From SAR86 cluster bacterium (GTDB lineage: Bacteria; Pseudomonadota; Gammaproteobacteria; Pseudomonadales; Pseudohongiellaceae): DNA of 43,877 nt. The translations under genes and the position numbers were made by a program. The stretch lies in assembly GCA_002746215.1 (NCBI GenBank), contig NVWI01000001.1:183197-227073 (forward strand). Direction: 5' to 3'. This document shows positions 1-43,877 of this stretch, piece after piece (within the stretch, counting starts at the first letter, position 1; each line of letters opens with the position of its first letter). Under the pieces are notes generated by a model. It was given only the letters and a program-made list of their open reading frames with translations. It was not told where the DNA came from and did not search any database.

Positions 1-329
1 AGCTGAAAAGAACCCTGAAAGATATAAGTAGAAAAATAACCGGTTAGCAGCAGTAAGCCAGAAACCAGGTTAAGCATAAAACCTGCCCAGCCAACCATGA
101 ACAATCTGTCATACGCTGAAATAGAAATATCTTTAGCAAAGCCGAGAACACGCATATTGAAAGCAATAACCACACCCATTACCGTCATCATGCCCAAACC
201 ATGCGCCGAGAGTGTAATCGGATAGGCCATGTAATTACCGGTTGCCCCAGTCAGCCATAGCCCCACACTACTCATCTCAATTGAACAAACAAAGCCAACT
301 GGCTCTAGACACCCAAAATCAAAATCCAT
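1..329 (-). CDS. Partial DUF6644-like four-helix membrane protein (N-terminal part)
   Basis: This reading frame is open from an ATG at 329 down to base 1 and continues beyond the left edge, so only about 109 N-terminal residues are visible. An AAGG ribosome-binding site sits 7 bases before the ATG. The protein is clearly paralogous to the one at 1088-1570: both begin with a short segment containing Cys-x7-Cys (here C7 and C15, ending in CSIE). A first membrane helix then carries AYP and a His (H43, in AHGLG), followed by the RVLGFA motif and a second, LNLVSGLLLL-like helix. The family has no function I can name with certainty. The conserved intramembrane His could bind heme (inference). Its presence next to the 600-1570 pair suggests the module is duplicated in tandem. 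Confidence 0.8.
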   Translation of the reverse strand, partial: MDFDFGCLEPVGFVCSIEMSSVGLWLTGATGNYMAYPITLSAHGLGMMTVMGVVIAFNMRVLGFAKDISISAYDRLFMVGWAGFMLNLVSGLLLLTGYFSTYIFQGSFQ

Positions 330-543
330 CGGTGAACCTTTATTTATTGTTAAGCTGCCTTTGAATTATACAGCTTTTATTAATTAGCAGGGATCAAAAA
401 AATAATGCGTTTTAATTTTGAACCTTGCTCCCCTAAAGTTGAAATGCATTCACGCTTGAAATGCAGGCGCTAAAGTAAACTACATCCATTTTAGAATCAA
501 GTTTTTACCAAGGCTATAAAGAGAGCTGCTACTCTTGAAATCC

Positions 544-563
544 CTCCAGGCATAGGCCTGGAG
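544..563 (-). terminator. Hairpin downstream of the 600-1076 gene
   Basis: A perfect 8-bp inverted repeat (CTCCAGGC / GCCTGGAG) with a 4-base loop lies 37 bases past the stop codon of the 1076-600 gene. On the minus strand it is not followed by a strong T-run, so it is at best a weak intrinsic terminator or an RNA-stabilising hairpin. Confidence 0.35.
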
Positions 564-584
564 TGTTCAGGTTAACGGGTTAAA

Positions 585-601
585 AACAGTTAATAACTGT
601 T
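585..601. repeat. Short palindrome at the stop codon of the 600-1076 gene
   Basis: AACAGTTA and TAACTGTT form a perfect 8-bp inverted repeat around one central base. It overlaps the stop codon of the minus-strand gene. It is A+T-rich and has no evident terminator tail, so its role is unknown. Confidence 0.4.
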
Positions 602-1076
602 ATAAAAATGCCATAAAACGAGCAACACTAATGACTGCCAGCCATAAGATTAAAGAAACAATAGCAATAACTTTAGCGGCCGGCGCAGCCTGCTCGCCAT
701 CTGCTAGTTTTACGAGCTCTGTATGCTCTCCAAACCAGAACCATAAAGCATTAAGGCCAGCGATAAAAATCAGTCCCATTTTCCACTGAAAACCGACATT
801 AGCTACAAAGGTATCAGGGCTCCAGGAGAAAAGAGCGGTTCCTGAAAGCAGATTTAACGTAAATCCAAACATAGCCCAGGGAATAAACTTCATGGCATCA
901 CGCATATTAATAAAGCTGGCAAAACCAGCAACACGCAAATCAATCAGTAAAAGTGAACCAAAAAGAATAGATAGCCCGGTGAAATGAACTATTTCCATGG
1001 CCGGATAAGCCCACGGAGAAAGGTTAATCCAGTTATGCAACCAAGACGACCCAATCCAAATTACGAATGCATCCAT
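600..1076 (-). CDS. DUF6644-like four-helix membrane protein
   Basis: A 158-residue, very hydrophobic protein with four predicted membrane helices (about residues 23-47, 64-84, 95-113 and 133-152). It shares with its neighbours the pattern WAYP-x5-H-x2-G (H31 in the first helix), a following RVAGFA motif and the LNLLSG motif at the start of the third helix. It lacks the N-terminal Cys-x7-Cys segment of the 1-329 and 1088-1570 proteins and so forms a second subtype. It starts 11 bases after its upstream neighbour with a good AAGGGG site 7 bases before the ATG, so the two are cotranscribed and probably form a heteromeric membrane complex. The intramembrane His may bind heme or another cofactor (inference). 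No enzymatic function can be assigned. Confidence 0.85.
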   Translation of the reverse strand: MDAFVIWIGSSWLHNWINLSPWAYPAMEIVHFTGLSILFGSLLLIDLRVAGFASFINMRDAMKFIPWAMFGFTLNLLSGTALFSWSPDTFVANVGFQWKMGLIFIAGLNALWFWFGEHTELVKLADGEQAAPAAKVIAIVSLILWLAVISVARFMAFL

Positions 1077-1087
1077 CAGTTAACCCC

Positions 1088-1570
1088 TTATAAATAAGCC
1101 ATTAATCGGCCAGCGCAAATGGCACCAAACCAGCTAACCAGACATAAACCTGAAAGTAACTTAACTGTGCCTTCAGCTTTCTGATCTCTAATACTGCTGA
1201 TAACGACTTTCATCATAATGCCACCCAGAATAATCAGTGCCATTTTCACCATGAAAGACCCCTGAGTTATGAATTTACCAAAGTCACCTACGAGTAGAAT
1301 CAAGCCCGACAGCAGATTTAAGGCAAAAGCAAACCATGCCACTTTAAAAAGCTTGTCATAAGCAGACAGCGAAATATTACTGGCAAAGCCAAGCACGCGG
1401 ACATTAAAAACAAAAACGACTCCAAGAACCGTCATCAAGCCAATGCCATGAATAAGTAACACCAACGGGTAAGCCCATAGCGTGCCACTGGTCCCCATCA
1501 CCCACTGGCCTAATCCGCTTAGCTCTATCGAACAAATAAAGCCTTCTGGTTCGAAACAAAGATCACCCAT
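1088..1570 (-). CDS. DUF6644-like membrane protein with N-terminal Cys-x7-Cys segment
   Basis: About 160 residues with four hydrophobic helices. I chose the ATG at 1570 (MGDLCFEPEG...) because the paralog at 1-329 begins at the same point; a longer TTG start at 1597 is possible but has no better ribosome-binding site. Visible motifs are C5-x7-C13 just before SIE, WAYP-x5-H41-x2-G in the first helix, RVLGFA, and LNLLSGLILL. It is the first gene of a two-gene operon with 600-1076. The paired Cys residues are shared with the 1-329 paralog but absent from the 600-1076 protein, which suggests a specific role such as a disulfide or metal site (inference). Function unknown. Confidence 0.82.
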   Translation of the reverse strand: MGDLCFEPEGFICSIELSGLGQWVMGTSGTLWAYPLVLLIHGIGLMTVLGVVFVFNVRVLGFASNISLSAYDKLFKVAWFAFALNLLSGLILLVGDFGKFITQGSFMVKMALIILGGIMMKVVISSIRDQKAEGTVKLLSGLCLVSWFGAICAGRLMAYL

Positions 1571-1656
1571 CAATTTCACCCATATACTCAGCTGCAAGAG
1601 AATGATTGAATTTCATCACACTATGTATAGGGATTGCACCTTCTCTGGCTACTCAT

Positions 1657-1690
1657 AAACACAAGCTTGATGTTGATCAAGCTTGTGTTT
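1657..1690 (-). terminator. Strong hairpin terminator after the carboxylesterase gene
   Basis: A perfect 15-bp inverted repeat with a 4-base loop (GTTG on the plus strand) begins nine bases beyond the stop of the 2361-1699 gene. Read on the minus strand the 3' arm ends in GTTTAT, a short T-rich tail. The stem core is ACAAGCTTGAT. It separates the carboxylesterase from the downstream membrane-protein operon. Confidence 0.65.
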
Positions 1691-1698
1691 AACTTTCT

Positions 1699-2361
1699 TC
1701 AAAGTTGTGCATTTAGCCAGGAAGAAATATCCGTGATTTGTTGCGGGCACACACTGTGTGCCATTGGGTAGGTTAAATACTTAGGCTGGTAACCCAGAGC
1801 TTTAAGCGCTGCCAAACTTTTTTCAGCAAGGGTTATATCAAGCACGTTATCTTCAGTGCCATGGCATACTAATATTGGTAATTTCTGATTGGCAGGATGT
1901 GGAATAACTTCTTCTGCTGTTGGAAAAAAAGAAGACAGTGATAACAAGCCCGCAAGCGGTTTATCGTAGGTTAACCCGGCTTGATAATTAACCGCGCCAC
2001 CCTGGGAGAATCCAACCAGGATAATGCGTTCACTGTTAATGCCTTTTTCAATCTCCATGTCGATTAACTTATGCACGGCCAGAGAAGACACAAGCAATTG
2101 TTGTGAATTAATATTCCTGCCACCACCATCTAGCGCTTGCACATCGAACCATGCTGGCATGACGTAACCCTGATTCATGCTTATCGGAATAGAGGGTGCA
2201 TGTGGAAAAATGAAGCGCGCATTACACCCATCTTTTAACGCCAGGTGTGGAACAATCGATTCAAAATCATGGCCATCCGCGCCTAAACCATGCAACCAAA
2301 TTATTGACGCATTCGCTGCTTGTTCTGGCTCAATAACTAAAGCCGGTAAAGAGTCTGCCAT
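1699..2361 (-). CDS. Carboxylesterase / lysophospholipase-type alpha/beta hydrolase
   Basis: A 220-residue cytoplasmic alpha/beta hydrolase of the phospholipase/carboxylesterase family (PF02230; related to YpfH and Pseudomonas carboxylesterase II). Visible features are the oxyanion-hole motif LHGLGADGHDF (about residues 23-33), the nucleophile elbow GFSQGG with Ser119, the acid Asp171 in GTEDNV and the base His202 in MAHSV, all in canonical order and spacing. Length is normal for the family. It hydrolyses short- to medium-chain carboxylic esters or lysophospholipids; the natural substrate cannot be read from the sequence. It is followed by a strong terminator hairpin and looks monocistronic. 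Confidence 0.93.
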   Translation of the reverse strand: MADSLPALVIEPEQAANASIIWLHGLGADGHDFESIVPHLALKDGCNARFIFPHAPSIPISMNQGYVMPAWFDVQALDGGGRNINSQQLLVSSLAVHKLIDMEIEKGINSERIILVGFSQGGAVNYQAGLTYDKPLAGLLSLSSFFPTAEEVIPHPANQKLPILVCHGTEDNVLDITLAEKSLAALKALGYQPKYLTYPMAHSVCPQQITDISSWLNAQL

Positions 2362-2469
2362 AAGAGTCCTGTATGTTTAGCTGTGGTGATTTTTGAATGT
2401 AACTTGATTAGATAGACCGTGCAAGAAGGCACAGTTAAAAGGGCTAGCTAGAGAGGTTAAGCAGGCGTT

Positions 2470-2877
2470 TTAAGCACTTTTTTGATGTTGCTGATGGTCG
2501 CCTTTTACATCGACATCAAAACGCTCATGCAGAAAATACACTATTTTTTCTGGTTCAGAAATCCATTGAACCTTACCTTTCTCTTCAACCCGCAAGCAAG
2601 GTGCCTTTAATTTTCCAAATTCAGCAAGTAAGCTATCCTGATGGATACTGCATTTACCAATGTCCCGGCGCTCTATATCTATATTCAGTCGCCGAATCTC
2701 ATGTCTTGTTTTCCTGCTCGCAACACAACCTTTGTAATCATAAAGCGCTAAGCAACTGGTGGCTTTTGCCAACTTTCTACTTTCTTCTTCAGAACGAACT
2801 ACAGGTTCAGGGCGATACAGCCAGTCAAATAAGCTTAAAAAAGAATCAACAGTCTTGCGGAAGGTGAGTTTGAACAT
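2470..2877 (-). CDS. Glutaredoxin-like protein with CxxS active site
   Basis: 135 residues. An N-terminal amphipathic or membrane-associated stretch (residues 1-25) is followed by a thioredoxin-fold domain (about 42-122). The ALYDYKG strand leads into C51-V-A-S54, followed by the helix SRKTRHEIRRL, a cis-Pro loop (APCLRV, P93) and a C-terminal EPEKIVYFLHERF helix. The layout matches a family of proteobacterial glutaredoxin/GST-N proteins that, as I recall, normally carry CPFC; here the second Cys is Ser and the Pro-Phe is Val-Ala. Such a site could still act as a monothiol glutathione-dependent redox protein but not as a dithiol one (inference). It stands between a carboxylesterase and YchJ, all on the minus strand. 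Confidence 0.78.
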   Translation of the reverse strand: MFKLTFRKTVDSFLSLFDWLYRPEPVVRSEEESRKLAKATSCLALYDYKGCVASRKTRHEIRRLNIDIERRDIGKCSIHQDSLLAEFGKLKAPCLRVEEKGKVQWISEPEKIVYFLHERFDVDVKGDHQQHQKSA

Positions 2878-2967
2878 TCAGAGGCGACGTAAATATAGGC
2901 TGCTTATTTTTAAAAGTGCGGCATTATCTACAAAGCAAGGAAAGCTGTCGAGTATTTTTTTAGCAAC

Positions 2968-3363
2968 TCAGGAATCCTGATTGAGCACCTGGCCATTAAG
3001 GTAATACCAAAGCCCTTTTACCCGCTGCAATAAGGAAATTTCATGGTGGGTATACTCTGCGCCCTCGGCATCTTTATACTTTGCTATAAATTCTACCCGC
3101 CCAAAATCCCCCTTCTGTTGATGCCCAACTATTTCAAGGGAATCCCAACTATAAGAGCTGGTGTTTAATTCTGCCGCTTTGATATTGCTCGCCGTAGACG
3201 GGTGCCAGGTCTGTAAAAGATATTTAGCCTGACCACCAATAGCGTAAGCAGCATAGCGAGAACGAACCAATTGCCGAACCGTTTTAGCTTTAGCTAAACC
3301 TGTTAATAAAGGCTCACAACAAAGTGAATAGTCTTTTTTACTGTCACAAACACACAAACTCAT
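2968..3363 (-). CDS. ychJ: YchJ-family SEC-C motif protein (UPF0225)
   Basis: 131 residues with the YchJ architecture. An N-terminal zinc-knuckle-like SEC-C motif has C4, C6, C15 and C16 (CVC...CC). Next come the TVRQLVRSRYAAYA helix and an NTF2-like domain with LLQTWHPS and VEFIAKYK strands. YchJ-like proteins are widespread; the SEC-C motif resembles the zinc-binding tail of SecA, but their role is not established. Length is slightly shorter than E. coli YchJ. It reads toward the glutaredoxin-like gene with about 90 bases between. Confidence 0.85.
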   Translation of the reverse strand: MSLCVCDSKKDYSLCCEPLLTGLAKAKTVRQLVRSRYAAYAIGGQAKYLLQTWHPSTASNIKAAELNTSSYSWDSLEIVGHQQKGDFGRVEFIAKYKDAEGAEYTHHEISLLQRVKGLWYYLNGQVLNQDS

Positions 3364-3684
3364 ACTCTAATCACCATCTTTCAATACGAAAATACGCTTA
3401 AAATTGCTGTACACACAGAGACACTATCATGTGCCTTTTCTCAGTCATAAAAAAAGAGCATTAGATCAGGAATAAACCATAGTTTTTGCACTTTATAATT
3501 GCACCATAAACCTGCACTTTTAAAGAAGCAAGATGTGTATTTTACCTCTTTTTGGAGGATTAGCATTTTAGCTATAAACATGTTTATATCTGCCTTCGCT
3601 GCACAGAATGTAGCTTTAGCAGTAATAACTACAACCTAAGGGATTGCCTAGAGCCCGCTAAACTACACTGCGACTTATATCGGT
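3364..3684. other. 321-base intergenic region between divergent units
   Basis: This A+T-rich stretch separates ychJ (minus) from the seven-gene plus-strand operon and must hold both promoters. I could not settle on a convincing -35/-10 pair on either strand. The first gene of the plus operon has only a weak ribosome-binding site. No RNA gene, repeat or small ORF with support was seen. Confidence 0.5.
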
Positions 3685-5910
3685 ATGTACGAATTTTTTT
3701 TCAAATATTCCCCCGCTGTTTACAATGAAAGTGAATTCATCCTGGCCAATACTTGGCCGCTTTGGCTGTTATATGCACTAGCGGTTACTTTCCTTGCTGC
3801 TTGCCTTTTTATGCTGGTCTGGAAACGCAAAGTTCTTAACGTCTATCAGCTTGTCAGTATCGGAGGGCTCCAGGCTCTAATGATAGGGCTGGTACTTTTT
3901 GTTCTATGGCAGCCAGCACTGGTAACTGAACGCTTAGTTGGTGGCGAAAATGCAGTCGCTATTTTATTAGACAGCTCAGCCAGCATGGCCTTGATTGACG
4001 ATGGCGAAACACGCATGGCGCAAGCGCAGGCCTTACTTTCAGAAGAAGGCCTTGCACAACTCGCCGATATTTATAACATCCTGCCTTATGCTTTCGCTGA
4101 AGAGCTAATCGAACTGGATAATTTCTCTGCACTGCCAAACCCTGGTGATACCTCCGATATCGGACGGTCGATTGTTCAAGCATTGCGTGAAGCCAGTAAC
4201 ACCTCATTAGGTGCTTTAATCCTGATCAGTGATGGTGCCGACAATAGCGGCAATATAGATGCGGCAACCTTAAGTGAAATAATTTCTTATGGCGTTCCGA
4301 TTCATACGGTTGGAATAGGCCGTGAAACCATTCTGGAAGACCTGGAACTAGCAAATATACAGTTACCGCAGTCTGCCTTGCCGGGCACAACGCTAACTGC
4401 TGGTGTCAGCATAATTCATGACCAGGGCGGCCTTACTCGCGTAAAAGTCTACAATGGTGATGAGCTAATAAGCACCGAAGAAATCCTGCTAAGTGTTGAT
4501 CAAAATATGACGACGGCCTTCATTGATATCGAGGTTAATGAGCCTGGTGAGCTGGATTTACGCTTCACGCTTGACCCTATTAATGGTGAAAAAAATCTGG
4601 CGAATAACTCCAGAGCGCAAGTGGTTGATGTGCCTGATGGTAATTACCGCATCCTTTATATAGAAGGTGAACCGCGCTGGGAATATAAATTTATGCAGCG
4701 CGCCATGGATGAAGACCCCAGCGTACAACTCTCCACTTTATTACGGGTTACCCCAAACAAGTTTTATCGACAAGGTATCGATGACCCGGCGCAACTTGAA
4801 GAGGGCTTTCCATCAGAGCGAGCTGAATTGTTTGCTTATGACGCATTGATTATTGGCAGTGTAGAGCTGGCTGAATTTAGCGAAGAGCAGCAGCAAATGA
4901 TTCATGATTTTGTCAGTGAGCGCGGCGGCAGCTTAATGATGTTGGCTGGGTTAAACGGTCTCGGCTTAGGCGGTTGGAGTGAGTCAGTAGTTAGCGAAGT
5001 TTTGCCAGCAAGACTACCTTCAGATGATGCCGCGTTTGTACGCCAACAAGCCAAGGTTATTCCAACCCCAAGCGGTCTTGCTTCTCCTATCCTGCAACTT
5101 AGTGGCAGCCCGTCAGAGAATCTTGAGCGGTGGAATGATTTACCGAATATTGCTGATTATCAGAATATTGGCCCTCTACGGCCTGCCGCCAGTACTTTAT
5201 TAGAAATTGATGTTGATGGTGAATTACAGCCTCTATTAATAACCCAGCCTTATGGCAGAGGGCAGAGCTATATCATGGCGACTGGCGGCACCTGGCGCTG
5301 GCAAATGAGTATGCCGCTTGAAGATATGAGCCATGAAACATTCTGGCGTCAATTGGCCCGTGGCCTGGTCGCTAATTCACCCCTGCCATTTGAGTTAAGC
5401 ACGACAGTAGAAAATGAAGAAATTCGAGTGCGCGCTCAAGTGCGTGACCCGGATGCAGAAGAAAATCAGGGCCTTGCCGTTTCTGCCGTCGTCTCTTCTC
5501 AATATGGCCCGGCAATGACCTTAGAGTTATTACCTTCCAGTAGTCAGCCAGGCGTCTATGAGGCCAGTTTCAAACCGGCGGATACTGGTTTGTTTTCAGT
5601 AGAAGCCATTTCTCGTATAGGCGACACCCCCATCAGCTCTACCCGCTCTGCCATTCGTTACGAGCAGAACCAAGAAGCTTTTTCTATCCGCCAGAATCGT
5701 GACCTGCTTGAAAACCTGGCTACAGCAACTGGTGGCCAGTACTGGCAAGCCCAGGAATGGGATGAGCTACCCGAGGCTATTTCATATTCCACTGCCGGCA
5801 TTACCGAACAAGATATCCGTTACCTCTGGGATGCCCCGATTATTTTTATTCTGCTGCTCTTATTAAAAACTGCAGAATGGTTATTAAGAAGGCGCTGGAG
5901 AACGATTTGA
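3685..5910 (+). CDS. VWA-domain membrane protein with glutamine-amidotransferase-like domain
   Basis: 741 residues. Two N-terminal membrane helices (about 25-46 and 56-76) precede a von Willebrand A domain with a complete MIDAS start, D96-S-S98-A-S100, and LILISDGADNSG later in the domain. A CARDB/Ig-like region (about 225-320) leads to a class-I glutamine-amidotransferase-like fold (about 325-560; RILYIEGEPRWEYKF, FVSERGGSLMMLAG). A further beta-rich segment and a C-terminal helix (about 716-733) with an RRR tail complete it. The same layout is common in MoxR/BatA-type clusters. The bulk is predicted periplasmic, anchored at both ends. It opens the operon and overlaps the next gene by one base (TGATG). 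MIDAS proteins bind partners through a divalent metal; the partner here is unknown. Confidence 0.85.
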   Translation: MYEFFFKYSPAVYNESEFILANTWPLWLLYALAVTFLAACLFMLVWKRKVLNVYQLVSIGGLQALMIGLVLFVLWQPALVTERLVGGENAVAILLDSSASMALIDDGETRMAQAQALLSEEGLAQLADIYNILPYAFAEELIELDNFSALPNPGDTSDIGRSIVQALREASNTSLGALILISDGADNSGNIDAATLSEIISYGVPIHTVGIGRETILEDLELANIQLPQSALPGTTLTAGVSIIHDQGGLTRVKVYNGDELISTEEILLSVDQNMTTAFIDIEVNEPGELDLRFTLDPINGEKNLANNSRAQVVDVPDGNYRILYIEGEPRWEYKFMQRAMDEDPSVQLSTLLRVTPNKFYRQGIDDPAQLEEGFPSERAELFAYDALIIGSVELAEFSEEQQQMIHDFVSERGGSLMMLAGLNGLGLGGWSESVVSEVLPARLPSDDAAFVRQQAKVIPTPSGLASPILQLSGSPSENLERWNDLPNIADYQNIGPLRPAASTLLEIDVDGELQPLLITQPYGRGQSYIMATGGTWRWQMSMPLEDMSHETFWRQLARGLVANSPLPFELSTTVENEEIRVRAQVRDPDAEENQGLAVSAVVSSQYGPAMTLELLPSSSQPGVYEASFKPADTGLFSVEAISRIGDTPISSTRSAIRYEQNQEAFSIRQNRDLLENLATATGGQYWQAQEWDELPEAISYSTAGITEQDIRYLWDAPIIFILLLLLKTAEWLLRRRWRTI

Positions 5911-6827
5911 TGGGAGAAAACAGAATTTCCAGAGCAACATTAATAAGCTGCATACTTTTTCTGTCAGGGTTTTCCCTGTCTGCACACGCCGAACTTTATG
6001 TCACCATTGTCCAGGGTCTTGCTGGTGAGCCAGCTTTTGGGGAAAACTTTCATTCCCAAAGCCAAACCATCGCTGACGCTTCAGCATCTTTAACCGACGC
6101 CGAAAAAATCACTTTTTTCAACGGAGAAAATGCTACTCGAGAAAATCTGTTGTCGCATTTTTCTGAACTCAGCAACACGATGAATGAGGATGATCGAGCT
6201 GCTGTTTATCTAATTGGTCATGGCAGTTTTGATGGTGAAGAGTATAAATTTAATATTCCCGGACTCGATCTCACAACTGATGACCTGCTCAATATCATGG
6301 ACTCCTTTCCTGGTCAAAATCATTTTCTTTTGAACACCTCCAGCACCAGCGGAGCATTACTAGAACCCTTAGAAAATGACAATCGAATCCTGATCACTGC
6401 AACCCGCAACGGCAATGAAAAGAATGCAACTTTCTTCGGAGAATACTTTGTTGAAGCATTGAGCAGCGAAGATGCCGACTTAAACAAAAACAATAATATA
6501 AGCATTGAAGAAGCCTTTGCTTATGCCCAACGCCAGGTAGAAGAATATTTTGAAAGTCAGGGCCAGCTTGCAACTGAACATTCTGAAATTGCAGGTAACG
6601 GTGCCGCTCAATTTACTTTAGCGCGACTTAGCCCGCTGGTGATTTCAAATGAGAACCCTCGCGTTGCTGAACTGCAAGAGCAAGTTTTAAACATTGATCG
6701 TCAGATTGAAAGTTTGCAATTGCGTCGTACTGAATTAAGCAATGCAGACTATATCGAACAACTACAAGCATTGATCTTACAGTCAGCCCGAATCAATGAA
6801 GAAATCGACCAGTTAACCAGTGAATAG
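5910..6827 (+). CDS. Exported caspase/legumain-like protein, catalytic Cys apparently replaced
   Basis: 305 residues from the ATG at 5910, which overlaps the previous stop and has a GGAG site 9 bases upstream. That start gives a clean signal peptide (hydrophobic 9-24, cleavage after AHA at 27), whereas the upstream in-frame ATG at 5877 would lie inside the previous gene. Residues about 30-245 look like a caspase-hemoglobinase fold. There is a strand VYLIGHGS with the expected catalytic His104, then a strand HFLLNTSSTSGA where C-x-S-G is expected, but here it reads S145-T-S-G. The C-terminus (250-305) is a predicted coiled coil rich in Glu, Gln and Leu. It is likely a periplasmic non-catalytic scaffold or a Ser variant (inference). 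Fold assignment is by motif only and moderately sure. Confidence 0.72.
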   Translation: MGENRISRATLISCILFLSGFSLSAHAELYVTIVQGLAGEPAFGENFHSQSQTIADASASLTDAEKITFFNGENATRENLLSHFSELSNTMNEDDRAAVYLIGHGSFDGEEYKFNIPGLDLTTDDLLNIMDSFPGQNHFLLNTSSTSGALLEPLENDNRILITATRNGNEKNATFFGEYFVEALSSEDADLNKNNNISIEEAFAYAQRQVEEYFESQGQLATEHSEIAGNGAAQFTLARLSPLVISNENPRVAELQEQVLNIDRQIESLQLRRTELSNADYIEQLQALILQSARINEEIDQLTSE

Positions 6828-6856
6828 TTGATCGATAAAAAGGTAAACCTAACGCC

Positions 6857-9172
6857 GTGAAAGCAACTCTTTATAAATCTATAAACCGCCTGGCTCCGCT
6901 AGTGGCTTGTAGTGCTATTTTGTTTGCTGCACACACACAAGCCAAAGAGCATTTATTAGGCGCATTGGATAATGAAACTTTATTAAATTGCGACAACCTT
7001 TATTGGTCAGGCCAAAGCCTTGACGCTAATGCCTGTTATCTAAGTATCGTCCGCACGGTTCATCCTCCAGAAATTCAAGCGGAGGCAATGTGGGCCTTAG
7101 GCGATCTGTATACAGCTGATGAGCTGTTAGAACAAGCGGCCCAATTGAGCCCTGATAATGCCATGATCCTGGTTAGAACCGGTGAGCTTTATAATCGCAC
7201 CTACCAATATCAAACTGCTTACAACTTTTTTAATCAGGCATTAACGCTTGAGCCTGATAATGCCTGGGCGCATGTTGGTGCGGCAGAAGCGCTTAGCTCT
7301 GGTAATAATGGTGAGGAAATTACTGCTCATCTACAAGCCGTAGAAATGTATTTTGCTTCCCCGCCAGGTGCTAGATTACGCGCCATGATCATGTCGATTA
7401 CTTCTGTCATGGAACGAGATTTATATGACCAGGCCCGAGAGAGTCTTGATCAAGCATGGGAACTTGTCGAAGACGAAGACCTCCCGCACATGCAACTTAA
7501 TGCGCTTGAAGCGGCTCTGGCTTTTGTCACCAGAAGAACCTACCAAGTACAAACCTATATAGATGAAGCGCTGAACGAAGCACCTGTTTATGGAGATGCT
7601 TACGCCATCCCGGCATACTTTGCCTCTATCACGCGTAGGTATGCTGAAGCCGGTGAATTTTATCAAAAAGCAGTTGAAGTCGAACCCCATCATTGGGCGG
7701 CCCATCTGGAGCTTGGTCAAAATTACCTTCGGTTAAATCAAATTACTGAAGGTATTCGTCATGTCGAAACTTCTTACGAAGGTGACGGTTTTAATCCGAA
7801 AACACTCAACATGATGCGCCTGCTGGATACCTTTACCGAAAACTTTGTTGACCTAACTTTTCCAAATCCGCCAGCAGGTGATGGTATTCCTAAACTGGTG
7901 CTACGACTGGATCGTAATGAAGTGGATGTGCTAAGCCCTTATGCCCAGGAGTTAGCTGAATCCAGCATGGCAATTTTTGAAGAACGTTATAACTTCCCGG
8001 CAAAAGAACCTGTCATCGTCGAAATATTTCCTAACCATGAAGACTTTGTCGTGCGCTCTATTGGCATGCCCGGTGTCGGCATTCTTGGCGTAACCTTTGG
8101 TTATCTGTTTGCCATGGACTCACCTACCGGCCACCCGAATGAAACCTATCACTGGGGTACAACCCTGTGGCACGAAATGGCTCACGTTTATACGGTTGAA
8201 GCCACAGAACATGGTGTGCCGCGTTGGTACAGTGAAGGCATTTCAGTCTATGAGGAATGGAATACCGGCCCAATTCCTGGCATTAAAATACCGGCATACG
8301 TATTACAATTTATGGCCGAGGACGCTTTTCTACCCGTTGCTGAATTAGATAACGGATTTATGCGGCCAACATATGACGAGCAAGTCATTGTTTCCTATAT
8401 GCAGGCAGGCTTAATCTTCCAGTTTATCTCTGACGAATACGGCCACGACAAAATAGTCGACATGCTTTATCTCTTTGTTGAAGGTACTGATGAAGTCACG
8501 GCTATTGAAACGACTTTGAATATCAGTGATAGAGAGTTTGACCGCCACTTTAAACAATATATTGATATTCAATTCGGCCCCTTGCTCAATAACTTACAAA
8601 TCTGGCAGCAAGATTTACAAGCGACCGCACAGGCATATGGCGCTGGCTCTTGGGAAGAAACCATTACCGCTGCCAATCGGGCAATTTTTACTTACCCAGA
8701 ATACGTTGAACAGGACAGCCCTTACATTGCTAAAGCACTGGCTCATGCTCAGCTTGAACAAGATGAACTGAAATTTGAAACCCTTGAAACTTTCTGGCAC
8801 CTTGGTGGTTATTCAGCCCGCGCCTTGAAGGAGCTTGCCGATGAATATATTGCCCGCGGACAACAGACAGAGGCAATTGCTGTATTTAGAGACGTCCATT
8901 ATGCCGACCCTTTTGATGAAGAGACGCATGGCAAACTTGGTGACTTGTATATTGAACTGGATCAGCCAGAAGCAGCTTTGCAGGAATATATGGTCGGGCT
9001 AGCGCTAAACCCTTTAGATCAGGCCGCTGCTAATTATCGTGTTGCCTCAGCTTATAAAGCTTTAAATGATCCCGCTCAATCAATGGACTATTTAATGACC
9101 GCGCTGGATATTGCCCCGCAATATCGGCCAGCACAACAACTATTATTGGAATTGAGCAGGGCAGGAAACTGA
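6857..9172 (+). CDS. Exported TPR protein with gluzincin (peptidase MA-like) domain
   Basis: 771 residues starting at GTG, with an AAAGG site about 13 bases upstream. A signal peptide (cleavage near residue 29, HTQA) is followed by tetratricopeptide repeats (about 75-310). A metallopeptidase domain follows (about 345-560), with H439-E440-M-A-H443 and a downstream WYSEG whose Glu460 is the likely third zinc ligand. More TPRs (about 670-765) close the protein. The His/Glu arrangement is the gluzincin (DUF1570/peptidase MA) pattern and all ligands are present. TPRs on both sides suggest it works in a complex, probably with the VWA proteins of the operon. It is predicted to be periplasmic. The similar but smaller protein at 41081-42610 shares WYSEG. 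Confidence 0.85.
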   Translation: MKATLYKSINRLAPLVACSAILFAAHTQAKEHLLGALDNETLLNCDNLYWSGQSLDANACYLSIVRTVHPPEIQAEAMWALGDLYTADELLEQAAQLSPDNAMILVRTGELYNRTYQYQTAYNFFNQALTLEPDNAWAHVGAAEALSSGNNGEEITAHLQAVEMYFASPPGARLRAMIMSITSVMERDLYDQARESLDQAWELVEDEDLPHMQLNALEAALAFVTRRTYQVQTYIDEALNEAPVYGDAYAIPAYFASITRRYAEAGEFYQKAVEVEPHHWAAHLELGQNYLRLNQITEGIRHVETSYEGDGFNPKTLNMMRLLDTFTENFVDLTFPNPPAGDGIPKLVLRLDRNEVDVLSPYAQELAESSMAIFEERYNFPAKEPVIVEIFPNHEDFVVRSIGMPGVGILGVTFGYLFAMDSPTGHPNETYHWGTTLWHEMAHVYTVEATEHGVPRWYSEGISVYEEWNTGPIPGIKIPAYVLQFMAEDAFLPVAELDNGFMRPTYDEQVIVSYMQAGLIFQFISDEYGHDKIVDMLYLFVEGTDEVTAIETTLNISDREFDRHFKQYIDIQFGPLLNNLQIWQQDLQATAQAYGAGSWEETITAANRAIFTYPEYVEQDSPYIAKALAHAQLEQDELKFETLETFWHLGGYSARALKELADEYIARGQQTEAIAVFRDVHYADPFDEETHGKLGDLYIELDQPEAALQEYMVGLALNPLDQAAANYRVASAYKALNDPAQSMDYLMTALDIAPQYRPAQQLLLELSRAGN

Positions 9173-9220
9173 ACTAATAAATAGCCGAAATAGAAGAGAA
9201 AGTTAAATCAACCAGGAATT

Positions 9221-10249
9221 ATGCATATGAGTGAAGCAGTAGAAGATTTTGGATCGGATGAAACTCGTGAATTAGTCGCCAACTTTCAAAAGGCAACTGC
9301 GGATATCCGAGAACAAATTGGCGGCACGATTGTCGGCCAGGATGAGGTTGTTGATAGCCTGCTGATTGCTCTCTTCGTTGGCGGACACTGTTTGATCACG
9401 GGTATGCCGGGCACTGCGAAGACCTTGTTAGTCCATACTCTGGCAAGCGCCCTGGGCTTAAATTTTAAGCGCATACAATTTACCCCTGACCTGATGCCAA
9501 CTGATATCACCGGCACAGACATGGTGGAAGAAGATCAAAGCACCGGCAAACGTGAATGGCGTTTTATTGAAGGCCCGATTTTCACTAACGTACTGCTGGC
9601 TGATGAGATTAACCGAACACCACCAAAAACTCAGGCAGCCTTACTGGAAGCGATGCAGGAAAAAACGGTCACCGTGCGCGGTAAAAACCATATTCTCGAC
9701 AAGCCTTTTATTGTGCTGGCAACCCAGAACCCAATCGAACTTGAAGGCACTTATCCATTGCCTGAAGCTCAGCTTGACCGTTTCCTGTTCAATGTCATTC
9801 TTGATTATCTGGATTCAGAGCAGGAAATCGCCGTTATTAATCGCTTCACCAAAAGCGTCGAGATGCCTCCGGTAAAAGCCTGCACCACGGCAGAAGAAAT
9901 CATCAAGTTTCAAAGCCTGGTAAGAGAAGTGCCTATCTCTGATTCTCTGAGCCGCTATGCTGTCGATATTGTGCGTGCCACCCGGCCTTCTGATGCACTA
10001 GCCACCGACATGATTAAAAAGTATGCCAATTTTGGTGCCAGTATTCGCGCCACCATGAACCTGGTATTAGCCGCTAAAACACGTGCATTAATGCAAGGCC
10101 GCTATCATGTGCAGGCTGACGATTTAAAAGCGCTAGCCATCCCAATTATGCGCCATCGTGTGTTGCCAAATTATTATGCCGAATCGGATGGCATCACTAT
10201 TGATGACATCCTGGCTGATTTACTGACGCATATTCCTGTGAACGAATAA
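9221..10249 (+). CDS. MoxR-family AAA+ ATPase
   Basis: 342 residues of a canonical MoxR ATPase. Walker A is GMPGTAKT (61-68), Walker B is LLADE followed by INR (125-132), sensor 1 is ATQNP (167-171) and the arginine-finger region is AQLDRFLF. The C-terminal lid domain runs to about 335. Two in-frame ATGs (9221 and 9227) are possible; the AGGA site at 9214 fits the second slightly better. MoxR ATPases act as chaperones that insert cofactors into, or remodel, VWA-domain proteins. Here it lies directly ahead of DUF58 and BatA-like genes and after two other envelope genes, consistent with powering that assembly from the cytoplasm. Confidence 0.96.
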   Translation: MHMSEAVEDFGSDETRELVANFQKATADIREQIGGTIVGQDEVVDSLLIALFVGGHCLITGMPGTAKTLLVHTLASALGLNFKRIQFTPDLMPTDITGTDMVEEDQSTGKREWRFIEGPIFTNVLLADEINRTPPKTQAALLEAMQEKTVTVRGKNHILDKPFIVLATQNPIELEGTYPLPEAQLDRFLFNVILDYLDSEQEIAVINRFTKSVEMPPVKACTTAEEIIKFQSLVREVPISDSLSRYAVDIVRATRPSDALATDMIKKYANFGASIRATMNLVLAAKTRALMQGRYHVQADDLKALAIPIMRHRVLPNYYAESDGITIDDILADLLTHIPVNE

Positions 10250-10274
10250 GTCATAACTAAATTAACAATTAATC

Positions 10275-11189
10275 ATGCAAATAGGTCAAACCGACAATAA
10301 GAATGCACCAACCCGCCTGCTGGACCCCAGCGTGCTGTCCAGCCTTGCCAATCTGGAGCTGGTTGCCAAGGCCGTGGTTGAAGGTTTTGTTATGGGCCTG
10401 CATCGCTCGCCTAAATATGGCTTCAGTCAGGAGTTTGTTGAGTACCGCGCATATGTCGACGGTGACGATCCGCGCCATATAGATTGGAACGTTTACTCTC
10501 GAACTAACAAAACATTTATCAAGTTGTTCAAAGGCGAAACCAACAGTCACTTAATGCTGTTACTTGATACCTCCGCCTCAATGGGCTTTGGTGCTAGCCA
10601 TTCAAAATTGCAATACGGCAAGTATCTGACCGCGAGTTTGGCCTATCTGGCTTCACGTCAGCACGATGCCATTGGTGCCATGATTTTTAATGACGAAGTG
10701 GTGCAATATCGCCCCCCCACTTCAAAGAGCGGCACCCTGCACGGTATTATTCACATGCTGGATAATGCTGAGGCCACCCAAGGCACCGCCATGCACAAAC
10801 CTTTCACCCGCTTTCGAGAGCATGTGAAAAAGCGCGGACTGGTTGCCATAATTTCTGATTTTTATTGTGATCCTGAAACCCTTATGGAAAACGTGCGTCC
10901 TCTGGCTCTACATGGTCAGGACGTCATCATGTTTCATTTAATGGACCCTGATGAGCTTAATCCGAACATTAAAGAATCAACCCTATATGAAGACATGGAG
11001 TCAGGGGATTCGATTGAGGTAGACCCGGTTTTTATGCAGCAAGATTATCCACAAAGAATAAAAGCGCATATTGCTGCCATTGAAAAAACGGCACAAGGCA
11101 TGAATGCTGATCACATACTGTTGAACACCAATGAGCCGCTTGATCGCGCCTTACACTCTTATCTGACCTTTCGGGAGAAGCGCGCCTGA
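10275..11189 (+). CDS. DUF58 domain protein
   Basis: 304 residues, the usual partner of MoxR. The DUF58 signature EYRAYVDGDDPRHIDWNVYS (about 56-75) is intact. A degenerate VWA-like strand LLLDTSASM (D98, S100, S102) follows, and a strand LVAIISDFY sits further on. No membrane helix is seen, so it is probably cytoplasmic or peripheral. It starts 25 bases after moxR and overlaps the next gene by one base (TGATG), which implies coupled translation. DUF58 proteins are thought to bridge MoxR and membrane VWA proteins; the biochemical role is not established. Confidence 0.94.
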   Translation: MQIGQTDNKNAPTRLLDPSVLSSLANLELVAKAVVEGFVMGLHRSPKYGFSQEFVEYRAYVDGDDPRHIDWNVYSRTNKTFIKLFKGETNSHLMLLLDTSASMGFGASHSKLQYGKYLTASLAYLASRQHDAIGAMIFNDEVVQYRPPTSKSGTLHGIIHMLDNAEATQGTAMHKPFTRFREHVKKRGLVAIISDFYCDPETLMENVRPLALHGQDVIMFHLMDPDELNPNIKESTLYEDMESGDSIEVDPVFMQQDYPQRIKAHIAAIEKTAQGMNADHILLNTNEPLDRALHSYLTFREKRA

Positions 11190-13219
11190 TGTCTCTGCTT
11201 AGCCCACTATTTTTGTTTGCCTTACTCGGTATCGCATTGCCTATATGGCTGCATCGTTTACAAACAAACGCCACCGAAAGAGAAAAGTTTAGCTCCATTA
11301 TGTTCATGGAGCAGAGCCAGCAACGCGTGCATATCCAGCGACAATTGAAATACCTTTTGTTAATGGCCTTGCGAATTCTGTTTCTGGTTTTGTTAGTTCT
11401 CGCTTTTACCAAGCCGGTGTTTTTTGTCGCACCTGATGCTGCGGTAACTGAAGACACAACGCATCATGTCATTGTTCTTGATACCTCTTTTTCTATGCGT
11501 GAAGGTGGCAGTTTTGATCAGGCAATTGCCTTAGCTGAGGGCTTGATCGACAATATGGGCACAGATGATATTGCCAGTCTTTATACGGCGAGTGGCTCCG
11601 TTGAAACCATTACCGCAGCGACTGCCGATACAGCCGTTATCAGAGGCAGCCTGAATGACCTCAGCCCTGATAATGGACGTTTGGATATTGGCGCCATGGT
11701 GACGGCTTTAGACAGCTTAATTGCCAGTAGCCAGGCAAATTTTATTATTCATTTTATCAGTGATTACCAGCAAAGCGGCCAGGCTGTACGTTTTGCTGAC
11801 ATGATCCCGGATGTTATTAATGGGCGTCCGGTGACACTTAATATTCATCAGGTTAAAACGCAAAACATAGCGAACTGGTCAGTTGCTTCTGTGGAAATTA
11901 CAGCCGTCGATACTGTGCGTATTGGTCTAAAAAATAACAGTGATGCCGATCAAAGCGCTGAAAAAACAGTCACCTTAAGCATCAACGACCTTACTCAACA
12001 AAACCTTACCGAAACCTTTGCCGCTCCAGCAGACGGGATATCTTATCTCACGTTTGAAAATGTCTTGTTTGAAGAGGGCGATAATCGCCTGGATGTTAAT
12101 GTTTCACCAAACGATAGTTTTCCTGAGGATGATATTCGCCACACAGTCTTTGATAACTCGCCCCCGGCACCGGTTATTCTTTTAAGCGCTGACCCAGAAT
12201 CTTTGGCCGTTACTTATATTACAACCGCTCTGGAAACTGCGCCTCGCGGTTACGAAGTAGAGCTGCAAAATATTAATGATTTTGACCCCCGAATATTACA
12301 GCGCTATCCCTGGATAGTGATTGACGACATCGGCGCAGTTAACGAATCGCTTGCACAAGAATTGCAACGCTATGTTGATGGCGGTGGCGCAATACTGGCC
12401 GCCGTCGGTGAGCGCACACTGGGTCAAACCAGCATTCCAGTGGGAGGTCAAACTATTGATGGCGGCCTGACTTTTAATCGTAATACTGCGTACAGCATTC
12501 AGCGCGTAAATACAGCGCACCCTGTATTGGATGGCTCTGTCGGCTGGAATAACCTGGCCATCTCCCGAGTGCTACCAATCGAAACAGATGACACGAGTAA
12601 TGTTCTTATTAATTTAAATGACGACATTCCTTTTTTAATAGAACGTAACATTGGCCTCGGCCGCTTCCTCTTATTAAATACTGACTTGAATAACACCTGG
12701 AGCGACCTGCCTGTGAAACCTGTTTTTGTGAGTTTTATTGCTGAAGCTGCCAGACACTTATCTAATGAAGAATTATTAGTGAAAGAACAGACTATCAATA
12801 GCTTCCTGCAACTGGGCCAAAATGGCGGCGCTTCTGGCCAAGTCTATGCTCCTTCTGGAGACAGCTTGCTGTCTTTAGCCGACACAACTCAAGCGCAGAG
12901 CATACAACTCACTGAAACCGGTTATTACAGAATCGTCACGTTAGGCCGCGATATATTAGTTGCCGTTAACCCCGATGCCCGTGAATCAGATTTAAATATT
13001 ATGGACGCCCAGACTCTGCAAAACTGGGAAACTATGGTGGCTGGCAGCGCGAGGAGTATGGAATTCGTGGATGGCATCGCCGTCAGCATCGCCGAAGAGG
13101 AGTCTGTCGCTGTAGAGATTTGGCGTGTATTATTGATTTTACTTGCTGTTATTGTCCTTACCGAGTCCTTATTAGGTAATCGCTATCTACGGTTCAATAC
13201 AGGAAATACCTCGTTATGA
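11189..13219 (+). CDS. BatA-like VWA membrane protein
   Basis: 676 residues. The N-terminus is the Bat (aerotolerance regulator) N-terminal domain: helix 4-20, IWLHRL, then helix 55-74 ending in FTKPVF. A VWA domain with D98-T-S100-F-S102 (MIDAS) follows, and a GATase-like region at about 325-530 (IDDIGAVNESLAQELQRYV, GGGAILAAVGER). A C-terminal helix (about 648-664) anchors the protein again. The topology mirrors the first operon gene, so the operon encodes two large periplasmic VWA/GATase-like proteins. It overlaps both neighbours by 1 and 4 bases. Confidence 0.88.
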   Translation: MSLLSPLFLFALLGIALPIWLHRLQTNATEREKFSSIMFMEQSQQRVHIQRQLKYLLLMALRILFLVLLVLAFTKPVFFVAPDAAVTEDTTHHVIVLDTSFSMREGGSFDQAIALAEGLIDNMGTDDIASLYTASGSVETITAATADTAVIRGSLNDLSPDNGRLDIGAMVTALDSLIASSQANFIIHFISDYQQSGQAVRFADMIPDVINGRPVTLNIHQVKTQNIANWSVASVEITAVDTVRIGLKNNSDADQSAEKTVTLSINDLTQQNLTETFAAPADGISYLTFENVLFEEGDNRLDVNVSPNDSFPEDDIRHTVFDNSPPAPVILLSADPESLAVTYITTALETAPRGYEVELQNINDFDPRILQRYPWIVIDDIGAVNESLAQELQRYVDGGGAILAAVGERTLGQTSIPVGGQTIDGGLTFNRNTAYSIQRVNTAHPVLDGSVGWNNLAISRVLPIETDDTSNVLINLNDDIPFLIERNIGLGRFLLLNTDLNNTWSDLPVKPVFVSFIAEAARHLSNEELLVKEQTINSFLQLGQNGGASGQVYAPSGDSLLSLADTTQAQSIQLTETGYYRIVTLGRDILVAVNPDARESDLNIMDAQTLQNWETMVAGSARSMEFVDGIAVSIAEEESVAVEIWRVLLILLAVIVLTESLLGNRYLRFNTGNTSL

Positions 13220-16200
13220 AAGCAACCGAAAAGCTTGAACTCTACCTGGCTGAATTTCGCCAGCGTCTAAAAAAATTAGTTATTCTGCAAGGTGTGGCAG
13301 CAGTTGCTGCTGTTATCCTAATAATCTCCCTGATTGCAGCCTGGCTTTCACTTGAAAATGGTTACGCTGACTCCACAGTCATCACTTTTCGTCTCTTACT
13401 GATTCTGGCGCTAGCTGTAGTCACTCTAAAAGGCATTGTTGAGCCCTTAAAAAGAATTAAAGACAATGTCAGCTCACAAATTGAAAGTCGCAGTGCAAAA
13501 ACTGGCGGTAAAGGCTTTCAAGGTCGTGTCGAAACCTATGCTCAAATGGAGCAAGGCAATCCCTTCCGTGAGCTGCTGGCTGAAGATGCATTAAAAATCA
13601 GCGAGTCTTATCCTGCGGCTGAACAAGTTAAGAACAAGGACATGCAAATAGCCGGACTGGCTGCGGCTGCAATGCTTGCTGTGCTAATTTATATGAGCGT
13701 CGGCGCAGGCTTGTTTTCCTACAGTCTGCAAAACTTTCTTGCGGGTTGGGCCAGTGACAGTTTTGTGCCGCCACAATCGATTGTTGTTTTACCCGGTGAT
13801 GAAAGTGTGCGACGTGGCTCTAATTTACGAATCAATGCGCAAGTAGAAGGCTTTGACCCTGATGAAGCAACCCTTCATGTACGTAGCGACGGCGAAGACT
13901 GGCAGGAAGTTCCTTTAATCAGAACCATGGATGGCTTTGAATTCACGCTGTTCTCATTACAAGAAGAGATGGACTACTACGTTTCAACGACGGGTTTGCG
14001 TAGCCCTGACTTTACCGTGCAGGTTGTTGATTTGCCCTCAATCGAAAATCTGGAATTAACCTATATTTTCCCAGAATGGACCGCGCGTGAATCAGAAACG
14101 TCTACCCGTGGTGACATTGAGGCATTAGCAGAAACCAAAATTATACTTAATGTGACGACTTCCGGCCCTTTACCTGCTGGAGAATTAATCCTCAATAATA
14201 CCTCTCAAGCACTCAGCATAAACGGTAATGAAGCGTCTACTGAATTTATGATTTTAGAGGAAGGACAATATTACATCGCAGCTTTGGTTGGCGGCGAGCA
14301 AGTGCGTTTAAGTGATGATTACTTCATTAGCATAGCTGAAGACGGCTCTCCACAAATTGAACTCATGCGTCCTGGTCAGGACTGGAATGCTACCAATATT
14401 GAAGAAGTGTTGGCTCGAGTTGATGCCTCTGATGATTACGCCCTGGAAAGCCTGCTAATTAAATATTCCATTAATGGCGGAGACTGGCAGGAAGTGGATT
14501 TGTATGAAGCCGCTGACGAGCTTTCAATTGAACATATCTTCATGCTGGAAGACATGCGTACCGTACAAACACGCACGGCAGCAGCGCCTAAAATTGAGTT
14601 GGGTGCTTTTGATATTGTGCTGGGAGATGCATTGTTGCCCGTAGGAGTAGAAGAAGGTGAGGAAGGTGAAGAAGAAATTGCCAGCCTTGATCCCTCGGCT
14701 CAGGATAATGAACCTACTTTTGACGAAATTCCACTCAAACCAGGCGATCTAATTTCCTACTATGCCGAAGCTTCTGACCGCTCACGGACAGTACAAACGG
14801 ATATCTATTTCATTCAGATTCAAGCCTATAACCGACGTTATTCGCAATCGCAGCTCTCTGGAGGCGGTGGCGGTGGTGGCGGCAGCCCTACTGATGAAAT
14901 TTCTCAACGCCAACGTCAGATCGTGGTATCAACCTGGAACCTGATTCGCGAAGCCGGTGAAGGTAATAATGGGCAGGTTGAAATTAATTCGTCATTACTG
15001 TCTGAACTACAGCTAACTCTGGCCCAACAAGCACAAACACTTACTGATCGCGCACGGGCTCGTCAGCTTAATCAGCAGGATGAAGACGTCGAGCGCTTTG
15101 TAGAGAGCATGGATTTAGCTATTCAGGCTATGTTCCCCAGTTCTGAGCATCTAGCCTCTTTAGAACTGCAAGAAGCGATTCAACCTGCCCAGGAAGCCCT
15201 GCAACATTTATTGCAAGCTGAAGCTGTATTTAACGATATGCAAGTAGGCCAGCAGCAAGGCGGGAGCGGTGGAGGCGGTGGTAGTCGTGCCAGCCAGGAT
15301 CTTGCCGAAATGTTTGAGCTGGAAATGGATATGGAGCAAAACCAGTACGAAACGGGTGAAAGTGCTTCGCCACAAGCGCAGCAGGAGCAATTGGAAGACA
15401 TCATGGCTCAGCTAGATGAGCTTGCACAACGCCAGGAACAACTTGCTAATAACATGCGTAATCAGCAACAGTTGACCGAAGCACAACAATATCAGCAGGA
15501 AATGCTCAGACGCGACGCCGAACAATTACAAGAACAGTTAGAGCAATTACAACAACAGCAACTGGGGCAACAAGGCCAGCAACAGGCCAATAACCAACAG
15601 CAAGGGCAACCTGGACAACAGGGTCAGCAAACCGGTCAAGAAGGGCAGCAGGGTCAAGAGCAAGAAGGCCAACAAACTGCTCAAAATGAGCTACAGCGAC
15701 GCCTTGAAAGTGCTATACGTGCAATGAATGAGACCGAAGAAGCTATGGCAAATAACCTTGGCTCTGAAGAATTGCAACGCGCGGCAGAAGAAGCACAGCG
15801 CCAACTTGAAGGAGCGCGTGATCAATTAGCTCAAGACCAGATAGCCAGTATGCGGGAATCTTTTGCCAGTATGGCCGATCAATCTGCCGACATGCTGCTT
15901 GCCCAAGAACGTATGCAACAACAATTACAAGAAGCGATGGAGCTCGCTCTGTCTGAACGTGAAAGTGGTGATAACCCTAACAGCCGAGGCATGACATTAC
16001 TGGAAGAAATGGAACTGGCTGATAAGAAGGAAGAACTGGCTGCCGACCTCCAACGCTTACAACAACAAATGATGAACACCATGCAACAATTTGGTGACGA
16101 AACGCCTGCTGCCGCTAGACAGCTTGCTGAAGGTAATGAAACTATTGCTGAACGTGAATTGGAACTGGCTTTGTCTGATGCCGCACTTTATATCGATGCT

Positions 16201-16896
16201 GGTTATGCCCTGTATATTGCCGGTAATGAACGCAATGTCACGGAAGGCATGCGTGCACTGAATGAAAGCTTGGAACGTGCAGAGCAATTGGCCCTGGGCG
16301 CACTTGATGGTGATAGCGACCTTGAACAGGCGCTTGAACAAGCAGGGGAATTACGTGATCAACTGGCGCAGCTTTCTCAGCAGAACGGCCAACAACCCGG
16401 TCAAGGCGGACAGCAACAAGGGCAAGAGGGCGAGGGCCAGCAAGGACAAGGGCAGCAACAAGGTGGTTTGGGTGGCAGACCTGACGGGATCGTGAATGGT
16501 CAGGGCCCTACCGCTTGGTCAGGCAATGGTGCTAACACTGCCTTTGACGGCCCAATTGAGATGCCTGGAGATTTTTACGACGGCCTCGACAATCTTACCG
16601 AACTAACCCGTGATGCTATTCCTGAAATGCAAATGACCCAGGAACAAATAAATGAGCTACTCGATGTTATACGCGAACTGGAATTCAGTCGGGTCAATCG
16701 TAATGATGATATCGTGCTTGAAGAATACAACAATATGCTGGCGTTAATTGAACAGCTGGAACTTTCGTTACGCTTCGAAGGCCGCAATACCAATAATTCC
16801 AACAATGTCCGTACTGCTGTTCTGGATATGATTCCTGAAGAGTATCAGGAATCAGTGGCCGAATATTATCGTCGCTTATCGCGCGAGAATAACTAG
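13216..16896 (+). CDS. Giant Gln-rich DUF4175-like membrane protein
   Basis: 1226 residues. Two N-terminal membrane helices (about 20-43 and 50-70) and a third (about 145-167) are followed by periplasmic beta domains (about 180-540). A poly-Gly linker (about 551-559) leads into a long, largely helical, coiled-coil region (560-1220). It contains a Gln/Gly-rich low-complexity tract (about 770-835, repeats of GQQGQ type) and a second one near 1055-1090. The last 100 residues are helical and acidic. This is the layout of DUF4175 proteins (TIGR02302-type, well known in alphaproteobacteria), here longer than the roughly 850 residues I recall. It overlaps the BatA-like gene by 4 bases and ends the operon. 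Role unknown; it may act as a long spacer or scaffold across the periplasm (inference). Confidence 0.8.
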   Translation: MKATEKLELYLAEFRQRLKKLVILQGVAAVAAVILIISLIAAWLSLENGYADSTVITFRLLLILALAVVTLKGIVEPLKRIKDNVSSQIESRSAKTGGKGFQGRVETYAQMEQGNPFRELLAEDALKISESYPAAEQVKNKDMQIAGLAAAAMLAVLIYMSVGAGLFSYSLQNFLAGWASDSFVPPQSIVVLPGDESVRRGSNLRINAQVEGFDPDEATLHVRSDGEDWQEVPLIRTMDGFEFTLFSLQEEMDYYVSTTGLRSPDFTVQVVDLPSIENLELTYIFPEWTARESETSTRGDIEALAETKIILNVTTSGPLPAGELILNNTSQALSINGNEASTEFMILEEGQYYIAALVGGEQVRLSDDYFISIAEDGSPQIELMRPGQDWNATNIEEVLARVDASDDYALESLLIKYSINGGDWQEVDLYEAADELSIEHIFMLEDMRTVQTRTAAAPKIELGAFDIVLGDALLPVGVEEGEEGEEEIASLDPSAQDNEPTFDEIPLKPGDLISYYAEASDRSRTVQTDIYFIQIQAYNRRYSQSQLSGGGGGGGGSPTDEISQRQRQIVVSTWNLIREAGEGNNGQVEINSSLLSELQLTLAQQAQTLTDRARARQLNQQDEDVERFVESMDLAIQAMFPSSEHLASLELQEAIQPAQEALQHLLQAEAVFNDMQVGQQQGGSGGGGGSRASQDLAEMFELEMDMEQNQYETGESASPQAQQEQLEDIMAQLDELAQRQEQLANNMRNQQQLTEAQQYQQEMLRRDAEQLQEQLEQLQQQQLGQQGQQQANNQQQGQPGQQGQQTGQEGQQGQEQEGQQTAQNELQRRLESAIRAMNETEEAMANNLGSEELQRAAEEAQRQLEGARDQLAQDQIASMRESFASMADQSADMLLAQERMQQQLQEAMELALSERESGDNPNSRGMTLLEEMELADKKEELAADLQRLQQQMMNTMQQFGDETPAAARQLAEGNETIAERELELALSDAALYIDAGYALYIAGNERNVTEGMRALNESLERAEQLALGALDGDSDLEQALEQAGELRDQLAQLSQQNGQQPGQGGQQQGQEGEGQQGQGQQQGGLGGRPDGIVNGQGPTAWSGNGANTAFDGPIEMPGDFYDGLDNLTELTRDAIPEMQMTQEQINELLDVIRELEFSRVNRNDDIVLEEYNNMLALIEQLELSLRFEGRNTNNSNNVRTAVLDMIPEEYQESVAEYYRRLSRENN

Positions 16897-16973
16897 CTCT
16901 AGTTTCCTCAACTATTTCGACTAAGTAACATACTAAGCCTGTACCACTCGTTTAATTATTTTTAAACACTCTT

Positions 16974-17492
16974 ATGGAAATACGTTTAGTAAAAGCCACA
17001 GATGCTGACTTGCTGTCTGCCTACCATTTAAAGAACGCCGAACATTTTAGAAAATGGGAACCAAAGCATGAAGCAGATTATTATTCTGCAGGCCAATTAA
17101 AAAAAAGATTGTCATCTTTCATAGTCGCTCAAAATGAAGACAGAGCAGCTTATTTTGTGGCTATAGACAACGGTAAAGTTCTTGCACACTGCTCGTTAAC
17201 AAACATCATCTATGGCCCGTTAAAAGGCTGTCATATTGGCTATGGTGTTGCAAAATCCTTCGAAGGAACAGGTCTTATGACTAAAGTTTGTCAGCACGCT
17301 ATTAATTATGCTTTTTCCAAATTAGCGCTGAACAGGCTTATGGCTGCGTATATGCCCTTTAATTCCAGGTCAGAAACTTTACTAAAAAAACTTGGGTTTA
17401 CTCAAGAAGGTCTTGCCAGAAAGTATCTGCAAATAAATGGAAGCTGGGAAGATCATGTCTTAACGTCACTGATTAACCCCGAGAACGCTTAG
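16974..17492 (+). CDS. GNAT acetyltransferase, RimJ/RimL type
   Basis: 172 residues of a GCN5-related N-acetyltransferase. There is an N-terminal IRLVKATDADL strand/helix, a central acetyl-CoA-binding segment (GYGVAKSFEGTGLMTKVCQH, about 90-109), then LNRLMAAYMPFNSRS and the LLKKLGFTQEGLARKYL signature of the RimJ/RimL ribosomal-protein acetyltransferase group. The acceptor cannot be predicted. The gene is visibly more A+T-rich than the preceding operon, like the following riboswitch-controlled ribH2. No clear ribosome-binding site precedes the ATG. It probably forms its own unit, because the riboswitch begins 54 bases after its stop. Confidence 0.88.
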   Translation: MEIRLVKATDADLLSAYHLKNAEHFRKWEPKHEADYYSAGQLKKRLSSFIVAQNEDRAAYFVAIDNGKVLAHCSLTNIIYGPLKGCHIGYGVAKSFEGTGLMTKVCQHAINYAFSKLALNRLMAAYMPFNSRSETLLKKLGFTQEGLARKYLQINGSWEDHVLTSLINPENA

Positions 17493-17545
17493 TAAAAGAA
17501 AACCCTTATCTTTTTAGTCAGCCAAATTTTATAGTATTATGATCA

Positions 17546-17683
17546 ACATTCTCGGGGCAGGGTGAAATTCCCTACCGGCGGTAAGTGCCAAGCACAAGTC
17601 CGCGAGCGCTCAAACAGTCTTGAGGTCAGCAGATTCGGTGAAATTCCGAAGCCGACGGTTACAGTCCGGATGATAGAGAATAA
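17546..17683 (+). promoter_or_regulatory. FMN riboswitch (RFN element)
   Basis: The sequence contains the diagnostic RFN blocks in order: GGGGCAGGGTGAAATTCCCT, then ACCGGCGGTAA, a variable arm, then CAGATTCGGTGAAATTCCGA and GCCGACGGTTACAGTCCGGA. The closing P1 stem is ATTCTC (17548-17553) with GAGAAT (17676-17681). FMN binding stabilises this fold. It sits 85 bases upstream of a lumazine synthase gene, and a terminator hairpin lies between them. This fits transcription attenuation of riboflavin synthesis by FMN. Confidence 0.97.
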
Positions 17684-17700
17684 ACATTTTTCCAAGGCGA

Positions 17701-17735
17701 GCACACGCTCCTCTTGCGTTGTGTTTTATTTTTTT
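17701..17735 (+). terminator. Riboswitch-controlled terminator hairpin
   Basis: A stem of CACA-CGC (17702-17708) with GCG-TGTG (17716-17718, 17720-17723; one bulged T), loop TCCTCTT, is followed by a T-run of 12 bases broken by one A. It lies between the FMN aptamer and the ribosome-binding site of the ribH-like gene, where the expression platform is expected. An anti-terminator pairing partner was not worked out. Confidence 0.8.
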
Positions 17736-17767
17736 GCTCCGAATTTCCAATAAAAACTGGAGTAAAA

Positions 17768-18223
17768 ATGAATCAAAATATCAACCAAAGAAAACCTTAT
17801 CGAATAGCCTTTATTCAATCATCCTGGCATGAAGCTATCGTTAAAAAAGGTAAAGAAGGGTTTCTAGAGAAGTTTAAAGAGTTTGGTTTATCTACAAAGC
17901 TCGTTGATTTTTACCAGCTTCCAGGAGCCTTAGAAATACCGCTAAAATGCAAACAAGTCTGCGAAACAAATAAATATGACCTTGTTATCGCTGCTGGTTT
18001 TATTGTTGATGGTGGAATTTACAGGCATGACTTTGTCGCAAGTGCCGTTCTCGATGGAATAATGAACGTCCAACTTGAACTGGGCATTCCAATTCTTTCG
18101 ATGGTTTTAACCCCACATGATTTCGATGACAGCAAAGCAAGGAATGATTTTTTTCAAAAACATTTTATTATCAAAGGCCAGGAAATTGCAGATGCAGCTC
18201 ATGCACTTCTAACTGTGAATTGA
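17768..18223 (+). CDS. ribH2: 6,7-dimethyl-8-ribityllumazine synthase, RibH2 type
   Basis: 151 residues from the ATG at 17768, which has a GGAG site 5 bases upstream; a longer in-frame start would fall inside the terminator hairpin. The enzyme condenses 5-amino-6-ribitylaminouracil with 3,4-dihydroxy-2-butanone 4-phosphate, the penultimate step of riboflavin synthesis. Family features are the N-terminal RIAFIQSSWHEAIV (aromatic W20 at the lumazine-binding position), LPGALEIP (51-58), and the catalytic His87 in RHDFV. The FIQ-x2-WH start resembles the RibH2 paralogs of Brucella and rhizobia rather than the NusB-linked RibH of gammaproteobacteria. It stands alone under an FMN riboswitch, so it is probably a second lumazine synthase. 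The coding sequence is A+T-rich. Confidence 0.93.
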   Translation: MNQNINQRKPYRIAFIQSSWHEAIVKKGKEGFLEKFKEFGLSTKLVDFYQLPGALEIPLKCKQVCETNKYDLVIAAGFIVDGGIYRHDFVASAVLDGIMNVQLELGIPILSMVLTPHDFDDSKARNDFFQKHFIIKGQEIADAAHALLTVN

Positions 18224-18245
18224 TTTTTACACTTAATTGTAATTT

Positions 18246-18280
18246 GGCGTCAGAGTCGATGACTTTAGCACCGACTCGTC
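18246..18280. terminator. Hairpin between convergent ribH2 and DUF5916 genes
   Basis: GAGTCG (18253-18258) and CGACTC (18272-18277) form a short inverted repeat in the 71-base gap between convergent genes. The left arm starts with GGCGTCAGAG, a one-base variant of the GGTGTCAGAG motif found at 20659 and 20745. There is no clean T-run, so termination is only possible. It may instead be a remnant of a dispersed repeat. Confidence 0.4.
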
Positions 18281-18294
18281 CTATCCAAATAAGA

Positions 18295-20526
18295 TCAGAA
18301 TCTAAAATTACGAGTATATTTAAGAACTATTTCCGAGTCGGTTGAATTCAATTCTCTGAATGCGCCGATGCCGGAATCAAAATTGTAATTGATAACCAGA
18401 TAGAGATTTTCGCCGGCACGCGGATTCCAACGTAAGCGACTGTTAACCCCCAAAGAACCTGATCCATTGTCGTATTGCAGCAAGTTGACCCAGGACCATC
18501 GAACATTGAAGGCGTAATTGGCATTCATACTGATCAGGCGACTAACAAAATCTCCCACAGGCAAGGACGCGTCAGTATAGTTATAAGAGAAATCAATAGA
18601 TAAATTTCGATTGGGATTCCAACTAAAACCAGCATTTATGACCTTGCTATTACCGTTATAAAATTTTCCTTCACGATAGATAAAGTTGGGAGCAAAAGTA
18701 CGGTTCCTACTTGATCTGATCATAAGCTGCGCATAGTTAAAGGAATACTCTCCTGCCGGAATGAAAATACCTGGCCGAATCTCGAAAGGTTGTGCCAGAC
18801 CTTCTTTGTCGTTTTGCAGCATGATGAAAACCAGGTCACCCCGATTAGTATCAAAAGCAATGGGGTTAAACTGCACGAACTGACTTTGCATTGCACCTGT
18901 CTCTGCATCGCGTATGTGGTCACCCCTGAAGACAAATGTCAGATTACGGATAAAGGGATGTGAATTCAGAAAATAACGATAATTGGATGAGAAGGCCGCT
19001 CTTTCTATACCTTTTCTATTTGCGAAGCCCAGACTAGGATTGTATTGATCACCAACATAACTGTAATCAACTTCAAGACTGGCCCCCGTACCCTGTGTTG
19101 AATAGTTAATGTTAGCGTTATAGGCTTTGTCATCACCATCCAGCCCTTGTGTATCAGATTGCTGATACCACAGATCACTGCTTAGCGTATGGCTATCGGA
19201 AAACTGGGTGTTGCGGTAGGTAAAATCCACGCCTACCAGAGAATTATCTATATTACTGTTGGGGTCTCCCTCAGTAAAAATTGCGCCGATTCTTGATTCT
19301 GAAAGAATATTCGAGGTGATGCGACCAACAAACACATCTTGTCCTTCCAGACCAAGACGATCACCCTGCTGTATTGCCAAAGCACCAAGACTGAGATTGC
19401 CCACACGCCCGGCCAGTTTACCGCCAACATCTATATCAACCGGCTGGCCAGTGACGGGATTCAGGCCAATACGTCTTGAATAAAACGGTATGCCATTACG
19501 GAGCTTGGCACCCGGCGGTGCATTGCCACCACCACTCCCACCAATATTACCGAAACTAAATATCTCAGAATCCTGTAGAAAAAAATCTCTTTTTTCAGGA
19601 AAAAACAGAGAAAAACGTGTCAAATTTACTTGCCGGTCATCCACTTCAGTGGCAGAAAAATCAGTGTTCAGGGTTAATGCCCCAGTCAGGTTAGGGGTGA
19701 ATTTATAAAAAACATCCAATGAAGGATCTACTCGATTATCGCTACTGCCAGCCACATGATCTTCAACTTGCGCCATGGTAAAAGAAGGTGCGATGTCCAA
19801 CCCCAAGCCTTGCTGAATATCATTAATACCGACAACTTGACCTGCAGTTGCAGGGTTAGTGCTACGATTAAAGGAAGACCAATAGATCCTTTCATTTTTT
19901 CGGGCAATGGAGCGACCCAGGTTAAGTCCCCACTCATCCGTATTCGGATCAAAATTCAAAGTAGTAAAAGGGATGATCATTTCCGTAGTCCAACCCTGGT
20001 CATCAATACTTGATTCTACCTGCCAGATACCGCTCCAATCATTGTTATAGGAACTGGCGCTCTCCCAGACGCCTTCACTGCGAACACCATTTGGATTGGT
20101 CTGGAAATAAAAAGCCGTCCTGTCATTGTTGAAAGTATCCAGCAGAATATCGGCGGTGTCGTCCCCGAATATATTCTGTCCCTGAATTAATTGTCTAGCT
20201 CGAATCTGGGATGGATTACTGTCATACAACCTGGCTGCCATGTAAAAATTATTGTCGTCATAGGTGATATAAAATTCACTTATTTCCGTTGGCTCACCGT
20301 GATCGACCGGTTGCACCTGATGAAAATTAGTAATCTTCCTGGCCTCACGCCATATGGGATCATCCAGAATACCGTCCAAAATTGGCGCAAGATTCGTCTT
20401 GTTGATTTCTATAATTTTGCTATCAGATGTCTGTGTAACGAAACTACCGACCGTTTCAAGCTGGGCCTGTGAAAGCTGCGGAATAATCAGCAAACAAAGA
20501 AGTGTGACTATGTTGAATACTCGCAA
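18295..20526 (-). CDS. DUF5916/CBM9-like outer-membrane protein
   Basis: 743 residues, starting at TTG (20526) with an AAGAGA site about 9 bases upstream; no nearby in-frame ATG exists and this start gives a good signal peptide (cleavage after SQA). Residues about 40-210 form a carbohydrate-binding-module-9-like domain (LDGILDDPIWREA, YITYDDNNFYMAARLYD, WTTEMIIPF). The rest, with alternating short strands and a final aromatic residue (YTRNFRF), is a predicted outer-membrane beta-barrel (DUF5916). Such proteins are widespread in marine bacteria, often near hydrolases, and their ligand is unknown. It has no operon partner here. Function beyond surface exposure and possible glycan binding is inference. 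Confidence 0.85.
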   Translation of the reverse strand: MRVFNIVTLLCLLIIPQLSQAQLETVGSFVTQTSDSKIIEINKTNLAPILDGILDDPIWREARKITNFHQVQPVDHGEPTEISEFYITYDDNNFYMAARLYDSNPSQIRARQLIQGQNIFGDDTADILLDTFNNDRTAFYFQTNPNGVRSEGVWESASSYNNDWSGIWQVESSIDDQGWTTEMIIPFTTLNFDPNTDEWGLNLGRSIARKNERIYWSSFNRSTNPATAGQVVGINDIQQGLGLDIAPSFTMAQVEDHVAGSSDNRVDPSLDVFYKFTPNLTGALTLNTDFSATEVDDRQVNLTRFSLFFPEKRDFFLQDSEIFSFGNIGGSGGGNAPPGAKLRNGIPFYSRRIGLNPVTGQPVDIDVGGKLAGRVGNLSLGALAIQQGDRLGLEGQDVFVGRITSNILSESRIGAIFTEGDPNSNIDNSLVGVDFTYRNTQFSDSHTLSSDLWYQQSDTQGLDGDDKAYNANINYSTQGTGASLEVDYSYVGDQYNPSLGFANRKGIERAAFSSNYRYFLNSHPFIRNLTFVFRGDHIRDAETGAMQSQFVQFNPIAFDTNRGDLVFIMLQNDKEGLAQPFEIRPGIFIPAGEYSFNYAQLMIRSSRNRTFAPNFIYREGKFYNGNSKVINAGFSWNPNRNLSIDFSYNYTDASLPVGDFVSRLISMNANYAFNVRWSWVNLLQYDNGSGSLGVNSRLRWNPRAGENLYLVINYNFDSGIGAFRELNSTDSEIVLKYTRNFRF

Positions 20527-20658
20527 TTTATAGTTTCTCTTAAGTGGTTATATGGAAAACACGGGAGTATAAGGGCTCGATAAATATAAAGAATCCCTGA
20601 CAATAAAAAAGCCGCATATTCCTTAATTTATCCTTATTTAATTAGGGAACCTGTGCTC

Positions 20659-20754
20659 GGTGTCAGAGCAAAACTCTCATCATTCCTACAGTTGATTTCA
20701 TTCATTAAGCATAAATTTATAGTCAAAGTTAGTTTTTAGATTTACTCTGACACC
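20659..20754. mobile_element. MITE-like 96-bp element with 10-bp inverted ends
   Basis: GGTGTCAGAG at 20659-20668 and its exact reverse complement CTCTGACACC at 20745-20754 bound a 96-bp A+T-rich stretch. Similarity extends inward slightly (GAGCAAA and GAGTAAA). From memory, such TGTCAGAG-type ends flank REP-associated tyrosine-transposase elements in many gammaproteobacteria. No transposase gene is present here, so this would be a short non-autonomous remnant. Confidence 0.5.
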
Positions 20755-20797
20755 AATTTATCGAACTATTAACAATTTTTAATTTCTCACTTTTCAT

Positions 20798-21487
20798 ATG
20801 ACCTATCACGAAGAACATAAATCTCATCGTACCGGCTGGTTAAGAGCCGCCGTCTTAGGTGCGAATGATGGCATCGTTTCTACAGCGAGCCTGATTATTG
20901 GTGTCGCAGCAGCTAATGTTTCTCAGGAATATATTTTACTTACTGGCCTCGCTGGTCTGGTTGCTGGCGCTATGTCGATGGCTGCTGGCGAATATGTCTC
21001 AGTCAGTTCGCAAGCCGACACCGAACGCGCAGACCTGGAACAAGAACAGCAATCTTTGAACGATGACTTTGAATTTGAAAAAATAGAACTCGCTAAAATT
21101 TATCAGGATCGTGGCCTTACTCAGGAATTATCCATAACCGTGGCGGAACAGTTAATGGCGCATGATGCCCTTGCCGCGCATGCCAGAGATGAAATAGGGA
21201 TTGTAGAAAATGGCAGAGCCAGACCGGCACAAGCGGCTATTTTTTCAGGCCTATCCTTTACTATTGGTGCCCTGTTACCACTACTAGTTGCCTGGCTAAG
21301 CCGACCTGATTTGTTAATCATATCCGTTGCAATCAGTTCATTGCTGTTTCTTGCTTTATTAGGCATTCTAGCCGCACACGCTGGTGGTGCTTCCAAATTA
21401 AGAGGGTGTTTGCGTGTTACATTCTGGGGGGTACTAGCAATGGCGCTAACGGCCCTTGTTGGTTCAATTTTTGGAATAGCAGTTTAA
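20798..21487 (+). CDS. VIT1/CCC1-family metal transporter
   Basis: 229 residues of the vacuolar-iron-transporter family (PF01988). The start GWLRAAVLGANDGIVSTASL (about 13-32) is the family signature: helix 1 carries the metal-selective Asn-Asp. Helix 2 follows (LTGLAGLVAGAMSMAAGEYVSVSSQADTE), with the conserved MAAGEY motif. An acidic cytoplasmic helical domain (about 72-120, ERADLEQEQQ) and three C-terminal helices complete it. Prokaryotic members move Fe2+ or Mn2+ out of the cytoplasm or into compartments. No Fur site was confidently seen upstream. Start at the ATG at 20798; a separate unit after the MITE-like element. Confidence 0.94.
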   Translation: MTYHEEHKSHRTGWLRAAVLGANDGIVSTASLIIGVAAANVSQEYILLTGLAGLVAGAMSMAAGEYVSVSSQADTERADLEQEQQSLNDDFEFEKIELAKIYQDRGLTQELSITVAEQLMAHDALAAHARDEIGIVENGRARPAQAAIFSGLSFTIGALLPLLVAWLSRPDLLIISVAISSLLFLALLGILAAHAGGASKLRGCLRVTFWGVLAMALTALVGSIFGIAV

Positions 21488-21556
21488 AAGCCATTCACTT
21501 GTAATTTTTCTGGATAATTTCAGTCTTAGACCTATGGCCTTTATCAGCGTAATTTA

Positions 21557-21583
21557 TTGACGATCTTACTTATCTGGTAAAAT
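21557..21583 (+). promoter_or_regulatory. Weak sigma-70-like promoter before the glutaredoxin gene
   Basis: TTGACG (21557-21562) and TAAAAT (21578-21583) resemble -35 and -10 boxes but are only 15 bases apart instead of 17. They lie 42 bases upstream of the TTG start of the glutaredoxin-like gene. Confidence 0.3.
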
Positions 21584-21609
21584 TATTTTTAATATCTATT
21601 TTTAATATC
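21584..21609. repeat. 13-bp tandem duplication in the leader of the glutaredoxin gene
   Basis: TATTTTTAATATC occurs twice in direct tandem (21584-21596 and 21597-21609), directly upstream of the AAGGA ribosome-binding site. It is one of two 13-bp tandem repeats in this window; the other is at 25917. Confidence 0.6.
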
Positions 21610-21624
21610 TAAAAGGACCTTCGT

Positions 21625-21954
21625 TTGAGTAATTTTGACCTTGAGCAAGAATTAACCTCAGCCTTTACTGAAGAACAAACAGAAAATACTGCTTCACCTA
21701 CATTAGCCCTGTATATGACACCTATATGCCCTTATTGCATTTATGTCAGATCAGCAGCCTCTTCATTGGGCCTTGATATAGAAATGAAAAATATTTATAA
21801 GCAACAACATTTTGATGATTTACTTGCCGCGCGCAACCGTGCAACGGTACCTGTACTTCGAATAAGTTATCCGAATGGGCAGCAAGAGGAAAAGTGGCTA
21901 CCTGAGTCGATGGATATCATTGCGTATTTAAAGGGACTAAAAGCAAGCGACTAA
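21625..21954 (+). CDS. Glutaredoxin-like / GST N-terminal-domain protein
   Basis: 109 residues. I accept the TTG start because AAGGA lies 7 bases before it and the first in-frame ATG is well inside the domain. After a 25-residue acidic extension comes a thioredoxin fold. LALYMTPICPYC has the dithiol active site C35-P-Y-C38, the cis-Pro loop is ATVPVLRI (P76), and a C-terminal PESMDIIAYLKG helix completes the glutathione-binding surface. It is probably a glutathione-dependent dithiol oxidoreductase, and contrasts with the CxxS protein at 2470-2877. It stands alone between the VIT1 transporter and a convergent phosphoesterase. Confidence 0.88.
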   Translation: MSNFDLEQELTSAFTEEQTENTASPTLALYMTPICPYCIYVRSAASSLGLDIEMKNIYKQQHFDDLLAARNRATVPVLRISYPNGQQEEKWLPESMDIIAYLKGLKASD

Positions 21955-22011
21955 GAACCTTAAATAACAACGCAATTTTAGAAAACTGTTAACAGGTTTT
22001 TTTCTTGAGCT

Positions 22012-22932
22012 TCACTGAAACGACAAAATCCCCGTTACTTCATCATCTATTAGTTCAAGAATTTGAATTTGACCACCATAAGCACGTGACATGCCTACGT
22101 CAGTCGCCCAAATCTTATTGCCGCAATAAGAAGTAATTTCAGCATGGCGTGTATGTGCAACGATCATGCGCTTAACCCCAAGTATGCGTAGCGACTCTTC
22201 CAGCATTAGGCAATCCATTTGATCAACCCGAGAGGAAAAGTGTCGCGCCCACATGACACGGTCACTATCATCAACGCGTTGCGAAGAATCTGGCTCATTG
22301 GTTTCACCTCTTAACCAGGCACTCACTTCAACATTAATTCTCTCAATGCCATATTCAGCCCAGCGTGGCACAACGCCGCCATGTACAAAAATAGTTTCCC
22401 CTAATTTAAGCACAGTAGGAAATTCAGCAATACGTACGGCATAAGGTCCACCAGACATCAAGGCGGCGCCACGGGAGCGCTCATTAGGTGGTAAGCGTTG
22501 TAAGCGCGGATCATCAAGATTTAAATCCGGCATACCAACATACGCAGGAAAAGGGTTTGGACCAACGGCCTGGTTATCAACCCGGCCTCCCATTACTTCA
22601 TGATTACCAATCAGCGCGTGTACTTTGCCACCATGCTGTTCTGCCTGTGCTTGAATGGCAAACATGAAATCCAGAACCTCACGTTCATCATCACTACGTC
22701 CGATCAGGTCACCCATTTGAACAATAGTTAGTTCGCCACCAATCCATTCATCATTTTCATTAGTGGCTCCAGCTAATTGAAAGACCTGCTGCATAACACC
22801 AATATCAGAATGGATATCACCAATCGCAATAATACGGTTTGAATTATCTAGCGCCTGTTGTGGCGCTTCACTGGCCTGACCACAGGAGAAAATAAAAAAT
22901 AGAGATATAAAAAATAAAAATTTTATAAGCAT
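22012..22932 (-). CDS. Calcineurin-like metallophosphoesterase lipoprotein
   Basis: 306 residues. The N-terminus (hydrophobic 2-16) ends in a lipobox-like IFSC17, so it is likely a lipoprotein. The metallophosphoesterase signature is complete and in order: GDIH (38-41), GDLIGR (74-79), GNHE (109-112), then later VHGG and AHTRH metal/phosphate-binding His residues. This suits a Ser/Thr- or tyrosine-type protein phosphatase or nucleotide phosphatase, similar to Shewanella-like phosphatases. The substrate is unknown. It is convergent with the glutaredoxin gene (57-base gap) and 85 bases downstream of the gcvP end. Confidence 0.9.
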   Translation of the reverse strand: MLIKFLFFISLFFIFSCGQASEAPQQALDNSNRIIAIGDIHSDIGVMQQVFQLAGATNENDEWIGGELTIVQMGDLIGRSDDEREVLDFMFAIQAQAEQHGGKVHALIGNHEVMGGRVDNQAVGPNPFPAYVGMPDLNLDDPRLQRLPPNERSRGAALMSGGPYAVRIAEFPTVLKLGETIFVHGGVVPRWAEYGIERINVEVSAWLRGETNEPDSSQRVDDSDRVMWARHFSSRVDQMDCLMLEESLRILGVKRMIVAHTRHAEITSYCGNKIWATDVGMSRAYGGQIQILELIDDEVTGILSFQ

Positions 22933-22980
22933 TATCTATACGCTTTTTATGGTTCAACCGGCCTACGTAAAACTAGTTTA

Positions 22981-23008
22981 TGTATCACTTTTTGCACCTT
23001 GTGATACA
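22981..23008 (-). terminator. Inverted repeat just after gcvP
   Basis: TGTATCAC (22981-22988) and GTGATACA (23001-23008) form a perfect 8-bp stem with a 12-base loop, nine bases past the gcvP stop. It lacks a downstream T-run on the minus strand, so it could be a processing or stabilising hairpin rather than a strong terminator. Confidence 0.4.
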
Positions 23009-23017
23009 CAAGCAAGC

Positions 23018-25867
23018 TTACTCGTATTCTGACATCGGCGGACAGGCACACACCAGATTTCTATCGCCAAAGACATTATCTACTCGGCCAACCGGTGGCC
23101 AGTATTTGTTGTCACGCAGGGAAACCAACGGATAAGCTGCTAATTCACGACTATAAGCATGCTGCCAATCACCTGTACTCACCATATCTGCTGTATGTGG
23201 AGCATTATGCAAAGGGTTGTCATCCTTTGGTAATTCACCTTTAGCAACGCTGCTTATCTCTGCGCGAATTTGTTTCATCGCGGCACAAAAGCGATCGAGT
23301 TCCTCCACAGATTCACTTTCGGTCGGCTCTATCATTAAGGTTCCCGGAACAGGGAAAGACATTGTTGGTGCGTGAAATCCATAATCTATCAGGCGCTTGG
23401 CGATATCATCCACTGTAACGCCTGATTCATCCTGTATTGGTCGCACATCAATAATACATTCATGTGCAACTCGCCCATTACTACCGGTATATAAGACTGG
23501 AAAATCATCCTTAAGCTGGTCGGCAATGTAGTTGGCATTCAGTATAGCCACTTCACTGGCTTGCTTCAGGCCATCGGCCCCCATCATTTTGATATACATC
23601 CAGGTTATTGGCAGTATTCCTGCGCTGCCCCAGGCTGCCGATGCAACAGCACCGACATCACTATCTTCCAGCATGGCATGCCCTGGTAAGTAGGGTGCTA
23701 AATGCTCTGCTACGGCTACTGGGCCTATTCCCGGTCCGCCGCCACCATGAGGAATGCAAAAAGTTTTATGCAGGTTTAAATGCGAAACATCGCCGCCGAA
23801 TTTCCCAGGCTGACACAAGCCAACCATGGCATTTAGATTCGCACCATCCATATATACCTGCCCACCATGATCATGCACGATTTCGCAAAGCTCTCTAATA
23901 CCTTCTTCGAACACACCGTGAGTGGAAGGATAAGTGACCATAATCGCAGCCAGATCATCTTTATGCTGTTCGGCTTTTTCTCTTAGGTCATCAAGGTCTA
24001 CGTTGCCATCAGTATCGCACTTCACAACCACTACCTTCATACCACACATTTGTGCCGATGCCGGATTAGTACCGTGAGCAGAACTTGGGATTAAACAAAT
24101 ATTGCGCTGAGCTTCACCTCTGGCTTTCTGCCAGGCTCGAATTGCCAGTAAACCAGCATACTCACCCTGAGACCCCGCATTAGGCTGTAAAGATACCGCG
24201 GCATAGCCGGTAATTTTACACAGCATTTCTTCCAGTTCTTTAATCATGTGCAAATATCCCTGCGCCTGTTCTTGCGGCACAAAAGGATGAATCTGGGAAA
24301 ATTCAGGCCAGGTTATTGGCATCATTTCCGAGGTGGCATTGAGTTTCATGGTGCAGGAACCTAGCGGAATCATGGCGCGATCCAGGGCGATATCTTTATC
24401 TGCCAACTTACGCATATAACGCAGCATCTGTGTTTCAGAATGATTGATATTGAAAATCGGATGACTCAGAACTTCACCCTGGCGACTCAACTCGTCTTCT
24501 ATTCCTGAGCTTGCTTTAGCTTCAGCTTCTACAATGTCTAGCTCGGCATCACTGAACAAACAGCATAGTTTTTTAACATCATCTGCCGTCGTGGTTTCAT
24601 CAAGAGAAACACCCAGGCTTATCTCATCAATAACGCGCAAATTGATTCCCTGATCATTGGCTTTTTTATGTATAGCCTGTGTTGCATCGCCTGTTTCCAG
24701 AGTCAGGGTGTCAAAGAAAGTCCCGTTCTTAATGTTAACGCCTGTCTTTTGTAAGCCCGCCGCCAAAATAGCGGTTAAAGTATGCACCCGTTCTGCGATA
24801 CGTTTTAAACCCTGTGGCCCATGATAAACAGCATACATACCTGCAATCACAGCCAGTAAAACCTGCGCCGTACAAATATTGCTGGTGGCCTTTTCACGCC
24901 GAATATGTTGCTCGCGAGTTTGCAAAGCCAAACGATAAGCTGCCTTGCCACGTGTATCTTGTGAAACACCAATCAGCCTGCCTGGCAAAGAGCGTTTAAA
25001 ACTTTCACGCGTTGCCATAAAAGCGGCATGTGGCCCACCAAAAGCCAACGGCACACCAAAGCGTTGGCTTGAACCAATGACTACATCTGCTCCCATAGCG
25101 CCAGGTGACTTTATTAATAATAAACTTAATAAATCAGCCGCAATTGTGACTAAAATTTGTTTTTCGTGAGCTTGCTCTATAAGCGCTGAATAATCAGAAA
25201 TACTGCCATCGGCACCAGGATTTTGAATTAGAATGGCAAAACAATCATGCTCCAATGCCTGCTCTGGTTTGCCAATTATCAGCTCGATACCAAACGCTTC
25301 TGCCCGTGTTTTAATCACATCAAGCGTTTGCGGATAACAATTTTCATCGACAAAAAATAATCCCGATTTGGATTTACTCATGCGTTGGCATAGTGTCATA
25401 GCTTCCGCTGCAGCACTGCCTTCATCCAGTAAAGAAGCATTAGCAATGTCCATCCCTGTCAAATCACTCACCATCGTTTGAAAGTTTAATAAGGCTTCCA
25501 AACGACCCTGAGATATTTCAGCTTGATAAGGTGTATAGGCTGTATACCAGGCTGGGTTTTCCAGAATATTTCTGAGAATGACAGCAGGTGTCAAAGTATT
25601 GTAGTAGCCTTGACCTATATAAGTCTTAAAGACCTTATTTTGCTTGGCGAGTGCTTGCAGCTCATTTAAAGCATCTTCTTCACTAACACTTTCTTGCATG
25701 TCCAGTGCGTCATGCATGCGTATAGATGCTGGGACTACTGCCTGGATAAATTCATCCATGTTGTTGTAGCCAAGCTGAGTCAACATGCTTTGCTGTTCTT
25801 CTGTATTAGGACCTAAATGACGCGCAATAAAGGCTTGATGGTTTTCCAGCTCAAACAATGACTTCAT
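23018..25867 (-). CDS. gcvP: Glycine dehydrogenase (decarboxylating), P protein
   Basis: The single-chain (P1+P2 fused) P protein of the glycine cleavage system, 949 residues from the ATG at 25867 (MKSLFELEN...). A TTG four codons upstream would leave no room for the AGAGAG site. It decarboxylates glycine with pyridoxal phosphate and passes the aminomethyl group to lipoyl GcvH. Landmarks are N-terminal FIARHLGP, the tract [18 protein letters not shown], and the PLP-Lys motif [19 protein letters not shown] (about residues 690-710). Length is normal. It lies 98 bases downstream of gcvT on the same strand, so the two are probably cotranscribed, but gcvH is absent from this locus. Confidence 0.98.
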
Positions 25868-25916
25868 ATCAATCAACAACTCTCTTAAGTGACGTGCTTA
25901 AATAATTTTAGCTAAA

Positions 25917-25962
25917 ATAGTTCTTATAAATAGTTCTTATAAATAGTTTTTATAAATAGTTC
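25917..25962. repeat. 13-bp tandem repeat (3.5 copies) between gcvT and gcvP
   Basis: The unit ATAGTTCTTATAA occurs at 25917, 25930 and 25943 (the last with C to T), plus a partial fourth copy ATAGTTCG. It fills most of the gap between the gcvT stop and the gcvP ribosome-binding site. Such a tract could vary in copy number by slippage and alter spacing or mRNA structure (inference). Confidence 0.8.
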
Positions 25963-25964
25963 GT

Positions 25965-27074
25965 TTAAATTCGAAAATAACGTTGCTGCACAAAAGGTAG
26001 CTTACAGACCTCAACAGCTAATGATTTTTTTCTCACCAGCGCTTGTAGCTTAGTGCCAGGTTCTACAAATTCTTTTTTAATAAAGCCTATCGCAACAGGT
26101 GAACCTATTGTCGGGCCAAAGCCGCCACTGCTCACTTCTCCAATGACCTCTCCATCACTTGATAAGAGTTCGGCACCTTCACGGGCTGCAACCCTGCCAT
26201 CAATTTTTAGACCTACTCGTTTTATTGATGCACCATTTTGGATTTGCTCTAATATTTTTTTTGCTCCCAAAAAGCCGCCGACTTTACTGCCACCCTCACG
26301 ACGGCTTTTACTGATACTCCAGATCAAGCCTGCTTCAATGGGAGTAATATCTTCATTAAGTTCATGCCCATAAAGGCATAGTCCGGATTCCAAGCGTAGA
26401 GAATCTCTTGCACCTAAACCCACAGCTTCTACTTCACTGTTGGCTAAAAGTAATGTCGCTAACTTTTCTGCTTCAGCGTTTTTAACAGAGATTTCAAAAC
26501 CATCTTCACCGGTATAACCAGCGCGATTTATATAACAATTGATCCCTTCGATTGCAGCATTCATTCCCCACATAAAACCAAAACTATCAAGCCCATCAAT
26601 ATATCTAGCCATCACATCTTTTGCAGCGGGCCCCTGTAACGCCAAGAGTGCTTGATCTTCAAACACCTGAATTTCCAGGCCTTGCAAATTAGCGCGTAGA
26701 TGGCTTATATCTTTTTCTTTACAAGCCGCATTAATTACCAGAAAGAATTTATTTTCTTCTATGCGCGTAATCATTAAATCATCAATCACGCCGCCTTTTT
26801 CATTAGTCAATACAGCATAGCTTTGTTGGTTAATAGCCAATGCTTCCAGATCAACAGGCACCAACGCTTCCAAGGCTTCGACAACACCCGCACCACTAAT
26901 CATTAACTGCCCCATGTGGGAAACATCGAATAACCCCGCTTGTTCACGTGTATGCTGATGTTCTTTAATTATTCCCAAAGGATAAGAAACCGGCATGGCA
27001 TAACCAGCAAAAGGCACTAGTTTGGCACCAAGTTTTTCGTGCAAGTCATAAAGCGGGGTCTGTTTTAAATTCAC
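25965..27074 (-). CDS. gcvT: Aminomethyltransferase, T protein of glycine cleavage
   Basis: 369 residues from a GTG at 27074, with a GGAAG site about 7 bases upstream. GcvT transfers the one-carbon unit from aminomethyl-GcvH to tetrahydrofolate. Family features are TPLYDLHEKLGAKLVPFAGY at the N-terminus, GLFDVSHMGQ, ALQGPAAKDV, GYTGEDGFEI (folate-binding region) and the C-terminal VGEVSSGGFGPT and IGFIKKE segments. Length is normal. It leads a gcvT-gcvP pair. No glycine riboswitch was recognised in the 117 bases upstream, so regulation of the pair is unclear. Confidence 0.97.
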   Translation of the reverse strand: MNLKQTPLYDLHEKLGAKLVPFAGYAMPVSYPLGIIKEHQHTREQAGLFDVSHMGQLMISGAGVVEALEALVPVDLEALAINQQSYAVLTNEKGGVIDDLMITRIEENKFFLVINAACKEKDISHLRANLQGLEIQVFEDQALLALQGPAAKDVMARYIDGLDSFGFMWGMNAAIEGINCYINRAGYTGEDGFEISVKNAEAEKLATLLLANSEVEAVGLGARDSLRLESGLCLYGHELNEDITPIEAGLIWSISKSRREGGSKVGGFLGAKKILEQIQNGASIKRVGLKIDGRVAAREGAELLSSDGEVIGEVSSGGFGPTIGSPVAIGFIKKEFVEPGTKLQALVRKKSLAVEVCKLPFVQQRYFRI

Positions 27075-27191
27075 GATTATTCTTCCAAGTTTCTACTGCA
27101 GTTATTAAAAATCATTAAATATTTTAAACACAAAATACACACTACCAAAAACATTGACCGAGTCAGGTAAGCAAAAAACTTTATAAACCGA

Positions 27192-29987
27192 TTAGCGTTC
27201 CCAGGTAAAATATACTTTTACTTCTGCCTCAGCAGGCGCTGAAGCATCGGGCAAAGCTAACTGGAAGTTTAAACCTTCATTAGGGATATTGGCGCTACCA
27301 AATTGCAACATAGGGTTCATGTAAGATTCACTATCACTAAAACTACTCACACCAGCAAAAGGCGAAGCCCTATCAAGCACTAGTGTATCATTTTCAATTC
27401 TAAAAAATTGTATTCCATTATCAAAATTTTCCAATGAGAATGGTGCATCGCCAGAATGCACATTCCTTAACACCCGATCATAAAGCCGATAAGAAACACC
27501 CTCTCGACCTAGACGAATATCATAAAGAGAGCCCATCGATTTATAAACTTGTCTATCAGCGCCTGGCAGAACTTCATTGATCAGCGAAAAGCTATAGCGC
27601 AAAGGCCGACCTTGCCAATTTAAATTTTCTCCCGCTGGGCCAGCGGGAGAACCCGAATCATCACAATAACGTCGATCCGCTATACCAAGATCAACCGGGA
27701 AGTAGGCCTCACGCCGCTGAAAACACATCACATCCAGGTAAGACTGCCGCAACATCGGTTGAGCATCTTCAGTAAACTCATAAAAACGCCAACCATCTTC
27801 TTCTTTAAAATAGTTTTCTGAAACCAGCGGCAGCTCAAATTCTTGTGGGGTGGAATCCACTAACAAGAGAAAGCCATTGCCGGAACCAAACTGTGCAGGC
27901 TCATTTTGGCTCCATAGATAAGATCCGTTGTAATACCACAACAAAACTCCAGAGCGATAGGCAAAATCAACAGCCTCTATCTCACCAGTTTCAGCATTCC
28001 GGTAAAAAGAAAAACCCGGCTGCGCTAAGGCAGAATCGTAGTTATAAGCTGAGGCAAACTCCTGGTATGGATCTCGATATTCCAATAGATAAAAATGCGG
28101 GACGGCCAGGTCATGCGAACCATTACTTAAAGAGAAACCATCGACACGCCAGCCCTGAAAAGTTTGTGCTTCGAAATCATCCCTAAAACCCAGCACAGAA
28201 ATTTCAACATTATCAATCAGAGCGCCGTCTTCCACGGCCGCCATATCAGCAAAATAATGAAAGCGAAGGTCTACTGCTTCTTCTCCAGCATATTGGCTTA
28301 AATCAAAGGCTGCATGTATCCATTGCGGAATAGAACAAGGATCTACGCTGTCTTCACCAATTCGATCTTCTGCTAAAGCCACCTCCTGATCTGGCCGACA
28401 ACCCGCCGTGCTTTCTACTTTACCGTCGCCATCCATGTCACCACTGCGCCCGGTAAAGCCGGGAATTGTGCCAAAACCATCGTGCCCACGCTGTGAAGGC
28501 ATAACACTATCTGTGTCAGCAGGACTATTTTTATCTAAAGGAATTAATCTCTGATAGTTTTCTCCATCAATAGAAGCCTCTACATATAGATAATCCCAAT
28601 CAGCCTCAATGGTAAACCATGCATCCAGCTCCAATATAACGTCTTGATCCACTACATCACTCAGATCAAACCGCCTTGAGAGGGTATTATTTAAGTCGTT
28701 TCCTTGCCCAGTGTATGCAGCTTGCAGGCCATTATTTGGCGCCAATGGCCCCATCCTTAATTCTCTTATTTTCGGCGGCAGGATCACCATCGCAGCATCG
28801 CAGACTCCCTCAGCGTTGCTGTCATCAATGTTTCCGCTCCAGTCATTCATGGTTTTCAAGTAAAGTGACTGCACTTTACTGCCACCTGTCATTGTTGGCT
28901 CAATGACACAAGGTTTAGCCCAACCTAGAACCATTCTTGACCAAATGCTCATTTCCTGCGGAACCGGGCTTGCCGTTGAGCTCATTACATCCCAAGAGGC
29001 TGTCGAATTACTGGTCTGGCTGGCATAAATATCCGGTAAGCCAATGGAATGCCCAAATTCATGAATAAAGGTAGATACTTCGGTATATTCAGACTGCATG
29101 TTGTAGTCATAAACCCAAAGTCCTGGCTTTAACTCAACCCCGCCTCGGCGATTAACAAAGCCTTCCACCTCTGGGCCTTTGCCATTGTTTTTAGTCAATG
29201 AAAAGCGGTGCGGCCAGATGCGCTGCGCACATTCCTGCTCCTCAGGACTCAAGGCCTCATAGAGGTCGCCCGGTGCATTAGGGGTAAATTTCTGATTTAG
29301 GCTAAACAGGCTCTGACAAGACGATTGTCCTCTGCCCGCAAACACCAACACAAAATGATCTATGTAACCGTCACGCTCGTTGTAGACACCATCGCCGTCA
29401 TAGTCCATCGGATCCCAAACATCAAAGTCCTCCCAGGGAAAGTCTGGTTGCTGCTCATAAGCTTGCAGCAGAACATCTTCGACCAGAATTTCTGCCCTGG
29501 AATCATTGCGCCATTGACCGTCTGAGTTTTGTACAGGCTTGCCGTAATAGTCTGATGGCTGATCGACAGTAACCATAGGGAAAATCTCCCCGCTTACTAA
29601 AAACTGCCCTTTCGACTGGTGGTAGTAGTAGTGAGTTAATGTGCCTGGCTCGGGATTTTGCAAATCTTCGTCAAATAGCAGTTCATCGAAATAGGCTTGA
29701 TTTTTACTATCAGCATTGGCTTCCCCTGAATAACGATCAAAGCCTTTATCCGCGTAAGTCACAGGGATAATCAGCATACGATGAGGGCTTTCAGCCGTAC
29801 TAAAGACTGGCGGTATAGCATCAGATTTAATCTGTGGATTGCCCAGCTCATCCAGCTCAAAATTTTCCAAGCTCTCAATCATCTCAAGATTTATCTGATT
29901 TTGTGCCTGATTTTGTGCCTGATTTTGTGCAACTACGGGAAAGGGCAGCACAAGAAGGATAAGGGCAATTACGCTGAAATAATGCAA
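27192..29987 (-). CDS. Secreted M6-family metalloprotease (immune inhibitor A-like)
   Basis: 931 residues with a signal peptide (cleavage after VVA, residue 20). A short NQAQ repeat and a propeptide precede the M6 peptidase domain (about 65-360). H309-E310-F-G-H313 is followed by SIGLPD, giving the third ligand Asp319, with a downstream Met-turn SWDVMSS (332-338). An EF-hand-like Asp-rich loop, DYDGDGVYNERDG (about 195-207), probably binds calcium. The remaining 550 residues are beta-rich, including MAM/discoidin-like jelly-roll parts (DNVEISVLGFRDDFE) as in InhA proteins. It is likely an extracellular protein-degrading enzyme. It forms a single-gene unit, divergent from the TPR gene at 30305. 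Confidence 0.92.
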   Translation of the reverse strand: MHYFSVIALILLVLPFPVVAQNQAQNQAQNQINLEMIESLENFELDELGNPQIKSDAIPPVFSTAESPHRMLIIPVTYADKGFDRYSGEANADSKNQAYFDELLFDEDLQNPEPGTLTHYYYHQSKGQFLVSGEIFPMVTVDQPSDYYGKPVQNSDGQWRNDSRAEILVEDVLLQAYEQQPDFPWEDFDVWDPMDYDGDGVYNERDGYIDHFVLVFAGRGQSSCQSLFSLNQKFTPNAPGDLYEALSPEEQECAQRIWPHRFSLTKNNGKGPEVEGFVNRRGGVELKPGLWVYDYNMQSEYTEVSTFIHEFGHSIGLPDIYASQTSNSTASWDVMSSTASPVPQEMSIWSRMVLGWAKPCVIEPTMTGGSKVQSLYLKTMNDWSGNIDDSNAEGVCDAAMVILPPKIRELRMGPLAPNNGLQAAYTGQGNDLNNTLSRRFDLSDVVDQDVILELDAWFTIEADWDYLYVEASIDGENYQRLIPLDKNSPADTDSVMPSQRGHDGFGTIPGFTGRSGDMDGDGKVESTAGCRPDQEVALAEDRIGEDSVDPCSIPQWIHAAFDLSQYAGEEAVDLRFHYFADMAAVEDGALIDNVEISVLGFRDDFEAQTFQGWRVDGFSLSNGSHDLAVPHFYLLEYRDPYQEFASAYNYDSALAQPGFSFYRNAETGEIEAVDFAYRSGVLLWYYNGSYLWSQNEPAQFGSGNGFLLLVDSTPQEFELPLVSENYFKEEDGWRFYEFTEDAQPMLRQSYLDVMCFQRREAYFPVDLGIADRRYCDDSGSPAGPAGENLNWQGRPLRYSFSLINEVLPGADRQVYKSMGSLYDIRLGREGVSYRLYDRVLRNVHSGDAPFSLENFDNGIQFFRIENDTLVLDRASPFAGVSSFSDSESYMNPMLQFGSANIPNEGLNFQLALPDASAPAEAEVKVYFTWER
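29895..29930. repeat. In-frame 12-bp tandem repeat in the M6 protease gene
   Basis: The unit CTGATTTTGTGC is repeated exactly three times and encodes Q-N-Q-A repeats immediately after the predicted signal-peptide cleavage site. The number of copies could change without frameshift. Confidence 0.85.
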
Positions 29988-30304
29988 ATTAGTAAAACCT
30001 GATTAATGTTTGAATACCCGAGTGATCTTACTAAATGCATGCGGCCTGAACAAACCAGAACAGTGTTTTTTATTAATTTTATATTTTTTGCTAACGGACC
30101 TGACTAACCTTTCAAGCTATTACTGCAAAACTGAAGTACCTGGTACTTATTACTACTATTGAAATTTCTACACTGTAATTCCAGGCTATATGCAGAAAAA
30201 ACCATAAAGCAATTTACGCTACTATATGCTACAACCAATTACACTGGTTGTAACAAAAGCTATCTCATATGATCCCTAAGTATAAAATTTACCCTTAAAA
30301 TAAG
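29988..30304. other. 317-base intergenic region between divergent M6 protease and TPR genes
   Basis: This A+T-rich region must hold both divergent promoters. A TATAAA at 30281 is a possible -10 box for the TPR gene, but no good -35 box lies 17 bases upstream; instead a perfect palindrome ends 28 bases before it, a position suited to an activator site. No RNA gene was seen. Confidence 0.5.
30230..30252. promoter_or_regulatory. Operator-like palindrome upstream of the TPR gene
   Basis: TACAACCA (30230-30237) and TGGTTGTA (30245-30252) are perfect inverted repeats around ATTACAC. This size and symmetry resemble a dimeric regulator site. The cognate regulator is not known. Confidence 0.4.
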
Positions 30305-31900
30305 ATGCTTCATTCTAAAATTTCTGCTTACAAGGTTTTACTGACGCTAAGCTTGAGCTTAACGCCTACCTTTGCGTGGAGTCAGGAAGAATCGACCACC
30401 CCAACCATCGATGAAGAAAACGATGAAGCAGTCCTTCAGGGCGCTGATCAAAACGACAATGTAGACCTGCTTCCTTTAGCCTTAGCACCTTTAATTTTTG
30501 ATCCTGTATTGCTTCAAACTATTGAGCTCTCTGAAATTGACGAGAACGGAGAGCCCCGGTTTAGCACTATCGAACTCTCTTCGTTACCTTCGATATCTAG
30601 CTTCCCACCCTCAAACAGCCTTGATAGCTTTCCTGTTGATCCCAGCTTGTTAAATTCCTCCTTAACTCAATTTCAGGAAAGCATCCTGCAATTTGAGCTT
30701 GAGGGCGGTGTTTATGATTATCGCTTAAGTGAGTTATACCTTGGCATAGGCAACACCTACCAACAACTGGGTGAAACCCGGCTTGCTATTGATGCCTTCA
30801 GCGAAGCCTTACAACTCAGCAGGATAAATAATGGACTATTTACCGAAGGCCAACTGCCCATTGTCGAAGAGCTTGTAGAAAGCTATTTAAATTTGGGAGA
30901 TCTCGCTTCCGCCAACACAAACCAAGAATATTTATTTTACGTTAAACAAAAAATATACGGCGCGGCCACGCCTGTAATTCTAAATGGGCTCCTGGAATAT
31001 GCCGACTGGAATCTGCATGCTGCTAGCCTCAGCATGGGTTATATTCCAAACTTTCAGTCTTTATATTTCCGCACTAGCTCTTTCAATGAGTTTAATTTTA
31101 ATCAGTCCGGACAAGTTAAAAATTTGCTATCTGCTGCAGTTTTTGCTTACTCGCAAGCTATTATTATGCAACACAGTTTAGAGGAAAAGTTTAATGAGGC
31201 GCCATCTTTAGCGGAATCAATTGAATTAAAAAACAGTTTAAACTTTTCAGAAGAAGACTTTGATATTCCAGACACCGAACAAAAACTCGCCTATACCTAT
31301 TTCTTACAATACCACTTTGACCGAAGCAATATTCGTGTCAACGCCTTTGGAGAGGCGCCGACTAATTACCTCATTGATAGCGACAACAAAGGCAGAGCGG
31401 CCTTAGAGAGACGTTATGTTTATTTGCAAAACTCTGACAGCCCCGCTCTTGATGTGATTCTGGCCTTATTAGATATTGCTGACTGGCTTTTATTTTTTGA
31501 ACGATGGTCTTCTGCTGAAAATCTTTATGTCCAGGCATTTAACCTCATGGAGTCAAACGGGATAGAAAAAGTTAAAGGGCTCGTCTATCCCGACTTGCCT
31601 ACTTATATTCCAAGTTTTTTAAGCGCTCTTTATACTCGGGAAAGTAATCGTCTATCACCAGAGGAGGTATTGCAATATGAGGGTTATATTGATGTTAGCT
31701 TTAAGCTTGGCCGTTTTGCACGACCCAATGCAATAAGAATAATAGCTAAATCCGAAGGCACAAATGAAGCAACAGAAAGAACCTTAATCCAGAAGTTAAG
31801 ATATTCTGCTTACCGCTTACAACTTGAAGATCAAACTGAATATTCCGACAATACTTTTTTAGTCCGATACTATTATACCGCTCAACGTCCCGAAGCTTGA
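30305..31900 (+). CDS. Exported tetratricopeptide-repeat protein of unknown function
   Basis: 531 residues with a signal peptide (hydrophobic 10-24, cleavage near AWS-Q). An acidic, Pro-rich linker (about 28-125) leads to TPR-like helical pairs (about 136-220; LSELYLGIGNTYQQLGETRL, AIDAFSEALQL). A longer helical region has a second TPR-like pair near 385-415 (LLDIADWLLFFERWSSAENL). The last 80 residues are strand-rich (PNAIRIIAK, FLVRYYYTAQRP), resembling a TonB-C-like fold (weak). I do not recognise a specific family. It is a single-gene unit ended by a strong hairpin. The ribosome-binding site is weak. Confidence 0.75.
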   Translation: MLHSKISAYKVLLTLSLSLTPTFAWSQEESTTPTIDEENDEAVLQGADQNDNVDLLPLALAPLIFDPVLLQTIELSEIDENGEPRFSTIELSSLPSISSFPPSNSLDSFPVDPSLLNSSLTQFQESILQFELEGGVYDYRLSELYLGIGNTYQQLGETRLAIDAFSEALQLSRINNGLFTEGQLPIVEELVESYLNLGDLASANTNQEYLFYVKQKIYGAATPVILNGLLEYADWNLHAASLSMGYIPNFQSLYFRTSSFNEFNFNQSGQVKNLLSAAVFAYSQAIIMQHSLEEKFNEAPSLAESIELKNSLNFSEEDFDIPDTEQKLAYTYFLQYHFDRSNIRVNAFGEAPTNYLIDSDNKGRAALERRYVYLQNSDSPALDVILALLDIADWLLFFERWSSAENLYVQAFNLMESNGIEKVKGLVYPDLPTYIPSFLSALYTRESNRLSPEEVLQYEGYIDVSFKLGRFARPNAIRIIAKSEGTNEATERTLIQKLRYSAYRLQLEDQTEYSDNTFLVRYYYTAQRPEA

Positions 31901-31933
31901 TGCGCACAATAAGAAGTTTGATGCACGCAATAA

Positions 31934-31958
31934 AAAGGCCAACGCTATGCTGGCCTTT
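31934..31958. terminator. Bidirectional terminator between TPR and IorB-like genes
   Basis: AAAGGCCA (31934-31941) and TGGCCTTT (31951-31958) form a perfect stem with a 9-base loop. It has a T-rich tail on the plus strand (TTTATTATT) and an A-run before it that gives T's on the minus strand. It lies between convergent genes. Confidence 0.85.
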
Positions 31959-31995
31959 ATTATTGTTAACTTGCTAGACCAACATCCTCTTCGAA

Positions 31996-34320
31996 TTAAA
32001 CCAGCGTATAACCTAATTCAGACAAGGGTGTTTTTCTGACACGTTCACCCGAAGCACTATAAATGGCATTAGCAATGGCAGATAAAGCGGGTGGAAGTGC
32101 CGGCTCACCAGAACCCGTTGGGGCTACATCCATTGGTTCCAAAAAGTGCGCATCAACTTCTGGAGCTTTAGACATTCTTAATAAGGGGTATTGATGGAAG
32201 TTATTCTGCTCAATAACTGCGCCTTCAAATGAAATCTTAGCGTACATAAGCTGGCTCAAACCATCCAGCACACTGCCCTGAACTTGACTCTCTGCGCCGT
32301 TTAAATTGTGGATAAAGCCAAAATCTGCAACTGACCAGATTTTATGTACCGTCATTTCTTTCTCAGCGTTAACACTGACATCTGCGACTTGTGCAACATA
32401 ACCGCTATGCGAATAATAAAAAGCTAATCCCAGTGCTCGGCCTTCAGGCATCGCTCTGCCCCATTCGGCACGATCTGTTACGGTATAAATTACGTTTCTA
32501 GCACGCTCATTGCTAAATGCCACTGGCGGTGGAAAACCTGGCGCACCAGGAGGAGCCACTATATCTTCAGCATCAAGTAAATCCAGCAGGAAATCCCGGT
32601 AATCTGTTCCCGCGGCTTCAGCAACTTCATGCAAGAAGCTTTGGAAAGTAAAACCATAAGCATTAGAGCCCGGCGCACGCATATAGCCAGTAGGGATAGC
32701 TGCTGGCTGTAAGGTTTGGGTAACCTTTACATTCTCTACATGCTGCATTGGCAAAATATCTGTTCCTAGCTCCGCCGCCATCAATGGCGCTTCTGCCTCC
32801 GCGTTTTCTGACACCGTAATAAAATGATCGGTAAAACCAATCATCTTGCCGTCTTCGTCAAGCGCCGCTTTATATGAATGGAATCCGCCGGGACGATAAA
32901 AGTCATTAGCCATATCGTCTTCACGAGTCCATTGCAATTTAATAGGCGTGCCTTCCATGCGTTTAGCGATAGCCGTAAGCTCATACATGAAATCACTAAA
33001 TAGACGACGCCCAAAGCCTCCACCTATTCTGGTTTGATTTATCACAACGTTTTCAGCCGGAATTCCAGCAATTGCCGCTACACCAGCCGCTCCATTTTGA
33101 GGTGCCTGGCTTGGCGCCCATAGCTCTATGCGCCCATTTTCGTAAAGCCCGGTACAATTTTGCGGTTCAAGATTGACATGCGAGTGGTAAGGAAATTCAT
33201 AGAAGCTTTCGACAACCTGTGACGCGTTAGCAAAAGCGGCGTCTACATCCCCGCTATTCAAAAGCGCCATTGGGCCATCCTGATCGGCAATACGAGTAGC
33301 ATTTTCAACAAGATCACTCCAACTGGCAGCAGTATCTACAGTAGCATTATTCCAGACTACCTCCAGCTCCTGCCTGGCTTTCATCGCGGCCCAAGTTGAG
33401 TTTGCAACTATCGCCACACCGCCCAAATGACCTTGCCCATCAAGCCCAGGAATAAAAAGGCTTCCAGCTGGATCAATAATGAAAGCGTCTATTACGCCAT
33501 TCAGTGATTTAATATGAGCCGCATTAAAAGAGGTGGCAGTTCCACCTATAGCGGGGCTCTTTGTATAAATAGCGTATGCCATGCCTGGACGCTGCTGGTC
33601 AATCCCAAATAAAGGTTTGCCCGTTACAAGCTCGTGATTTTCAACACCGGAATAACGTTTCCCTAACAAGGTAAATTCAGAGGGGTCTTTTAAACTGAGC
33701 GCTTCTACAGCAGGTATTGGCATCGTGGCTGCCAGCTCAGCAAACTCTCCATAGCTGTATTCATCACCCGTTGATGTATGAATAACTTTGGATTCGCTGG
33801 TTCTTAATTCGCCAATTGGCACATAAAGTTGTTGCGCCGCCGCCGCTAAAATCATCAGCCTCGCGGTAGCACCAGCCTGGCGCATAGGCATCCAATTCAT
33901 AGGCGTCGATAAGGAGCCGCCCGCAAGTTGCAGGCCATATTTAGAAAAATCTATATCGGCTTGAACAACATCCACATCTTCCCAACGCACATCAAGCTCT
34001 TCAGCAATAATCAATGGCAGCCCGGTTCTAATACCCTGTCCGCATTCCGGATTTTTTGAGAAAATATTAATACGCCCATTACTTTGAATTTGTACATAAG
34101 GGCTCAACTCAACCGACCCTTCAGTAAGGGATTGAGCATTGGCTTGCTTAGAACCCATACCCAAACCAAGAACCAGTCCGCCACCGGCAATACCAGAAAC
34201 CTTAAAAAACTGCCTTCTATTAAGGCCTGTTATGTTGGCGTTATCTTGCTCGGAATGCTCTGACCTTTTAGGCCCTGTATTAACAAAAGTTGACTGTTTT
34301 GAAGATAAATAAGGCTTCAT
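31996..34320 (-). CDS. Molybdopterin-binding subunit of a xanthine-oxidase-family dehydrogenase (IorB-like)
   Basis: 774 residues of the molybdenum-cofactor subunit of isoquinoline 1-oxidoreductase/aldehyde-dehydrogenase type enzymes. A twin-arginine signal (N-R35-R36-Q-F-F-K followed by a Gly-rich hydrophobic stretch to about 57) indicates TAT export. Mo-site motifs are visible: IGGGFGRR (about 440), the MRAPGS loop, and the C-terminal GSGEPALPP with the catalytic Glu. It hydroxylates N-heterocycles or aldehydes in the periplasm, with the small Fe-S subunit IorA (upstream at 34867-34361, 40-base gap). No cytochrome c subunit and no XdhC-like maturation gene lies adjacent. Substrate unknown. 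Confidence 0.93.
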   Translation of the reverse strand: MKPYLSSKQSTFVNTGPKRSEHSEQDNANITGLNRRQFFKVSGIAGGGLVLGLGMGSKQANAQSLTEGSVELSPYVQIQSNGRINIFSKNPECGQGIRTGLPLIIAEELDVRWEDVDVVQADIDFSKYGLQLAGGSLSTPMNWMPMRQAGATARLMILAAAAQQLYVPIGELRTSESKVIHTSTGDEYSYGEFAELAATMPIPAVEALSLKDPSEFTLLGKRYSGVENHELVTGKPLFGIDQQRPGMAYAIYTKSPAIGGTATSFNAAHIKSLNGVIDAFIIDPAGSLFIPGLDGQGHLGGVAIVANSTWAAMKARQELEVVWNNATVDTAASWSDLVENATRIADQDGPMALLNSGDVDAAFANASQVVESFYEFPYHSHVNLEPQNCTGLYENGRIELWAPSQAPQNGAAGVAAIAGIPAENVVINQTRIGGGFGRRLFSDFMYELTAIAKRMEGTPIKLQWTREDDMANDFYRPGGFHSYKAALDEDGKMIGFTDHFITVSENAEAEAPLMAAELGTDILPMQHVENVKVTQTLQPAAIPTGYMRAPGSNAYGFTFQSFLHEVAEAAGTDYRDFLLDLLDAEDIVAPPGAPGFPPPVAFSNERARNVIYTVTDRAEWGRAMPEGRALGLAFYYSHSGYVAQVADVSVNAEKEMTVHKIWSVADFGFIHNLNGAESQVQGSVLDGLSQLMYAKISFEGAVIEQNNFHQYPLLRMSKAPEVDAHFLEPMDVAPTGSGEPALPPALSAIANAIYSASGERVRKTPLSELGYTLV

Positions 34321-34360
34321 AGGCTCTCACCAAAATTAGATAGTAGTAATTAAATTTTAT

Positions 34361-34867
34361 TTATACTGTTTCAGACTGACTGGTAGCATCATAAAATGCT
34401 GTGCCTGACATCGACTGAGCAGCAGATTTAATGGCTGCTTTAATACGAATATACGTCGCACATCGGCAAATATTGCCAGACATTGCAGCATCAATTTCAG
34501 CATCATTGGGGTTTGAATTATTCCGTAACAATGCCGTTGCGCTCATGATTTGACCTGCCTGGCAGTAGCCACATTGCGGCACATCAATTTCAACCCAGGC
34601 TTGTTGCACGGGGTTTAACGTGCCATCGGCACTCGCTAAACCCTCAATGGTGGTAATCTGCTGATTTTCCAAAGTCCCAACAGGAATCTGGCAAGACCGA
34701 ACCGGAGCGCCATCTAGATGCACTGTACAGGCACCACATTGGGCTATCCCGCAGCCATACTTAGTGCCTACCAGGCCAAGCTCATCTCTCAACACCCAAA
34801 GCAAAGGCGTCGATGGATCAATTTCACCGATATCCATGGATTGACCATTAATATTTAAAGTAGCCAT
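34361..34867 (-). CDS. [2Fe-2S] subunit of the IorAB-type dehydrogenase
   Basis: 168 residues from the ATG at 34867 ([10 protein letters not shown]...), chosen because it begins the ferredoxin fold and has an AGAGA site about 6 bases upstream; a longer start would add an unrelated leader. The N-terminal plant-type [2Fe-2S] motif is [17 protein letters not shown] (C-x4-C-x2-C), with a fourth Cys after it. The C-terminal four-helix [2Fe-2S] domain shows QCGYCQAGQ and [11 protein letters not shown]. It passes electrons from the Mo site of the IorB-like partner (31996-34320). Length and motif order are normal. No signal peptide, so it may be exported by hitchhiking on the TAT signal of IorB. Confidence 0.94.
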
Positions 34868-35041
34868 AGCAAATCTCTTTTTTACGTTTTTTATTGAGTT
34901 TAAATTTGAACAACAGGTTATAAGAGTGCATTCAATCTTGCTGCTCAAACTAAACTACCTATGCCTAAGAATCAAGATTAAATACATTTAAAACTTTGTA
35001 TTTCATGCCTTTTTGCTTGAGTTTCGGTATGCTGCGCAGGC

Positions 35042-35620
35042 ATGAAATCCAGTGTATTTAACACGCCTGTTATTAACTCTATTTTCAGAGGGCTAGCAAA
35101 ATTAGGCTTATCCTTGAGTGGCTGGAAGGTCATTCCTCCGCCTGATATCAAGCCCCCTTTTGTTGTAATTGGCGCACCACATACCAGTAACTGGGATTTT
35201 CTCTTAATGCTCGCGGCTGTATTTCTGACCCGCATGGATGTCAAGTGGATGGGGAAAAACAGCCTATTCCTGCCAATTTTTGGCGGTATATTGCGTTGGT
35301 TCGGCGGCATACCAATAGACCGTAGCCAAAGTCACAGTGTCGTTCAGCAAATGGTGACAGAGTTTCAATCCAGCCCCTCACTCAGTCTTATCATCGCTCC
35401 CGAAGGCACCAGAAAAAAAGTCAGCCAATGGAAGAGCGGCTTTTATCATATTGCTCATCAAGCCGGCGTACCAATCATGTTAGGTGTGATTGATGCTGAA
35501 GCTAAAGAAGTGCGTTTTGCCGGTTTTTTTAAGGCCAGCGGCAACTATGAAGAAGACCTACCTTTGATACTAGAGCACTACCATGGAACAAAAGGGATTA
35601 TTCCTAAAAATAGCTTATAA
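35042..35620 (+). CDS. PlsC-family 1-acyl-glycerol-3-phosphate acyltransferase-like protein
   Basis: 192 residues of the lysophospholipid acyltransferase superfamily. The catalytic HX4D box is H-T-S-N-W-D (about 46-51, in GAPHTSNWDF). Block II is GGIPIDRS (about 97-104), and block III is IAPEGTRKK (about 117-125). A hydrophobic segment (about 52-63) between them is the usual membrane contact. Acyltransferases of this compact type acylate lysophosphatidic acid or related lipids at the inner membrane. Ribosome-binding site weak. It is divergent from iorAB and ends in a bidirectional terminator before sodB. Confidence 0.9.
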   Translation: MKSSVFNTPVINSIFRGLAKLGLSLSGWKVIPPPDIKPPFVVIGAPHTSNWDFLLMLAAVFLTRMDVKWMGKNSLFLPIFGGILRWFGGIPIDRSQSHSVVQQMVTEFQSSPSLSLIIAPEGTRKKVSQWKSGFYHIAHQAGVPIMLGVIDAEAKEVRFAGFFKASGNYEEDLPLILEHYHGTKGIIPKNSL

Positions 35621-35637
35621 TCCCCTATCTCCCATAA

Positions 35638-35661
35638 AAAAGCGGGCATCAGCCCGCTTTT
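35638..35661. terminator. Bidirectional intrinsic terminator between PlsC-like gene and sodB
   Basis: AAAAGCGGGC, loop ATCA, GCCCGCTTTT: a perfect 10-bp stem with A/T arms that give T-runs in both directions. It serves both the PlsC-like gene (plus) and sodB (minus). Confidence 0.95.
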
Positions 35662-35720
35662 AAATATAAATGCCTGGCGCCAAAGTCATGACCCTGACAT
35701 CACACACCACTGTTAATTAC

Positions 35721-36299
35721 CTATCTGAGATTACTTTCTGCAAAATCCCAGTTTATTAACGCCCAAAAAGCTTCCATATATTTTGGCCGTAAGTTGCGAT
35801 AATCAATGTAATAAGCATGCTCCCACATATCCACAGTCAACAAGGGAGTAGCTCCATCGGTAAGTGGCGTGGCAGCATTAGACGTATTCACAATTGCCAA
35901 GCCGCCATCTGTATTTTGCACCAGCCAGGTCCAACTAGAACCAAAATTATTCACAGCACTATCGGTAAATTGCGCTTTGAAATCATCAATTGAGCCAAAT
36001 TGCGCAACAAGCGCTAATGCCAGTGCACCAGTCGGCTCACCACCACCATTTGGACTGAGGCAATTCCAATAAAACGTATGATTCCAAATCTGTGCAGCAT
36101 TATTGAATATGCCGCCTGAAGAGCTTTTTACTATCTCTTCCAGGGACTTATCTGCATCTGGCGTACCATTAATTAGGCCATTCAGTTTCACCACATAAGT
36201 GTTGTGATGTTTACCATAATGATATTCCAGTGTTTCTTTTGAGATGTGGGGCTCTAATGCATCTTGCTCATATGGTAATGGGGGCAGTTCTATCGCCAT
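35721..36299 (-). CDS. sodB: Iron superoxide dismutase
   Basis: 192 residues, cytoplasmic; converts superoxide to hydrogen peroxide and oxygen. Metal ligands are visible: His26/27 region [11 protein letters not shown], His73 in [11 protein letters not shown], and [11 protein letters not shown] with Asp and His near 156-160. The sequence [14 protein letters not shown], with Gln in the N-terminal half, is the Fe-type hallmark. TAGGAG lies about 6 bases before the ATG. No adjacent partner; flanked by a terminator downstream and a 328-base gap upstream. Fur or other iron regulation is expected from the family but was not seen. Confidence 0.97.
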
Positions 36300-36627
36300 G
36301 TTTTACTCCTACGGTTAAAAATAAAGTGCTGAAATTTAATTTTGGTTTACACGTCTCAATTGCTGACCTTGCCAGCTCGAAAGTCCATGCCATAAGTAAC
36401 AGTGACAATCTGATTCAAACAAAAATTTTTATTGAATCCCCCTCCTCCGGCTTTAAAACAGGAAAGCGTGCCAGAGCAGACTAAGAAGTCTTTTCCATCA
36501 CCTTGTATCCTGTTATCTTAGAGGGGCTTGTAAGACGCACTGAAAAGAAAAAAATTGGCTCTTGCCAGTAAAGCTTAGCTTTATAGAGCAACATTTAGAT
36601 CAATAATTTTAATTTCTCGGGAGGCTT
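36300..36627. other. 328-base intergenic region between divergent sodB and the PuuD-like gene
   Basis: The region is A+T-rich and must hold both divergent promoters, but no convincing -35/-10 pair was seen for either gene. A small palindrome (TAAAGC, TTA, GCTTTA, 36569-36583) lies about 45 bases before the plus-strand gene. That gene has a good GGGAGG site close to its ATG. No RNA gene was seen. Confidence 0.5.
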
Positions 36628-37212
36628 ATGAATCCTTTAAAATCTGTAACCGGCACAATTGTACTAGGTTTTGTCGTAGCACTCATTGTAATTTTAATTC
36701 TCGGTACTGGCGCTTTTAGTCTTTGGTCAGCGATGACCTGGCTGCATGTTCTTGCCGGTGTTATCTGGATAGGATTACTCTATTACTTTAATTTTATACA
36801 AGTGCCGGCGGCGGCTGAAGCCCTTGCTGATAGTGATGGGCCTGGACCAGCAGCTATTAATAAGTATGTTGCTCCGCGTGCTCTGTTTTGGTTTCGCTGG
36901 GGCGCATTGGCTACCTGGCTCACAGGTGCAGCAACACTGGAAGCTGGCCCATTTGGCTTAATGAACGCTTTCACTTTTTCACCAGGCGTAGAAATAATCG
37001 GTCTGGGTGCCTGGTTAGGAACCATCATGCTCTTCAATGTCTGGGTACTGATTTGGCCTAACCAGAAGAAAATTTTGGGCATTGTTGAAGCGTCTGCTGA
37101 GGAAATTACCAAAGGAAAATTTGTGGCACTGATGGCTTCGCGCACAAACACCTTCCTATCCATACCAATGTTAATGTGTATGGTTGGTCAAGGACATGGG
37201 CTGCCTTTTTAG
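36628..37212 (+). CDS. Urate_ox_N (PuuD-like) membrane protein
   Basis: 194 residues with about four membrane helices (10-30, 32-53, 82-105, 120-142) and a C-terminal helix near 170-190. WLHVLAGVIWIGLLYYFNF (about 38-56) is the characteristic segment of the N-terminal domain of PuuD-type membrane urate hydroxylases (PF06181), with an intramembrane His39. RALFWFRWGALATWLTG also fits the family. The protein lacks a C-terminal cytochrome c domain, so it is shorter than full PuuD, and urate oxidation cannot be assumed. A strong hairpin terminates it. Confidence 0.85.
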   Translation: MNPLKSVTGTIVLGFVVALIVILILGTGAFSLWSAMTWLHVLAGVIWIGLLYYFNFIQVPAAAEALADSDGPGPAAINKYVAPRALFWFRWGALATWLTGAATLEAGPFGLMNAFTFSPGVEIIGLGAWLGTIMLFNVWVLIWPNQKKILGIVEASAEEITKGKFVALMASRTNTFLSIPMLMCMVGQGHGLPF

Positions 37213-37260
37213 AAACTTGGCTCTTTAATAGTTTAGCTTTTAACAAGCTAATGTCTTTTG

Positions 37261-37285
37261 AAAAACCCAGCTTAGCTGGGTTTTT
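37261..37285 (+). terminator. Intrinsic terminator after the PuuD-like gene
   Basis: AAAAACCCAGC, loop TTA, GCTGGGTTTTT followed by a T-rich run. It begins 49 bases after the stop of the plus-strand gene and is a strong, symmetric terminator. Confidence 0.95.
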
Positions 37286-37302
37286 TATTTCTCCTAATTT
37301 TA

Positions 37303-37312
37303 CCCTGACACC
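37303..37312. repeat. Solitary copy of the GGTGTCAG(A/G)G motif
   Basis: CCCTGACACC, the reverse complement of GGTGTCAGGG, sits in the 167-base gap between the terminator and the ftsX stop. It differs by one base from the ends of the 20659-20754 element and may be a remnant end of the same repeat family. No matching second end is seen nearby. The rest of the gap contains no supported gene. Confidence 0.35.
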
Positions 37313-37452
37313 TTACTAAAAAATATTAAGGCCGTTATGAACAAAGCCAAGATGAGACGAAAATATTTTTTTAAAGAGGAGTTTACAACTTGATAAATGA
37401 CGAGTTAAAAAAGTATTTCTAACGAAATATTAGCGAGCGCAATAGGCCTTAT

Positions 37453-38448
37453 TCACCTGGGTTCGATTGCTTTTAAATGTCGTAAAACTGAAAGCCAGGC
37501 GCCAAACCAGCCGAGAAAGCCGCTCAGAAAAAGAACATTAAAAATATTGCTGAGACTCAATTTGATTAGAACAAATTCTCCATTATAAAGGCCTGCCAAT
37601 TGTGACACCGGGCCTTGCATGACAAGTTGTGCAAGCAAGACCAAAACAGTTGCAAGTAAACCTCCGCCAACACCGTACCAAAGGCCAGTATATAAAAATG
37701 GCCGCGCAACATAAGCGTTGGTACCACCGACCAGTTTCACGACGACTATTTCATCGCGCCGATTCTCAATGGCCAGCCTGACTGTATTGCCAACCACCAG
37801 AGCAACCCCAAAAGCCAATAAACCACCTAACATTAAGGTTAAGCGCTGAGCCAGATTCAAAATCTCATAAAGCCTTTGCAACCAGTCAAGGTCATATTGA
37901 ACACTATCAACCTTATCGATAGTTGCTAATTCCTCTACCAAACTTCTAACCTGATCTAAAATTTCTGTATTGGGTGTAATAACAATAACGGCTGGCAAAG
38001 GATTTTCATTCAGTCCACTTAACACATCACCAAAGCCTGATAAGGCCTGAAACTCTTCCAGAGCCTGGCTCTGGCTAATGACTTCTGTTGATGAAATTGT
38101 CGGGTGACTATTTAAGGCGTTTTGTACAGTCAGTAATTCTGCCTCACTGGTATCTAATTCCATATAGAGTGAAACCTGCGTTGCTTCATCTATATTACTG
38201 CCAAACTGCTGTAAGTTTTGTAAGACTAGGAAAAGGAAAAGCGGTAAAGCAATGGCAATAGCAATCATCGCCCAGGTTAAAGCACTGGCAGCGGCCGCTG
38301 AAAATAAACGATCAAGGCTATCAACCGCAACTTGTTGATGATTCCTTAATAACATAGATAAGCCACCAGGCTTAGTATGTTTTTGCCGCTTTGGTTTATC
38401 CGCTTTAGCGGGCTTTTTTCTTGGGGCTGCGTTGCGGGAGGCTGCCAT
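37453..38448 (-). CDS. ftsX: Cell-division ABC transporter permease FtsX
   Basis: About 331 residues from the ATG at 38448 (1 base after the ftsE stop); a GTG at 38460 inside ftsE is an alternative. A basic, Lys/Pro-rich cytoplasmic N-tail (about 1-40) precedes TM1 (about 55-80). A periplasmic loop (about 85-205, with the conserved ISSTEVISQSQALEEF region) leads into three C-terminal helices, with RRDEIVVVKLVGG between TM2 and TM3, the classic FtsX core. FtsX activates periplasmic peptidoglycan hydrolase regulators during division. Last gene of ftsYEX. Confidence 0.96.
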   Translation of the reverse strand: MAASRNAAPRKKPAKADKPKRQKHTKPGGLSMLLRNHQQVAVDSLDRLFSAAAASALTWAMIAIAIALPLFLFLVLQNLQQFGSNIDEATQVSLYMELDTSEAELLTVQNALNSHPTISSTEVISQSQALEEFQALSGFGDVLSGLNENPLPAVIVITPNTEILDQVRSLVEELATIDKVDSVQYDLDWLQRLYEILNLAQRLTLMLGGLLAFGVALVVGNTVRLAIENRRDEIVVVKLVGGTNAYVARPFLYTGLWYGVGGGLLATVLVLLAQLVMQGPVSQLAGLYNGEFVLIKLSLSNIFNVLFLSGFLGWFGAWLSVLRHLKAIEPR

Positions 38449-38449
38449 A

Positions 38450-39133
38450 TCAATAATCACTGACTGTTTTTTTTGTAGCGCCTTGAATCATTCTGCCATG
38501 CTCGAGCGTTAATATACGATGCTGAAGCTTTGCAATCAGACTTAAATCATGACTCGCAATTAATACGCTCACACCCACCCGATTAAACTCTTCAAACAGC
38601 TCCATAATTTCCGCCGACAATTGTGGATCAAGGTTGCCTGTGGGCTCATCAGCCAACAACAGCGCCGGTTTATTCACGACGGCCCTGGCAATACCTACTC
38701 GCTGTTGTTCGCCACCAGAAAGTGCTATCGGGTTTTGGTTTTCTTTTTTTAACAAGCCTACTTTGTCTAATGCCGCCCGCACTCTACGCCCAGCTTCTCT
38801 TGAATCGTAGCCCGCTATTTGTAAAGGCAGAGCAACATTTTCAAACACACTACGATCAAACAACAATTGGTGATCCTGAAATACCAATCCAATATTACGA
38901 CGAAAATAAGGCAGCTGACGCTTGGACAGACGATTTAAATTTTGATTGTTAACAAATACCTGGCCTGAGCTGGCCTTTTCCATCTGCATAATGAGCTTCA
39001 GCAGGGTACTTTTGCCCGCGCCAGAATGGCCGGTAAGAAAAGCAAAAGCACCTTCTTCCAGATGGAAACTAATATTGCTTAATGCTTCGTGCCCACCCGG
39101 ATAGCGTTTACTGACAGCGTCAAATTTAATCAT
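38450..39133 (-). CDS. ftsE: Cell-division ATP-binding protein FtsE
   Basis: 227-residue ABC ATPase. Walker A is GHSGAGKS (35-42), the Q-loop VFQDHQLL follows, the signature is LSGGEQQR (138-145), Walker B is LLLADEPTGNLD (158-169) and the H-loop is IASHDLSL. It forms the cytoplasmic half of the FtsEX complex. Its start overlaps the ftsY stop by 8 bases and its stop nearly touches the ftsX start, so translation is coupled. Confidence 0.98.
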   Translation of the reverse strand: MIKFDAVSKRYPGGHEALSNISFHLEEGAFAFLTGHSGAGKSTLLKLIMQMEKASSGQVFVNNQNLNRLSKRQLPYFRRNIGLVFQDHQLLFDRSVFENVALPLQIAGYDSREAGRRVRAALDKVGLLKKENQNPIALSGGEQQRVGIARAVVNKPALLLADEPTGNLDPQLSAEIMELFEEFNRVGVSVLIASHDLSLIAKLQHRILTLEHGRMIQGATKKTVSDY

Positions 39134-40127
39134 TTTCGCTGAAAAGAGCCTCTACAAAATCATGCGCGTTAAAAGGTCTCAAGTCATCAAGCTTTTCGCC
39201 AATACCAATATATCGAAGCGGTAAGGCAAGCTGTTTTGCAATCGCAAATACCATGCCGCCTTTGGCTGTACCGTCCAATTTGCTCAAACTCAAGCCGCTT
39301 ACCGGCACTGCTGCTGAAAAGTGTTCTGCCTGACTTAGCGCATTTTGGCCAGTCGTGGCATCCAGCACCAACATGATTTCTTGCGGAATATCCTCATCCA
39401 GTTTTTTCAACACGCGGACGACTTTTTCCAGCTCCTGCATTAAATTATCTTTGTTGTGCAAGCGCCCGGCAGTGTCGGCTATCAAAACATCAACATTTTT
39501 AGCCAACGCTGATTGATAGGCGTCAAAAATCACCGAGGCACAATCTGCACCAGTATGCTGGGCCACCACAGGCACATTATTGCGCTCACCCCATACTTCC
39601 AACTGCTCGACTGCTGCTGCCCGGAAGGTATCTCCTGCTGCCAGCATTACCGAGCGACCCTCATTCTGAAAGCGTTTCGCCAACTTACCAATAGTTGTGG
39701 TTTTGCCCACGCCATTTACGCCAATCATTAAAATCACAAAAGGTTTATTTAAGCCTGTGGGGATTTCCAAAGGTTTCTCAGACACAACTAATTGTTCCAG
39801 CAATACTTCCTTCAAGGTATTGTAAAGCACATCAGCATCAGCAAGATCCTTACGCTTAAGGCGCTGAGACAGTTCGCTAATAATTGCCGTAGTTGCCGAA
39901 ATGCCCACATCTGATATGAGTAAGCGAGTTTCTATTTCTTCTAGCAGCTCATCATCGATTTCTTTCTTGCCCAGTAACAAAGAACCCAAGCCATCAGTGA
40001 AACCTGAGCGGGTACGACCCAGCCCTGCCTTTAAACGTGAAAAGAAAGAACTTTTAGTCGACTCTTCTTGAGGCGATTCTGCTGTTTTTGCAGACTCAGA
40101 GCTGGAACGTTTTCCGAAACCGAACAT
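39126..40127 (-). CDS. ftsY: Signal-recognition-particle receptor FtsY
   Basis: 333-residue SRP-receptor GTPase that docks the Ffh-ribosome complex at the inner membrane. The A domain is short (about 45 residues, Ser- and Glu-rich) and much smaller than in E. coli. The NG domain is intact: helical N (about 46-120), G1 GVNGVGKTT (136-144), DTAGR (218-222), DATTGQ and SKLDGTAKGG. First gene of the ftsY-ftsE-ftsX unit, divergent from rsmD as in most gammaproteobacteria. Confidence 0.98.
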   Translation of the reverse strand: MFGFGKRSSSESAKTAESPQEESTKSSFFSRLKAGLGRTRSGFTDGLGSLLLGKKEIDDELLEEIETRLLISDVGISATTAIISELSQRLKRKDLADADVLYNTLKEVLLEQLVVSEKPLEIPTGLNKPFVILMIGVNGVGKTTTIGKLAKRFQNEGRSVMLAAGDTFRAAAVEQLEVWGERNNVPVVAQHTGADCASVIFDAYQSALAKNVDVLIADTAGRLHNKDNLMQELEKVVRVLKKLDEDIPQEIMLVLDATTGQNALSQAEHFSAAVPVSGLSLSKLDGTAKGGMVFAIAKQLALPLRYIGIGEKLDDLRPFNAHDFVEALFSEND

Positions 40128-40447
40128 ATGATTTTTATACTGCTTTTAATGCTATTAACGAGAGAACTAATGCTAACAGTAGCTCAGATTCTACGCTAGC
40201 CAAATGAAGCTATGGTGATGTCTTTTCTCTATTGCCGGAGTAAGTCGTAGCTCGCTCGTTCTTATACTCCTCATCGTCGACTTTTAGCCTACCTGAGTGA
40301 GCCTCAAATTGAGACGCTATCGAAGTTCCTGAATAACGCCTGAATAAAGATAGTGCAGTCAATCTGGTATAAATGCTGCTAATCGTTTAGTTTTGCTGTC
40401 TTCTGTTTTTTAGTAGAACCGCAGCAATCCAAGAGAGTGAGCCAAGA
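40128..40447. other. 320-base intergenic region between divergent ftsY and rsmD
   Basis: Both divergent promoters must lie here. A TATAAA near 40369 is a possible -10 for rsmD, but no matching -35 was clear. CTCAA-A-TTGAG is a tiny palindrome near 40302. No RNA gene or supported ORF was seen. Confidence 0.5.
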
Positions 40448-41011
40448 GTGAACCAATTACGCATAATTGCCGGGAAATGGCGAGGCAGAAAAATTTCGTT
40501 TCCCGACCAGGAAGGTTTACGTCCCAGCCCAGACCGTGTGCGTGAAACGCTATTTAATTGGCTACAAGCAGATATTGTTGGCGCACATTGCCTTGACCTT
40601 TTTGCTGGCAGTGGTGCTCTAGCTATAGAAGCCGCATCACGAGGGGCGAAGCAAGTAAGCTGTGTAGAACTCAATCCAGAAATAGCAGCAAGTATTAAAA
40701 AAAATATTGCGCTTTTACAAGCAGATGCTATTTCTCTTATCCAACGAGATGCCGTTAAGTTTTTAAAAACCGCACAATCAGAACATAGATATGAACTGGT
40801 ATTTTTAGACCCGCCTTTTAATGAAAATTTATTGGAAGAAAGTTGTGAGCTATTAGAAAACAATGCGTGGTTGGCTGATTCTGCTTTAATTTATTTGGAA
40901 TCAGATCAAGCATTGGAAAAATATACTTTCCCTTCAAACTGGGCACTGATTAAACAAAAAAAAGCGGGGCAGGTTTATTATGGGCTATGCCAAAGATTTA
41001 CCCTTAATTAA
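40448..41011 (+). CDS. rsmD: 16S rRNA guanine-N2 methyltransferase RsmD
   Basis: 187 residues from a GTG at 40448. It methylates G966 of 16S rRNA (E. coli numbering) using S-adenosylmethionine. The N-terminal LRIIAGKWRGRKISFP is characteristic. The SAM motif is LDLFAGSGALAIEAASRGA (about 49-67), the acidic VELNPE follows, and the catalytic motif is LDPPF. Length is normal. It is divergent from ftsYEX and convergent with the peptidase-like gene at 42610. Confidence 0.96.
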   Translation: MNQLRIIAGKWRGRKISFPDQEGLRPSPDRVRETLFNWLQADIVGAHCLDLFAGSGALAIEAASRGAKQVSCVELNPEIAASIKKNIALLQADAISLIQRDAVKFLKTAQSEHRYELVFLDPPFNENLLEESCELLENNAWLADSALIYLESDQALEKYTFPSNWALIKQKKAGQVYYGLCQRFTLN

Positions 41012-41080
41012 ATTGCACCCCTGCACAATTCTAACGCAGACCCCTAACCCCCAGAGCCACTTTTAGAGTAATAATTCTTA

Positions 41081-42610
41081 TTAATCATTGGTTAAAGCAT
41101 AAATTGGATCAAGGATAGATATATCTATCTGTCCAGAATCAATTTGCCCTATTAAGCCTTCAACAATTTGTCTTTGCCACTCAGACTGAAAAGAGGCAAG
41201 TGAGAGCGAAGCATAACGACGAGCTAAATCCGCTCTATCTTCATTAATTAATAACTTAGCAATATCTAGATTAAGAGTTGGCGAAGATGGAAATAAACTA
41301 TGTTGCTCTAACATGGTTTCTAAAGCAGAAATAACTTTATCTTGCTTTAAATATGATTGCCCCAAGAAATAAAGGGCGCTAAGATTTTCAGGGTCATTTT
41401 CAAGAGCTCGTTTTGTATAGTCTTCTACTTTGATTAAAGTATCTATATTCTGATTGCCATTTTCTTCAGCTTTCAGATAATTATCCATTTCAACATGTGC
41501 TAGATTTGTAAGTACAAAACTATCTTCTGTATTTTCTGCTAACGCAAAGTCAATATCCTGTTCAGCAAGTTCATCATAATCCAAGTGATTATGAATAATT
41601 GAGCGTAGGGAATATGCTCGATTAGCATTTTCACCTTGCTCATCAATACTCTGCAAATATTCTAAGGCTGCTTCGTCTTCACCAAAGTTAAGTACAAGAT
41701 GTGCTAATACATAGTTAATGGTATTTGGTAAAAGCAGTTCTTGTTGAATACCTCCTGTATATTCAGGAGCAGGAGACCAAGTCACACGAGTCCCAGCATT
41801 CGATGATTGGTAACCACGCAATCTAGAGGACATCTCATCTGGAGTAATCCCATAGCTTTCCATGAATGCTTGCTCAGGATCTATTCCTCGATTAAAAGCA
41901 TTAAGATAAGCCGCTGTTTGTTGTTTTAGTTCTGGATTCTCTTCGTAAGAATTTATTTGTAGATAATGAACAAATAACCAAGCAGTTGCATAAAACCTTC
42001 CTTCATAAAACCCACTTTGCCGATCTTCAGGTACAACTTGGTCTAAACTAATTAACCGCTCTATACCAACCTGTTGTGAAAAGCGTAAAAAGTCAGCTCT
42101 ATTTTGATTGATATCCCCTATTCTTACACGGTTACGCCTAATGTTCGCAGTTGAAAATACTTCAGCGAGCCCTTCGCTATACCATTTGGGATATATGATG
42201 TTGGAGTGTTCAGATAATAAATAATGAATATACTCATGAAATAAAATTAATTTCGCATTTGACAATCGTCCAGTAGGACCAATAACCATTCGCGGGCCAG
42301 CATCAGTATTTATATAATAGCCTGCAGCTCCTCTAGGAAGGTTTGCCTTATTATATTCTCGAGAACTATCGTACTTAATAATAACCATTTTTTGATTTTC
42401 AGATTCATTAGGGAGTCCTAGCAAGGTAAGAGATACAACCCGGTAAACTTCAAAATCCTCAAGCAAAGAGATAATTTCTCTAGGTTGGTCATCAGAATAA
42501 ATAACGAAGTTATCTGAAGTATAGCTCGACCATTCAAGCCCGAAGCTTAAAGGCGCTACTAACGTGAATACAAATGGTAATACCAATTTTTGGATGGTTT
42601 TTATTAACAT
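41081..42610 (-). CDS. Exported HExxH/TPR peptidase-like protein
   Basis: 509 residues with a signal peptide (hydrophobic 9-23), AAGGA 8 bases before the ATG. The N-terminal domain resembles the peptidase MA/DUF1570 gluzincin fold: WSSYTSDNFVIYSDD at the start, H125-E126-Y-I-H129, then WYSEGLAE with Glu146 as the likely third zinc ligand. The C-terminal half (about 290-500) is TPR-like (AYSLRSIIHNHLDYDELAEQ, ALYFLGQSYLKQ). All catalytic ligands are present. It shares WYSEG and the protease-plus-TPR idea with the operon protein at 6857 but is arranged the other way round. Predicted periplasmic; substrate unknown. Not obviously operonic with RidA (36-base gap). Confidence 0.85.
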   Translation of the reverse strand: MLIKTIQKLVLPFVFTLVAPLSFGLEWSSYTSDNFVIYSDDQPREIISLLEDFEVYRVVSLTLLGLPNESENQKMVIIKYDSSREYNKANLPRGAAGYYINTDAGPRMVIGPTGRLSNAKLILFHEYIHYLLSEHSNIIYPKWYSEGLAEVFSTANIRRNRVRIGDINQNRADFLRFSQQVGIERLISLDQVVPEDRQSGFYEGRFYATAWLFVHYLQINSYEENPELKQQTAAYLNAFNRGIDPEQAFMESYGITPDEMSSRLRGYQSSNAGTRVTWSPAPEYTGGIQQELLLPNTINYVLAHLVLNFGEDEAALEYLQSIDEQGENANRAYSLRSIIHNHLDYDELAEQDIDFALAENTEDSFVLTNLAHVEMDNYLKAEENGNQNIDTLIKVEDYTKRALENDPENLSALYFLGQSYLKQDKVISALETMLEQHSLFPSSPTLNLDIAKLLINEDRADLARRYASLSLASFQSEWQRQIVEGLIGQIDSGQIDISILDPIYALTND

Positions 42611-42646
42611 ATCTCATTTCCTTATGCCTTTTGTATAACCTAATAC

Positions 42647-43036
42647 TTATGTTTTATAAAAAGAAAATTCTATTTCTACCAAAGCGTTTAACGGCAAAGC
42701 AGAAACACCCACTGCTGCTCTTGCTGGAGGCACTTTATCAACAGTAAACACTTCTTCCCAGGCCTGATTAATTAATGGGAACTGATCAAACTTTCTAGAG
42801 AAAATTCTGACACTCACCAGATCACCCAAAGATAGGGAAAACTCTTGTATAAGAATATTTAAGTTTTGAAATATCTTGCGAGCTTGCTCACCGCTATCGC
42901 CTTCGATTAACTTTCCAGTTTCGTTATCCAAAGCGATCATACCGCTACAAACATAATTCGGCCCGGCTTTTATGAGTTGGCTATAGCGAAAAAGAGGTGC
43001 CGTTAATTGTGTTGATATAAGTGCTTCTCTCATCAT
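42647..43036 (-). CDS. ridA: RidA/YjgF-family enamine/imine deaminase
   Basis: 129 residues of the RidA superfamily, which hydrolyses reactive 2-aminoacrylate and related enamines/imines formed in amino-acid catabolism. Visible features are APLFRYSQLIKAGPNYVCSG at the N-terminus, the DLVSVRIFSRKFDQFPLINQ helix region, and PPARAAVGVSALPLNALVEIEF, with the catalytic-site Arg of PxRxxV. A second ATG follows the first; the GAGGGG site is close to both. It follows the NSS transporter gene by 10 bases, so both are probably cotranscribed. Confidence 0.93.
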   Translation of the reverse strand: MMREALISTQLTAPLFRYSQLIKAGPNYVCSGMIALDNETGKLIEGDSGEQARKIFQNLNILIQEFSLSLGDLVSVRIFSRKFDQFPLINQAWEEVFTVDKVPPARAAVGVSALPLNALVEIEFSFYKT

Positions 43037-43046
43037 TCCCCTCTCA

Positions 43047-43877
43047 TCATGCCAATAATAAATTAATAAAAACCACAGCTAATACTATCGTGATTACATA
43101 GCGCAGCATAAACATCCAAAGCTTAAACCAGAGATGTTCTCCCATCACATTTAATTCTTCCTCCGAGATTCTATTAGGCAATACCCAACCAATAAAAATT
43201 GCTAATAATAATCCGCCTAATGGCAGCATTAAGTTGTTGCTTAAATAATCAAAAAAATCAAAAAAGTTTCTTTCCACGCCCATAAAACCTAGAGGATAAA
43301 AATCAGCCAAATGATTCAAAGACAAGACGGGTAATAAACCTAAACACCAGATTGTCGCCGCGCCAACCCAGGCGGCTTTTTTTCTGCTCCAACCGTCCTT
43401 TGATTCTAGCCAGGCTACGGGCGCCTCTAACAAACTTATTGCTGAAGTAATGGCGGCAAAAGCTAATAAGACAAAGAATAACGTGCCCACAAATTGACCA
43501 CCCGGCATATGCCCAAACGCCAGCGGTACTGTTTCAAAAACCAATCCGGGCCCTGCTCCGGGATTTAAGCCGAAGGCAAAAACGATAGGGAAAATTGCCA
43601 AACCTGATAGCAAAGCAACCAGGGTATCGGCACTCGCCACTATGACTGATGAGTTAATAATGGAGTCACCACGATTCATATAAGAACCATAAGCCATCAA
43701 AATAGTGGCCCCTGCTCCGACTGAAAAAAATGCTTGCCCGAAAGCCGCAACAATAACTTCAATATTAATTTTACTAAAATCAGGCTGGAATAAATAACTT
43801 AAGGACTGGGCAAAGTCCCCTGTCATTGCGGCATAAATCACCATGGCTATTAAAATAATAAACAAAGAAGGCATCAG
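43047..43877 (-). CDS. Partial neurotransmitter:sodium symporter (NSS) family transporter
   Basis: Only the C-terminal 276 residues of an inner-membrane Na+-coupled transporter are visible; the frame is open to the right edge. Helices are rich in Gly, Ala, Phe and Ser, with the family-typical AFGQAFFSVGAGATILMAYG stretch near the visible start and the signature VIVASADTLVALLSGLAIFP. SAISLLEAPVAWLE and the final helix IGWVLPN follow. NSS members of bacteria import amino acids or similar amines with sodium. The pairing with ridA suggests amino acid uptake and catabolism (inference). Confidence 0.92.
   Translation of the reverse strand: MMPSLFIILIAMVIYAAMTGDFAQSLSYLFQPDFSKINIEVIVAAFGQAFFSVGAGATILMAYGSYMNRGDSIINSSVIVASADTLVALLSGLAIFPIVFAFGLNPGAGPGLVFETVPLAFGHMPGGQFVGTLFFVLLAFAAITSAISLLEAPVAWLESKDGWSRKKAAWVGAATIWCLGLLPVLSLNHLADFYPLGFMGVERNFFDFFDYLSNNLMLPLGGLLLAIFIGWVLPNRISEEELNVMGEHLWFKLWMFMLRYVITIVLAVVFINLLLA

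What the first reader, a model, noticed from the sequence alone, without database searches (positions are those of the whole stretch)
5910..6827. Caspase/legumain-like protein with Ser in place of catalytic Cys
The GHGS strand with His104 and the following strand NTSSTSGA align in position with the His and C-x-S-G parts of caspase-hemoglobinase folds, but the expected Cys is Ser145. A C-terminal coiled coil follows. It may be a pseudoenzyme with a scaffold or inhibitor role, or a Ser-type variant.
Basis: partly seen in the sequence, partly recalled or inferred. Interest (0 to 1): 0.58.

Follow-up and report, generated by a model that had tools for sequence, protein, structure and literature searches.

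The report
Cysteine-less legumain-like protein in envelope operon
A bacterial protein with the predicted fold of a protein-cutting enzyme (legumain) has serine where the cutting cysteine should be; its relatives share this and sit in one operon with an ATP-driven membrane system, so it is probably a retired protease kept as a binding part.

Summary
The 305-aa protein at 5910-6827 has a confident legumain-like (clan CD, C13) predicted fold: pLDDT 90.1, legumain Z about 20. His104 is in place and Ser145 aligns with the catalytic Cys. This is not a point loss. Of 141 distinct family members examined, His104 is kept in 141; residue 145 is Ser in 134, Asn/Pro/Thr/Glu in 7, Cys in none. Of 27 readable distant relatives, 25 have Cys there.

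The family is tied to one operon: a VWA/GATase-like protein, this protein, usually a TPR-metallopeptidase, then MoxR, DUF58, BatA and a DUF4175-like gene. In the window's order it occurs in the same 10 of 194 genomes as the upstream VWA gene. None of 10 Cys-type relatives checked lies in such an operon.

Best reading: an exported pseudo-peptidase whose old cleft is a binding site within a MoxR-VWA membrane complex (probability about 0.6; mechanism inferred). The tree needs at least six changes away from Ser; five members carry Asn, Pro or Glu, which cannot be nucleophiles. That argues against a Ser protease, although those branches evolve fast. Partner and substrate are unknown. New variant of a known kind.

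The parts
5910..6827 (+). C13 (legumain-like) pseudo-peptidase, 305 aa; signal-peptide-like N-terminus about residues 1-27 (read by eye), C13 domain about 26-242, C-terminal helices 250-271 and 278-304
6219..6221 (+). codon of His104 (GHG)
   Evidence: position computed; His in 141 of 141 members
6342..6344 (+). codon of Ser145 at the catalytic-Cys position
   Evidence: position computed
3685..5910 (+). VWAG (my name): VWA protein with MIDAS residues kept and a GATase1-like domain; its stop codon overlaps the start codon of the C13 gene by one base
6857..9172 (+). TPRMA (my name): TPR protein with Peptidase_MA_2 match and HExxH motif, GTG start
9221..10249 (+). MoxR-type AAA+ ATPase (AAA_3)
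10275..11189 (+). DUF58/VWA protein
11189..13219 (+). BatA-type VWA protein with an N-terminal double-transmembrane domain match
13216..16896 (+). DUF4175-like large protein (Pfam match far below cut-off: 10.7 vs 27.3 bits)

Best explanation
It is an exported pseudo-peptidase of the legumain (C13) fold. Its ancestor lost the catalytic Cys (to Ser) before the Gammaproteobacterial and Acidobacterial copies of this operon diverged (inferred from the tree). It no longer cuts. It keeps the old cleft, with an invariant His and a family-specific set of residues, as a binding site for a protein or peptide. It works as a fixed subunit of an inner-membrane MoxR-VWA complex, in the periplasm, on the same side of the membrane as the VWA domains of its operon partners. 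There it would present clients to, or regulate, those VWA proteins and often the co-encoded TPR-metallopeptidase. Shown by computation: predicted fold, absence of Cys in all members examined, operon linkage and purifying selection. Inferred: location, lack of activity, binding role, and identity of partners.
For: Fold: AF2 pLDDT 90.1, pTM 0.85; Foldseek best match legumain 4n6o, E 4.0e-10; VIA Z 20.7 over 192 residues at 2.5 A rmsd for legumain 4nol, with metacaspase 4 tied at 20.5. No Cys: residue 145 is S 134, N 2, P 2, T 2, E 1, C 0 of 141; H104 141 of 141; the Gly of the x-S-G motif (148) is Phe or Tyr in 26 of 141. Tree: family set apart from 6 chosen Cys-type rows with SH-aLRT 100; at least 6 changes away from Ser inside the family, the same with column 145 left out. 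Operon: VWAG, C13 and TPRMA in 80 of 80 loci; VWAG, C13 and MoxR in 21 of 21 further regions. Co-occurrence: VWAG in the same 10 of 194 genomes of the order; all 69 Acidobacterial genomes with a C13 match of 131 bits or more also have VWAG, and 70 of 75 such places lie directly behind it. Control: 0 of 10 Cys-type C13 regions hold VWAG, MoxR, DUF58, BatA or DUF4175. Core gene: 98 of 99 genomes of the window's family. Active-looking parts elsewhere in the operon: HExxH in 94 of 94 readable TPRMA, MIDAS and Walker residues invariant or nearly so. Location: hydrophobic N-terminus in 76 of 80, small-x-small behind it in 70 (a crude rule); the VWA domain of the BatA-domain protein BB0173 of Borrelia faces the periplasm (abstract and passages of PMC5700661). 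Precedent: T. brucei MCA-4, Cys to Ser, inactive but functional (passage of PMC6657590).
Against: Ser145 is among the better conserved columns (rank 26 of 277) and His104 is invariant, which is more than a bare scaffold needs. The seven non-Ser members have long terminal branches (median 0.46 against 0.14, p 2e-4), so they may be decaying rather than proving that Ser is dispensable. No interaction, expression or activity data exist. TPRMA was not found in 5 of 21 regions, so it cannot be the only partner. In 17 of 87 Acidobacterial VWAG places no C13 match lies directly behind, so VWAG can occur without it.
Confidence: 0.6

Rival explanations
1. A Ser-type clan CD hydrolase: Ser145 with His104 is a working nucleophile-base pair in the legumain fold.
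For: Ser in 134 of 141 and His in 141 of 141 members; strong conservation of other residues such as N115, D120, T165, E170 and E223; the members without Ser lie on long, fast-evolving branches.
Against: Asn, Pro or Glu at 145 in 5 of 141 members, all next to VWAG; at least 6 changes away from Ser. A natural Cys-to-Ser clan CD homologue, TbMCA-4, is reported inactive (passage of PMC6657590). No clan CD peptidase with a Ser nucleophile is known to me (recalled).
Confidence: 0.1
2. A dedicated regulator or inhibitor of the co-encoded TPR-metallopeptidase (pseudo-protease paired with a protease).
For: Neighbouring genes in 80 of 80 loci; HExxH intact in 94 of 94 readable; partial distance correlation with TPRMA 0.21 (weak).
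Against: In 5 of 21 other regions the metallopeptidase was not found, yet the C13 gene stays with VWAG and MoxR. The partial correlation is higher with BatA, 0.32.
Confidence: 0.15
3. Active by another route: a hydrolase or transferase in which His104 and conserved acidic residues act without a side-chain nucleophile at 145.
For: H104, N115, G118, D120, T165, D190, E201 and E223 are kept in 141 of 141 members.
Against: No clan CD precedent known to me (recalled); the three-dimensional clustering of these residues could not be measured, as the tools give no model coordinates.
Confidence: 0.1
4. A recent point loss or decaying copy, or a dominant-negative inhibitor of a Cys-type paralogue in the same cell.
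For: Clan CD pseudo-variants are common in prokaryotes; Ser accounts for 43% of catalytic-Cys substitutions in prokaryotic metacaspases (passage of PMC3501461).
Against: Ser across the family, dN/dS 0.08-0.11, present in 98 of 99 family genomes, and only one match in the own genome, at E up to 1 with the protein and at E up to 1e-5 with the 81-row profile.
Confidence: 0.03

Closest known systems
Peptidase family C13 (legumain/asparaginyl endopeptidase, GPI8/PIGK)
   Same: Predicted fold over residues about 26-242, Pfam profile match, GHG His, Ser two residues after the nucleophile position (138 of 141)
   Different: No catalytic Cys; bacterial operon protein; C-terminal helices outside the matched range; no credible solved relative by sequence
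Pseudo-orthocaspases and T. brucei metacaspase 4 (clan CD pseudo-peptidases)
   Same: Natural Cys-to-Ser at the nucleophile (abstract and passages of PMC6426788; passage of PMC6657590)
   Different: The pseudo-orthocaspases of that abstract carry Tyr and Ser in place of His and Cys; here His is invariant, and Pfam C13 is matched by 38 of 81 members against 3 for C14
Bat/MoxR operons and the Rhizobium RL3499-RL3502 envelope operon
   Same: MoxR, DUF58 and BatA/VWA genes together, as described for Borrelia, Bacteroides, Rhizobium and Leptospira (passages of PMC5700661); RL3499-RL3502 mutation causes morphology and envelope defects (title seen in a reference list)
   Different: No C13-like gene is mentioned for these in the passages read; here it is a constant part
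MoxR-vWA ternary conflict systems (Kaur et al. 2020, PMC7159879)
   Same: MoxR plus VWA plus caspase-superfamily domains; about 70% of the effector-position caspase domains in the VMAP systems are called inactive (passages)
   Different: There the caspase domains are mostly fused to VWA or VMAP proteins; here it is a separate protein with a signal-peptide-like start, in a fixed operon present in 98 of 99 genomes of the family

Membership tests
Peptidase C13 / PF01650 | Profile match above the curated cut-off | tested here: met
   26.3 vs 22.8 bits; 38 of 81 members match at E up to 0.01, 43 do not
Peptidase C13 / PF01650 | Clan CD alpha/beta fold of the legumain type | tested here: met
   Predicted model; Foldseek and VIA matches to legumain. 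Metacaspase 4 is tied on Z, so the fold alone does not separate C13 from C14
Peptidase C13 / PF01650 | Catalytic His in GHG | tested here: met
   141 of 141
Peptidase C13 / PF01650 | Catalytic Cys | tested here: not met
   0 of 141; so not an active C13 cysteine peptidase, only a homologue
Peptidase C13 / PF01650 | Asparaginyl endopeptidase activity | not testable with these tools
   needs purified protein
Pseudo-orthocaspases (C14, Tyr-Ser dyad) | His replaced by Tyr and Cys by Ser in a C14 p20 domain | tested here: not met
   His kept in 141 of 141; C14 is matched by 3 of 81 members at E up to 0.01
Bat/MoxR operon | MoxR AAA+, DUF58 and BatA-type VWA genes adjacent on one strand | tested here: met
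Bat/MoxR operon | Role in envelope integrity or stress | not testable with these tools
   no phenotype data for these organisms
MoxR-vWA ternary conflict systems | Caspase domain fused to the VWA or VMAP component | tested here: not met
   separate 305-aa protein; stand-alone peptidase genes are mentioned there as occasional. The MoxR protein does match PF20030 bpMoxR above its cut-off (45.6 vs 27 bits), far below its AAA_3 match of 208.6
MoxR-vWA ternary conflict systems | VMAP, iSTAND or FtsH third component | not tested
   no specific search was made; none appears among the Pfam matches of the seven operon proteins

The most novel reading that the evidence does not exclude
The family is a Ser-dependent clan CD hydrolase, the first in a clan otherwise built on Cys. 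It would act in the periplasm under control of a MoxR-VWA machine, and the few non-Ser members would be lineages losing that activity.
Probability: 0.1. Interest if true: 0.85.

Novelty: new variant of a known kind. Interest (0 to 1): 0.52.

Why it matters
MoxR-VWA (Bat) operons occur in several phyla, and what they act on is largely unsettled. A constant, exported, Cys-less peptidase-fold subunit with an invariant His and a conserved residue set gives a handle for finding the client. It also adds a widely conserved example of a pseudo-peptidase that keeps its site without its nucleophile.

Tried and rejected
Sequence search of the PDB with the single protein gave only chance matches (best E 0.45). 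With the 81-row profile the only hit was an ACE2 chain at E 6e-4. I took this as chance, since the predicted fold is legumain-like.

Point mutation in one genome: rejected. Artefact frame: rejected (dN/dS). Promoters or terminators between the genes: the scan gave fewer sites than the shuffles (8 vs 21.5 and 12 vs 14.6), so it says nothing.

Mirror-tree partner finding on 73 loci: partial correlations BatA 0.32, TPRMA 0.21, VWAG 0.17, DUF58 0.09, MoxR 0.02, DUF4175 -0.16. Kept only as a weak hint, because slow genes may correlate less for technical reasons.

A Foldseek search of the VWAG model gave low TM scores (best in the list 0.36 by target, oligosaccharyltransferase subunits 6c26_B and 7oci_G). 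No fold claim rests on it.

Rows dropped before counts: 10 of the 85 C13 places (under 131 bits; six genomes had only such matches, one of them, G725, with a VWAG), duplicates were removed, leaving 175 sequences split at 150 bits; for the tree, 6 of the 34 distant sequences were chosen as outgroup.

Limits: 353 of the 433 relatives found were not returned, so a Cys member among them is not excluded. Phyla other than Pseudomonadota and Acidobacteria were not sampled, apart from one Gemmatimonadota record. The tree is a quick LG+G4 one, and the tool warned of long branches meeting. The C-terminal helices were not folded or searched alone.
Full report
WHAT IS THERE. The open frame 5910-6827 (+) encodes 305 aa. 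The protein starts with a signal-peptide-like stretch; by a crude rule 76 of 80 relatives have a hydrophobic N-terminus, and 70 have a small-x-small motif behind it. Pfam assigns Peptidase_C13 above its cut-off (26.3 vs 22.8 bits). NCBIfam gave no match at E up to 1.

FOLD. AlphaFold2 on an 81-row alignment gives pLDDT 90.1 and pTM 0.85. Foldseek's best PDB match is legumain 4n6o, E 4.0e-10. VIA-align gives Z 20.7 for legumain 4nol (192 residues, 2.5 A), 20.5 for metacaspase 4 and 17.6 for the GPI transamidase subunit; a fifth or more of its rows span residues 26-242. The C-terminal helices (250-271, 278-304) lie mostly outside these matches and were not searched alone. A profile-profile comparison with 13 Cys-bearing relatives gives probability 99.2, E 1.2e-19, and puts Ser145 opposite their Cys.

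IS THE SER FAMILY-WIDE? In everything examined, yes. Among the window plus 80 loci of the genome scan (80 of 433 relatives were returned), residue 145 is Ser in 80 of 81 (one Glu), and His104 is kept in 81 of 81. After adding genome-search loci and removing duplicates there are 141 members at 150 bits or more: Ser 134, Asn 2, Pro 2, Thr 2, Glu 1, Cys 0; His104 141 of 141. The other 34 sequences, all at about 50 bits or less, have Cys in 25 of the 27 that could be read there, Asn in one and Phe in one. No intermediate scores occurred among these 175; in the wider listings, low or middling scores such as 131 and 75 bits at G610:C33 were two pieces of one split match. The x-S-G part is less strict: Ser147 in 138, but Gly148 in 114, Phe or Tyr in 26 and Ala in 1 of 141. 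Serine codons at 145 are AGY in 126 and TCN in 8. AGY and Cys TGY differ by one base, which is compatible with a Cys ancestor but does not prove it.

HISTORY. A quick maximum-likelihood tree separates the 141 members from six chosen Cys-type rows (SH-aLRT 100) and needs at least six changes between Ser and something else inside the family; leaving column 145 out gives the same number. The five members with Asn, Pro or Glu stand in different places on the tree. The seven non-Ser rows have longer end branches (median 0.46 against 0.14; Mann-Whitney p 2e-4). They keep most other key residues: deviations at 21 key columns are 6, 0, 3, 1, 1, 3 and 3, against a mean of 1.7 and median of 0 for the Ser rows. 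I read this as tolerance of nucleophile loss. Relaxation or decay in those lineages is an honest alternative.

CONTEXT. The gene lies in a same-strand run 3685-16896 with gaps of -1, 29, 48, 25, -1 and -4 bases. The order is VWAG (VWA plus a GATase1-like match at 26.9 bits, cut-off 27), the C13 protein, TPR plus Peptidase_MA_2 (TPRMA), MoxR (AAA_3), DUF58, BatA, DUF4175-like (the last match is far below its cut-off). In 80 of 80 scanned loci, VWAG, the C13 gene and TPRMA are found on one strand. MoxR is found in 70, DUF58 in 65, BatA in 64 and DUF4175 in 59 of 80; some loci end early, and I did not sort each miss. Of 21 further regions (20 chosen from sister clades and Acidobacteria, plus one Gemmatimonadota plasmid), 21 have VWAG, C13 and MoxR, 20 DUF58, 20 BatA, 18 the DUF4175-like gene, and 16 TPRMA. 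In 10 regions around Cys-type relatives, none of VWAG, MoxR, DUF58, BatA or DUF4175 was found; one Cys-type ORF itself matched the TPR profile.

PHYLETIC PATTERN. In the window's order, the Ser-type gene and VWAG (E up to 1e-30) occur in the same 10 of 194 genomes; the other 6 of 16 hits of the C13 search were Cys-type. In the Acidobacterial sample of 247 genomes, 69 have the C13 gene at 131 bits or more and all 69 have VWAG. Four genomes have VWAG only. 70 of 75 C13 places lie directly behind a VWAG (within 400 bases; a sixth-rank case, G643, misses this by 83 bases), and 17 of 87 VWAG places have no C13 directly behind. In the window's family, 98 of 99 genomes have it. In a sample of 398 genomes of the phylum, the own genome scored 397.5 bits and the next best 52.0, so the family is rare in the phylum as a whole.

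PARTNERS LOOK ACTIVE, TWO DOMAINS DO NOT. HExxH is present in 94 of 94 readable TPRMA. The VWA MIDAS residues and the MoxR Walker motifs are invariant or nearly so. The GATase-like domain of VWAG has no Cys in the 14 columns 414-427 that I took for its nucleophile elbow (0 of 97-100 sequences); I identified that stretch by eye. So the operon appears to combine a motor, metal-binding VWA domains and a metallopeptidase with two enzyme-fold domains that lack their nucleophile.

HOW IT PROBABLY WORKS. The pseudo-C13 protein is predicted to be exported, to where the VWA domains of BatA-type proteins are. For the BatA-domain protein BB0173 of Borrelia this side was reported to be the periplasm (abstract and passages of PMC5700661). 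MoxR ATPases are described as having chaperone-like roles and co-operating with VWA proteins in target remodelling (abstract starts in the listings). A conserved site without a nucleophile, in a fixed subunit of such a system, is best explained as a client- or partner-binding site. I give this 0.6. Location, binding and partners are inferred. In Leptospira biflexa, bat mutants showed no growth, morphology or oxidative-stress defect (passages of PMC3557215), so a phenotype cannot be taken for granted.

KNOWN OR NEW. Clan CD pseudo-peptidases are known: Ser makes up 43% of catalytic-Cys substitutions in prokaryotic metacaspases (passage of PMC3501461), pseudo-orthocaspases carry Tyr and Ser (abstract of PMC6426788), and TbMCA-4 (Cys to Ser) is inactive (passage of PMC6657590). 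Bat/MoxR operons are known, and mutation of the Rhizobium RL3499-RL3502 operon damages the envelope (title only, in a reference list). I found no paper joining the two in these searches: MoxR with legumain (0 papers); C13 peptidase with MoxR or von Willebrand (10 of 44 papers listed, none of the 10 with a C13 term); DUF4175/DUF4159/MoxR/DUF58/aerotolerance (2 papers, neither with DUF4175 or DUF4159); MoxR with caspase and VWA (7 papers, of which I read passages of one, PMC7159879, and did not open the other six). The library lacks most subscription journals.

VERDICT. Real, conserved, and correctly spotted. It is a new variant of a known kind: a C13 pseudo-peptidase family fixed in a MoxR-VWA operon.

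Noticed in passing
3685-5910 (+): The VWAG protein carries a GATase1-like domain (26.9 bits against a cut-off of 27) without Cys in the presumed elbow, so it may be a second pseudoenzyme in the operon. Its best weak Foldseek match is an oligosaccharyltransferase subunit (6c26_B, TM 0.35 by target).
   Followed up: partly
L195, L197, L199, L200, L201: In these Acidobacterial regions the TPR-metallopeptidase gene was not found between the C13 gene and MoxR (L200 ends inside MoxR), while the rest of the operon that is covered stays.
   Followed up: partly
L209, L210, L211: In three genomes of sister genera of the window's family the DUF4175-like gene lies in front of VWAG instead of behind BatA.
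   Followed up: no
41081-42610 (-): A second TPR protein with an HEYIH metallopeptidase-like motif (read by eye) and a DUF1570 match lies elsewhere in the window, outside the operon.
   Followed up: no
L053, L061, L082, L089 (residue aligned with window 146): Four of 81 members have Cys one residue after Ser145 (S-C-S-G); the alignment without gaps makes it a neighbour of the old nucleophile site, not the site itself.
   Followed up: no
Acidobacterial genomes, e.g. G782:C16, G736:C2, G676:C19: Seventeen of 87 VWAG places have no C13 hit directly behind them, several in genomes with a second VWAG copy that does have one: possible paralogous operons without the C13 gene.
   Followed up: no
L034, L035: Two metagenome bins titled Klebsiella pneumoniae carry the operon at 45-46% identity to the window protein; the titles are probably wrong labels.
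   Followed up: no
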